A DNA stretch of 64,000 nucleotides, from the NCBI GenBank assembly GCA_009192285.1, contig WBVU01000016.1:1189101-1253100 (forward strand), read 5' to 3'. A program made the position numbers and the translations under genes. This DNA comes from Morchella semilibera (taxonomy: Eukaryota > Ascomycota > Pezizomycetes > Pezizales > Morchellaceae). Under the pieces are notes generated by a model. It worked only from the letters and a program-made list of their open reading frames with translations, was not told the DNA's origin and ran no database searches. Positions 1 to 64,000 of this stretch are shown here, one piece after another (within the stretch, counting starts at the first letter, position 1; each line of letters begins with the position of its first letter).

Positions 1-3000
1 AGGTTACAAGCAGCTGAAAATCCTCGTGCTGCGCAAGACACGACAGATCGTTCCATTTTATCGTCTGCATAACCTTCTTATGCGTCGGATAGTAAACGCG
101 GGGTGGGGTAAGCGACATTATCAGCTTTAGAAGCTTAATCTCCTCTTCCCCCAGCTTTTGGAAGGACCATGTTGTCGCTGATCTAAGATTTGCAAGCGCC
201 TCCTCAGTACCCGTACGTCGGGTAAGTTTATCCGGCAAACAATGTGTAGTCAAGGCATGGAGGTATATTTTGAAGAGATGACTGGTTAGACTGTCGTTTC
301 CTACCAGTCGCCCGAGCTTTGTATCGATCACGTAGTGAAGGTAGGAAACTCTATCCAACTCGTCGTTATCCGTCTCTACCTCAACTCTAACATGATTTCC
401 CTTGATTGAATAGCTGACATCGCCATATGGAATGATAATACTGCGTACCGATTTCTGACGCATAACGAGTCGGTTCACGAGGCCAGTGAATGTCCCAGTA
501 TCTTGACTAAAATCAACAACCATGCCCCGGAATTGCCGGCACTCAATCTCGCCTTTCTCATTTATAAAAAAATCCAACTTTAGTCGAGGTAAATGGATTA
601 AGACCGTGCGACTATCGAGTGCAAAGGTTACATCGATATACTTTGGTGGTTCCAACCTACCCAATACTGAAGTTATCATGGAAAATGAAGCTTTTCGATT
701 GTCCATCATACGTTCATCTCGCAGTACCATGCGAGAGACCAGCCCTAAATAACTCAAGCGCCAATTTGAGGGCGATGATTTCCACGGTTCGCACCTGGGC
801 CTGAACTCGAGAACACGGGTCTTGATTTCCAGCCAATGGAAGTAGTTTTTGGTAAACCCGGCTGGAAAGTCGCCTTGTAATTTTGTGTGGGGTACAAGCT
901 CATACTCGACCCCATTGATCTGAGCTTTTATGAGGAGCTCGTCTTGATGCATACCAAAATGTACCTTTGGAGTTCGTCAGAAATTTCCCTGTGGTCAAGG
1001 GCATGGGGGTATACCTGATGTCCGAAGATCTGATGCCGGGCTTGGAACACCATCCCAGGGAGGTTTGACGGGAATACATCGAAAACTTTCTAAAAGCAGG
1101 CCTTTGTCAGCCTCAGCCCCGGAGCTTAGATCCAAATACTGACCTCTGAGAACAATCGTTTATAAGTGGGGTGTAGGGTATAGCTTGCCCCCATTCTAGA
1201 AAGCGGTAATCCATCCACAAGTAGTTGACCACTAAGCAAGTTGTACCGCACCTCCTGTGACACGTTTCCGGATATTGGAGTAGTATTTGATTTCATCCAT
1301 CTGCTATCGGTCGTACCAAGGGGTTCCCATGGTGACCCTGCTTTATATGCTGTCCACACCCGTGAAATACATTTATTGAGACCATCATTATTCGAAAGTA
1401 TCAACCGCCGAAGGTGATCTTCAATTGCGACAGATAATCTTCGATCCCTATCTAGAAGAAAGCAAGTATGGAGAGGAAAAGTGTCTATGCTTGCAGGAGT
1501 GTTGTTATGAATGATTATGGCGCATTCGACCAAAGTTGCGACATCTCCTCCCGAGCTCAGGACATGCCAAAAGTCACTGTGATCAACATCATAGGTTGCT
1601 CGGCATATGGCAGCCATTTCTAATGCCCGATTCTTCAAATCCTCCAACTGGCCCTCCTTCTCGCATTCCTGTATGTTGCCAGCCAACTGACGAATCCATT
1701 TGAATGTTACAGCACGGGCCCTGCGCAACAAGCGAAATGCGCAATTTCTAACATCCGAACTACTCGCGGCGGTCAAAAGACGAGTAGTTAACCATATCGC
1801 TGACTTTGCAGAAACTCCCTCCAACCAGTTGGCCTCGATACTAGAAAGCAAACTAGAAAGTTCTTGGAGGAGATTACCCCCAAAGACAGGATCTTCGAGT
1901 ATTGCAAAGCATTTCCGAGTCGCACTCAAGTTATCACTATCAGGAGGCCCGGTAAACCATGCAGCTTGCATAAGGAGAATATTCACGGCCTCATCTTTAA
2001 AGGTCAGCGTGCGAGTTCTCAGCTCTCTGACGATATTCAACCACTGAAGGCGATATCCCGCCCGCAGAAATCCAAATGCTATGTATTCATGGAGCGAGAG
2101 TTCTTTCGAACACTCGTGTTGCCTTGAAATAACCTCGTTGGGGGTGTGAATCGTAGAGTTGATTGCATACTGTAGCTTTTGGTAAGGACCCTCGGGAATC
2201 TTGAAGGTGCACATATCCTGTACGTCGCAAATCTCAACACGCACACGCCCATTCACCCATTTCAACCCAGAACTATCCCACAGCTCGTATCTTAGAGCAT
2301 TATCAACACAAATTGATTTGGGGTTATCTGACATGTAAACTTTCGCGTAGTGTGATGTCAAAGTTGCCTTCGTCGATGATGACAGGCGGAGCCGTTGCTG
2401 ACTCGGGCATCTAAAGTATTGCCGTAAACCAATATAGTTGCTAAGATCTGTAAAGGGTCTTTTATCGGGATTTTCCAAAATTACAGGTGGACTGAGAACT
2501 TCAACTAGGAGTTGGTAAGTACTGTCTCTCCAAGCAGAAAACCCACTGGGACATTCCAACTCAAAAACAGCCACCGCACGACAATCTGGATCCGTTGGTA
2601 GAGGCCACTCATGAACTGTTATGCTAAGATTTTGTGCGTAGTCTTGCCATCTGCACTTATAGCACTTTGGGTTGTGATTGGTCCTTCTGCCATCACTACT
2701 CTGAAGGTAATCGCACGGCCGCTCCGTGGCCCGGGCGACTGCGTCGTTATAAATTCGACTCTTTTCTGCAAACTCCTGGATTTTTTTCCCTCTCTCTATG
2801 GCTGCGTCCGATTCTATTGTCTTACAAAGCTGTTGATGTTTCAGGGAGTTTTGAAAGTAGCGTACAGCAAAGGTTCTGCTATTGGCGATATGAGAAAATA
2901 TGTATGTCATGTTTGGGTTGGCCTTTTCACGACGTTCTCTTAAATATGCCTCAACCCGATGTAGACGTTCCATTTGATGATATCTAGGAAGTAGGAGATG

Positions 3001-4618
3001 ATTGAATGGGCAGTTTGCAAACTCTGGAAAAAAGTATTCTGATAGGAGTGAGCACGTATTCACGGCGATCCTGTCGAGGGCCACCCATAACTCCATCGTT
3101 GTTAGTATGAGTATTGACATGCTCTCTGGGTTAGAGGCATACACCGCCTTCCCATGGAGTATATATGTATCAATACTTGACGAAAGCTTGCGACAAGCTC
3201 CTTCATCTTGTAGATTCCTCATAGTCCACCCATCGAGGCTCTCACGAACCCAACGTTCAAAATCTACAAGAAAAATTTGAAGTTCAGCTCCGGACCTGTT
3301 TCCAACATTCAATAATGGAAGATCTTTAGATTTAGGGTCCACGCGTCTCTCCTCGTTTGGGATGTGTACCCTTGACGTTGTGGTATTCGGCACCCTAGAT
3401 ATTGCTGCTGCAAGATAGGCCCCACTTTGAACCAATGATAGTTGTGTGTCGTTATCAGAAGAAAGGATTTGGGGCTTCCAGTTGAAAGGTGTTGAATGAG
3501 CACGATTAATTTCCCCCCACCTACTCCCCAAGAGGTGCGTAGCTTTTCTTAATTGTTCAGATACTTTTTTCAGTAGAAATTCTGGCAGGCCCCCCCTTTT
3601 GCTCATCTTGAATGTACGACGGCCCAGTTTTGCGTTCATGATAAATAAAATATCACTTGGTAGCTGTTGATCCAACGCAATCTTCAAGATATCCGCCATA
3701 AAGAATACCATGAACGCTTTGTATTGACGGTATCCTGAGACATCTGTGGGTCGATCAACTGTAGATTGCAATGCAACTCTGACAATAAGCCAAAGAGGGG
3801 ACCTTCTCCAGGGTATTTCTGCGTCATCCCATAGAACTTCATCTGCAATTCTTTTCTGAATACGGTCGACTTTTGCAGGCTCTCCGATAGCTAGTAATAT
3901 TTCGATAAGTAATTCTGTTATGTATTTTGGGTGGGCGGTCTCTCTTGTTTCAGTGTGGTTTGAGCCTCCTTTCCGGGATTTAGGCATTGCATCTTCAAGC
4001 CCATCAATGTTCATCTTCTCGAGAAAGCTCGAAAGCTCGGAACGGAACTCAAAGTCCTTGGCCTTTTCAAGGCTTACTCTAATTGCTGGTCCAGGAAAGG
4101 AGCAGAGTAGTCTACCTTGGCAACGTAAGGTGTCTTCAGATCTAGGTGACGCTTCAAATGCCTCAAAAATCATGTATTCCTCCGTTTGACGCAAAATCAG
4201 TCCAGCATTTTGCGCTTCGATATGTAGGGCCAAAAAATCTACTTAAATCATTAGAAGACTTATCAACATCATGTTTTTGTGGGAATCCAACCCCCTGTGC
4301 GCATGTTCACTATAGCCTTATTTAAATTTATGCCTGACAAACACCCTCTGGGCTGGACTCTCTCCATCATTGAAATCATTTGTATGCTCGAATTCCATTG
4401 TGATTTTGATGCTGTTAATCCATCCCGGTATGCTTCTGCAGAGTTTCTCACGAGTGCTAGGAGACTGTGGGACTTTGATCCAACTCCCACGTCTGCCTTG
4501 CAGGGTAGTTTTGGTGGTAGAAATACATGGTTGATGATGTACTCCAGGTGAGAGGCACTAATTTTAACTACGCAATGTATAAGTATACATGATGTATTCA
4601 ATTACACTATGTGCCCAT
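1..4618 (-). CDS. DUF6606-family giant protein (N-terminal part, runs off left edge)
   Basis: Exons on the minus strand: 4618-4608, 4557-4292, 4238-1144, 1089-1015 and 964-<1, giving about 1,470 residues before the window ends. Seen: the N-terminal signature LEYIINHVFLPPKLP, then HIEAQNAGLIL, a Cys pair CYKCRWQ, VHEWPLPTD and FELECPSGFSAWRDSTYQ, and further on VFDVFPSNLPGMVFQARHQI and PRVYYPTHKKVMQTIKW. These match the family annotated DUF6606 + DUF3638 + DUF3645, usually about 3,000 residues; the last two domains would lie off the left edge. Databases often call the family ubiquitin hydrolase-like, but I see no catalytic proof here. All four introns are 50-54 bp; the 4239-4291 and 1090-1143 donors (GTTGGA, GTCAGT) are non-consensus but restore the frame and conserved sequence. 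The start is the weakest point: the first exon would be only 11 bp, chosen because no ATG lies in frame upstream of LEYII. Confidence 0.85.
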
Positions 4619-6083
4619 CAAGTCTCGCGATTTTCTAACCCAGAATGTGAGCTGCCATACCTGACATATTTGTTTCTGCAAAGATCGCCAGTGTAACGAT
4701 TTTAAAGTGTACGATCGGATGGTATAGGGAAGCCTCCCTATTTAGAGAAGAGTGGGTTAAATTGTAGGTGTTTAGGATTACGGGAGTCGATGTGGGAGCT
4801 GGTGTGCGCGTGTATTCTGTAATGTCACGCAGAGTATTGTGTTGTGTGGTATGTGGGTGGTGTAGAGTAGCTCTCAGCTGCGCTGGCTATGTGTCTACCT
4901 AGAGTACATGTATGTAGATTGAAGGTGGTGTAACGGTACAGAGTAGTGCAGCCAAAGTGCACTTCCCGGATCTATGACCGTACGAAAACGAACTATCTAC
5001 TAACGTTTCTGAACACAACCGCTATTGTATGCTATATAAAAACGTAGTCTTGGCGTTTTCTCGCGTTTAAATTTGTATGTGGTAAGAGTCCGAACCAGGA
5101 TGAATTGGCGAATCAAACTTCACGGACTCGTGTACTTAGATGGAGTATATTTCCCTACTGCGCATCACCTTACTAAGCCGAAATGGGACCGAGGGTCCTA
5201 AGAGTTAGGGGGAAATGGAGAGATATTGGCACGTATACTGATGTGGTAGGTACATGTAGATACATATATGTACTTCCCTATATGCATATTCGAAAAGACG
5301 AAGGAAATGGAGTAGAGTGCTAACTGCGTGTAGGTACGTACATGTATGTTCTTTTTAAGCATTCAAACCAGAGAAATTACCTATATCTATGCGCCGAGGT
5401 TGTCTGTCAACCTGTTAGTTCAGTACAGGCTTAAGAGTACTACGCTGCTATTGCAACCACTATCTACAGACTTACCCTACACCCGTACTCGCCAAATTTT
5501 TAAGTCTGTCCCTTTTTGTACTGGGTGTTGCGGTTGCAACGCAACCAAATGCTAGGTACCAAAAGGGACAGACTTAAAATTTTGGCGAGTAGTACACTTC
5601 ACCCAAAATCTTATATTATACTCCAATATAAAGTAAAACACAGCGGTGGTTTGCGCGCATGCGTTGCTGCGTTCTACTCACTTACCCTTGACACCATAGT
5701 ACATGTACGTACATTTATATTTAACCACCCTCACGGAATATGCATGTACTTACTGAGGGGTCTATGGATTCGAGTTAAGCCTAACTGGAGATTTATAAGA
5801 ATAAATTGTGAGTATCTTTTCTTATTAGATGAGTTAGGGGAATTGACAAATCCTAAGCCAATGATATTTCTAACATTTATCACAAGGTAAATTCTAAAAG
5901 ATATCAATAGGAGATCCCAAGGAATCGAGTATTCCGATAGATGAGTATTTACAAATGGGACAAATAAATAGAAAATAAAATAAAAGAAACACTACACAAA
6001 TTCGCCAATAAACGCCATACTAGATACCACTATACCCGGCATAAAAGAGGGGGTAGTAAAGCATCTAAGCTCCCAACGATTGA
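4619..6083. other. intergenic region
   Basis: No supportable gene. It holds a MITE-like hairpin (5488-5589) and several TACATGTA palindromes near 4915, 5250, 5340 and 5700. It separates the tandem minus-strand genes DUF6606 and SPX-RING. Confidence 0.6.
5488..5589. mobile_element. MITE-like hairpin, TIR CTCGCCAAA...
   Basis: A 102-bp element with terminal inverted repeats of about 34 bp. The left arm reads CTCGCCAAATTTTTAAGTC and continues TGTCCCTTTT; the right arm is its near-perfect reverse complement. TA dinucleotides flank both ends (5486-5487 and 5590-5591), as expected for a Tc1/mariner-type target duplication. The loop holds a second small inverted repeat (GTTGCGGTTGCAACGCAAC). It has no coding capacity. 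Confidence 0.75.
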
Positions 6084-7670
6084 CTACATGATCGCGCAAG
6101 AATCCCTCGATGACCCTCCAAACACATCATGGTGAACAGCTTTCCATTGCTCCATTGCAACTTCCTTCTCATTTTCTTGCTGCTTCAACTTTGTTTCCTT
6201 CGGAAAGTACTCCTTCAAAAACACCAGCAGGCTCGCGTCCAGGTTCGTCGAGTCGGCCTTTAGCACAACATCGCTACGACACATTGGGCAGTGGCGGGTC
6301 TTTGCACGCTGGAGCTTGACGAGGCAGCGAACACAAAAGACGTGAGAACAGGATAGCCTCACGGGCTTGACGGAGATTGAGGAACAGATAGGGCATAGGT
6401 AGTCATCGAGCTGGGGGATCAGATTCAGGAGGGAAGAAGACATGGTGTAGCAGATTGCCTTTGCAAGGTGAGATGCAAGAAAAGAGTCGGAAGAAATGAA
6501 TTCGGGGAAGGTTTCACGGGCCCCCAGGGCGGTGCGTTTATCGAACTCTAATCGCTGACTTAGTAGGGAAGCTCAACTGATAAAGATATGACTAGAGGTA
6601 ATACTCTTTAGAATCTTGGTCATAGCGATCTTGTTAATCGCTTGGAACCGCATCACCCTCAACACATCCATGTTGATATCCATAAAACGACGTAGTAGAT
6701 TTGAACTGTAGGGGTTCTTGAACTTGGTTTGCAGCCCTAGCCTGAATATCTCTCTATTGAACCATGCTAGTTGTTCTTGTGCTTTCTCTACGGTTCTTTC
6801 CTCGTGGTTTTCACATTCCAGGTTTGAGAAAAATATTCCACTCTCCACGTATACTCGGAAGATTTCACGCCATGGGTACAAGTCGGATTTTGAGTTTGTG
6901 GACTTAGGGGCTGCAACCTCGGTGACAGCACCACCAATATCTAGCACTTTCGATTTGATTTCCGCCTCAGCACGATTTTGAAGTGCTTCTAGGGATGCAA
7001 GCTCTGAGGTCAAAAGATGGAAGAATTCTGAGTCCGAATAAAGGGTAATCTCGATATTTGAGACGCTACAGGTGTCAGATTATTATGTGTGTCGAGAAAT
7101 TTTGCGCAACATACCTTCTTTTTCTACAAGTGTGAGCGACAGGTGAGTCAGAACTCGGGAAACATGTCTCAACTCCCGGGCTGTCGGGCCCACTGTCAGA
7201 ATCTGATTGGCTATCTTCATCGTCGTCCAATTCCAGAATCGTTATGTTCCCAAGCTTCTGTTGAACTATGTTTTCCAGGGACCTTCTGGTCTCTTCCGAT
7301 AGGTTCAGATCTAATGGTATCCCGTTTGCGGCGTCTATGGTCAAGACAAGTTTCGGCTGAAAGCTCTGCACAGTACCTATCACCCAAAGATCGGTTAGTA
7401 TCAGGGTTCAGATCAAAGAGCCCCAAGCAGATCATTACCATCAAATAGATACTGAAACAGAGGACTATGCTTGGCAGTTGAATCTATGGGATCGCTATTC
7501 TGTTGAACAAGGCTTCTCAAGATCTCTGCGGTGAGTCCAACTTCACATAACTCTTGCTGTACTTTCTTTATACATTTCTTGAGTTGTTTGTATCGAATAG
7601 CAGCAGCCTGCCAATCTGCTGGGAAGTCCCCCTCGTCAAGAACCTGGGAGAAAGAGTGGGCGAACTTCAT
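6084..7670 (-). CDS. SPX domain / RING-finger E3 ubiquitin ligase (ring-14 type)
   Basis: Exons 7670-7439, 7376-7115, 7065-6605 and 6547-6084 encode 472 aa. Seen: an N-terminal SPX domain beginning MKFAHSFSQVLDEGDFPADW, with the lysine cluster RYKQLKKCIKKVQ that in SPX domains binds inositol pyrophosphates. The SPX fold continues through YSDSEFFHLL, an acidic Asp/Ser linker (DDDEDSQSDSDSGPD) and RFQAINKIAMTKILKKFDKR. A C3HC4 RING lies at about residues 368-412 (CPIC, CSHVFC, CLVKL, CPMC). The SPX-RING architecture is the fungal ring-14 family, expected to couple phosphate status to ubiquitination. The three introns (62, 49 and 57 bp) all have GT-AG ends. The ATG at 7670 is the natural SPX start. 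Confidence 0.92.
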
Positions 7671-9515
7671 GGTGGCAGTTCCTAGACTATTTAGGGAAGA
7701 TGATGATGAATTTTTAGGGTTGTGAACTCTCGGGTCTTGCTCGTTTCCGGAATTTTCAGACGCTTGGGATGACTCGTGATGGTAGAGTGGGTATGTAAAT
7801 AGATCGACGACTACACAACACTCGGAAATGGGGGAAACCGTCCGAATTTATTCAATTTTGAGACTCTAGCCAAAAAAACGCCCTAATGGCGTGGCAAAGT
7901 AAAAATAACAAGGCGAGGGAGAACCACGAGGTCTTCCTTGAGAGAGGGTTTTTTTTCTATCTCCCACTTCCCCCTCTGGAAACTGAGCACGCGACAGTTT
8001 TCCTATAGGAGCCAAGTAGGCAGATGAAGGCTTGCAGCAGCCCAATCCAGCACCGTTTGTGCAACACCGGTTCCAAGAAACGGGGTAAGATTCTGTGTGG
8101 GTGGCAAGTTCCAACGAATCAAATTGGCCTTGCAGGTGAGCCTAGAAAACGTGTTGCGGATCCAAAGGAAACTTCGGAAGCGAAGCCCGCTTGGAGTTGA
8201 CACTATTCAGCCTCGATTCAGAAAAACTGAAGACCTTTAAAACTTTAAAGACAGCTCAAACAATTAGGTGAAAATTTGAGAGGATTGTGCGAATAAGGGC
8301 GGTGCTCACGGCGCTTATTCCTCGGGGAGACAAGCGGATTACGAGATGCCAATTCCTGTGCCTGTCGTACCAAGCACCGCCAAGCTTTTTGACACTGATG
8401 ATCCAAACTGCCTATAGTGCTCCCACGCCTCAGCCTTGAAGGGTAAATACAATAGAGTGGAGGTTGATTTTGCTCTCTTGTCTATTTGGTCATGTTTTCT
8501 CGCTTCTCCAAAGAACAGAGACGGAATTTAGCTCGAAGATGTTGAAAACGAGTAGAGCATGTACTACGGGGGTGGGGATAAGTGAGAAGACACCTTCCCC
8601 CAACCTTGGAAGTGCTCCACCCCGAAGTACTCTCTTCGGAATCAGGTTCTGTTGTTTTGCAGGGTTTGCTACATGTGGGTACAGTCTTTTTCAGCATGTG
8701 CATACAAGTAGATACTTGCAAGTTTATGTACACATATCAGTAGCCTCGTACTCACCTCACATGTAGCAGAGACGTATATAAATATTCCCCAGAGGATTGC
8801 TAAGTTCTACTCTGCCTTGTCCAGCCTCTTATGTTGGCATTCGATACTGAGACCGCCTGTCAGGCAACTTGGTGCATAGGGTAATACAAGGTAGAAATTA
8901 GGGGAGAAAAGAAAAGAAAATATTACTACAGTACGCTGTACATAGAGTCATAGACTTCACGAATCAGTTCTCTGACGATACAAACTCAACTACTTAGATG
9001 ACGTATTAATGTGTAAATCGCTATCCGTACTCCTTGTCACTGTAAACCCTGAATTTTAGCCCTTAGATCCTACTATAAAGTGCCGTTCCCCCACGCCCCT
9101 CTTTCTCTCCCGCCTCTTTATCAGAGCCGCAGCCAACCTGGGGAATGATGGTATCCCCTCGGTGTCCAAGGGTGACGCCTCGTTGCCTCTGCTTTGGCAG
9201 TGGTGGCTTTGATCTCAGCCCTGGTCCCTTATCTGCTCCTCTGACGGAAGTCTGGCAGGTCCTGTCATATATTCCATTTTGTATATATTAGAGCTAATTG
9301 CTAAAAATTCTGAACAACGTAAATTGTTATTCAAGTTATTGCGAAAAGGTTCGCAGGTTAGATGTTGATGTCCACAAGGTCCTCCCAAAAATAAATACGG
9401 GATACAGGAACCACTAACACATGAGTGACATGACTATCACCCCCAGGCGATTGCAACGACAAATGATATAACCACTCACGACCTAAAGTCCTGCACGATC
9501 CTTAGATCCTCTAAT
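7671..9515. other. intergenic region
   Basis: No supportable gene. It holds a small hairpin element at 8562-8629 and a short GAATAAG...CTTATTC inverted repeat near 8290-8320. It includes the promoter of the SPX-RING gene. Confidence 0.55.
8562..8629. repeat. small hairpin repeat, TACTACGGGGGTGG ends
   Basis: This 68-bp segment begins TACTACGGGGGTGGGGATAA and ends CTCCACCCCGAAGTA, an imperfect inverted pair. The left half, including AAGTGAGAAGACACC, recurs at 11983-12020. Shorter relatives are at 14105-14122 and 62588-62610 on the opposite strand. It is probably a dispersed non-autonomous element of unknown class. Confidence 0.5.
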
Positions 9516-9779
9516 ATGCAGAGAGAGCCTGATTTATTGTATGTGGTGTGCTGGGCGCTTTACAAGGATACCGCAAATATTACCGCACTTGCCAAGGACT
9601 TCAACCGTTCATATGACCCGTTGCAAAATCTACTGCTGGATCGATTTCCTGCTGATCGTGTCCCCCGATCTAACATACTACAAGTCTCTAGAATCTTTGA
9701 GGTAGGGTATGGTAACATGATACACAGAACCCGATGTGTAGAAAGGCTGGCAGTACACTACACTAGTTTCCATAAATAG
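9516..9779 (+). pseudogene. possible relic of a transposase N-terminal HTH
   Basis: An 87-codon ATG ORF. The stretch NITALAKDFNRSYDPLQNLL followed by LDRFP and VPRS loosely resembles the psq/CENP-B-type helix-turn-helix that opens fungal pogo-like transposases (pattern: ALARDF.VPY..L..R..GR). No DDE domain follows and the ORF ends after 87 codons, so if the resemblance is real this is a truncated relic. It could equally be a chance ORF. Confidence 0.25.
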
Positions 9780-9958
9780 AGACCCTATGAAGCCTATCAA
9801 TTTATACCGGTCATCATACCTACACACCCACAAATAGTCCACACTATCAAGCACGAAAAGATCCACCGATAATAGCAAATACCCCTAGCACAAAAAACCC
9901 CAATCGACGAGATCAAATCCCTATTAAGTTTGACTCGACCTATTTTCAACGCAAATAT

Positions 9959-11349
9959 TTAGGTTGTTACAGGCGCTCTTCCCATTTTCCCTATGATCTT
10001 CAAGTCGGCGACTCTGTTGGAAAGAATGGCAAACAATCTGTTGTTTAACTCCGCCTTGGTACCCGTAACATGCACATCCCTATTGGCCTTCGCATGGAAC
10101 TCGAGATTCCGCTTCAGGGCTGGTAATGTCAATGAATTAACATTGGCGGGATCCTGCACATAAGTGTCTGGAATATCAATCATATATCTCTCGTGCCTTG
10201 TGTTGAGATGGTTGATGCAATGTTCAGGGATCGAAAGTAAGCGGCAAGTATGTGGGAGAACGCCCTGTACAAGACAGCGCAGACCAGGCATGGTGATTGA
10301 TGTCCCTCGGAGGTAAATAGCACTAAGATATGGGAATGCCGACAGGGCAACGCGCGCATCATCGTCAATCAAGGGGTTTAGAGATATGTTTAGTATCTTT
10401 AATGTGTGTCGATGGCACACAAGGTGATGGAGCGACTGTGTCCCAATCCCGGTTCCTGAGAGGTCTAAATTCTCAAGATGGGGAAGTAGACGGAGAGAGG
10501 CCACATCATCATTAATTAACTGCGTATTTCGAAAAGATACTACCGCCAAACTGGAGAATTGATCTTGTTGAAAAAGCTTTTTTACTATTTCACTAAAGGG
10601 ATTTCGCGGAACCAATTCGCCATGCGGCGCCGCCGGAGAAGAAAGATTAAGTGATGTGAGATCTGAAGCCCGAAAGCAATCGAGTAGCTCTGGGCTCCAA
10701 CAATCTGTAGAGAAGGGCCTTTCTTAGCTCAGTGCTATCGCAGCTTCATTCAATCAAAGAGTGGGGCACCATTTTTGGCTATAAGATCGGCAGCACCCTG
10801 GGTAGCATCTTTGTCCGCAAGTAAAACGAGCTCATCGAATGTCTTGGTTGGTAACCTTTTTTTCAAAGCTTGGTGCAATGGATTTGAGGTGTCTGAAATA
10901 TCCTGTAACGGGGATCTTACGGCAGCTAGAAGAGCAAATTAAAGTCAGCCTAGTGACAAATAATGCCTAAGAATTAAGCAAATATTACTGAGTCCCAGGG
11001 ATTTAGTCTTATCAAGAGCCGATAAGGTTTCCCTTTTGCGGGCAGGCTGTTGTTTCCCATGAAACGACCCGTCTTTATCCATTGATCGCAGGAAGGAACT
11101 ATCACTAGAGCTAGGGTTGGTAGCCTTCTCTTTCAAGGCGGCGCGCCTTGTTCGTGGAGCCGCAGAAGCGGCGACTGGAGATCCTTTTCTGACACAGGTT
11201 TTCTTTCTCGGTGGAGGCAGACGGTGGGAGTTGTCATTCTCGTTCTGGTCATCATAGTTCCTATTGTTAATACCCGTCGGCGGCGGTGTTGATGCTGCCT
11301 CTGATCCGTCTTTAAACACTGCCATTTCAGCTGTTCTTTTACGAACCAT
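9959..11349 (-). CDS. leucine-rich repeat protein with SAP-like C-terminal motif
   Basis: Exons 11349-10989, 10925-10770 and 10704-9959 encode 420 aa. Seen: a basic, low-complexity N-terminus (MVRKRTAEM..., PPPRKKTCVRKG, APRTRRAALKEK) that could carry nuclear localisation signals. A central segment follows (LQDISDTSNPLHQALKKRLP; FDELVLLADKDATQGAADLI). Next come LRR-like repeats (LPHLENLDLSGTGIGTQSL; TLKILNISLNPLIDDDARV; FPYLSAIYLRGTSITMPGL). Near the C-terminus LPALKRNLEFHAKA...VTGTKAELNNRL resembles a SAP DNA-binding motif with a small insertion. The introns (63 and 65 bp) restore conserved-looking sequence. The specific function is unknown; a chromatin or ubiquitin-adaptor role is only a guess. 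The gene is divergent from the F-box gene at 12170. Confidence 0.82.
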
Positions 11350-11560
11350 TGCTCCGGCGGCCTCGGTTGATAAAAAGATGTCGAGTGAATAGTGTTTCTT
11401 TGTATCTTATATTAGTGGGGGTACTCTAGTGAGTGGAGAGAGTGTGAGAGATGGGTTGTGGTGTTGTTTCTAGGACTGCAGGGTCTGGCGCTAAACTGAA
11501 TCATGTCCTTGATCGACGTCATGTCCATATCAGATCAATGCCCAACACTGAGTTACAATA

Positions 11561-11679
11561 GAGCGTTTTGGCAACACAATTTTGAGCCCAAATTTTGAGC
11601 TCTTGGCGGGCTATCCACACCAAAAACCGGCCGCCAAGAACTAAAAATTTGGACTCGGAAGTTGGTTGCCAAAACGCTC
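11561..11679. mobile_element. MITE-like hairpin, TIR GAGCGTTTTGGCAAC
   Basis: A 119-bp element whose ends GAGCGTTTTGGCAAC and GTTGCCAAAACGCTC are perfect inverted repeats, flanked on both sides by TA (11559-11560 and 11680-11681). A second, imperfect inner pair (CAAATTTTGAGCTCTTGGCG and CGCCAAGAACTAAAAATTTG) makes it a long hairpin. There is no ORF. The TA flank suggests the Tc1/mariner superfamily. Confidence 0.75.
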
Positions 11680-11982
11680 TAATCTGGGGTAAATATTAGC
11701 GATGTTTGATACTGGAGCTATGTAGATACTAGAGCTATGTAGATACTATTGAAGCACAATAATTTTTGTATTATACATGTATTTATATAGGAAGAAACAC
11801 AAGTATAAATACATATTGTACCAATTCGAGTGGGGCAAGAACCCAAGCATGAACAACCTACTCTAGGAATACATGTATGCCCCTCTCGCCATTTGTACTC
11901 AATTGATCAAAATATTTCTTTGCTATGTAGTGGCAGCACCCACTCTTCGATAACGAGAACAGAGGTGGGGTCGGTTTATATG

Positions 11983-12020
11983 TACTTCGGGTGTAGGGGT
12001 AAGTGAGAAGACACCCTTCA
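11983..12020 (+). repeat. dispersed repeat copy (TACTTCGGG...AAGTGAGAAGACACC)
   Basis: Shares the block GGTAAGTGAGAAGACACC (with small differences) and the preceding TACTTCGGG-type sequence with 8562-8600. It lies 150 bp upstream of the F-box gene start. Confidence 0.5.
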
Positions 12021-12169
12021 CACGCAACCATCCCTTGATTGCTTACATGTTGCTGTGCGTGCACGAATAACATCATTAACGCCACCACTACATGCACTGT
12101 TCTAGCCATCACACCAAACCCCAGCGCTTCTACCGGATCCCCGTTCCCACCCCAACCCACATCTCCGGC

Positions 12170-14068
12170 ATGGCCTCGAAAGTTTTACTGCTTTCAATAC
12201 CCGATGAAATCCTGGCAAACATTGTCAGATACATCCCCGACGAAGACATTCTCGAAGTCAGTCGTGTATGCAAGAGGCTCTACAATGTCATTTACTCACC
12301 ATTACAATGGAGACAAAGATGTTTGAATTTTCATCTATGGGAACCTACGCACAAGATCCAAGGAAAACTCAACAATCCTTTGCCGTTAGAAGTAGATTGG
12401 AAATCCTTGTTTATCTCCAGATGGAATGTGAACAGAGAAACATCTAAGATATTGAATAAAATCGCCTCTACGACTACACATCGCATTAAAGAGTTCCACA
12501 AAATTGGAAGCTTTGGTTACGACGCAGTAGAATATCTAATAGGACAAACAAAGGCTTCGGATGATCTAGAAGACGTACTTTCGCGAAGGTAAGTAGCTTG
12601 ATTGCCTAGAGTAGTTTCCAAATGAGAGGCTTATTACGTCTCTCATAGGTGGTATGCAACTTCGGTACTTCAGTTTCTACACAGGAGACGGGCTATCCAG
12701 ATTATACGGAAAATGTCTTCTGATGAAGATATTTCGATTGAGGAAGGATTAAGCATTTTCGATCTTTTCAATATCGAGGTGGACGAGAATATGCCTGAAG
12801 ATACTGCTCAAATTCTTGACGAGTTAGCCTCTCGGTTTAGATCCCAAACACCAAACATGGATACGATACCGATCAAGACGAAAGCACTAGCCCTGTGTCA
12901 ATTCATGAAGCAAGAAGGTTTTCATGGGGCCACTTCTGAGGATTACCGTAAACTCCAGAATTGCTACATCGGCGTTTCACTGCGTGCGACTCGAATGTAC
13001 ATTCCGTTGACATCGGCCGCCATCTATTGCAGCTTAGCGCAACGAATTGGGCTCTCAGCTTACCTGTGTGGGTTTCCATATCATGTTCTAGCGATAGTCA
13101 AGCAAGAAAGTGGTCAAAATCTCTTTGTTGACCCATTCTATGATGGGGGGCACGGCAGAATACGTGGCGTAAGTGAACTTGAAAGTGAATTGCAGGCTTT
13201 GGGGATTAGAGAAAAGCAAATCTATCTTTGTCCATCGCCTATACGGGAGATGGTCCTTCGCACTTCCCGGAATCTTCTAGAGTCTTTGCGACATGGAATT
13301 AACTCTGACCTACCCGCTGGCGGACATCGACATTCTACGCCTGTGTCTCGCGCTTCGGCCGTCTACGCCGCATTGATGACATCGGTGCTGCTAGGACGGC
13401 AATATGTAGTTGATGGCCTTCTTGAGCATTTGATTGCATTTTTATCCGAAGAAATGTGTATGGACGTTCAGTTCTTCGAAGAGGATGTCCTTCGTGTGGC
13501 AGGGACTAGTCAAGAGTCCAGAGAACTAATACAACGCAAATGTGATGAACTTCGAGAGTTCGATAGACACTTGGAGCCCCCAAGGCGGAGGTCGAAAGAA
13601 AAGAAGGCTATCAAGGTTAACCACCTACCCTCACTACGATATTAATTTATTTATAATTGGGTTTTTATAGTATACTGTGGGAACAGTGTTTACCCATAAA
13701 ATGTACGGTTATCAGGGCATTGTGTTTGGCTGGACGCCATCCTGCGATCCTGAATCTGGGGAGTTGTGGATCAAACAAATGGGGGTAGATGATCTATCAG
13801 GTGGAAGATACCAGCCATTTTACCATTCATTGTCCGTTACAATATCTCTTACATCCAAAAAGGTCTTCGGGCTGACATCGAATAATAACTTAATAGAGCC
13901 GACGACGAATCAGAGCGCTACGTAGCAGAGGAAAATATTGTGCCAATTCGACCTAAAGCTGACACAATCCAAGGTCTGTGCGAAGTTGCAGGGAAACGCT
14001 TCAAAAGATATTCTGAGGAAGACGGAATGTTCATTCCAATCGACACAAGGGCATATCCTGAGGGTTGA
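12170..14068 (+). CDS. F-box protein with SirB1-like and YccV/HspQ-like domains (FBXO21-like)
   Basis: Exons 12170-12588, 12649-13615, 13671-13831 and 13897-14068 encode 572 aa. Seen: an F-box at about residues 5-50 (LSIPDEILANIVRYIPDEDI, VSRVCKRLYNV, PLQWRQRC). A SirB1/transglutaminase-like core2 domain follows at about 190-400 (KALALCQFMKQEGFHG, NCYIGVSLRATRMYIPLTSA, GLSAYLCGFPYHVLA, LFVDPFYDGG). The C-terminal YccV/HspQ-like domain starts about residue 460 (VFTHKMYGYQGIVFGW, SERYVAEENI). This order is that of human FBXO21, an SCF substrate receptor. The introns are 60, 55 and 65 bp. An in-frame ATG at 12092 exists, but the start at 12170 (MASKVLLLSIPDEIL) places the F-box at the N-terminus as in relatives. 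It is divergent from the LRR gene. Confidence 0.92.
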
Positions 14069-16316
14069 TATACTCTATGAGTAGTTGGGCACTACTAAAA
14101 CGGCCACTTACCCCCGAAGTATAGTTATTACGAGAACAGACTAGGTGAAGGACTTCTTGAATGTATCGATTAATTATACACATAATACCGTGAATACAGG
14201 AATAAATTTTGGTTGTAAGTCAGCTTCAGGTATTCACTATCGTTAACACTTTTGCGTTCTTGAAGACAAATCACTACTCGCCTGTTAGGCTGCAACCTAC
14301 CCCGCGGCCCTCACCTTACAGGGAGGGGCCTTTGGTTTGTATGATCCTAAGATTGAGACCATGAGAGTAGTCTGTTGGACACAGAGTCGACGATAAATCA
14401 AAAAGAGAAGCTAAAAAGGATTAGTAGCGGAGGTCAGGCCCGAGTGATAGTTCATGCAAGCACAGACACATAATCGAGACAATTCTACTCAACCTAAATC
14501 TTGCTAGGGCGCATTATCCCGGCCAAATCAGATTCGAAGAGTTGTTGTCTATCCCAAACAAGCACACTCCCCCATGGGATATCTCCCCGACTACCTCTTC
14601 CAGGTATTCTAGGACAAACAGACCTAGAGATCAGTACCTAGAGTGGAGAAGAACAGAGTGCTCTATCGCCATGCCAAGCGCCCCCGATCGATCGCGTTGA
14701 TTTACCTGCATGCAACTTTGCTTAGCTTCAATCATGTAGGTGCCCTAGCTTAATACGCGTAGCACCGGAATAGACGGCCGGCCGTAGAAAAACTACGTCG
14801 CTCCCTCCGCGACCGTTTCTGCATTCGCACACACTATCACCCAGGCCACAAGCCCTCTACCCTGTCTCTGCTTCGGTACTCGGGGAATTCCATAATTATG
14901 CCGTTGCTTGATCTCCCTACCCTACTTTAACTTAAACGTACCTTACCTACCGAGCGAATGGGTAAACCAGGGAAAAAAAAGGGGGGGGGTATGTAGGTAC
15001 ACTCTAGATTGACCATGAGCTAGATTTTATAGCTAGGCCTTCCCTGCTAGTCGGCGAAAGAACCGAATGAACTGTCTGCTGGGTGGCCCCCCACCCTGAC
15101 GTCTCTCGGATATTTAAGAAGAAAATAAATATTCGTACGCAATACGTACGAGGGGCTTCCCTGCGAGGAACACATCTAGGCTCCCCGGGAGTTGTTTTTC
15201 TTTTCTTCTTTTTTTTTTTTTTTTCCTGCGTGGATCTCGGTACTCTAGCTAGCTGGCCAAGCTTTTAGCTTGGCGGCGTTGATGATGGCTGCTAGGGGGT
15301 GATGTACTGTACTCTATCGGGGGCTCGGAAACTCGGGGCTCGGCCGCGATTCTTGGGTAAGGTACTGGGTTAGGTACGGGGGGATACGGCTAATGTGGGG
15401 TAGTGCAGGTTGTACCTACATGTAGGAACTCTACATACGGCGGGAGAAGGTGGCTTTGCATTGTATGCGAGTTTATCCTCCTCCATGGGGGTCAACGGGC
15501 TTTGGTACCCGTTTGGTCTGTAAGAGCATGTATAGAAAGTACCTACTAACTAGCTGCACATAGCCTTCACAGGAAGAACATGCAGTTGTCGATGGGACCG
15601 TCTGCACAACCAAATTCTTGTTCCAAAGAACCACGCAACGGATAAGCTCCAAATCTCCCAAAGTTCAAAGGACCTTTGTGAGGGCGTCCTTCAACCATGT
15701 GTCACATCAATTAGAGTCTGTAAGTATTTTAGTGAACTGGAAAGCTTTTTTGCGCGCCACACCGGACCCTTTTACTAAATCGACACCGACGCAACTGGAC
15801 TATAATTATCTTTTGGTGATAGACCCTCTAAGCAGGCTATATTCAAAGTACTAGACCATAGAAAGAAAGGTCAAAGGGTATCATTTCCACAGATAAACCG
15901 AAACAAAATAGTACTGGTATCTTCCAAAGATCCAACTAATAATACAGTCACACCAGGTTATTGGAAAACAAAATACGCAAGCACCATGCTGGGATGACGG
16001 ACAATCGACATGACAAGCGTGATAACATACATGTAGGTAGGTAGTTTAGATATATATAAGAAAGAGCTTTCGAAAACAAAAATTAGAAGTTAAACATAAA
16101 ACATGCAAGGTAGCGAACCAGACATTAAGAAGATATGACCCAGCCAGCTAGTTAGCAATAAGTACTATACCAAACGCCCTCCCAAGATATCAAAGCAAAA
16201 AGATAAAGGCAGAAAACAATAGCATTTAAAACCAAAAACTTTTTTTTTCCCTCGGAAACTTAAAGCTCATGCATTCTTCATCTATTCGTTAAATAGTGGT
16301 GGCATGAAGGTCAGCA
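14069..16316. other. intergenic region
   Basis: No supportable gene. Contents are a short copy of the CGGGGGTAAGT repeat (14105-14122, minus), a G tract near 14987, a T-rich tract at 15200-15223 and a TACATGTA site near 15418. It separates the convergent F-box and 16.3-kb genes. Confidence 0.55.
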
Positions 16317-17499
16317 TCATGATATGCTGACACCGGCCTCGGCAAGAATTTCTTCAATGTCGACATCGTTGAATCCAGAGAGCTTTCCGTTCTCCAGTTG
16401 GTTGAGGACTGGCTTTGTCTGCTGTGAAAGAACGGCAGCGAGGTATCCGTTGACTGTTGTCTCTTCAAACTTGCTCCACGGGTTCTCTTCCGCCAGTTTG
16501 TCGAAGTGCGCTTCCAATGAGGCTCCAGCGGGTGGAATTATCTAATGATGTATTAGTATTTCGTGATGAGTTACATTAAGGGGGTAAACATACGCCTTCG
16601 AGAATCTCCTTCCTGATCCCTTCAAACTCTACGCTAATTTCTCCGGAATCTCCCGCAAACATCTCATTGATAACAACTTCTTCGATGTCTTCTGTCGAGG
16701 CATCCATTTCCGTGAGTCCCCATGCAAAGCACTCATTTGCTGCATCCAAATCGCTCGCCCCATGACACCTATATGCCTCTAGTACAGCCTGCAACATAAA
16801 GTTTGCTGCATTCTCCATCCACAACCGGCTGACCTCCGCGAAATTCGCCGAGTTCCAGGTGCTAAGTATCATAAACTCCTTCAGCGCATCTTTCAGCGCA
16901 GCATGACCCCACATTGAACGGTCAGGCGCGGGGAGTGTGTAGTAACCCATTTGGTGCAGCATTTCTTCCTGATTCTCGTGCATTTTGTCTTCCGAAAACG
17001 GAGTTTTTGGTACATCAAATGATGCCTGGGCGGCCGAATTGATTCCGGTAAAGACGTGAGGAATACGGCGGCGAGAAAGCCATGCCTGCGTACGCGCTGC
17101 GCCTCGGGTTGCGTTAGGTGCGAATGTGGGGGAGGCTATATCAAGACGGCGCAGGAAAAGAGCTGTAAAACGGCATAATCGTAGACGCATGTTAATACTA
17201 TCGGGGAGTGTGTTATTCGGATGTGCACGGGTAAAGGTTTGGTAGAATGCTTCAAATCCCGTTAGTTCACGATAGCATAGAAGTTGTTACTAGCGAGAAG
17301 ATTACGAACAATTGACTAATTTCAGGCCCATTTCTGCAGACTTTGATGCGTCTGCCCATTCTCTCTTTCCCACCTTGCCCTCTTGACGTAGTTTGCGCTC
17401 AGAGAGTACCGACTCGATGCAAAACCAGCAAAGGTAGTCTAGGATCAACTCGTCTACGTGAAGTCTAGTATTGGCACTCATATCGACAGCAGTAGGCAT
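16317..17499 (-). CDS. conserved fungal protein of unknown function
   Basis: Exons 17499-17310, 17249-16594 and 16541-16317 encode 356 aa. Seen: an N-terminal VDELILDYLCWFCI segment; a central block with APDRSMWGHAALKDALKEFM, ENAANFMLQAVLEAYRCHGA and ECFAWGLTEMD; then IIPPAGASLEAHFDKLAEEN and VLNQLENGKLSGFND near the C-terminus. I recognise the MWGH...FMLQA..E.Y..GA...FAWG pattern from uncharacterised Pezizomycotina proteins but know no domain name or function. The second intron (16542-16593) has consensus GTATGT and CTAAT. The first (17250-17309) needs a GTTCGT donor to stay in frame, so that junction is less certain. The start is the first ATG; MSANTRLHV 18 bp downstream is an alternative. 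Confidence 0.75.
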
Positions 17500-20400
17500 T
17501 GTGTTCAAAAGTAAATTATAAGAGGCGTGTGGTGATATATATTTGTTGCGGGGAGCCAGCGATTGTGTGGGGGAAACTACGAGTAAGTTTGTGGGGTGAG
17601 AATAAAAAAGAGTGTGTGGTGTGTGGGTGGATGTGGTAAGTTTTGCCTATATTGTAAAGAGTGTATTATATAAGGAGTGAATGAGAGTGAGTGGGCGGGC
17701 AAATGAGTGAAGTGAATGAATGAGTGGACAACGATGAACGCCGAATTAAAAACGAGGGAAGATATGGGGGATAAGAAGGAGAATTTGAAGGAAGGTGGAG
17801 GTGATAGGGGATTAGATAGGGGGTTCAACTAATTGATGATAGGGGTGGTGAAGAGGAGGGAAAGACAGAGAGGAGAGACAGAGTGTGTGTGTGGGGGGGG
17901 GGGGTATCTAGAGCAGACGGTTGAGCAGTGGGGGTGGACACTGTGAGGAGGTTGAGGAAGAGAGGGGTGGAAGAGAGAAGGAATGCCGCAAAAAGAAAAG
18001 AAGCCACTTATGCGTGTGTCACCCTTAGTGTCCCAGTGTTTTTCTGTTCCCCCTCATGCACATAAATCGCTTAGAGAAAAAGCCGAAGACCCAGAACCAC
18101 CAATCCATTCAGGGGCACAGTTGAGTGCACAGATGCCCTTGCTGCGTTCCGCTGCCGGTACCTGCATCAAACAAATTTCCCCCTGCGCGAACCGTCACCG
18201 CCGTGGCGTGCAGAAGATCGAGTGACAGCTCGTGAGTGCATGTATGTATGTACATACATAGTACATATGTGCAAATCCTCAGACTCCTTCCCCTCCTGCA
18301 TGGACCGTCCGAGAGCCCTGCCCCTTTATTGCGTGATTGCCGCTGGGAGGTTACTCTGTAAGGTAGGGGTTACTATTCTTTGTATTCAAGTATGGAGTAC
18401 GTACTAACAAATTTTTCTATGCTACTATGTGAACCTTTAGAGTGCATTGTGGTTCGGTATCGAGTTTCCGAAATCCAGCGGTTCCTGGTGGCTGGATTTC
18501 TTTGGCTGCTTGCCGATAAACCAACCGCTACCGTCTCCACACTGGCGGGTGTAAGAGGATCTGTGTTGGGGCTAGGTTAGCTAGTACTCTACCAGATTGA
18601 TAAAGAGTTGATTAGAAGAAGTCTCCGAGAAAACAATTAAAGGGAGAAACACCAGTTACGTACATCATGTAGGTGTAGCTAACTGCCAGGTGTCAAACCA
18701 ACGTTGAAATGACAGTCTAGATTTTAAATCTCTGTACCGTAGATCATGATCACTCATGCCCACGCGGTGTCGAGAAGAGGTTTGTAGAAATCCCATCTCA
18801 GGTTCCATACTGCACACACCCTTCTCTTCACCATCTCCGCTCCTCTTTCCTCTTCCTTGCTAATTTGGACTTTGGCCATCTCCCGCCCACTCCCTTCTAA
18901 CTTATATTAGAACATCTCAGAACTTACGCAACGCACCACAATGCCGGGCCGGCGAATCCCACCGCTTAGGGCGCATGGCCTCTCTGGCCGTCTTTGTTTC
19001 ATGATGATAACCTTAACTACACAAGTATTGGTCTATTAATCCATCCTAATCATCGCCACCCTCCTCATTAACAGCGGCAGTTGCATTAGCATAAACGTGT
19101 GTACTGCTTCAGAAAAAATACTTATTCTCGAAGCACGAGTTGAAAATTAACCCAGCTCTTGATAACTAGGTCATCATGATCGATGCATGCAGGCGGCCTT
19201 TCAGCATCGGCCAAGATCCGAGGCAAGTCCGGAATCGGAAAGACTCCTAAATACCATGCATGAGTGAGTACCTGCATGAGGGCACCTTCCAGTTACAGTT
19301 ACAGTAAAAAGAGAACCTTCAACATCTTTTTCACCGCGAGACGGGAAGAAAAGCCATTGAAATTCAACGGGTATCGTCGGGACTCGAGACAAACCCTCGA
19401 TATGTGACACTACCATACCTGTACGTCATGCCCAAAGGGAGTTTTGGATGTCTCGGCCACAGGGTGTCTCGGTCTATTTCTGATGTTGGGCGTTTCAAAA
19501 ACGGCCGTCCGAGAACATTCGGAGAATATGGTAAGGGTGCACTTATGGGGGTTGAGGACACAGACGTTTTTTGTTGCCGCCCCCCTCCCAGCCAAACAAC
19601 ATCGACGGTCCGCCTAGAACCCAGAAAGTTGCAACAACAACTTGGGAAGTTGGCTACCTACCTTACTCTGCCGCCGTCTTATCCGCGTCTAATTATCTCG
19701 CTACCCGAGTATATTGGAAGGCCTGCGATCATCGATGAATTTTCTGAGTTCTCTACACTACTGAGTCAAAAAACCTACATTTTAGTCAATTGAGTCGTGT
19801 TTTACACGCTCGTAACACCACTGAGTACTCGTGTCTCTACTCTGCCATTGCACAGCCCCGCTAGCAAAAACATCAAGAAAGACACAGTCAATGCAATTCA
19901 ACTCAGCTTGGTGAAAATAGGACTACCTATGAATGTTCCACCCTCGGTGTCTCGGGAGAGTTGATATTCTTTGGATCCGGAGTCCGAGAGGATTCATGTC
20001 CTACGCTCCGTAATAAACTAGACTCCGGGCAAAGAACATGCCCTTGAATCAATTGTGAATACCTGCGTTAGCTATGTTTCTCCATCCCCTAATGCCCAAT
20101 TGGGGATGCTTTAACGATGCGAGATCTCCACCGGTTAAAGCTACCATAGCTTCCGCTCGCCCTGAGGTACCTATTTCTGGCTACGTACGAATGAATGGAG
20201 TCTGAGGGTAGCTTCAGTATTGTTTTGTACCCTTTGTTTCTAGGCCGCCGGCAGATGAAAGAAGGCCACGCACATCCCTAGGTCTGTGGTCGTGTGGGCT
20301 CCCGTGGTTTAGATCCTTGGGGAGGAATTAGTAGCCTAGCCTTTACAAGGGGGATCTCTGGTAACGTACTTTGAGACATGTTTCCCTAGGTGGATAAAGG

Positions 20401-21824
20401 CTAGACTTTTTTTTTTAAAAAAAAAAAAAAAAAATCTAACGAGTGATTAGCGGGCTGTATCTACACCAACAAACTGGGACTGTCTATCACCATGTATCTT
20501 TGAGCCCTGATACGGCGGACACATTTGACTTACTCTGTTGCCCGGATCTGGATATAACCTCCCTGGATTCTTGTCAACTCGCGTCCCCTACCGTCGATCC
20601 ATAATGAGATTTGGATATTATAGGTTCAAGTCTTCAGCAGCTACTTAAGATATTATTTATTAGTAAAAGATCTTCCCTAAAGCGGTTCAGATCAAAAAAT
20701 ACATGGACCGTGTTCGGTAAAGAGTCGCCCAAGAGTGAGCGGAGGCTCAACAAATGTATCATGGCGGCCGAGTGACCCATCTTGATCAAGTAACGTTACT
20801 CGCATCAGACTAGGGAGTAGAACTACGATAAACTGGAGAACACGTTAAGGGGCCGGGCGACGGTGGGAAGAGGATAAATGTATGTATGGCGCACTTAGCC
20901 TGGAATCTACACCTACATCCCGTTGTGTACTTTGATGAAGCATCTGTAGTTAGAGACAAGAACTTTCTAGGATACACGTGTACGTGCTAGGGCGAGTTGT
21001 TTGGTTGACTTAGTAGACTGTGCAAATGTCTGGTCAATTGTAAACTTAACGCTCATTTATTTTAGGTAAAACCTTGTATTTTTGAATCGGTCTAGAAACA
21101 TAAGATGTTTGTTAGCGCGAAATATATACTTTCAGGTCTTGGTCATCTGGAGATTAAAGAATTCCAAAGGCGATACAGATCAATCCGAGTTAACGTTCCT
21201 GGGTCAAAAAAAGGCTCTGGACAGGACTGGATCGATCTCTTCCATTCGTATATATAGGAAGCACAAATTCTAGAGCCAACATATCAGGCCATAGCTAAAT
21301 ATTGTTGGATGACGTAAACTTAAGGGGTATAACTATGAATGTATTGTACTTAAGTACATGTAGCGGGGGATATTGCTGTATGCAGGTTGGTGGTGTAGTA
21401 GTGGAGAAACGAGTGAAGTTCCATCTCTGCACTTTAAGTTCACAATAGGGGCTCCATCTTAGCAGATCTACCTATAGACTACTCCACCTGTAGTTACGCA
21501 GTTGGTATATATTATTTTTAACTCGCGTTACTTATCCTCACCACTTGTCACTCGACCCCTTACCCAAACGCCCATCACCAAACACAACCTAACAGGTCAA
21601 TGTCTTTGATCTGACATTCGAAATTTCCCGAGGATTGGGTGCCCTTACCTCATTACGCAATTTCTATGGCGCACAAGGAGCTTTCTCTCCCTTCTGGAAG
21701 CCTAACGCCTAATGCAGGCGCGCGGCTCTTTCTCTCACGTGACCGCCAAGAGATAAAATGTAACCCACTCACACCATGTCTCAGCCTGTTGAGTTTCTTT
21801 GCAACAACTACGGGGTAAAGAAAA
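17500..21824. other. long intergenic region
   Basis: About 4.3 kb without a supportable gene. It contains purine-rich stretches and a G tract near 17897, TACATGTA-type sites (near 21355), a T8A18 tract at about 20408-20433 and many short spurious ORFs on both strands. No repeats with clear ends were seen. Confidence 0.5.
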
Positions 21825-22532
21825 ATGGGACGGTCAGCAAAAAGAAAAGACGACAAAGGGGGCGAGAAGAAGAGGAAGAGAAGAAAGAAGGCTAGAACCG
21901 ACGGTATTACAATGTTCGATCTAGGTTGTGGTCTGGAACAAGTGGCTAATACGTGTGTGTGTGTGGTGGTTGTAGTCTCGAGTGACAGCGACAGCAGCAG
22001 CAGCAGTAGCGAAGATGAGGTGAAGGTTAAGAAGACCAGTGCGAAGGAGGATGTCGAGATGGATGTGAGTATTCTGGGAGCATTGACTGCGGTCCAATTG
22101 GCTAATTGTCTATAGGATGCTCTTGTTGCGCCATCAGTGCCGGTGCCTGCGATCTTAGAGGATGGGGAACCCGACAATGAGGACGCCGGCGCTGAACCTG
22201 CCGACACCGAAGAGCCAAACGAGAAGGTTCGCTGTCTTTTTTTTTCTTTTTCTCTTTCATATTCCTACTAGCTATAGATGCTAACATTACAAACCTAGAG
22301 CGGCCAAATCCCAATGGAATTGCGCGATTTCCACGATTCACAGGCCGAAGCGAAGTTCGAAGAGTACTACATGCGCTTTGTCACGGAAGAATTCGGCGAC
22401 GACCTCAACAATTTAAGAAACGCAAAGGACTTTGGCGACAAGAGTTTGCCTTTGCTTGTTAAGGCACTGAGGCAGGGTATCAACATCTTTTCGGCAGACG
22501 AGAAGAGGACAATTGTCAAGGGGTCGGCTTAA
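21825..22532 (+). CDS. RSA3: ribosome assembly protein 3 (Rsa3-like)
   Basis: Exons 21825-21903, 21976-22064, 22116-22226 and 22299-22532 encode 170 aa. Seen: a lysine/arginine-rich N-terminus (GEKKRKRRKKARTD), an acidic serine tract (SSDSDSSSSSSEDE), an acidic linker, and the C-terminal Rsa3 domain with FEEYYMRFVTEEFGDDLNNL, DFGDKSLPLLVKALRQG and FSADEKRTIV. The domain (YL....EFG.DL...R.A.DF...SLP.LI.AL.QG) is that of yeast Rsa3, a nucleolar 60S pre-ribosome assembly factor. The basic-plus-acidic N-terminus fits a nucleolar protein. All three introns are GT-AG with usable branch sites. It is convergent with the small gene at 22944. Confidence 0.9.
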
Positions 22533-22943
22533 ATAAGATCGTAGTGGTAGATTGGTTTTCTTCCCTTCTTTTTTCATAATTAGAATTACCATAACAGCAA
22601 CCACTACTGTCAAATTACTTTTTTTTTTCTTTCTTTTTTTTTTTTTTTTCGATAATCGCATATCCTAATACCACCTATACTACGGAGAAGCTAGATGAAC
22701 AAACACTAGTGAAGGGCACTTTAAGGGACAAGATTATATCGAAAGGCATATACCATGAAGCTAGAGTCTGCTGTAAAGCAAAAGTTTTACGGGAGTGCCT
22801 TTTGAATTCCAGCCAATATGTATCCCTAATCTCCGCAATACCTTTCCTCCAAGCCCGCCTTAAGAAACCAAACCCACAACACCTCTAAAAATAAGAAAAA
22901 ATCCTAGAAAAAACTATGACATGATAAAGTGATGATGCCGTTC
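22533..22943. other. convergent intergenic region
   Basis: A 411-bp interval between the stop codons of RSA3 and the BLOC-1-like gene. It contains poly-T stretches around 22619-22649, probably in 3' UTRs. No other feature. Confidence 0.5.
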
Positions 22944-23484
22944 TCACAGAGCCGCCGTCTCCCGGGGGTGTTCCTTGAGTCTCCCATTCTCGACAAAGTC
23001 TTTAGCATGAAAGATCTTGACGGGCTCATGCTCCTTCCACATCGGCGGAGGTTTCCCGTCTCCTAGAGCTCTCTCCTCGCGACGTAACGCTAGCTCTGTC
23101 CGCTCGACCTTCGACGTCATCTGTCTGATATTCTCGTTGACCCGTGATATCAAACCCTAGGAGCTAGGGTATCAGTAATCTTGACGGGGAAGGATTGGTA
23201 CGACAGTCTAATACATACCTCAAGCAGATCAATTTGTTGATACACGCTATTGAGCTCGGTAGCTATTGGTATAAGCTGTGCCGCTTCCGGCTCGATCACA
23301 TTTGATATTTGACTCTGGGCCTGAAACTCGCTCTCTTTGATAAGCTTTGATGCCCCGACACCGCAGTCTAAAGAAGGACAGTATCACAAACATCCTGGAG
23401 AATATCTTTTTGAGCTGACATTGAGACGTTACACTCATCTCGAAGACGTGTTATGTTAGACGACTGTAACAGGCGTCCAGGCAT
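22944..23484 (-). CDS. small coiled-coil protein, BLOC-1 subunit 4 / CNL1-like
   Basis: Exons 23484-23433, 23367-23219 and 23156-22944 encode 137 aa. Seen: MPGRLLQSSNITRLRDEY, then a helical segment (ASKLIKESEFQAQSQIS, AAQLIPIATELNSVYQQIDL) and a coiled coil (LEGLISRVNENIRQMTSKVE, RTELALRREE), ending in a polar tail. The order '...IDxLE..I..V..N...M...V...E..L' resembles Cappuccino/BLOC1S4 and yeast Cnl1, components of the endosomal BLOC-1 complex. The match rests on a short coiled coil, so another small endosomal or SNARE-associated subunit is possible. The three exons join in frame with consensus introns of 65 and 62 bp. The ATG is at 23484. Confidence 0.7.
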
Positions 23485-24736
23485 GTTGTCAGTTAATCAG
23501 TTCCTAGAATGTCTCAGGCAAGGCTACACAAAGGGAAAGAAGGAAAAAAATAAAAATAAAAAAGGATTAAAGCGGCTCTCCATACCAGGGGCGCAAATAG
23601 AGAAGAGCGAAGATATCCAGCTATCTCTACGGCAACCTCAGGGGGGAGGTCAAAATGACGCGGTGGGGGGTTCGACATCGTGAGTGATTTAAAAAAGTTA
23701 TGCGGGGCGGGTTAAATGAATCAGAAGCGATGGAGTAATGTTTAGACAAATGAATATATTTGAGTATCTAGTTATCTAGTTAGAGACATGTGAGCGTGTA
23801 TTTTGCGAGTGGGAAGAGAGGTGGAAGGCTGCTATTGGGGCTATTGGGAGGGAGCTTTCCAATCCTTGCGGTCCAGCCAGTGTTTTCGCTGGAGAGGAGA
23901 TGGTGAGATGCATGCAGACAGGTCAGTTGCATCTGGTGGGTTAGGGTTGCAATCACTTCTCTTCTCTTCTCGAGTTTCCGTTATGGGATTTCACAGGGAA
24001 TCACTCGTGGGTAAACAATCCTTGCCTGTAACAGTGGTCAACGGGTGATTTGCCACATGAAACCGTCGAGTGCAACAGTAACATTTAAGCCGCCTAGATT
24101 TGTATTTGATCCTTCTTACTACATGTACGTACCTACATACATACATGTACGTTTACGTCTGAGGCAAGTCTTTTATCTTAGTAGGTTGTACAAACTATCA
24201 TTCCAAATATGTACACCCCGCAGATCCGCAACGCATTTGGAACCGTTTATAAAACTTAAGCATAACATACCCCCGGAGTGAATCAATATCTGACGTCTTA
24301 TATCCATGCACTTTGTAGGAAAAATACTAGAGTAACTAAATGTACTCCTTACACACACATGATGCAAGGGGCAGTCGCTTTTTCCGTACTGTTACTCTTA
24401 CAAATACATGTAACCACCTTTCACGCGCAACCGCGCTACTCAAAGTTCCATGGAGTCGACTTGCAACCAGAAACAGAACGCATCCTCAAACAATAAAAAC
24501 AGAATCCAACTTTGTCAAGAGAATAGGAGAGAGAAAAGTTAGGGAAAATAAACAAAAGAAAAGCATTACAATAAACGGTCCTTGGTTCGTTTCCTAACAA
24601 CTAGAGTTTCCCATCCAGCCCAGCCAGTTCGTAGTAGCCCTTGTTACAACTACTAGATCTAGAGAATCATCTATCTTGTATCTTTATCACCTTGTAATGT
24701 GAGTGAAAATATGATTATATCACACCTACAATACTA
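23485..24736. other. intergenic region
   Basis: No supportable gene. It holds TACATGTA sites near 24122, 24143 and 24408 (ACATGTACGTACCTACATAC context). It separates the two minus-strand genes at 22.9 and 24.7 kb. Confidence 0.5.
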
Positions 24737-25978
24737 CTAGCGCCTTCCACCGCGGCCTCCGCGGAATCGACCACCACCCTACTATTCAATCAGCACAATT
24801 TTGGACTTTGTTGGGGAATAGAAAGAGATTCATACCTGGTTCTGTCCCTGGTTCTGACCTCCGTTTCCACCGTTATTGTTGGCGTTATTGTTATTATTGT
24901 TATTATTGTTCCCACCACCCTGGCCGACAGTAAACTTTGTACAATCGTCCTGGGCACCGCGCTGGGCGATCGGCATGAGAACAGGTTGATGGTTAGAAGC
25001 ACTCGCCATGGTGCAGACACGATAGAAGCCCGCCGGGAGCCCGCCTGTCACGGATGCTGACAATAGTCCATTCCCATTTCCAGCATCATTGATGCCCTTG
25101 AAGAATTCGAATTTTCCGGCATCGGGACTAATTGTCTGTCAGTGTCCTGGAGTATCGCATTTTTGGAGACTGAGTAAACATACGCATTATTAGGTGTAAG
25201 GCTGCCACCCAGGTCCTGGACCGTGACATGTGTATGCCCCACTACCTTTCCGCCTTGGAGTGCTTGAGGTGCTGCATAGTATGTATTCGCAGGGTTTGTG
25301 AACGATCCGGCCTGCAGATTTGTGACCTGGACTTCTATATCGAAATCTGTATTGGCTGCAATATCTTGGCCTGGTTGAGGGTTTGTGATGATTGACGATA
25401 CCATATTCTGAGTCGATGGGATATCACCCATTACTATTAACTAATTAGATGTATTTTACAACTTGGGGGGCTGGACCGAGCTGCTTCTGCGTACCGATTC
25501 CATTGCAGGAGCCGCCCTGAACCTGAAGACCGTTGGTAAGTGTTTTCCCAGTGCAGAAGTTTATGAAGTTTGCGTTATCGGTAGCGGAATCAGCTTGGGC
25601 CGGATCATCGCCGGCCTCCTGACCAGTCAAGGCGGAGTTTGATTGTACATTCGCCGGGTTGAGGGTAAGTTTCGCTGCGTTGTTATTGTTGTTGTTATTG
25701 TTGTTATTGTTGTTCTGGTTATTTTGATTGTTCTGATTGTTCTGATTGTTCTGGTTCTGGTTCTGATTCTGGTTGTTCTGCCTGTTATTATTTTGATTGT
25801 TCTAGTCATAGTCAGGAGTTTTTTGTCAGGATTAATTTGTCTAGAGAGAATTTCAAGTAATTACCTGTCTTCTATCAACCAGTCCCCGTGCATGAACATT
25901 TGATGGTATATACGCATTTACGACCGAAATAAACCCCAAAGTCGCCAGGAAAAGGGCGTAAATATTAGGGATAAGCAT
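24737..25978 (-). CDS. secreted Asn/Gln-rich fungal surface protein with RGG-like tail
   Basis: Exons 25978-25865, 25801-25495, 25433-25184, 25127-24836 and 24778-24737 encode 334 aa. Seen: a signal peptide (MLIPNIYALFLATLGFISVV, then NA), a dibasic site DRRQ at about 35-38, an Asn/Gln tract at about 39-77, then the conserved core: FCTGKTLTNGLQVQGGSCNG, MGDIPSTQNMVSSI, NTYYAAPQAL, VVGHTHVTVQDL, FEFFKGIND, SASVTGGLPAGFYRV and NHQPVLMPIAQRG. The core matches a widespread fungal extracellular family of unknown biochemical role, sometimes mislabelled as a ribosomal S17-like protein. A second Asn/Gly/Gln tract precedes a final 13-residue exon GGGRFRGGRGGRR. All four introns are 56-63 bp; the 25434-25494 junction was picked (GTACGC donor) because it restores the family spacing GSCNxxxMGDIPS. 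Confidence 0.85.
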
Positions 25979-27483
25979 GGCTTATGGGGAAAGAATGAAC
26001 GTATATATAAGTCGTAAAAAACCAATAGAGAGAGATAACGATCAACGTAAATCTCGTCCGGCGAGCAAAACCACAATACAAAAGCTAAGAGGAAGAGCAG
26101 AAAGAAGGAAGAAATAAAAGAAAGAAACCCCCTTTCGAATAATGCAGGACAGATAACGCGGTGTTAAATCAAATGAAAAAGGTGAAGGCGAGGGTTTTCC
26201 TCTAAATATCAAGTGAAGAGCAAAAGTCCCAAGACGCTTGGCATGCTGTGGTTTTGGCGCTCTCCTAGGCCTTGTCTTCACACCTGGTACAGAATATTTC
26301 ATGATTGATGTTGAAACTGTCTATCAAGACTATAACGTATCGGGTCTGTTTCGTAGGAGTCAGCCATGTATGTTCAAGAAGGCCCTCTATGCGTGGTATA
26401 CAAGGGATGAGGTGTTGGCTCGGACCAGGCGGATCTGTAAGCTTTCCCTGGCTTGGATGGTGTCAGAGCTTTCTCTACCAGTAAGGAAAAAGTTAACGTT
26501 GCCAAGCTGCATATCTAGGCGCGCTCTACAAAACGTCTTCCCAGCCAGTTGGTAGCAGGCTAGGTTACAGGTTGGGTTGGGGTTTCAACCTGACACTTAA
26601 TCCTTGTAAGCCAACCACAACCACACAGGAAGGGGAATGGAGCAGAAGTGAGGAGCGTCACTGTCGCGTGGGAAATACAAATCTGAAAACCTTATTTCTT
26701 TTCTTTCCGTAGTTTTGGCAGTTGCGAACCACCCCTTATGCATGATCAAGCAAGCATGTCAGCATGCACTACTCCCTGTTACTACTCACAAGAATCTTAC
26801 AAGCTTCAAAAGGGACCCCGTTATAAAAACCAGTGCACCTCCTTGTTACCCCATTGCCATTAATCTGAATACCTGCTTAGTTTCCTGCAAAGCGCATGAA
26901 ACTTGGAAGCCTAGCACATTAACATGTATGTACCAGGCGCTAAGGGGATAAGAACTACACTATTGGAATTATGTGGCTCTAACAGCGTCCGCCACCATTG
27001 TTCGTATCTCAATTGGGCAGCAAACGAGGACAGAAACTCCTGCCTGCAGAGTAGACCAAACTTCCTTTATGAGATCCTCGGGTTCTAGGTCAAGTTTATG
27101 ATATTATTAATCTGTTTATACACTGGGTGTGTGCCTTCCCTGAAAGAACCGGTTGTCTTTGGCTAAGTGTCCCGTTTCTGCGGTGGTAATGTTTAAGGGA
27201 ACGAAGAAAGAGCTACGACGTACTCGAAACGTGGCCAACGTTTTTGAAGAGCATCTCATAGTAGCCGCTTTTCCCCTCAACCCGGTTCTCCGAAATGAAC
27301 ATTATTAACTCAGTCATAGAAGGATGCTTGAGTTCTGGTGAGTAATGAGGTGGAGTCTAGACAGAAGTAGAGGACATCAAGAAAATTCTCTGGCAGAAAT
27401 TGCTTGTCCCATGAACTTTAATGTTAAAATAGTAACTTTAAATTGAACTCTAATAGCCTCACCCTTCATACAACTAGGACATG
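25979..27483. other. intergenic region
   Basis: No supportable gene between the secreted-protein promoter and the 3' end of CHL1. Several ORFs here begin at non-ATG codons and show no family resemblance. Confidence 0.5.
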
Positions 27484-30400
27484 TTACAGCGCCCTTTTCT
27501 CTCTGAAAAACCTACCAAAGCTTGCCATGACATCCGAGAATGGCTTATCTACTCGGTCTCGGACTAAACCATTCTGTATCCACCCGGGAAGTTTCGAAGC
27601 TATCCTATCAGTTGTGTAGCGTTTATCAAACAAGGTGATAACAGCATAGTCTTCACGGTGTCTGATAGCTCTTCCAATACTTTGGTTCACCGCTCTCATA
27701 CAAGCGTTGTCATAGAACTCACGTCCAGCAGCTTTGGCAATCGCTTCCAGTGCAGAGGCAGATGGTATATCCTCACCTGGTCTTGCCAGGTGAGTGTCAC
27801 GGGCAACCTTTTCTACATGTTCTAGGCGCGCCCGCCACTCGGGGGTATTGCTGTTTGGAAATGGAAGGCCGACCATGATTATTCCCCTACCTAGACTGTA
27901 TTTTTGTTAATTTTTTGTTAATCCTCTCTTTATTAGCTACTGGCTAAACGTACTTGTCATTGAAATTAATTCCCTCTGACATCTTTCCTCCGACAACCGA
28001 GAGTAAAAGGCCACCTTTCCCGGAGTCGATTGCTTGTGCGTAGTCTTTGAGGGTGTCTTCTACACTGCTGCCATCATTTGATTCTCTAAATACCTGGGAG
28101 AGCGTCAGATTACCTCCGTTACTTGGATTGGGGATTGAATACAGTTTTCCTATCTGCAAGTCTTTCCCAAATAGACTTACCCATAGCCCCAGCCTTTTTC
28201 ATCCATTGGGATATAACATATTCCAAATATGCATAACTAGGAAAGAAGCAAACAATTCCATATGGAATAACAAGGCATAGATTGATAATAGCTCTACCCA
28301 AGTCTTCGATCTATAAGAATGCTTAGCATTGATATTAAAGCTTTTTGAATGATAGGGTAAGCACCATTGCAGGAAGCATCCGCTTCTCGAAAGTAAACTC
28401 GAATTCCCTTCCACTGGGCCCCCTTGTAACAGGCAATGCTACTAAATTTTCCTTTGGTATGACGTGACCACATGAAAGTGTGCGAATCTTTTCTTTTGGT
28501 AAGTACGGGAAAAGGTGCGTCATGTAATCATTCATCTAAGATCAACATTGTCAGTGTTTTACTCATCATATAAGGAGATAGGGCAGGTCTATCTATTACC
28601 GGCTCCATAGTACCCCCAGCTAATATTACTGCTCTTGCCTCCTCCACAATTTCTTTAAAGTGATAAGCAGGGTCCAGCAGCATGTATCGGAAACAAGCTT
28701 CTCTCTCATCTTCACTCTTCCCGTAAAATACTCTCCCTTCGGCTGATGGGTTAGTCAAAGCTAAAAGGAAACCTTGAATGTGCGTGAGAGTTGGTATTGA
28801 CACGGTGGATATATTCTCGCCCATAGCCTTTTTGTACGGTTTTTCCTGCTCTTTGGTCGTGATATGAGCCACATACCCTTCAACCTTCCTCGCAAGTTTA
28901 CTTTCATTTAAGTATCTTTGAAGCTTAAAAAAGTTGATCTGATCCATGCCATTCATTGCGAGTAGGTCTCCGGTAATAACCACCCCCTCGCCTCCTTTCC
29001 TTCCCAACTCCTTCAGATAAGAGATTAGTGTACTCAAGACCCGAGATACTTGCATTACATAGACCTTGTTTTTGCCCTTCAACCGATTCCGAAACTTATT
29101 GAGATAGATTTCAAGCTGTGCCTGACAGCGCTCGAGTTGGCTGAGTGATACATTAATTGAGTAAATTGATGAAATAGCATTAATAAGATTGTGGGCTTCA
29201 TCAATGATTACTATGTGCCCTCTGAGAGAAAGACCGAGTGCTTCCCGGGCTGATTTCTGGAGAAGAAGGGGATACGGTAGGGTCACGATCTAGAAACTTT
29301 CAGTAATTAAGATTTGACTGGTGACGAACGGCGAAGATTTATACCTCGGTTGGTTTTATCGTAGGTCTAGAAGCATAATAAGGGCAAATACCCATCTTTC
29401 TACCCAGGGAAGCCAGCTCTTCGATATCACGAATTTTTGCAAGTGTATGGTCCCGGAAGTCTCTAATAAGTACCTTGTCATGCTTTTCGGGGAGAAACTG
29501 ACATCGTGATTCTTGAGTGCCTTATTGGTAGAAATTAGACTATATTCCCTGCTTCTTATGAACAAAACTCACCAGATCTCTGTAGCTCTAAACATCTCTC
29601 ATTTATCGCAGTAGGGTTGGAGAGTTTTGTAACCTTTGGGTTTATACAGAGATTTTTCCGGGATCCGAGAGGGAGATGTTTTATTTCCCCCTCACAATCC
29701 ACTAAACTATCCTCAGGACCTTCCTGTATGAACGAAGGTGGGAACTTCACACGACGAAGTTCGTTGATGAATTGTGTTAATTGAGAATGAGTCCGGGAGC
29801 AGTAAAAGATCTATAAAACAACAATAAATCTCAATTAGCACTTACCCAAGCCTTTATATTCCCATGTACTTACTTTAATCTCATCGGGTATTTCCAAATC
29901 TTCATCTTTAACATCCGTTTTCATGGGGATACCGAGTCTATATCCTTATTAACCCAAGTTCAGGCATCTCCCAAGCCTTCTTACCTCCTCATCATTTCAA
30001 CCACAGCTGGAGAAAAATCTCCACTACTGCTTGAGTTAGGGTCGTCCCCCTCATCCTCACTATTATATTCGTCCAAAATAAATTGCGCATCTTCATTGTT
30101 ATCTCCATCAATTTCAACCTCAAGCTCCCCTCTCTGTGTGCAAATGTGTAAGTAAAGCTCTTGATCAGGTGTGTCTCAGGAGTGTAGAGATATGATATTG
30201 TACCCTTTTCTTTGCCCTGATCCCCTGAATACCAGACTCTGATCCCTCTTTTTCTTTCCGCTCTTTCTCGCGTATCTTTGAGAGCCGAGCTTCTAGTTCT
30301 GCTTTTTCTTGGAGCAACTTTTCTTTTTGTTGTTTCTTTGCAAAAGTTCGCACCCAATCTGGTCCACCGGTAGTGCTATCTTAAACAGAGAATTAGTAAC

Positions 30401-30782
30401 AACTTACACATTAACTTAACCAAAAGAATACCTTTATCGATCTCTGCGAGGCGGGCTTCGAGGGATTTGGTTTTGTGATCCCTGAGCCAAGTAAGGGAGC
30501 CACATATCAGGCTCAATGATTTACCCTGTACATTATATTTTTTTACCTGTTAGCGGTATATAACCTCGACTCTTTCTTGCCTTGTTCACGCACAGTTCCT
30601 ACATCAAAAGTCCGATTAGTACTAAGATAACGAAATACCGATTGCGAGAGAAACATGCCTGTTGGTGACTCAAAAATACCGATGCAACCATCTTCAATGG
30701 CTGAATAGACTGCATTCATAAAATCTAACTGGATGGGATATGGTGTATATGGATGATGGAAGTCTCGCTCGGGATCCGCCAT
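27484..30782 (-). CDS. CHL1: ATP-dependent DNA helicase CHL1 (DDX11-like, XPD/Rad3 family)
   Basis: Thirteen exons: 30782-30659, 30598-30594, 30525-30432, 30379-30204, 30133-29985, 29937-29874, 29810-29573, 29520-29345, 29289-28600, 28535-28365, 28310-28143, 28093-27954 and 27895-27484; 868 aa, close to yeast Chl1. Motifs: Walker A SPTGTGKS at 39-46, four putative Fe-S cysteines C259, C277, C290 and C329, DEAH at 372-375 ([12 protein letters not shown]), the [13 protein letters not shown] and GLPFPN blocks, and motif [12 protein letters not shown]. The family is a 5'-3' Fe-S helicase needed for sister-chromatid cohesion and replication-coupled repair. Oddities: exon 2 is only 5 nt (GAACT) and supplies part of GTGK; intron 1 has a GC donor (CAG|GCATGT). 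Treating introns 1-2 as one intron creates an immediate stop, so the microexon is needed for an intact Walker A. Confidence 0.95.
30594..30598 (-). other. CHL1: 5-nt microexon of CHL1
   Basis: The sequence GAACT lies between an acceptor GATGTAG with upstream CTAAT and a donor GTGCGT whose intron has CTAAC and ends TACAG. It supplies the second and third bases of a Gly codon and a Thr codon, giving SPT-G-T-GKS across three exons. Confidence 0.8.
30599..30658 (-). other. CHL1: GC-AG intron 1 of CHL1
   Basis: A 60-bp intron with donor CAG|GCATGT, branch CTAAT and acceptor GATGTAG. No GT donor in the right phase is available, and the phase is fixed by the Walker A codons. Confidence 0.8.
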
Positions 30783-33700
30783 GCCTTTTATCTGATCCTA
30801 GGGACTTGATAATGGTCACTGGTGGTGGTTGCCGAACTTGGAACGGAAACGCGTTGCTTCCAAAAGGTCACGTCGCAGGCGCAACGCAACTGCACGCACA
30901 TGAACTTACAAATGCCAGAAGAGGGGGATCAAGAATATCAAGAATGATTCAAAAAGTAGGATGATTTTCAATTGATTGGATCTTAAACTGCGCCAAATAT
31001 TGCATATTTGATAAGATAAAAGAGTTACACGTCGTGAATAACTCAGCAATTCAGATTAGTAATGCCCTAAGTAGTTGTTGCCAAGGAAAGATGATCTGAT
31101 TATCTTATCATCAGTCTGAGATAAAGCCTCTGCTGGAATTAAAATGCCGCCTACTTGTCTAAACCATGAATACATGTAGTGTTTGAATATGAGTAACTAC
31201 AGTACTGGAAACGGGTAGAAACTGACTACCGTATTCCAGTCATTACCCTAGATCCTGTAATGCGGGATCGATATGGTATTCTACCTAAAACCGATATCCC
31301 TAACTCAATACCGTAGCCCAACGGTTACACTTTTACCCCCATTTCCGGGGCTGCACTATGTAGAACGAAGTGGCCAACCGAGCAATCTCAAAAATCGGAT
31401 CCCAAAATTCTAGCCACCTTGAAACTCAAAGGGTGGGGGGCCGGGGAGGCGTCGAGGGGATTATTAGGTATAAGTACGTGTCACAACACGTACACTCCAG
31501 ATAGGAAATCCTCACCAATTTTTCCAGGCTGCAATCTCATGTGCCAAGGAGACTTCTAAATCTCATACGTAAGTGGTTAACAGATAGAGGGACTGACTCC
31601 AAACCTATATGTAGTGATCTGAAATCCACGCATGCGCAGCTTTGAACCTTAGATCTAGATATATATCATCTGCTGGCCAGTACTACTCATAGTCACAATT
31701 CTCCAGCTGTTTATATACGTACATCTGTCACTTACACGGATAGATTCAACTCCTTAACCGCGGGTATTGCCACAACTTCACAGATTGTCACTCGATTATA
31801 TTATCGTTTCGATAATCACGTGAAATCAAGCTGCGTGAGTTACTTTCTGGCTACTGAGGTTGGAGAGGACGCTCCTTTGTACCTCTGATTAGATTAGTAC
31901 ACGCATTTATAAGCCGACATAAAAGAGTAGAGGGGTGGCGGGGCAGAGGACATGGCGAGGCGAGACGATTACATGTAGGGCCTGTTTGGGCTCGGCCTCG
32001 ATCAGTCATGATCTAGGTGTAATTATAGGGGTTAAATACGGAATATTCTAGCTTTTGGTATTTGAATTGAGATAGTTAATTGTAAGTGTCAAGGCCGATA
32101 TAATCTAGGAGATTCTGGAACGGAAGAACGTACCCCCCTTAATTGACTACAATCTACGCGACCTACCACCACTGGCGGACTATTGTCATGGTCTTGTGTC
32201 CCTATACTTCAGATGTAATCTGAACCCAAACGGGCAACTACATGTAGGTAGTAATTGGATCCTGAGCCTTCGATTGGAGTCTTGTATGGAGCCTCCGTCT
32301 CGCCATCCCACCCTTCTAATGTAGTGAAAAATGAAATAACCACTCTACCACAAGATGTGATAGTAGATGCCAAGAAAAACCCGTATCCGTAAAAGAGTCA
32401 TTTGATCTTACTAGGCACATATGAATGCAGCAGGTCTAAATAAGCTTTTCGAATACCTACGCCCAATCCACGCCTTCAATAAACAATGACCGAGAAAACA
32501 ACATCCACTGAGCCAACCTAAGATAGTTACCTGTACTTATGTAGCCTGACGCAATAATGTATGGAATAAATATATGTTTTAAACAGAGGAGCTTATGAAA
32601 ACAGACCTTTCCTATCGACGTTTAGAGTGGTTTTCTTGGCCGCAAAACACGTGCTAGAACTAGGGTTAGACGGTAGTCTTAACCTTAGGAATAGCAGTTT
32701 CTACATATATGCGACTTGGCCATAAGAACCCCGCCTGGTCTTCCACCAAAGGTGAACGACTAGACAAGAGTGGATCCGGACCAATCAAAAGACTTGAATG
32801 CCTATTACGTGACGAAGGAGGCAGGTATGGATGGTTTAGTTTATCTTCATGATATGCATAATACTCCATGCTATAGATTTCGGGTAAAAAGAATGCAAGC
32901 TTCAGTCCTACACTTATTTCCTGGGGGATGCAGGGTCCATATGTAAATACATGTAATATTGGAATGATGGATATTCCCACCGTTGATCTCACCGCAGCAC
33001 TCTCTAGAGTAAAGGATGGATGTAGGTATGCCGCCGGTTATCGATTCCCGACCAGCTTTATGAGTGGGGGTGATTCTATGTCTCAATTACAACCTTAGTA
33101 GTCTTACGAACTGGGTGTTGGAGATGGAGCGCTCGGTGATGATCGAAGTCGAAGGCTCAATCATACGCATCTTGATTAGCACCATCTCCGTAACGTTCCG
33201 TGTACTGCTATCGGCGGGGCAGTTCTTGGGAGCTCGTCGGTACTATGACTAAATTGGATCTAAGGACCGCAGGCCTTGAAGATACGGTTAGAAAAAGCAG
33301 CGATCGAGGCTGAACTATGATATTCAGGTGCTTCGATCGTAGAATACTGACAGCTGTACACGCGGTGGATTTCAGAAGATCGTTTACATGTATCTTAGGG
33401 CGTAGCAAAATCTAATGGCAGGGGATGTCATTTCATTTATGTCCCTATGGATTGTAGATACATGTAGTATACGTACATGTATATCAGCTATAGAGCTACA
33501 TCATCCATACTTACAAGATGTACGGCTGTACCTCTTGTAGCCTTGATAACATCCACATGATTTTAAGCGAAGTGATAGCCGATACGATGAGCATGGCTAT
33601 GAACGACCCAACCGACGTTACTCCGGCCCAGTGTGCGTCCCGGGCAGTGATGGCGGCGGGTGCCTGGTGTAAAACCATAAATGTAACTACGTAGCATGTA

Positions 33701-34027
33701 AGTTGACCAACCAGAGTCTCGATCAAATAGCACCCTAGCTCTGCCGGAAACGGGTATCCAGAATTCTTCTCTCTACAGTATTGAAAAACATCTCCTCGTT
33801 TATAAAAATGTATCCACGGGAGATGCCATCACACGAACTATGACATTAAAATACCCGCCAAGAACTTCGAACGAGTATACACCGTGGATAAGGTGTGACG
33901 TAAATGATGGTAATGCAATTGGTTTACTCCACGATGAGCTTCAAAAGGGTTCTCATCTTCCACGTCCTAGGACAGAGAGCGAGCCTTTCAGTTGTTTCAG
34001 GTTTCGGAATAACAAATTTCTGGAATA
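30783..34027. other. long intergenic region
   Basis: About 3.2 kb between the divergent CHL1 and 34.0-kb genes with no convincing gene. It has TACATGTA sites near 31171, 31971, 32239, 32949, 33387, 33461 and 33474, and an 18-mer (TCACAGATTGTCACTCGA, near 31780) repeated near 59378. A minus-strand open stretch near 33815-33511 is hydrophobic-looking but has no ATG. Confidence 0.5.
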
Positions 34028-35521
34028 ATGGTGTCTACCCGCAAATCCACACGCCCCTCCTCCAGCCTCAGCGAAGAGCCTGATACCACCTCTCCCACAA
34101 AGCCAAGTGCTGGTCGTAAGAGAAAGACCGAAGAAAGCGCGCCTGAGCCGGCTAACGTCGGACCAGAACACCCTGCAAAGCAAGCCAAAAAAGCTACTGT
34201 GGAAGATGGCTCTGAAATGGAGGGAGAGAGTAGCCCGAAGCAAACTACACTCCATGGCGCGCTTAAGCGGGAAGAAGATGCTACCGAGGACGTGATTACT
34301 GAAGAACCAAAAGGCAACGAAGAGGCGCAGAACCAACCCCGTGAGGACGAAGAGCAGCTACAAAATGAATCCAAGTGCGCCATCACCGTTTCCTCTGAGC
34401 GCGAGGGAAAAGTAAAAAAATCCCCGATCATGGAAAAAGGAATAATCTATTTCTTCTTCCGCCCAAAGGTTGCAGTTGATCACGCTGAGGGTATCGATGA
34501 TGTGCAGAGGAGTTATATAGTTCTTCGGCCCTTACCATTGGGCACTGAGCTGAAAGATGGGAAGATCGGGGATAGGGATAGTGAAGGTCACCATAGACTC
34601 ATCGCGATCCCCAAAAAGAAACTACCGGAACGTGGATACGAGAAATTTTTGTACGTTCTTTCTGTTAATCTGGTCATAGACTCCTGGAATTAGAGATGAT
34701 TGATTTGGTAATAGGACATTTGTAGAGGAGCCGAAAATCTCAGCGGCTGACCTGAAGAATCGGTTTTTGAAGGGAAGTACTTATATGACAAAGTCACAAG
34801 GGTGAGCAGGCATCCGCAACCCTGGGGCGCAATGCGTTGAATACTGATTATGCGCTCCTTAGAGAGCGAAAGAACTCACCTATGGAGCCCATTGGCGAAG
34901 GCATATATGCCCTTGCAAGGACTGAGGGGGAACGGTCAACTCATCTAGCTTACATCCTCACACTCCCGTCCACACCAGATGAACTTCAAAAAGACTTCGG
35001 CTTAAAATCGCGTGGATCGTTTGTTGTTAACGTGCGAAATCCTCAAACACCAGCTGCGCCTCAAGCAGGAATTTCGGACCCTGCTGAGTATTCTAAGGAG
35101 TGTGTATTACCCAAATCCCTGCTCTTGCAATAGCTGTTTCTATGTTAGAATAAAGCCTTTTGTGGATGGGTTATGTAGTGTGCATGGACGGCGTGATACA
35201 GCTGCCGAGATGGATATTTGAGACTTTATTGCTAACCTCAGACTTTCAACTACCTGTAGGATATTAGATGGGTTCCGAGGCCTGAAATGGGGCGCTCTAG
35301 AACCAAAGCATCTAGACTACAAGCACACAGAAGTGCTGTTTATTGGTGAGAGTGGGTCTGAAGTGCCGGGAGAGGGGGAGCACAAGGGCACTAGTGAAGA
35401 GATGGAGAAGCTGGAGGGCGAGGATGAGGTGAGGGTTAGACATCTTGAAGGTGATGGGGCTGTCTTTGCAGACTTGGAACTTGATAGGAAAGAATTTGGG
35501 GGGGTGGAGAGTACATGGTAG
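34028..35521 (+). CDS. conserved fungal protein, nuclear-looking, unknown function
   Basis: Exons 34028-34650, 34715-34801, 34863-35099 and 35260-35521 encode 402 aa. Seen: a disordered, charged N-terminus of about 135 residues (MVSTRKSTRPSSSLSEEPD; GRKRKTEESAPEPA; basic KQAKKA), then KGIIYFFFRPKVAVDHAE, DDVQRSYIVLRPLPLGTEL, RLIAIPKKKLPERG, MEPIGEGIYALARTEGERS, THLAYILTLPS, GSFVVNVRNPQTPAAP and ILDGFRGLKWGALEPKHLDY, with an acidic tail. The YFFFRPKV...RSYIVLRPLP pattern marks a Pezizomycotina family that databases often call 'BTB domain transcription factor'; I see no BTB fold and would not assign a function. The last intron is 160 bp, longer than the window's norm; its acceptor is fixed by KEILDGFRGL. 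Confidence 0.85.
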
Positions 35522-37011
35522 TGGTGGTGTGGGGATAATAAAAGGACTCCATTTTTTTTGGATAATAGTATGGCATGCAATCAGCAATAAGACAATACCG
35601 CGATTATGGCGTGTGTTGACTGAGTCAATGACTGAATGGACTAATTGGGAGCCGCCGTGCCTAGTGTAATTGTGGGGAGAAAAACAAAGCTGTGACCAGC
35701 ATGATCACTTCTAGGCATCTTTTGATGTGGCGTGCACAGGAAGGTACGGACGGATAACCACGTTTTACTTGTGTATACATCTCCATCTCTTTACCGGGGT
35801 TTGAAAATATTCCGGCGGTTTGGGAGTTGGTTATGTTTAAAGGAATGGAATTTTAAGATATCTATATGTTTAATGACCTTTAGTGACTTTATTTTTGTTA
35901 TGGAGTTTCCGAAATGGACTGGGTCTGCAGGGAAGAATCCCCATGTGCGAGGCGACTTTATGAAAGTTAATAGCTGGGTAGAAGAGTACTCACTTAGAAA
36001 TCAAATCCTATGCAGACCACCAGAAAAGCAAATATATAGCCTCTATGAAAGGAACTCGGCTTGCCTATTTCAAGTTCTTGGAAGTGACCCGCTAGAGTAC
36101 TGCAGAGTTGTCTTGAACTTGATGGGATCGTCTGATGGTTCGCTCCCCTAGAATGAGTTCAAGGTCTCGTATCCAACTCTCCCGTGAGACCTATGAAATG
36201 CTGGGATATGCAGCCACAGGCTGAACGTCATTGACTGCTTAGCAGCATTCAGGATAACAAAAGTATTGGATACCAGGAACCCTCCGATCACAATTCACAA
36301 ATAAAAAGTCTTTCTTGTCACTTCTGAAAAAGCAGGTGGTCGTTATCATCAGTCCAATGATACCGTATCTAGACAGCGCCTGGAACGTGGTCTATGAACC
36401 ACCCAATTTTGGTAAATTTGACAAGCGTCTGTTTCAATGACCTACCAATAGCTGTTCCGAATGGCACTTTCCCTCGTTTGGCGGCGGCTGCTCCAGCGCG
36501 CATGCGGCGCCGGGTTGTTGCTAAACTTTAGAGTGAAATAACTTTTTTTTTTCTTTTCCCGATGTTCGTACGTACTGCAGCTACTCGGGAGTTCTGAGTC
36601 CTGACGATAGCACAAACGGCCGAAGAGAGGTGGAACCCAACCATACAAAACTTTCGCTTTCAGTCCATCAACCAATTGACCTTGGAAATCGCTGTCTCTC
36701 CTTCAATCTCTTGGTTAATTCAGGTGGAGAACAAATCGCTTAGGCTATCTACCTGCACTATCGCAATCAACTTTGACAGACACACTCGCCTAAACACTTT
36801 CGCTGACACCCCTCCTCTCCCGGCGCATTCAACCCCCATGAGTATTTATCGGGTGTAAGTAAAAGTACTTGTACCCGGACATATCCATACCTCTTAACCC
36901 TCCATCCTTTCACCCACCATCATTCACCCCCCCCCCCCAAACCACCAACAGTAGACTACATTCTCTCATTTTATATTTCTATCCCAGGACTTCCTTATCG
37001 ACATCAACTCA
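35522..37011. other. intergenic region
   Basis: No supportable gene; a 139-codon open frame at 35732-36151 begins with GTG and resembles nothing known. The COQ1 upstream part contains a C tract at about 36929-36938 and pyrimidine-rich sequence, typical of fungal housekeeping promoters. Confidence 0.5.
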
Positions 37012-38466
37012 ATGGCTTCTTTAAGAATTTCTCGCTCAATTATTACCAGAACCTCTCGTAGGTTCGTGGCGGAACCGCTGCCCCGCTTGCCCCACCATGT
37101 CTCTTTGCCTGGGGTGAGACACAACTCAGCTGCCGCAGCTGCAACCGCGCATGCTTTCATTGAGCAGGATCACCACCATCATGATAATCATCACCACCAT
37201 CCATCTGCTACTGTCTCAATTCCTCCAATTAAGCCGTTAGAAACTCCTCCTATTCTCCGTGGTAAGGTCAGTCCGGAGAAGATTGTGGCCCCAGAACTCA
37301 ACCATCTCAAGCAGCAGATTCAAATGCTCTGCTCAACTCAAATTCCTGGACTTGATCTTACTTCAAAATACTACCTTGGGGCCAACGGAAAGCTTTTCCG
37401 TCCTATGGTTATCTTTCTTATGTCTAGGGCAACCGCTGTGGCCCCTAAAAAAGATGGTTGGAAGACCGTGAGTGCCGCTCTGGAGAGAACCTTTAACAAC
37501 CCAGTCGCTCCCGTCAATATTCTCCACGATCTCAACCCGGATTTTTCTTCCCTTTCGTCTAAGCTGATGCCCGTTGATATTCTTGGAGGTCAAGGTCAAG
37601 GTGTTCAAGTCCTCGGGACACAACGACGTTTGGCAGAGATTGTTGAGTTGATTCATACCGCGACCCTTCTTCACGACGACGTCATCGACCACGCGGAGAC
37701 TAGGCGTGGTAAGCCATCCGCCAACGTTTTTAGCGGCAATAAGCTTTCCATCCTCGCCGGCGACTATATGCTGGGCCGTGCATCAGTTTACCTTGCTCGT
37801 CTTCGTGAGCCAGAGGTGATTGAGCTCCTCGCCGAGGTCATTGCTGAGTTGGTTAAGGGAGAGTTGTTCCAGCTTCAAAACACCGGGACCGACTACAATT
37901 CGCCCGATTATCTCAAGGAATCACTCGACTACTACCTCGAGAAGACGTACTTGAAAACAGCCTCGCTTCTTTCAAAGTCTTGCCGTGCCGCTGCGGTTTT
38001 GGGCGGCACAACTGATGAGATTTCAGAAGCTGCTTACATCTACGGAAAGAATTTGGGGCTCGCCTTCCAACTTGTCGATGATATCCTTGATTACACGAGC
38101 TCTAGTGAAGAGATTGGGAAGCCCGCAAGTGCAGACCTTGAATTGGGGTTGGCCACCGCTCCAGTGTTCTATGCATGGGAAGAGTTCCCGGAACTTGGAC
38201 CTATGATTGCTAGGCAATTTTCCGAGCCTGGTGATTCTGCTAAGGTAGATATACTGTATGGATTCGGTCGATAAAAAATATTCTAACATATATATTCCGT
38301 CTAGGCACGTGAATTGGTTCACAGAAGTCAAGGTATCCAAAAGACCAGAGATCTCGCTAGGTCGTTCTGCGAAACTGCCCGCCAAGCCATCTCTGTCTTC
38401 CCTGACACGGAGGCGCGGGCTGGCCTGGAAGAGATCCTCAACAAGGCCCTTGCCCGCAAGAAATAG
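37012..38466 (+). CDS. COQ1: mitochondrial polyprenyl diphosphate synthase (ubiquinone side chain)
   Basis: Exons 37012-38244 and 38305-38466 encode 464 aa. Seen: an N-terminal presequence rich in Arg/Ser (MASLRISRSIITRTSRRF), GKLFRP, the first aspartate-rich motif DDVID at about 222-226 followed by HAETRRGKPS, LAGDYMLGRA, GELFQL, KTASLLSKSCRA, and the second Asp-rich motif LVDDILDY at about 356-360. The family (Coq1/IspB type) condenses isopentenyl diphosphate into the polyprenyl tail of coenzyme Q in mitochondria. The C-terminal exon begins ARELVHRSQG and ends ALARKK. Odd: a histidine-rich insert (EQDHHHHDNHHHH) at about 51-63, just after the presequence. The single 60-bp intron has donor GTAGAT and acceptor TCTAG. 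The assignment is firm; the chain length made is not readable from sequence. Confidence 0.95.
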
Positions 38467-39806
38467 TCGAATTAGTAAAAACATAGCAAACCTCGAAACT
38501 TACTTCCCGGATTCCTCAACGAAATAATGGAAAGTAAAGGTTTATGATTTATTATACTGTAGATATCCTTTTCCCTTATTTTCATTTCCTCCCTTCCATT
38601 CTCTGGGATTTAGCTTGGGTACATTTATTGTATATAAATTTTAGTTGTTTCTTCCGGTTATTTCTGCTGTTTATGAGATCTTCTCGTAGTGTGTAAGGGT
38701 TTTCGGTTATCGCCACTGGGGTTTTCTTTTGTATAGGATCTGGGGTTTCTTCGTTAAGGTTGGTCTTACTATTGAGTATGGATTTCGCCTATGGTTGCAG
38801 TTTTTTGAGCCCTCATTGTAAGGATTGATATAAATATACAAGCATACGAATATAGAATTCTTTTAAAAGAGTATGTTTGAATTTAGATATTTCGTCAAAT
38901 TGTTTATTGACCTTGGAGCTATATGCAATCTCGAGGTCTTGCCGGTGGTGAAATTCATTGTAGGTACATGGAACAGCATGTGTGTCCCTTTCGTGTTACC
39001 AGTGGGGTATAGCTACATGTATAGATATTTTGTTTCTTGGGTAGATGATCAAAAAGTGATTGTATATAGCATACATGTATGTAGTGCAGTGCACCCCAGC
39101 CTCGTACTGATCTACAACTACATGTACATGTACTTACGTGTATGTAGTAGTACATGTAAGAAGGGGGAAAAATGAGCCGATTATATCAATAGCGCATAGA
39201 TATAATTACGGTTATATAAAATGTGGGTAACTCAAATTACTGCAGCTAAAATAGATGTAGTTATATATATGGTGGTAGCACACGAACGGGACCAATGGAG
39301 TGGGGTTGTCTACATAATTAATTAGGCGTATATACTGTACTCTAGTTGCGTGGATACATATAGGAATCAATCAACAAACAGAGCCGGTACCTCGTAAGTG
39401 GGAAAGATCGGGGTGAGTGATGGATGATGATCCACGGCCTAGGACAACAACAAAATTACATGTATGCAAACATGTACACCAATGCCACTACATGTATACA
39501 TTATACATGTATGATATAGCACCAGGTTCTGACCTAATAGTACAAGCTGTAATTGTAAGTTTAGCATTATGAAATAAAGTTTTGATGACCTCTGTTCATT
39601 TAGGTGTAGTACGTGAACCTGTTACACAACCTAAGGCAATAGGCTGGCTCCCTTCGTCGTCAAAGTATCACATAATCCCAGGAGTCACCAGAGAAAAGCA
39701 CTTTGATTCCTTCTAAAGTACGTACCTGTCATTTATCACCTAGCTTCAGCCAGTACCTCACTTCATTGCCCATACTTCATCTGGAGAATACCATCAGCCG
39801 GAATAC
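38467..39806. other. intergenic region with dense TACATGTA palindromes
   Basis: No supportable gene between COQ1 and HOP2. Eight TACATGTA sites fall in roughly 500 bp (39014-39510), including overlapping copies at about 39119-39132 and an ACATGTATACATTATACATGTA-like pair near 39490-39512. Confidence 0.6.
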
Positions 39807-41405
39807 ATGCCTCCTAAGAAAGAAAAGAAGGAGCACCTCGCTGGTGATCAAGGTGAGAGGTTCTCAGCTTATGTTTACTTTTTATGCATAGAGCCGATAT
39901 TAATCCGTGTTCCTGCATCATATAGCCAATGAACTGATCATCGACTATCTCCGCCAACAGAATCGACCATATTCTGCTACAGGCAAGTAATATTTACTCC
40001 CTGCTTTTCGAGCGATTTCTGTCACGGGAGGTTACGCTTAACTAATAGGAATCTAGACATTAGCGCAAACCTTCATAATGCAGTTACTAAGAGTCAGTAT
40101 CAATTCAGAGGAAACTAGGAATCGCTTCCCAAGTGGAGGCTCCTCTCTCACTTATTTTCAGGCGTTGATAAAAAAAGTAGCTACTGCAGCAAAGATATTG
40201 AAAGAGCTCCATGAGAAGGGGGAAATCGAGGGAAGGGCTTCTGGAAAGCAAGTCGTATATCACGCTACCCAGGTCTCCCTCACTTTTAGATTCCATCTGA
40301 GCTATAAGAGAAAAATATCGTTCTGACATTTTGTATGTGTAGGATCCTAAAGACTTCGCTAGCGCGGAGGACCTGAAGGCTATGGACGAAAATATTGCAG
40401 GCACGTTTATGGCCCTTCTTGCTTTCAGAAGTTTTCAAAGACAGTTAGCTGAAGTTTTATAGTGGTGGCGAATGTGGCTAAGTGAAACTTTTTAGGTACC
40501 AAGCTCAAGATAGTCAAGGTGAAATCTAAGTTCAAGTCGCTCCAAGGAACCTTGAATACACTCAAAGCAGCGCCTACAGTTTCATCACTCTGTGAGACTA
40601 TCAGTACTCTTGAAGCCGAGATTCAGGAACTTGAGTCTTTCCTGAAGCCTATCAGAGCAGGTCCTATCAAGTCTATCTCTGCTACTGAAAAGGCTGCCAT
40701 GGACGTCGAGTATGTGAGACTTGAGACGTTATTGAGGCAGAGAAAGAAAACGTTCAAGGAATTCTGGGGGACCATCTGTGATGGATGCGGGGATTCAAAT
40801 CCCAGTGACCTTTGGGTAAGTCTGGTCGTGATCACACTTCATGAAATCTCATACTCGTACGACCTCCTTCTCTTCTAGCGCCAACCCATTTTTGGTGTTT
40901 TTTATGGATCTCTTATCCGGGACCTATCAGCTTCTTAGCTTTTCTTTGAAATACCTCGCACCACTCAGCCCCTCTGATATCCATTATTGTTTTTATTTTA
41001 TTTTTCCCATGGTCGGGCCATATACACCGTGAAAAATGAGAGACAGTGTCGATCCTGAGTGGCTATGTACTCTACATAGTTTCGTAAACCATTGGTCACG
41101 GACATGTCCCTCGAGAAATGTGGGGAAGCGGGTGATGGCGCGCCGTTTGCTTTTTCCTTGCCCTGCATTTTTCTTTTTGCGGCTTTGATCGTCTGGTTCT
41201 GACAGTGAACAACTTCTTTAAATACTGTCTGTTGTATTTCGGTGTTGGGTCCATGTTCTGTTCGGCCCGAACGGGCTTTACAGGGCTTTGTGCTGCGGTT
41301 TCTTACAAACTGTTTATGTTCTTGCACGCATGCACGCATGCACACATGCACACATATTTGCTAACCCTTGAGAAGGAACGCCTAGGTTTAGAAGAGGATC
41401 CTTGA
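39807..41405 (+). CDS. HOP2: homologous-pairing protein 2 (HOP2/PSMC3IP-like)
   Basis: Exons 39807-39852, 39926-39982, 40057-40092, 40181-40272, 40343-40400, 40496-40815 and 41376-41405 encode 212 aa. Seen: the winged-helix region (ANELIIDYLRQQNRPYSATD, ISANLHNAVTK, AAKILKELHEKGEIEGRASG, KQVVYHA), coiled coil (LKIVKVKSKFKSLQGTLNTL; ISTLEAEIQELESFL) and the Trp-containing region FKEFWGTICDGC. The last exon encodes ERLGLEEDP, fitting the Hop2 C-terminus after PSDLW. Hop2 pairs with Mnd1 to promote Dmc1/Rad51 strand exchange in meiosis. Two introns (39983-40056, 40401-40495) need GC donors (CAG|GCAAGT, CAG|GCACGT) to keep family length. For 40093-40180 the acceptor GTAG at 40180 was preferred over CAG at 40161, which breaks the frame. 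The last intron is 560 bp. Confidence 0.88.
39983..40056 (+). other. HOP2: GC-AG intron 2 of HOP2
   Basis: Donor CAG|GCAAGT, branch CTAAT and acceptor ATCTAG give the conserved PYSATDISANLH junction. The competing GT donor 4 nt downstream with the acceptor at 40048 stays in frame but inserts four residues. Confidence 0.65.
40401..40495 (+). other. HOP2: GC-AG intron 5 of HOP2
   Basis: Donor GCAG|GCACGT, branch CTAAG and acceptor TTTTTAG. The nearest GT donor is out of frame and a later in-phase GT would add about 11 residues to a segment that otherwise matches family length. Confidence 0.65.
40816..41375 (+). other. HOP2: 560-bp last intron of HOP2
   Basis: Donor GTAAGT directly follows PSDLW; the acceptor TTGAGAAG is preceded by a consensus GCTAAC 12 nt upstream. 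It is about ten times the usual intron length here and contains a GCACGCATGCACGCATGCAC-like alternating repeat near 41323-41355. Confidence 0.7.
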
Positions 41406-43501
41406 AGCTCCAGGAGGCTTGGAGGAACGTTACCCAAGGCTATTGTTGACAATTCTTAAAGAGAACAAACTCGGGGACATTTAGTCCAAAGAATAGGTCT
41501 GTCCGGCCCGGATAAAAACATGATCTGTAATATTATCATTTTCTAGGCACCGTACGACAATCTATTAAATTCGCGGTGATTTTATAAGGCTGCGTACAGA
41601 CAATTGATAACTTAATTGTTTTCGGTTATAAGTACCAGCATTGGACAGGGAATGTGGGGGAAGAAAATGTGGGGGGTTTAGATGACCGGAGTGAAGGAGA
41701 GCTTCATCTCAAACTCTACATTTTTCACATGGGAAATCCCCGACAGACATGTCAGCTGAACACGGGCTTGAATTGGATGCTCTCCGCGGCGGACATCGCA
41801 CTGGCAGCGAAATCTTTTGCACTTTAAAGAGGAGGTGAAAGTTCGGACGACAGGGAACTCATCCACGATATCGAGATGAGAGGCCGGTCCGGATTATTGC
41901 GTTAGACCTGGTACGCTCCCTATCACCTATACAGCGACTCCGGATTTGAAAGGAGTCGTACCCTGATGTGGCAATATCCAGTAGCCCCGGATGTTTTTGG
42001 TAATGCTCAATGAAACCAAAACAAGGCAATATTCTGGTAAACGCGGCAAAGCCGTGCTTGCAGGATTATTGCTTAGACGAATACTTGTAGTACCTGGCCT
42101 TGATGGTCCCTGCAGACTATTGTGGATACACAGTAATCGATACCGCTAGTAAGGTCCAAATGGAGATTCATTTATCTCATGTACCTACATTTGGAAGTTT
42201 GAGTGAGGCTGGAGAATATTACAAAAACCCCTCTACTGTGTAACTGCTGATATCCTAAGACTCTAAAGACGCCAAATAATTAAGATGACGTGTAGAGAAC
42301 CTGTATGAATCACGAACTACTACTGTTTCGGTGCTGCATGCCCTACATATCATCTCCTCTGGACATCATCTGCTTGTTTATAGATAAAGGAAGGTGCCGA
42401 AATCGAAGGTGGTGGTCATCCTGAACTTCTAGCTGCAATTTTATGGTCACCCGCGGCCGTCCCGCATATTGGAGGTTTAAGGTATAAATAAATTAATTAA
42501 TAAAGTACGGAAAAAAAAATCGAAAAGTAAGACGCCGAAAAGTTCAGACGGAAGGAAACATTCCCATAGACCTCCGTTTTCCGACCCTGTATTATAATAT
42601 TGTAGGGCGTATGGAATTCCCTGCCGGATCTTCAACAAACTTTCGTCTGCTTGGAGTTGATTATAGATTGGTCATGTGCCTGGTGATGAGGGCTTGAGAA
42701 CGTCCCCTCCCTAATCGTATACCCCACCACATAACTCCGTACTGACGTATCTAGCTGTGCGTACATGTAACTATCCGGGTTAGTTAATCCATTTGGGACT
42801 GTACTCGTGTGTTCTTGAGGTGAGGTACCGGACAAACTGTCCCATGGTGATGCCAAGCTTCTAAAGAGAAGCGATGAACTTCGCAACGTCCCGTTTTTTT
42901 GGTTTATCGCCCTAAATCAAGTTGATTTCCCATTCCACTCGAGCCCCATTTTCTCGGGACAACCGTTGGTGTCAGCAGACAAACAAGATCTATGGGCTCT
43001 TCTCGGCAGTTTGTTTTCAGCTTCCCCCAGTCCTCTCCCAGGCGGCCTATTCGTGCACTAAGTTTCCAGAATGAGGTACAAGGCTTCCATCAGGAGAAAC
43101 GCAGTTGCAATGGTTATGTAGTGATTTGCCTTCTGACTACCTACGTAAAGACACCATGAATCCTTCATTCAACAAAAGCCACATTGTGCGCCTTGCATTG
43201 ACTGGGTTAATACACTGGCACTGGTCTGTCTGGCGGTTATTGGTGGTGTGCCTGTCCTGTTCATGATCCTGTTCTCCTGTCCGTCCCCGTGCTGCGTGGC
43301 CTGGTCATTCGTTATAACTTGTCTTGCGGCCTCCACCATCCACAGTAGTAGAAAAGAGGATCCTGTATCTAATCCCCTACGTTTCCAATTCTGTGTTTAT
43401 TTTGGCCCTCCGATTCCACCGGCAATCGTCTATCAGTCAATCCGCCCCCAACGAGGCATTCGCTTTACATTGGAGTATTTTTGTCTCTTGTAATTCCTGT
43501 T

Positions 43502-43549
<48 letters not shown>

Positions 43550-44582
43550 TGTTCCTGTTTCCCGATCTTGTATTTCCGAAACATCTGCTGGGTGGTGAGC
43601 TAACAAGAACACATTGAGTAGTTAGCTGTTTGTCGTTTGTTGTTGTTCTGTTGTGTGAAAGAAGTTGAAGTAGGACAGCAGAGAAGAAAGAAAGAAAAGG
43701 CTGTTGTGACTTGAGCTTTGCTACTTTCTGATTGGTTGCTACATTCGGCAGCCCTTGCTAGCGCGCTGTGAATCCTTTCCTGCTCACCCCTCATCGGAAC
43801 CGCTCCCCTCAACCTCACAGAGTCCGAAAATTTGGGTGTGGACAAGAGTCCCTGACCCCGCCAACCAGCTTCTCGTTGGGCCCTGGTTCTTTAGTAACAG
43901 TCCTGCCATTGGTCGACCTTGTCAGTGCCTCTGCAAGTTCACTGGCACGCTGGCTGACTGGTACGTAGATTATTGATCCATTGATTGATTGATCGATCTG
44001 TTCCTGAGACGATAGACACATCGCTTGCCAGAGATTTCATTTTTTATTCTCCCTCTTTATATTTGTCTTTATCGGCCTTGAAGTCTTCGTTGTCGTTGCT
44101 GCTACTTCCAGTGTCAGTGCCACTACTGCCACTACTGTAAACGCTACTGCTGCCATTGTCGCTTTCAATTCTCCCAGTTTTCCCGTTCACCATCCCATCT
44201 CCGCTACCAGTGTCTTTCCGTCTGCCTGACCGCTGTCCAGAAGAAGAAGAAGAGGCAGACCCGAGACAGCCACGGCAACTACTACTACCACATACCTGTC
44301 AACACAACATCAAGAGCTACACAGCATTATCATATCAAACGAAGAGAGAAGTTGAAGAGAGAGACAGAGAGAGAGGGAGAGTAATAAAGGGGGAAAATAA
44401 CTAGGGTTGCCGTTGCAAGAGGTCTCGACTCCTCGGGAAGGCGAAAATTCTACCCCCCCCCCCCCCCCATTCCCCACACAGTAAAGTCTACTGTAACGTT
44501 AAAAGTCAACGAAAGTTCCTCTACCTCCCCTTCCTCCATCTTGCGAACCCGACCCACACAGTCAGTGACCGCTCAAATCGCA
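41406..44582. other. long intergenic / leader region
   Basis: About 3.2 kb with no supportable gene. The right part is pyrimidine-rich and probably includes the 5' leader of the CCCH gene: a (CT)n(GT)n microsatellite at 43506-43552, a GAAGAAGAAGAGG run near 44240 and a C tract at 44453-44468. Confidence 0.5.
43506..43552. repeat. (CT)n(GT)n compound microsatellite
   Basis: About 13 CT units pass directly into about 10 GT units. It is a simple repeat upstream of the CCCH zinc-finger gene. Confidence 0.9.
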
Positions 44583-46668
44583 ATGACTGCCACCACTTCC
44601 TTCCCCTCACACGAGCAGCCACCACTCCAGCAAAAGGATTTGATCCATCCTCCTCCACCTGCTCTTCCCCCCATGAACCTTCCCACAAGTCAACCCCAGG
44701 CCGTGAGCACACCCCCGGAGCAGCCCATGTACTCCAACAACAACAATAGAGAGGGAAATAGAGACAGCAACACTTCTGCTGGCCCCAATTCGCAGCAGCA
44801 GTTTCGTCCTGGCAGCGGGAGGAGAAGCATGTCTGTTTCTCAACCACTTTCTGGCCAGCTTCCAACTCCCTCCAATGGAAATCCTGCTGCTCCTGCAGGT
44901 CCAACGCCCGTTCCGCACCAGCAACAGCAGCAGCCGCACGGGCAGCCGCCTGGGATCCCAATAGGACCTAACATGCCACCGTTTGATGCTTCTAGGAGTC
45001 CTCCGAGCAATAAGAGTAAGTTTTTAGACTGTCTATTTGGCGGAACGCTTTCTGATTAGGAATCGCAGATCTAAACCACGTCCCTTGCAAGTTTTTTAGG
45101 CAGGGCGCCTGCCAGGCCGGGAAAGCTTGTCCTTTCTCTCATAATCTTGATCCATCTACAGATCAGGCTCCTTGCAAGTACTTCTCAAAGGTAAGCGGCG
45201 CGCAACTATAGGAAGGTTCTTTTGCCCCGAAAAAGCCGGTGCTAACCAAGCTACTTCCACGAAATAGGGAAACTGCAAGTTCGGCATCAAATGTGCTCTT
45301 GCTCATATTCTTCCTGATGGGCGCAAAATCAACAGGCCTAGCTACAACAATGGTGGCGGCCATGGTCAAATCCAGTTTAGTCGCATGGACACCAGCCATA
45401 CCAATCACAGATCGGCTCTCCATAATTCGCTACTCCAAGCAAATATGATACCACACCACACTCCTAATCACAACTTCAGCGGGCAGGACGACTTCAATGG
45501 AATCTCGAGCAATCAGTCTATCAATGGCGATAATATGTCAAGCTCGCTCCCCGGAGACTCTCCGCTTGACAATATTTCAACTTCTCAGAGAACATTGGGA
45601 CCTCTGGATGCAACTCTACCAGCTTCGTTTGAGAGACATGATTTCTCGTTGTTTGCAAGGACTGGGCCGTATGCTTCCTCGGTTCCCAGCAAGTTCGGAA
45701 TGGAGTCCCCGCCACCTTCGTTGTCCAATGGACGCAATGGTGTCTTGGCTTCTCTCTACATCTCAGCTTTCGGGGATGAGGAAAGTAGCATTGGTGGAGG
45801 GTTGTCTCGTTCACCTAGAGTGAATGGCGAGGACTCTTTGGGTCAAAGAATCATGCATTCATCTATGGCTTCGAGGCGCTCGAAGCTTCTACCATCTAGT
45901 TACGCTAGGGCGGAGAACATGGAGAGGATGCTTGGCGAAAGATTTCGTAAGGATAACGGCTCAGATGCGGATTTCGCATTTGAGGAGGACTTCGTTCCAA
46001 GCAGCCTCAACGAGCTTCTCACCCCGGCCGAGCGGAGCAGAAGGCTGTCTAGGACGGACGAGGAGGGGGTTTCTAGTTTCCGCCACAGTTTGACTGCACC
46101 TGGAACACCAGCGGACCCCGGTGTTATTGGGTCACCCCCTGTTGGCTCACCAAGCGGTGGGGGCGGTTGGGGGCCCATCGTCATGCGAACAAAGCGCGAA
46201 GACCATGAGGCTCCGGCTCTCAGTATTGGCCATGTTGGATCCCCGCTTAGGAATTCCTACCATCACGGCGATTCTAGCCCAACTTTCCGCTCCCTCACTC
46301 TTGGTCGCGAAACTTCGCCTTACCCTGGATCGCCCACCCGGGGAAACTTCGGCGGTGTCTCTGCGCTCACCCAGACTATGCAACGAGCTAGGCTCTCGTC
46401 TACCAGAAGTGACCCATACGATCTGCCTACCGTCTCGAAGTCTCTAGGCCCCAGTGGGAAACAGATGGAGAGGGCCATGTCCTCCTCACACTCAAGCAAC
46501 AAGGGTGTTGCCTCAATTGATGAGGAGCCTGAGACCCAATTCCCGATGGAAGATGAGGATGAAACTTCAAGCAGCCGCCCGATTATGATTGGAGGTACTG
46601 GCCGCAGCTCTGGGTTGGGTCTTGAAGTTAGCCAGCAGCAATGGGAAGGATTCGGACCCCGCCGTTAA
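44583..46668 (+). CDS. tandem CCCH zinc-finger protein (Lee1-like)
   Basis: Exons 44583-45015, 45069-45190 and 45268-46668 encode 651 aa. Seen: a Pro/Gln/Asn-rich N-terminus (about 1-144), then two CCCH fingers of the form C-X7-C-X5-C-X3-H: C151, C159, C165, H169 (PCKFFRQGACQAGKACPFSH) and C180, C188, C194, H198 (PCKYFSKGNCKFGIKCALAH). ILPDGRKINRP follows, then a long Ser/Pro/Gly-rich disordered region with FVPSSLNELLTPAERSRRLS and SRTDEE, ending WEGFGPRR. Paired CCCH fingers of this spacing in a disordered frame resemble yeast Lee1 and its fungal relatives, presumed RNA-binding regulators. The second intron interrupts finger 2 between Lys185 and Gly186. The introns are 53 and 77 bp. The ATG at 44583 follows a pyrimidine-rich leader. 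Confidence 0.9.
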
Positions 46669-48956
46669 ACCTCTGGGTTTTGGGTGGCCTTCATGGCCTT
46701 CTTTTTCCCGTCATAACTAAACAGACTTCATATTAAGCCATTTTCCACGGCTTGGTGCGATTTCTTTCTTTCTTTTTCTTACGGTATATGGAGCGGAATT
46801 AAAAAAATCTTTCCGGGGGTAAGGGGAAATAAGGGAAACTAAAATTATCGGTTGGCGGAGTTATTTGATTGTTTTGTATGAGTTTCAAATTCTTTTTCTG
46901 CCTGTTAATTCCCTCTTGTTTTCTATCTAAAATTACTTATGCATTTTGACCCTATCGTTTGGTAGTCGTGGTTATATCTTCTCACCTCCTTTCAGGTATA
47001 AGCTGTCTGAGTATTTCCACTATCTTTCATCACGTCTATCAGAATCACTTATAAGCATGATATTTTTCTGTTTTGCATTTTTTTTTTTTGTGTATGTGTG
47101 TGCCATTCCTGGTTTCATCAATGAGCAACGGTTAGAAATATGTCTCTTATGATAGTATCGATAATTATTTCTTATTTTGTATTTCTTTGGAAGTAATTTG
47201 ATCATTTCCCGCTAAGAAAGAGCAGAATAGGAATGTTTAAGGAGATACCATGAAGTATCAACTCTACAGTTTAGGATGTGTACATGCTGTCTACTTTTTT
47301 TCCCCTCTTCTACATACCTGCTATAGATTGCTTTTTTTTTCTTTCTTTTTTCTCTCTTTTTCCCTTCCTGGCACGCTTATGCACGAGAGGAAAAAGTACT
47401 TGTACCCCGTTGATGCTAGGGGAAGGCATACATATATACTACCTCTGTTCTTGCATTGTATGTACCTCTTCGTCCCTTCTCTTTTTTCTATGCGCATATA
47501 TACCGTGTCCTGTAAGCTTTGTAGATGCACGTACCAATATTACCAGTCCGTTTATTTTTATTAAGGTAACGTTACGCAAACTGTGAGGGGGCACAAGGTT
47601 ACGGCAACCAAGTATTACATGGAGTGGGGTCCTGCACGTAAGCGGTGGGGTAGGGCGGGGGATTTAGCGGTATGGAGAGGGGGGGTATTGTACGCCTAGT
47701 ACAGCTGTCAGAGTAGTGTAACAACGATGCTATATGGACCTACTTATTTAGGTTTTACACCTCAAACGATACAGTATTACAGACAAGGCGACACAGATAT
47801 CCTCAGTACGTGTAGGTCCAAGTTAGCTGGTCGACATTTATAATGTGGTCATGCTTCTGGCTACAATGCACTGACAACGTTAGGTAGGATTCACCGTCCG
47901 AAAAACAAAATCCGTACTCGAGCTCACTATGGAACGAATCGTACAAAGACCCTGTATTACACTCTCTCGCACTGGCACCTTAAAATGCCACACTCACGGC
48001 CAGCACGCAACCGAAAAATTACCAGCACCCAATCTTCCCGTAATTAATATGGCAACCAGCATAAATTTTTGATCATAATAGATCACTCGTCGAGTGATAA
48101 GATGTGAATCAATTTCTCTTTGGCCATAAAATCCATATTCCCTGACTTTTTTGGTGGGTATTGGACAACGTCGGTATGCGCACTATCGATAGGAAACACC
48201 TCGAGGCCGTTTTCTACGGCGGATCCTGTCGAGAAAGCACGCAAAGGGCTATCCATTTAGGTTTTATTATTTCCAGCCACCATATGCCCCCTGTTAACAC
48301 AACCAGAGTAGCGGCGAGCAACTCAGTGATATACTTTCGCCTAGTAAGGATTATTGCATTGACGTAATAAGACCACGACCACGGTCTAGAAGTAGTGTCT
48401 CTTCGTGTACGACGACGGGAACTTTTGCTTATATGACGCGGACACTCCCATATACCCGGGGCAGGCAAGAAAAACCTGAACATCGTTTTTCTGGTAGCCG
48501 CCACTTTGACCCCTGCTAGCGCGCTTTTATGTTCGGGTTCTATTTGTCTGACCCGAGTATAACCACCCATACCCGCGAAGAACTAAAAGATCTCTAGCGC
48601 GCGCGGGAGGCTACATGTGGGTTTAAAAGTCCCACAACTCTATCGCCTCGCTAACAGTTGTACCAAGCCCCGTGCAACCGCAAAAAAGAAAGTTCCGTGT
48701 AACCTCCGCCATGATCGATCGTCAACCATCCCAAGACAAAAAAAACTATGACTACGGAAAAAGTAAAACCAAATATGTCAAGAAGAAGTTATATTCTTAG
48801 AAGCCCCTAATCGAGCTCCACCGAGAAAAAAAAAAAGAAAGTACAACTTTTTCCTCCCACACAATTGATTATACTTCTCTTCCTGACCCTTTCTAGATCT
48901 ACCCAATCAACCCCACTTCCAAATACTGAGTAGACCAGTATCTCATCCAATTGCAT
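46669..48956. other. intergenic region
   Basis: The T-rich 3' flank of the CCCH gene, then sequence without a supportable gene. It contains a perfect 17-nt palindrome ATCACTCGTCGAGTGAT near 48082-48098 and the left copy of the 107-bp hairpin element (48453-48559). Confidence 0.5.
48453..48559 (-). mobile_element. 107-bp hairpin element, left copy (inverted)
   Basis: The reverse complement matches the copy at 49983-50089 with about 7 differences in 107 bp. Each copy is itself a hairpin: arms of about 32 bp ending in GAACCTGAACAT / ATGTTCAGGTTC around a core containing GCGCGCTAGCAGGGGTCAAA. This copy is flanked by TA on both sides (48451-48452, 48560-48561), as expected for a Tc1/mariner-type MITE. 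Confidence 0.8.
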
Positions 48957-49798
48957 TCACTTGTTGCCATACTTCTTTGAGTACTTTTGAAGGACAAGTT
49001 TCTCAAGAGCTTCAGCATCCAAATGAGCTAGATCTCCATCCTTCTTGAGTTCCTTGCGAATTCTCATTTTACGGTTAGAGATCCGGCCCATATCTTTATA
49101 CTTCTTAAAGCTGCGTCTATACAACTTGCGCGCTTTAATTTCATTGGGAGGTAATGCTATTGAGATGTTAGTTTAAAGTACACTATTAGCTATGGTACTG
49201 AATACTTACTATGATTAATCTCCCTTGTATGCTCTTGCAAGTGAGTATCAGCATGTTGCTCAAACAATGCAAATTGAATTTCAATTGCAATTCTGATGTT
49301 CTCCATGTCATCAGGATGAGCGTGTTTGGTGTTGTTTTGATTCTTGATCAACTGTGAATCTCTGCGATTCTTTTTGATCCACTTCTGTTTTGCAAAGTCG
49401 AGAAGGTGACGAATGTAGAATTTACGGAGGAGCTTTTTGTCTTTGTGGACAAAGCAAGTGTTGCAGCCGTCGATATCGCAGGTATATTGAAATCCGCCGT
49501 CTTTGGTGATAGTGATTTTGTTGTACCAGCGCTTGACAACTGTGGGGGTCCTGTCACTGTCTACCTCCATTTTGGAGGTGATGGTGGAAGCTTCCTCATT
49601 GAGAGTATTGGTGGAAGCTTCTTTGCTGGTGTTGATGAGGGAGGTGGTGGAATCCTTTTGAATACCAATGACATCAAGATTAGGATTAATCAAGGTATCA
49701 ATGGCGCCAATTGTGTCACCCACTCCCTGAGGATTGTTGTTGAGAAGGGCTTGCTCAAAGTAGTTGGCATTGGCGGTAGAGTAGATAGGGGCAGACAT
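48957..49798 (-). CDS. small protein with degenerate C2H2-like motif, unrecognised
   Basis: Exons 49798-49210 and 49156-48957 encode 262 aa. Seen: a polar, Thr/Asn-rich N-terminus, then WYNKITITKDGGFQYTCDID with GCNTCFVHKDKKLLRKFYIR and HLLDFAKQKW, a Cys/His arrangement reminiscent of one C2H2 finger but with odd spacing. Next is an Asn/Lys-rich region, then a very basic C-terminus (EIKARKLYRRSFKKYKDMGR; ISNRKMRIRKELKK) ending LEKLVLQKYSKKYGNK. I do not recognise a family. A DNA- or RNA-binding role is only suggested by the charge. The intron (53 bp) has GTAAGT and ends CTCAATAG. The gene sits between two inverted copies of a 107-bp hairpin element. Confidence 0.7.
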
Positions 49799-49982
49799 GA
49801 TGATGAAAGTGGAGGATGATAGAGGGTTGATTGGCGGTGATGACGATTGATTTGCGTTGGGGAGTGGTGGGCGTGGAGTTGGTTGGGTTTGGGTGGGCCT
49901 GCAGTGGCTGGTTACGCGCGGAGCTTTCTACGCGGCGTTCCTTCTTACACTGTGACTGTTGTTGTTACCCGCGGTAACTATA

Positions 49983-50089
49983 TACTCGGGTAAGGCAAAT
50001 AGAACCTGAACATAAAAGCGCGCTAGCAGGGGTCAAAGTGGCGGCTACCGGGAAAACGATGTTCAGGTTCTTCTTGCCTGCCCCTGGTA
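49983..50089 (+). mobile_element. 107-bp hairpin element, right copy
   Basis: An inverted partner of 48453-48559, same length and about 93% identical by eye. It begins TACTCGGGTAAGGCAAATAG and ends CTTGCCTGCCCCTGGTA; the outer arms pair imperfectly with each other. The left flank is TA; the right flank is TC, so one target-site copy may have mutated. Confidence 0.8.
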
Positions 50090-51334
50090 TCACATTCGCC
50101 CCCCAGAACACATAAGTACGTTTCTACCTTGTTCAAGTACATGTATGTATGGGTTGTACTTGCGCACCCTCCGTAGAAGGATAGACACGCTAAGTGAACC
50201 TGCATGGCTGTGACTACTGAAGGTTTATTTGAATGATAGATGGTATGAGCGCACCGCAAATCGCTTATTGCCCCCCATGGGCGGCAGCATATTCGGGTGG
50301 AAGTCTCACGCTGAGTACAATACAGGCCCCCTGTTTCTGGGTGAGCATGCGTAGTTGCGCACGTAAGATCCTGCGGGCCAGAAACACAACTTTTTTGGTT
50401 CGGATGGAGGAATCCTAGTTCAATTCGGTATGGAAAAAACGGGAGGGCACGTCATCCAGCGACGAATACAAAAGTTAAACAGGCATTGTGGGAAGAAAAA
50501 CGAAAGTAGCGCCGTATTCTGCCTTACTAACGCATTTACGAGGAGGGTAGCGTAGCGAATCCATGCTCGTTTCCTTTCTTTTTGGTACCGCAGTCAGCAG
50601 CATGTCGACGCTGACCATGTGCTCATAGAGTCAGAAGTGGGCAGGGTTATATTACGCATAAAGTACTACTCATCCTTCTCTACATCACTACTCTTCTACC
50701 ACTTATCCGAGTCCTAGTGTGGTCTACGAGGACGAGCGTCCTTATAGCTCCTCCTCGAGCAAGTAACCCTGAAGGTGAACACACACGTATACGGACGGGA
50801 CTCTCGATGTACACCTATGCCCTAATATACATGTATTAAGGTTACATGTAGTATATCGGATGTTGGCTCTAGATCTTTTGTTCTCGAGTAAGCACTCTTC
50901 CCTCCGGCACAGGCAAGGACAAAGTTCGACGAGGATGAGGCACCTCAAGAATACATGTTCGCCTCAAACGCCCTCGTGGGCAACGATAATAACATTCCAT
51001 CTTTCTCTAGCTCGAGACGCTGTAGCTGATGGTACCACTTGTACGCGGATATTTGATAGCCCGATGCTAGCGTTGGCCAAAGCTTTTGCTGAGGTTCCTC
51101 CTTCTACAGGGAGGAAATGGAGTACGGATTTTCTGGCTCCAACGCAGATCTGGGTTCTGAATCTTGGGTTCAGTTATCCAGACTATTTCCAATCATCAAG
51201 TCATCAAGGCTTGCCCCCGCCACTAGATGACGCAGGTGATTACCAATAACTAAATAAGCAAGCGGTTATATATCGAGTGATAATCCGTGCACATAGTGGG
51301 GATAGGTACATCAGAAGATTAGATGCGAACAGTA

Positions 51335-51545
51335 CAGCCCCGTTCGAAAAGTCCTGGCACCCCCAGGTCAAAAGTGCGAGGGTGTTCTATTTTTTAATTC
51401 TCCCATTACTGTGACTATAACAAAGAGCTACAATATCTTTCTTGCGGCCATACCTAACAATTTTTGAGTATACGGATTGTTGGTGGGTTAGAATTCATAA
51501 ACAGACACAATATAGTTGGGTGCCAGGACTTTTCGAACAGGGCTG
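51335..51545. mobile_element. MITE-like element, TIR CAGCCCYGTTCGAAAAGTCC
   Basis: A 211-bp element with 28-bp terminal inverted repeats (CAGCCCCGTTCGAAAAGTCC continuing TGGCACCC; the opposite end differs at one base). It is flanked by TA at 51333-51334 and 51546-51547. The interior is AT-rich and non-coding. The ends and TA flank fit a Tc1/mariner-derived MITE. Confidence 0.85.
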
Positions 51546-52092
51546 TACATGTATATTTGGAAGGAGTTTATCGATTCATCTTTTCTAAGTACTTATATAT
51601 ATGCATCATATTGTTTTTTTTTTGTAGAGAGGTAAGAGCCCGAGGCGCTCGTAACAGTCATGTAGCTACATGTACCCCGTGCTTCATCCACCTCAAAGTC
51701 CTTCCCGCTAGTACAAAATAAGAGAAGACAGGGTTAACTCGAATCTAGATGTTGATCTTGCATTTTGATCTGCCCTGAGATCCTGGGTTTTCTTATCCCT
51801 CCGGATTACCTGTCTACCACGGACAAAACCAGTTTTGCTCATGATCGATGTAGGGATAATTTTTATGGAGCGCTGACGATCCCTCCTACAGCTTATCCCT
51901 GTTTCCGTCACTTGTATTTTCTGGTTCTTTTCGTGGCATGGCTCGAGAAGCTAAACTTCGGTGTTTGCAGCCAATCAGTCTACAGAATTTGCGAGATGTA
52001 CCATCATGATGGTACTAGTGCCTAGCCTAACGAATTGACACACCTACCCCTATGCCTTCTCGCGCCATATATACAAGTACCGCATGCAAAAA

Positions 52093-52206
52093 CTCGAAAA
52101 TTGGCTATCTCCGGCCAGGGATTACCTCCTTCACGATTGGTTGAAGGTCGTAGATCAGGTCTGCTTATAGCAATTTTGATCTCATATGCATAGCCAATTT
52201 TTCGAG
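52093..52206. mobile_element. MITE-like hairpin, TIR CTCGAAAAATTGGCTAT
   Basis: About 114 bp bounded by CTCGAAAATTGGCTAT and ATAGCCAATTTTTCGAG, inverted repeats differing by one A. The right flank is TA, the left AA, so target duplication is imperfect. Non-coding. Confidence 0.65.
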
Positions 52207-55200
52207 TAATGGCGGTAGATTCTTCCCAGTCTACGAAAAGCTATCTGATGCAACCCAAACTCCCCTACACCACCAACGGAAGATCCACATCAGAGGTAAT
52301 TACTTCACCATCTTAAGGAGCTCAGATCAGAGACGGCCGCGGAGGTCATACGAGGTATTTGCTGTACAGAGGCAATTCCTGCGCTCGGTCCAGTAATGAT
52401 GGTTTCATGTGTGTGTGCACATTCTGATAGTGTTTTTTTTACTACACTTCTATACTTCGTTTTAGGTAAAACTCTAGCAGCTATGAGATTGACACTGATG
52501 CTATGTACTCGTAACGTCCCGCATCTGCGGGGGGTCAGAAGCCTCAGGCAGACCACATGGCTGCGACTAGGGAGACTGTGCTTTCTAAATCGCCGTAAGA
52601 GTTTGGATAGCCTGGTCTATGAGAACTTCTTCATGGTTCATAAAATAGGAGAAATAAAGTAGTACTCAGCATCTTTGACCGCTGGTAATGCCTATAGGGA
52701 ACGAGTGAGAATCTAGGTACTACTTACATGTATCTATGTACTTAGTCAACCCCTCAAGTATAAGTGCTAATATATACATACATACATGCGCCAGTAATAT
52801 AATTTGTGCCTCTATGGTAGCCACGACAACAACCCGCAATTCCTGTTGCGCCTCAGCTTCGGCTGTCAAGCCAATTGCGACACAATCCATAAAAATGTTT
52901 GTCTCACCCATCAAGATTTGCATAACGATTTTCGATCGGGGCAGTCATATCTTCAGATAAGGCGCTAACCTCACTCGCGATAATACCGAGTGATATACCA
53001 TGACCTGACACATTCCGTGCAACCTTTCTCTCAACCCCTCCCCACCACCACCTCCACCACTCTCACGATAAGATAAGGCCCCGCCAACTTCACTCTATGC
53101 AGGTGTACGCTTAGGGTGTAGTGGGGGGCACGCGAATTCTAATCAAGCTTTCCAGTAATTTACACAACGTCCTTCGTTATCTAGCAGGACGCACGCGCTG
53201 ATCATGGCCGTGCTACCAGCGTCCCAGAGAGATTCCCCGGCGAAGCAAGTGGTATGCTCTTACTCTCCCAACAGTGTGATAAATAGATTATCTCCGCTAC
53301 GAATTGCAATTAATTTGTGTGCGCAGCAGACCCACGCCTAGCCAGCCAGCCAGCTGGCTAGCTAGGGGAATTGCAGTTTCATCTGAAACTGAAATTCCTC
53401 TCTGCCCACGACGGACGCCACCTTCACCGCAATGGCTCCCTCAAGATATATTATCCAAATACAGTATATCCATCCTCATCACCGTTCACCGCCGCCTCCT
53501 CCGCCGCCGCCGCCGCCGCAAAAATCCGCTATATAAAAAAAAAGGGCCTTAAATACATGTACCCTCCCCCCCCCCCCGGCAGCACGTTTCTCCGATCCCT
53601 GTCACACTCACCTACCGGGTAACGGCGGGCTAAATTTAGTTGCATCAACAGACAAATTGCAAACGAGCAGACAAACGCAACGAGAATACTGCGGGACTGA
53701 AAAAATAGACTAGGCAGATGGATAGAATGGATATGTAGACTGCGCGCCTACGGCTGTAATTACAATATGTGATGGTGAAGATGGGAGATGTGAGACTACC
53801 TCTATAGAGCTGAGAAAGGGTTGGTGTATCCAGCAGGTACGCAGATAACATGTTGTGTGCATACGTGGGAGATGGACAGACAGAAGCAGGAAGTCACTGA
53901 CAGATAGACAGCTGAAGCAAGCAAAGCAAGCGAAGTAAGATCCTACAGCACACCTGTCTACCTCTACATCTTACGCGGTTGAACAATCGCGATCCTCGAG
54001 TTTCAGTCATTGATTTCAAGGCCAGTTTCAAGTTACTTACTTGCTTACTAGGAGCGACCACCGTTCGCACCGCCCGCCGAAGATCAGACTAAACTCCAGG
54101 GGACATGCGTGCGCTCCGACTGGCCCTCTATCAGGTCTATCAACCCACATTCTTTCACACCCGGCCATCAATACCCAGCGCATTTCTCTATTCAACACTT
54201 GTCCATGCTCGTACGCATCGATATCGCGCTCAAAACCGGCGTTGTATCGGTTGCATCCGGGGGGTGGGTTTTAGATTATTATTATTTTTTTCATATGTGC
54301 AGATGATAACTTTTTGCCTGCTGCTGCTACTGCTGCAGCCCCAACCACACAACCCCGATTACTTTTCCCGGAGGGGTTAAGTTGCACGGCAGATCAGATC
54401 ACCGAGATGGCGCTGGCATGGGGGTGAAAGCTCTACTCTACTTTACCGATGCTCTATTGTTGAGCCGATGAGGATGGGATATTGGGGACAGCGCGTGGGG
54501 TTGAGGTGTTGTTTTTTGCTTGCCTGCTTGCTTGCTTGCTGGCGTGTTTGATTGTAGTGCTGATTGCTTCTGTGTGATCAACTCCAGCAGGAAGGTAGGT
54601 AAGCAAGTGTAGGCGCGGGTGAGACTGAGACTGAGAGTGAGAGTGAGGTCTGTAGATAGACGGTGGATGGTGTAGGAATAGTAGTGAAGGTGAGCAGTGA
54701 AGGTGAGGTGAGGTGAGGTGGGTAGTAGAACGAGGAGGTTGTTGCCAGCTCCCCTCCCCTCCCTTACATGTTAGCTATTGCTGCTGCCCTATCGTGGCTG
54801 TCTCTTTGAAATTTGACACTCCCCCCTCCCTCCCCGCTCCGCTCCAACTACACCCGCACCAGTCCGCATCTAGCCTTTTTCGGCCCCCAACAATGGATGA
54901 GTTGTGATATCTGCCTGCACCCTGATGCAATCGTCACTTCCTCACCACGAATCACAATTCCTAGAATGACTCAAGAAAAGTGATATTGCACCTTTGGCAT
55001 CTAATTACTCTTCGCACAATTGGCACAAAGAAAAAAAAAAAGGCAGCCAGAAAAAACAATCTACAGGCTGAACACGCCCGTTGGAACCTTGGAACTGTTG
55101 CATCATTGCTTCAATTTCTCCCTTCTCTTTCTCGGGTCCGGGGGGAGGTTCAGGGTCTAGTTAGAACGTTACGTGGTAAGGGGAGGGGGGAGATCCCGGG

Positions 55201-55524
55201 AGGGGTGCGGAGGGGAAAAGGGAAGAAAAAGAAACCGCCTGACATCCTCCGTCATAGGGCTTGATATTTTATTTTTTTCTTCCTTTCCGCCTTGTAGGGA
55301 AATTAGAGTTGAGGAGTCAGTTCCGCCCGGAATGGGGGGGAAAAGAGGAAAGAGGGTTTTTTTTTTCCTAACTGTTGTTGTGGTTGTTGTGCCGCCCACT
55401 CACACACAGCACATCACTTCACACCACCTTACAGAATACATATGCGGGAAATGATGAGTACATATAAGTGGTCTTTTTTTATTTTATTTTATTTTAATAT
55501 TTAATTTTTCTATATGTACTTATT

Positions 55525-55548
55525 TCTCTCTCTCTCTCTCTCTCTCTC
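55525..55548. repeat. (TC)n microsatellite
   Basis: About 12 TC units, about 480 bp upstream of the acidic-protein gene. Confidence 0.85.
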
Positions 55549-55787
55549 CCCACCATAACTCTTACCGGTGGTCGTCTAGCTTGCTCTCTCTCCGCACTTT
55601 GGTTTTATAAAGCGTGCATGCACCGGCGCTCTTCGCTGCCATTGTCGTGTGCCTGGTTGTGAAAGAAAGAAAGAGGGAAAGAGGGAAGAAAAGAAAAGAA
55701 AAAAAAAGTACGCAGAACTAACGTGGACGTACAAGACAAGCATTACCTGCTTGTTACATGATACATCATCCCAATTCTATATAACCA

Positions 55788-55839
55788 CGACCACCACCAC
55801 CACCACAACGACACCACCACCACCACCACCACCACCAGC
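55788..55839 (+). repeat. CCA-repeat tract in leader
   Basis: Imperfect CCA repeats (ACCACCACCACCACAACGAC and on), about 190 bp upstream of the start at 56031, probably within promoter or 5' UTR. Confidence 0.8.
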
Positions 55840-56030
55840 ACCCCTCACTCACCTCATTATATAACCAACCTGATTTGTCTACATTCAGTCACTCCACAAC
55901 TACATTCTACAACGCATCCATCCTCAACCATAGCTGCAATTTCACAATCAGCTCCCTACATACAAAACCCACCTCAAACAAAAAACTAAACATCACAATT
56001 AAAAGCTACAACCACCCCAAATAAGCCAAA

Positions 56031-56738
56031 ATGACAGAGTACTTCCACCCTCAACCCTGGCGCACCTTCACCACCCCCCTCACAATCCCCCACCCCCGCT
56101 CTCACGACGCCTTCAAGTACCACCCTTACCAACCATACCACACCCCCTACACCGCCTGGCGCTCTCCCACTCCTCCCTCCCTCTCACCCTCACCCTCACC
56201 ATCCACCACCTCCACCACCTCCACAAACTCCACGCACTCCAGCATTGAGATCGAGGAGCTCGAGAACGAGGACGACACAGACTCCGGCGTCGAGCTGCTC
56301 ATCGGCGAGTACGAGGAGGCCCCTGAGAACTATAGCCGCATCGTATACGATTCGGACATCGATTCGGACGACGAGGATGAGGACGCTGACGCGGACATTG
56401 CTGCGAGCCACAACAGCATCCTGTATGGCTTTGAGCGCCTCAACGCGAGGACGAGCCCGGTAATGGGTATGAAGAGCGCAAAGGGTGGGAAGACGGCCGT
56501 ATGTGGGTTCCCGATCCCGCGCAGGGCAAAGAGGAGCTATGCGGAGAGTGAGGACTCTTCGTCGGTGGAGGAAAGGAGCTGGTGGGGCGATAGTGGGCTC
56601 GAGAGCGAGGAGGAGGGGGGTCGGAGGGTGAGGAGACGGGTCGTGAGGAGGGTCAAGATGGACGAGGAGGATTGCGTCTCTGTGAAGAGCTGGGGTGAAG
56701 ATGCGGACTCCGACAACGAGATTGATATGGAGCTGTAA
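56031..56738 (+). CDS. acidic protein of unknown function, intronless
   Basis: A single exon of 235 codons with a strong initiation context (CCAAAATGACAG). Seen: a Tyr/His/Pro-rich N-terminus (MTEYFHPQPWRTFTTPLTIP; FKYHPYQPYHTPYTAW), a Ser/Thr/Pro tract, an acidic region (IEIEELENEDDTDSGVELLI; DSDIDSDDEDEDADADIA), then a conserved-looking ILYGFERLNARTSPVMG and VCGFPIPRRAKRSYAES. A basic patch follows (GGRRVRRRVVRRVK) and an acidic end (DADSDNEIDMEL). Its GC-rich third positions and the leader make it a convincing gene. I do not recognise a family; the basic patch could be a nuclear localisation signal. Confidence 0.75.
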   Translation: MTEYFHPQPWRTFTTPLTIPHPRSHDAFKYHPYQPYHTPYTAWRSPTPPSLSPSPSPSTTSTTSTNSTHSSIEIEELENEDDTDSGVELLIGEYEEAPENYSRIVYDSDIDSDDEDEDADADIAASHNSILYGFERLNARTSPVMGMKSAKGGKTAVCGFPIPRRAKRSYAESEDSSSVEERSWWGDSGLESEEEGGRRVRRRVVRRVKMDEEDCVSVKSWGEDADSDNEIDMEL

Positions 56739-59700
56739 CGGCTCTTGTGTCTATCATCAGTCAGGAGCAAAGTAGGTATCTTTCGTGTGCATAACTTTTT
56801 AGCAGCATTTATTTTTAATTGTTTCTTTCTGCTTGTTTTTTTTTCGGTCTGCGGCATTTTTAACTCAGGGATGTAAAGCGCCTCAATTGGTTTTGTGTTT
56901 TTCTTATGGCTTTGGTTTTTTTTTTATGGCATTGTAGCGTTTTTTCCAGTTCTGTTTTTTTTTTCCCTAGCATCATATATTCAGGACTCATTGGGACGGA
57001 CGGACGGACTACAGAAAAAAAAGCTTGGGTTTGTTTGTTTGCGGTTTTCATTCAGGGTTCATAACAGGAGAAGGGAGGGGGAGGAAAACGGGGTTTCTTT
57101 TTTTGTTTCGTACGCATTTATCATCATCATCATATGTAGAGGCATTTCTTGGGTTTTTTTTTTCTGCGGGTAAAAAAAAAACAACCTACTCTTTTGTTTG
57201 CATTTGTATATATACTTTACTTTTAGCTGTGTTGGTTGAGTTGCAATTAGTGGGGTGAGCTAGGAGGGAAGCGAATCCACGACGTCTCTAGCTACATACA
57301 TATATGCCATGGTTACTTTTTTTATTTTTATTTTTTACTTTTTTACCTTTCTTACTTTTTCAAATGGAGGGGGGTTCGTTGTGCACGCTATGCAGCAGCA
57401 CTTTGGAAATCCGAAATTACTTTTTTTGTTGGGGGAAGGGACCGCATAGGTGTGGAACTGCGGGGTGTGAGGTGAGTGGGGTTAATCTGCTCCTACCAAG
57501 TACTACATAAGGTACTCATGTATGTGCGGTAGGTAGAGTACATAGAGTACAGTGCATGTACCCATCACCCATCCACTTTACTTGCTTCTGGCGGGCGGAT
57601 GGAACGAGGGGGAAAAAAAAAGAAGCCATATAGATACATGTAGGTGGTAGGCCACTTCTTCTTGCTCTCCTTCCGAGGTCAGGATTGAAATGTGCTAATT
57701 CGTCGCCCCGAATTCTCAAGACGACCGGAAATCAATGCACCACGGAGCGGAGTACATACATAGATGATGGAATCCCGTATGTCCATCACCGTCATCATAT
57801 CGGTCTCCCCGCTTTCTTTTCCTTTTCCACGACCGGGGGTTGGGTTGGGTTGGGGTTTTGGCGTTTTGGGCCGCCGCATTCTAGTATATGGCCGCTCAAA
57901 AGAAAAAAGGAAAAAAAAAAAAAAAAACGATATCTATATCGATATCGATGGCCGCGACGCGAACCCCCCCTCTCCCCCTCCCCCCACCCCACCTCCTCCT
58001 CTCCCCCACCAGGAATCGAGATGAACGACACGGCGCCCCCGTCGTCGTCGTGGTCAAGTGATGCGAACGGACGTAACGGGGCGTGTTCGATGAGATCTGT
58101 GGGGATTTGAGATGGGCTTGCAAGTCCATCCCATCTTTTTTTTTTTTTTTAGTATGTATTTTACTTTTTTTTTTTTTTTTTTTTACTTTTTCCTTTCTTC
58201 TTTCGATCTGATTTGGGGTGTCGCGTGTGCCGTTTGCGTGGGAGGAGAAGGGGGGGGGGCAGATCGTGATTTGATCGGAAGGTGGACGAGTTATGTTGGG
58301 GGGGGGGACGAGTGAGATGCTGTGAGTGGTGGGGATTTCGGTTGAGGTGATTATGGAGCGGGAGTGGGAAACACAGAATGTGTGCTACCACCCCTAAATG
58401 TTTCAGACGGGCGGACACGTATCTTCCAGAAGCTTTATATTTGGACGCTGAATAATAATTACATATTAATATTCTGAGGCCTTCGACGTTGTCGTCGGGA
58501 GGGGGGGCCGAGATGGGAAGAACAGGCAGGCAGGCAGGCTCGTCAGGACAAACTCACTTGAGCTGTATGTTCTCTGTATATAGACTGTCTCTCTCTAATT
58601 ATAAATCAACAAATGGTTCAGGCCAGGTATGTGTATGTGACTCCACGACCATCCGTGACGCGCATAACTTAACTTACTCTACATGCATGTGTGTATCCGA
58701 CGGCGTCACGTAAACCACAACCACCCCTGCATGGAGGTCACACCGCCGGGAGTGGCCGGAATCACGGGATATGACTCGGCCTGACGGTTGGATGATGTTT
58801 TTTTGTCGGGCGTGTGAGAGACTGCATTGTATGTATGTGTGTGTTATACCAAGGAACCACTCCCAGAGACACGGCTTGGGCGCGTTCTAGCCGTCGATCA
58901 GGGGCCAAGGTCTCGCGCCGTGGGGTGGTTTTTGTACTGGGGGGCCAGCACAGTACAGTGGGGGGGGGGGACGCCGCACGTCGCAATCTTGAGATGGAGA
59001 ATATCGAGGAGGAGGACGGGTGCATGTAGTTCTAGTGACGAGAGAAGTGGCGGTTGTATACAGATAGTACCACACCCAATGGCCATGTCCTTGCGATTGT
59101 ATCGTCTTTCCGAAAATACACACTACATCAACCCTAACTGAGAAGAGTGTACAAGTAAGCTTGGGGCCCAGATCTAGGCGTGTGCGGGCATTGAAGGGTT
59201 TGGCCACTTGTGCGTAGATGGATGGACCTACACATCCCGCTCTCGTTGCTGCTCCCCAGTACCTCGAACTAAAAGCACTTTTCTCCTCCCCAAACAGCGC
59301 ACTTCCACACTAACAAATAACGTAGGCGTTAATCACATACAATTAATGATGTAAACCAAAAAAAAAAAGGCGTTAATCACAGATTGTCACTCGACTAGCC
59401 CCTTGTGCCTGCTGAATTATTTATTTATTTATACTTCGTTGGGAATGATTGCTCCCGCGCCTAGGATCCAGACTGTCAGATATGGCATGTCTCATTATAG
59501 TACTGTACAAGCCATGTCGAAGCCGGCAGTCAGTAGATCAATAAAGTCTTGCATTGTCTCTTCGCTTGCCTACCGTTATTCTCCGGCAACATGGGGACGC
59601 TGTGTGTTTAGTTTATTACGTGTAGTATATGAGACATGTAGTCAGTTAATCATTGACAAAGTCTCGTACCGTCCAGCCCTCTCTACGGTAAGGTTACAAG

Positions 59701-59970
59701 AGTACAACCACAATCTTTCCACCTCTGGTTGGATCTTCCCAGCTTTAAGTCTAGTCCCATACAATCCGAGTGATAGGTCATGATTAATAAATATGAGCAG
59801 GGCAACTACGACGCCAATACCAACATGACGATAAAAAGAGCATTACGATAAGTAAACTTTTATTAGCTAACTAGAGATCACGAGTAAATAAAGAAAGGGG
59901 GAAAAAAAGCCCAATAAAACGCCATGCCATGCCCTTTGCGCCCAAGAAGAAGTTCCCAAACTCATATATA
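56739..59970. other. intergenic region
   Basis: The 3' flank of the acidic-protein gene is T-rich (many 8-12 nt T runs at 56830-57180 and 58135-58185). It holds G tracts, a TACATGTA site near 57635 and a duplicated GGCGTTAATCACA (59324 and 59370). No supportable gene was seen. Confidence 0.5.
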
Positions 59971-61727
59971 TCAACCCTCGACCTTCTTCGCCCTCAATCT
60001 CACACCCTGTCCATCCTCTCCATCCTCAAGTTTCACCCATATCCTCTCTGCCACCTCCTTCATCTCCTCCCAACCCCCATCCACCACCTTCTCTCTCGTA
60101 TGTCTATCCAATCCATACCACACCAGCGCCAACTGGCTCGCGCCCCACGCCCTCATCCCCCTCCCCCGCGTCTCAAGAAACACCAGAATCAAGAATACCA
60201 GTGAGGCTAACCACAGCGTCACAGGGTACAGAAGCCACATCCACCGCACGCGGATAAACGACTGGAGCGTGTAAGACTCCCCGGAGGCCTTTTCGCTGGT
60301 TTGGTCGAGATTACGGAGGCGATTTGTGAGCGCCGTGCTGATACGCTCCATTGTGCGTGTGGTGTTGGTGTCTTGATTGAAGCCTCGAAGGATATCGGAG
60401 GAGAACAGCTGCACTGTGCCATTGGGGCTGACTCTAGTGGCGCCGGTGAGGGCGGCAGCGAGGCCGTAGTCGCCGGTGATGGATGCATGGGCGGGAGCGC
60501 TGATGCGGAAGGTTTCGTTTGCGGCTTTGTTGAAGAGCGTGAGCTCGCGGGAAATGGTAGGGGCTTCGTTGCCGTAGTCTTCGATGGTGGTGAGGATCTT
60601 TTCGGTGTATATTCCGTTGGTGACGTTTGCTTGAATCTCTTTGACACAGTAGTACATTGCGCATTCTGTTGCTGTGTATCGGGGAGGGAGGGTGCCATCG
60701 CTGTTGTATTGGGCTTGGAGGTGCGCGGTTAGGGCGATTGGTAATTTTGTGTTATTGAAGGAGGTGGAGGAGTTGGTGATGGAGGACTGGTTGAGTGCTG
60801 TGTTGATGCTGGTGGAGTCTGCGCTCGCGCTCCAGGAGTATGCCTCGACGCCTTGGAAGGATGCGGAGCAGTAGCTACTGTCGCTGTCGCAGGACTGGGT
60901 CACCTGGGAGGTTGCATCGTGGCATTCGCTGCATATTCCGAGAGTGGTGAATGAATTGAAGACGCACCCTCCACTAGGGCAGTTGAAGAGCGGGAGTACT
61001 TCAGCAGCGGTTGTGGTGCTGTTTGAGGCAGAAAGTAGGGATGCACTGTAGACCGATGATAGCAGCGAAAAGGACATTACGGGACTTTCTATAGACCCTT
61101 GGTATGTATTGAACTCGAGGGCACGGTTGAGATTGGACTTTACGGTAAGATCGATGAACCTGCGCCGAGGGTAAGAAAGGAGTTGTTGCTGCGCGGTTCC
61201 AAGTCCCAGAGAGCCGATGAGCAGAAAGGATCCTAAGCATCCTAGAGTTCTTCACCATCATCAAGCAAGTTAGAATAAGATCGAGTACGACGCTTTTACC
61301 AAGGGTTTTTGTAGGATTATACACACCTTCCCCTCTGCCTCCACACCAACCTCATCGCCCCGAACGCGCCTCTCGTTGCCTCACTATACAAATTCACATC
61401 CGCCAGCCTTTGCTCGCGATGCCCATACCTCAGCCACATGAGCTGGCCCATACATTCATCAATTGGCATGAGCAGCGACGCCCGCGACAGCGTGGATAGG
61501 AGGGAAATGATCGAATTCACACTTATGCCATCGCTCTGCCAGCTCCAGGCGGGAATGGGCTTTTGGTCAAACAGGAGAAGAACCACGGCACTGGTAGCGA
61601 CGGCGAGAAAAGAGACGAGGAGAGCCACATACTCCCAAGCCCAGTAATCGGTCCGTTGCTTTTGGGGGTGGAGTGGTATCGGCCCGGCGGAAGGGAGAAG
61701 GGGCTTGGTGGGGGATGCCTTGGACAT
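59971..61727 (-). CDS. DUF3176-family integral membrane protein
   Basis: Exons 61727-61327 and 61249-59971 encode 559 aa. Seen: a short Pro-rich cytosolic N-terminus, then WAWEYVALLVSFLAVATSAV as TM1 (about 30-54), KPIPAWSWQSDGISVNSIIS, LLSTLSRASLLMPIDECMGQ, LMWLRYG, FGAMRLVWRQRGR and a second hydrophobic segment LGSFLLIGSLGLG. A long, probably extracellular region follows with paired cysteines (CPSGGC, CSEC) and many N-glycosylation sequons. A last TM (WMWLLYPVTLWLASLVFLIL) lies at about 470-492, with a short charged tail. This is the DUF3176 architecture, common in Pezizomycotina and of unknown function. The intron acceptor was set at GTGAAG|A with branch CTAAC; the later TCTAG acceptor breaks the frame. 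Confidence 0.9.
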
Positions 61728-62963
61728 TGTGGTGGTGGTGGAGAATGGGATCAGTGGCTGTAGGGAACGGGTTTGAAGAGGGGTGAAGAAGCAGTATTTG
61801 AATGAAAGAGGTTTGTGTTTGTTCGTCCAATATTACCAGTCTGACGGAGAGAGGTCAGCAAGCTCTCGGCATGGAAGGTTGCTGATTGGCCTTTGAAGCC
61901 CTGAAAAGCTTGTCAGAATCTTGCACAAAGCTTGGTAAGTGTCAATTTTACCGGTAACTAGGTTTTTTTGAGTTGTGATAATCTATCAACTGCGCCATCG
62001 CCGTGCGCGTGGGGAACCACGACTGTGGTGGTGGCTATTAATACGAACATTTATCATGTCGCAAGCGTGGCAGATATATGGGGGGAGGGGACAGACTCTT
62101 TTCTGGGGACACAAATCTCAATTGACTCAAGGGGCTGGCCGTGCATATTTTGCAATTTCTCCAATGCCAGTGAAGTGTGTGAATCAGTTGTGTCGATCGC
62201 TATTTCATGTTACTGGCGGGATAAAAACTCAAGTCTAAGCCACTGGAATAAATAAGTATGGCGTTTGAAGGTTGCACAATTGTACTTCTACACAGTCAGA
62301 AGATTATTTCAAAGCTGACATGAGTGATTAATAAAATCATACAACACCCCATCAAATGATTTACTAATTATAATTATTGCTTACGAGCTCCTCCTAGCTA
62401 TACATGCAAATACCGCAAAATTTCAAAATAAGAGCCCAAAAGAACAGAGCAATAGGTGGTGGCAAGACGCAAAGCGACCAGTTAGACGGCCTAGATTTGG
62501 GCATTGAACCCGGGCTGTTCTTTCGAGAACAGACGGTACCGGTGTATGTAGAAGTATTACGGGCCCCCGCTGTCTACAGACTTACATGTACTTACCCCTA
62601 CCCCGTAGTACAAGCATGTAGGCACTCTCTGGGCAACTAGCCCCAATTGGGAATTGGTTACACTCATGAGCCGCTTCTGAGACAGTAAATCGGATTAAGG
62701 TTAAGCGAATGACACCGATAACGGTACTGTAGTGATGAATTGGGTATATCTTGGCTATTTGAGGCTCATATCGACTCTCGCGGGAGGAGCTCCTACACCT
62801 GGAAGTTTCAGTGAAATGAAGGGAATCGTCCATATCAGAGATCTTTTTCGGGGGGTTATGATCTTATAAAGGGGGACAAATGTGTGGTACAACTAGCAAA
62901 TTTGGGGTTCATGAGCAAGTCCCGGTAGGTACTCCTGGGTTGGGTGCTGCCAGCTACATATAT

Positions 62964-63034
62964 ACTGTCGTTCACTGGGTGTTGACGGCCAAACTAGGTT
63001 TTGCCTGCAATCCCAGTACCCGTGAACGACGTAC
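62964..63034. repeat. small hairpin element, ends TACTGTCGTTCAC
   Basis: Left end TACTGTCGTTCACTGGGT and right end ACCCGTGAACGACGTA are imperfect inverted repeats about 71 bp apart. It could be a tiny MITE relic or a chance hairpin. Confidence 0.45.
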
Positions 63035-63407
63035 TGGTTTAAATAAGAGGAGGGATTAGAGCTTTCTGTTATAGGCTTTGTAAGCCTAGACTTTTGCCCC
63101 CTATTAGAGAGATTAGAGAGTATCTACAAGTGTCAAAACCGACAATTTACACTTCGCCACATCCGAAACCGTGCAGTGTATTTCACAGAGAACTGTTTAC
63201 CTGCGGGGTTTCTCCTATCATACCCTCCATGTGTGGTTAATTAGGTGACTAAGAGACTTTGCCCCCGCAACCGTCACTTTCAAAGTGTCATTTGACACAA
63301 TAAATACTCTGCCATCCTGTGTCCTGGCACCATTGACACTCTTTTCCGGGCTCGTAGTCATTAACATGGCATTAACCTCGCATTAACCGGTCATTTTTAC
63401 ATTAGTT

Positions 63408-63500
63408 GGAGGTGGGGGCGGAGGTGGAGATGGAGGTGGGGGCGGAGATGGAGGTGGAGATGGAGGTGGAGGTGGAGGTGGAGGGGGCGGCGGCGGGGGT
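63408..63500 (+). repeat. GGAGGTGGAGAT minisatellite (G-rich)
   Basis: About 93 bp built of GGAGGT, GGAGAT and GGGGGC units, then GGCGGCGGCGGGGGT. G runs are frequent enough for G-quadruplex formation on the plus strand. Read in frame it would be polyglycine, but no start codon precedes it. Confidence 0.8.
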
Positions 63501-64000
63501 GCTTAAGACCTGGAAACTGCACCAAGAATGACGAGCTTAGACGACCTGTCAATTTTTGGACGACCTGTCACGCACCCGACGCACCCAGACGCACCCAGAC
63601 GAGGACTTCTTGGGGAAACCTATTTTTTGCTGATGCAGTGAGGAGGTTGACTCCCTTAAAGACAATGAAGTCTGTGGAATACCTAGTACGATCTCCTCTA
63701 TTCCAAAGTCTTGGCGGTGTTGAGAACGGGGTTGAGGGATGTTATTGCTGGAGTCCATATCTGAAATATCTATTATAAGGTGCTTTATAGAATTCGTTGG
63801 GACCTCCCATTTATATTATTTCCTGACTCCTTATCATCACGCACACACCAAGCATATTCTCCTAAAGCTATGGAATGATAACTTGGGCTTTCACAAGCAG
63901 AAGTTTCCCTCTTACTCTTTTATCGCCTAGAGGGATTACTGTATGAAACGATCCGATCGATGCCTATTCAAAACTAAGCTTGGAACAGAATACTCAATTC

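Follow-up and report, generated by a model that had tools for sequence, protein, structure and literature searches.

A five-nucleotide exon, GAACT, very probably completes the Walker A motif of a CHL1/DDX11-type helicase gene in the window, a 64,000-nucleotide stretch of Morchella semilibera DNA. The gene model places an intact protein of 868 aa in 13 exons on the minus strand (30782–27484), with twelve introns of 47–70 nt each. The parts of the gene are arranged as follows.

30659..30782, minus strand: CHL1 exon 1, 124 nt, from the ATG to ...ESPT plus the first base of a Gly codon
30599..30658, minus strand: CHL1 intron 1, 60 nt, GC-AG, CAG/GCATGT ... TACTAATC ... GATGTAG, a multiple of three in length and open in frame
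30594..30598, minus strand: predicted microexon GAACT, 5 nt, supplying most of the G-T codons of SPTGTGKS
30526..30593, minus strand: CHL1 intron 2, 68 nt, GT-AG, GTGCGT ... GCTAAC ... GTACAG
30432..30525, minus strand: CHL1 exon 3, beginning GGTAAATCA at 30525
27484..30379, minus strand: CHL1 exons 4–13 with nine introns between them (introns 4–12, 47–70 nt each); DEAD_2 and Helicase_C_2 domains

Exon 1 ends in ...TCA CCA ACA G at 30659 and exon 3 starts with GGT AAA TCA, which encodes GKS. Joined straight to 30525, exon 1 runs into an immediate stop (ACA GGG TAA); with GAACT placed between the two exons the junction reads SPTGTGKS, a Walker A motif built from three exons. A first-pass annotation of this DNA had proposed a CHL1-type gene in which a 5-nt exon completes both the Walker A motif and the reading frame, and the full gene model supports it. 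The exon boundaries at 30659 and 30525, the position of GAACT (30598–30594) between GATGTAG and GTGCGT, the stop on direct joining, and the restoration of SPTGTGKS and of the frame of 13 exons (868 aa plus stop) were all borne out. The proposed branch sites, CTAAT in intron 1 and CTAAC in intron 2, are likewise present, leaving 17 and 24 nt between the branch A and the acceptor; candidates in the other ten introns lie at 6–37 nt. In size and signals the element fits a microexon (5 nt, within a limit of 30 nt, flanked by introns 60 and 68 nt long that carry CTAAT and CTAAC). Three features of intron 1 were absent from that annotation: its GC donor, its length divisible by three and its open frame. 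It is unique among the twelve introns of CHL1 in being both a multiple of three and open. Since it is, the main rival to the microexon is a single intron combined with a 20-aa insertion inside the Walker A motif.

The helicase carries XPD/Rad3-type domains (DEAD_2, 1.7e-50; Helicase_C_2, 1e-48) and scores 570 bits against TIGR00604 (rad3), its Walker A motif being conditional on the splice model. It is distinct from RAD3/XPD, which is a separate gene on contig C16, and a genome-wide search for DEAD_2 listed at least nine exon matches, all in RAD3 or the two copies of CHL1. The best solved relative is FANCJ at 221 bits, and solved metazoan/fungal-type XPD/Rad3 chains gave only 161–201 bits. No CHL1 chain was found in the PDB search; entry 8rev, labelled CHL1, matches RAD3. 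Chain 8rev_A, whose label is 'ATP-dependent DNA helicase CHL1', was rejected as a CHL1 reference, as it scores 1006 bits to RAD3 against 161 to CHL1; by sequence it is an XPD/Rad3 protein. By eye, in the unaligned protein, four cysteines stand at plausible Fe-S places (NLCIN, ERCLE, SRCQF and GICPY). An insert contains DEYNSEDE, which resembles, without equalling, the EYE motif (Timeless/Tof1) described in PMC8109800; background on Chl1/DDX11 is given there and in PMC6266566. The domains, the separate RAD3 gene and the motif resemblance together point provisionally to the name CHL1.

The translation of CHL1 exon 9 (230 aa) was also compared with other contigs. It found no relative among viral contigs; among the other genome contigs it found no fungal locus and three archaeal loci, with 25–42% identity in the best segment, which were uninformative for the splice question. 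The best solved relatives of the L3 protein are entries 7r81, 8oo0 and 7olc, from Neurospora and Chaetomium, in keeping with a probable place in the Pezizomycotina. Elsewhere in the window, the minus strand at 1126–4242 holds an open frame of 1,038 aa that begins with a DUF6606 match (7.3e-76) and belongs to a large gene.

All routes from exon 1 to 30525 were enumerated with GT or GC donors from 30692 downwards, AG acceptors, introns of 35–250 nt and at most three introns. Fifty-three paths were in frame and free of stops; 6 of them use one intron, 47 use two, and none uses three. Only two of the 53 restore SPTGxGKS: the 5-nt microexon, giving SPTGTGKS, and a 1-nt exon with poor sites, giving SPTGIGKS. 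Dinucleotide shuffles of the 133 nt, in which the end of exon 1 and six bases at each end were fixed and introns were at least 40 nt, contained some Walker-A-restoring microexon in 285 of 20,000 cases (1.4%). None of the 20,000 combined such a microexon with both a GTRNGT donor and a CTAAY ahead of each acceptor, signal criteria that were chosen after the site had been seen.

The two splice versions of the N-terminus were compared with NCBIfam and PDB entries, as Pfam at an E-value of 0.001 gave no match for the N-terminal peptide with either the microexon or the insertion. The microexon-spliced N-terminus showed no gap in the motif when aligned to FANCJ (36.4 bits, E 5.9e-8) and scored 24.3 bits against TIGR00604. 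With the 20-aa insertion, the FANCJ score fell to 16.2 bits (E 0.1), and no TIGR00604 match was listed at E-values up to 10. The 1-nt-exon version reached 21.4 bits in TIGR00604; since this is near the score of the 5-nt version, homology alone hardly separates those two.

Composition of the two introns was scored against 3,000 codons and 25 other introns. CHL1 exons 1–3 and introns 1–2 were left out of the training set, stop triplets were removed before intron windows were scored, and intron windows of fewer than 14 triplets were excluded. The 20 codons read through intron 1 scored −2.53, a value as low in 4 of 149 exon windows, themselves drawn from the training genes, and as high in 24 of 72 intron windows. 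The T content of intron 1, 41.7%, was reached by one of the 149 exon windows. Thus the 60 nt look like intron both in codon score and in T content. Intron 2 is T-poor and goes against the general trend (T makes up 19%, compared with 26% of exons and 32% of the other introns).

Intron 1 has GC...AG ends with a strong consensus match in the 5' flank. Strong pairing of flanking positions that offsets the C is the expected pattern of a GC donor. A second gene with such introns served as a control.

39807..40815, plus strand: HOP2/PSMC3IP-type gene, with GC-AG introns at 39983–40056 and 40401–40495 among five modelled; the model stops at 40815

This gene matches Pfam TBPIP (1.1e-18), and its GC-AG donors are CAG/GCAAGT and CAG/GCACGT. 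An alignment to the solved Hop2-type structure 2mh2 passes ungapped through the first of the two junctions (E 8.6e-10), and the second is spanned only by a weak match to 4y66 (E 0.01). The three GC donors, that of CHL1 and the two of HOP2, agree with the 5' consensus at 7, 8 and 7 of nine positions, whereas the 24 GT donors of CHL1, HOP2, RAD3 and COQ1 average 5.4. A strict donor scan of 234 kb gave four matches, two with GC (CHL1 intron 1 and HOP2 at 39983, plus strand), one with GT and one with CC. A loose scan of the same 234 kb (17 loci and the window) showed no excess of GC, with 17 GC, 34 GT and 7–26 for each of the other 14 dinucleotides. The resulting figure of three GC introns in 27 is biased upwards, HOP2 having come from the scan; minus HOP2 it becomes one in 22, the one being CHL1 intron 1 itself. 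Judged from a small and biased sample, this genome may have more GC-AG introns than is usual. GC donors are uncommon in fungi, where GT-AG introns are reported to make up 98.7% of the total (PMC7072748).

The RAD3 paralogue offers a comparison within the same genome. Its P-loop, LEMPSGTGKT, is uninterrupted, and over the portion of RAD3 examined its 5' coding exons measure 17, 41, 10 and 20 nt (L005:1069-1327, contig C16). At the 10-nt exon a CAGAAG tandem acceptor permits 13 nt instead, with one Glu more. Once spliced, its N-terminus can be aligned to 8rev_A and 5fmf_Y, two solved chains of XPD/Rad3 type, with no gaps. RAD3 introns 4 and 9 (51 and 45 nt) are multiples of three and open in frame, and their removal is required by the alignment; the 45-nt intron (L005:2642-2686) would leave a 15-aa insertion if missed. 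Tiny exons and open introns of a length divisible by three are thus not unusual in this genome. That RAD3 has both supports the splice model of CHL1 and at the same time makes the CHL1 site less special.

A copy of the CHL1 locus on contig C13 is identical over 7,501 bases. It was rejected as a source of divergence for that reason, and C12 and C13 count as one observation. The two contigs are of near-equal size (1,576,628 and 1,575,470 bases), as are C9 and C10 (2,071,371 and 2,071,177 bases), the latter pair being 100% identical where compared (9,952 and 9,873 bases). Both pairs are either assembly duplicates or near-identical homologues.

The arrangement that best explains these results is one in which two short introns split the Walker A codons with five bases between them. 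By intron definition the spliceosome would most likely take out intron 1 (GC-AG) and intron 2 (GT-AG) in turn; GAACT would stay behind as a constitutively included exon of 5 nt, and SPTGTGKS would be restored. Factors cannot sit at both ends of a 5-nt exon simultaneously for want of space, and the introns should therefore be removed in sequence; a comparable argument has been made for plant microexons (PMC8831610). The introns are of normal length, and recognition is probably by intron rather than across the exon. The arrangement may have arisen through the gain of two neighbouring introns within a conserved motif. Besides the homology, the composition of intron 1, the branch-site matches and the P-loop of RAD3, the two GC-AG introns of HOP2 in the window favour this arrangement. 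Against it count the scarcity of GC donors in fungi, the open frame of intron 1, the low T content of intron 2, the lack of a GC excess in the loose scan and the weak match behind the second HOP2 junction. From the genomic sequence we infer the splicing itself, its order, the constitutive inclusion of the exon and the origin by intron gain.

The most direct alternative does without a microexon: exon 1 would continue to 30594 and intron 2 alone would be removed, giving a protein of 888 aa with 20 extra residues in Walker A. The 60 nt are indeed a multiple of three and open, neither a GC donor nor a 5-nt exon is required, and GTGKS is still encoded. Such an insertion, however, would break a P-loop that runs without interruption in FANCJ, XPD and RAD3, and in its presence the TIGR00604 and FANCJ scores collapse. 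Moreover, the 60 nt are intron-like in codon score and T content, start with a donor matching at 7 of 9 positions and carry CTAAT ahead of the AG, and open introns divisible by three do exist here, as seen in introns 4 and 9 of RAD3. We consider the insertion very unlikely. Still less probable, to the point of being hardly credible, is the path in which exon 1 extends to 30655 and a 1-nt exon at 30571 is followed by 30525, to give SPTGIGKS. It is the sole other enumerated path that restores SPTGxGKS, and its N-terminus comes close in TIGR00604 (21.4 against 24.3 bits), but its donors (GTTTCT and GTCGAG) and its acceptor (AGAAAG) are poor, and by eye no CTAAY lies near the first acceptor. Two introns lying so close, with five bases between them in an ascomycete gene, also recall a stwintron, in which one intron is nested in a splice motif of another. 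Removal of the whole 133 nt (30658–30526), however, creates ACA GGG TAA and the five bases are needed in the mRNA, which reduces the probability of this structure to almost nothing.

Given a real microexon, its splicing might in addition be regulated, with retention of intron 1 or skipping of the exon switching CHL1 activity. The two introns differ in what retention would do: read-through of intron 2 hits an in-frame stop at 30543, whereas a transcript that retained only intron 1 would stay in frame and would join GATGTAGGAACT to GGTAAATCA. Regulation would agree with the GC donor of intron 1 and with its standing as the only CHL1 intron both divisible by three and open, and there is a fungal precedent in the glucose-regulated 20-nt microexon of Trichoderma Xlr2 (PMC11121469). 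Against it, the donor of intron 1 has strong flanking matches, and open introns divisible by three also occur in RAD3. In the figures of PMC7072748, introns divisible by three and without a stop make up 9.2% of fungal GT-AG introns and 13.3% of GC-AG introns; openness alone therefore suggests nothing about regulation. The first-pass annotation had described skipping of the exon as an on/off switch. Skipping would indeed end translation at once in ACA GGG TAA, but nothing in the analysis points to regulation, and the proposal overlooked the sole in-frame alternative found for these two introns, retention of intron 1. On balance regulation is unlikely. The more specific proposal, that the double intron acts as a control point at which retention of intron 1 yields an 888-aa CHL1 whose P-loop contains a wedge of 20 residues and a 5-nt skip shuts the gene off, is slightly more doubtful again; if it were true, CHL1 made with intron 1 retained would probably be ATPase-dead and otherwise intact.

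Exons of this size had been called rarely documented in fungi, which overstates their rarity: a 1-nt fungal exon with support from RNA reads has been published (PMC12940212), and RAD3 in the same genome has exons of 10 and 20 nt. That published case, in Fusarium CYP621A, is like the CHL1 exon in lying inside a conserved motif between two short ascomycete introns, in being needed for the frame and in having been first inferred from sequence. It differs, as described in that report, in being 1 nt long and flanked by GT-AG introns, with 20 orthologues and RNA reads from two species, whereas the CHL1 exon is 5 nt long, follows a GC-AG intron and is known from the sequence of one genome. The Trichoderma Xlr2 microexon is likewise small and, in another filamentous ascomycete, encodes a portion of an essential domain; unlike the CHL1 case, which comes from a single genome sequence, it is reported as genus-conserved and glucose-responsive (PMC11121469). 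P450 genes of Phanerochaete chrysosporium are described with exons down to 6 bp (PMC1184071), and an 8-nt Phanerochaete P450 exon is mentioned in PMC12940212; these too are small exons among short introns, in another gene family and in a basidiomycete. Plant microexons of 1–15 nt, including a 5-nt one from rice checked by RT-PCR (PMC8831610), share with that of CHL1 the size class, the misannotation and the conserved coding sequence, but are from plants and are documented by RNA-seq in many species. Stwintrons (PMC6616335) resemble the CHL1 locus in the crowding of introns in an ascomycete transcript; as characterized there, they keep nothing between the outer exons, whereas CHL1 keeps five bases. 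Among the matches listed in a search of the open-access literature (microexon, CHL1 and Walker A/P-loop topics), no microexon in a CHL1 helicase was found.

Smaller fungal exons are already published, and the CHL1 case adds to a known class. Only if RNA revealed that retention of intron 1 is regulated would it point to a new mechanism. Gene prediction that permits neither GC-AG introns nor tiny exons would add 20 residues to the P-loop or lose the motif. What the predicted exon would provide is a clear example of an extremely small exon that sits, beside a GC-AG intron, at the catalytic motif of a conserved fungal helicase.
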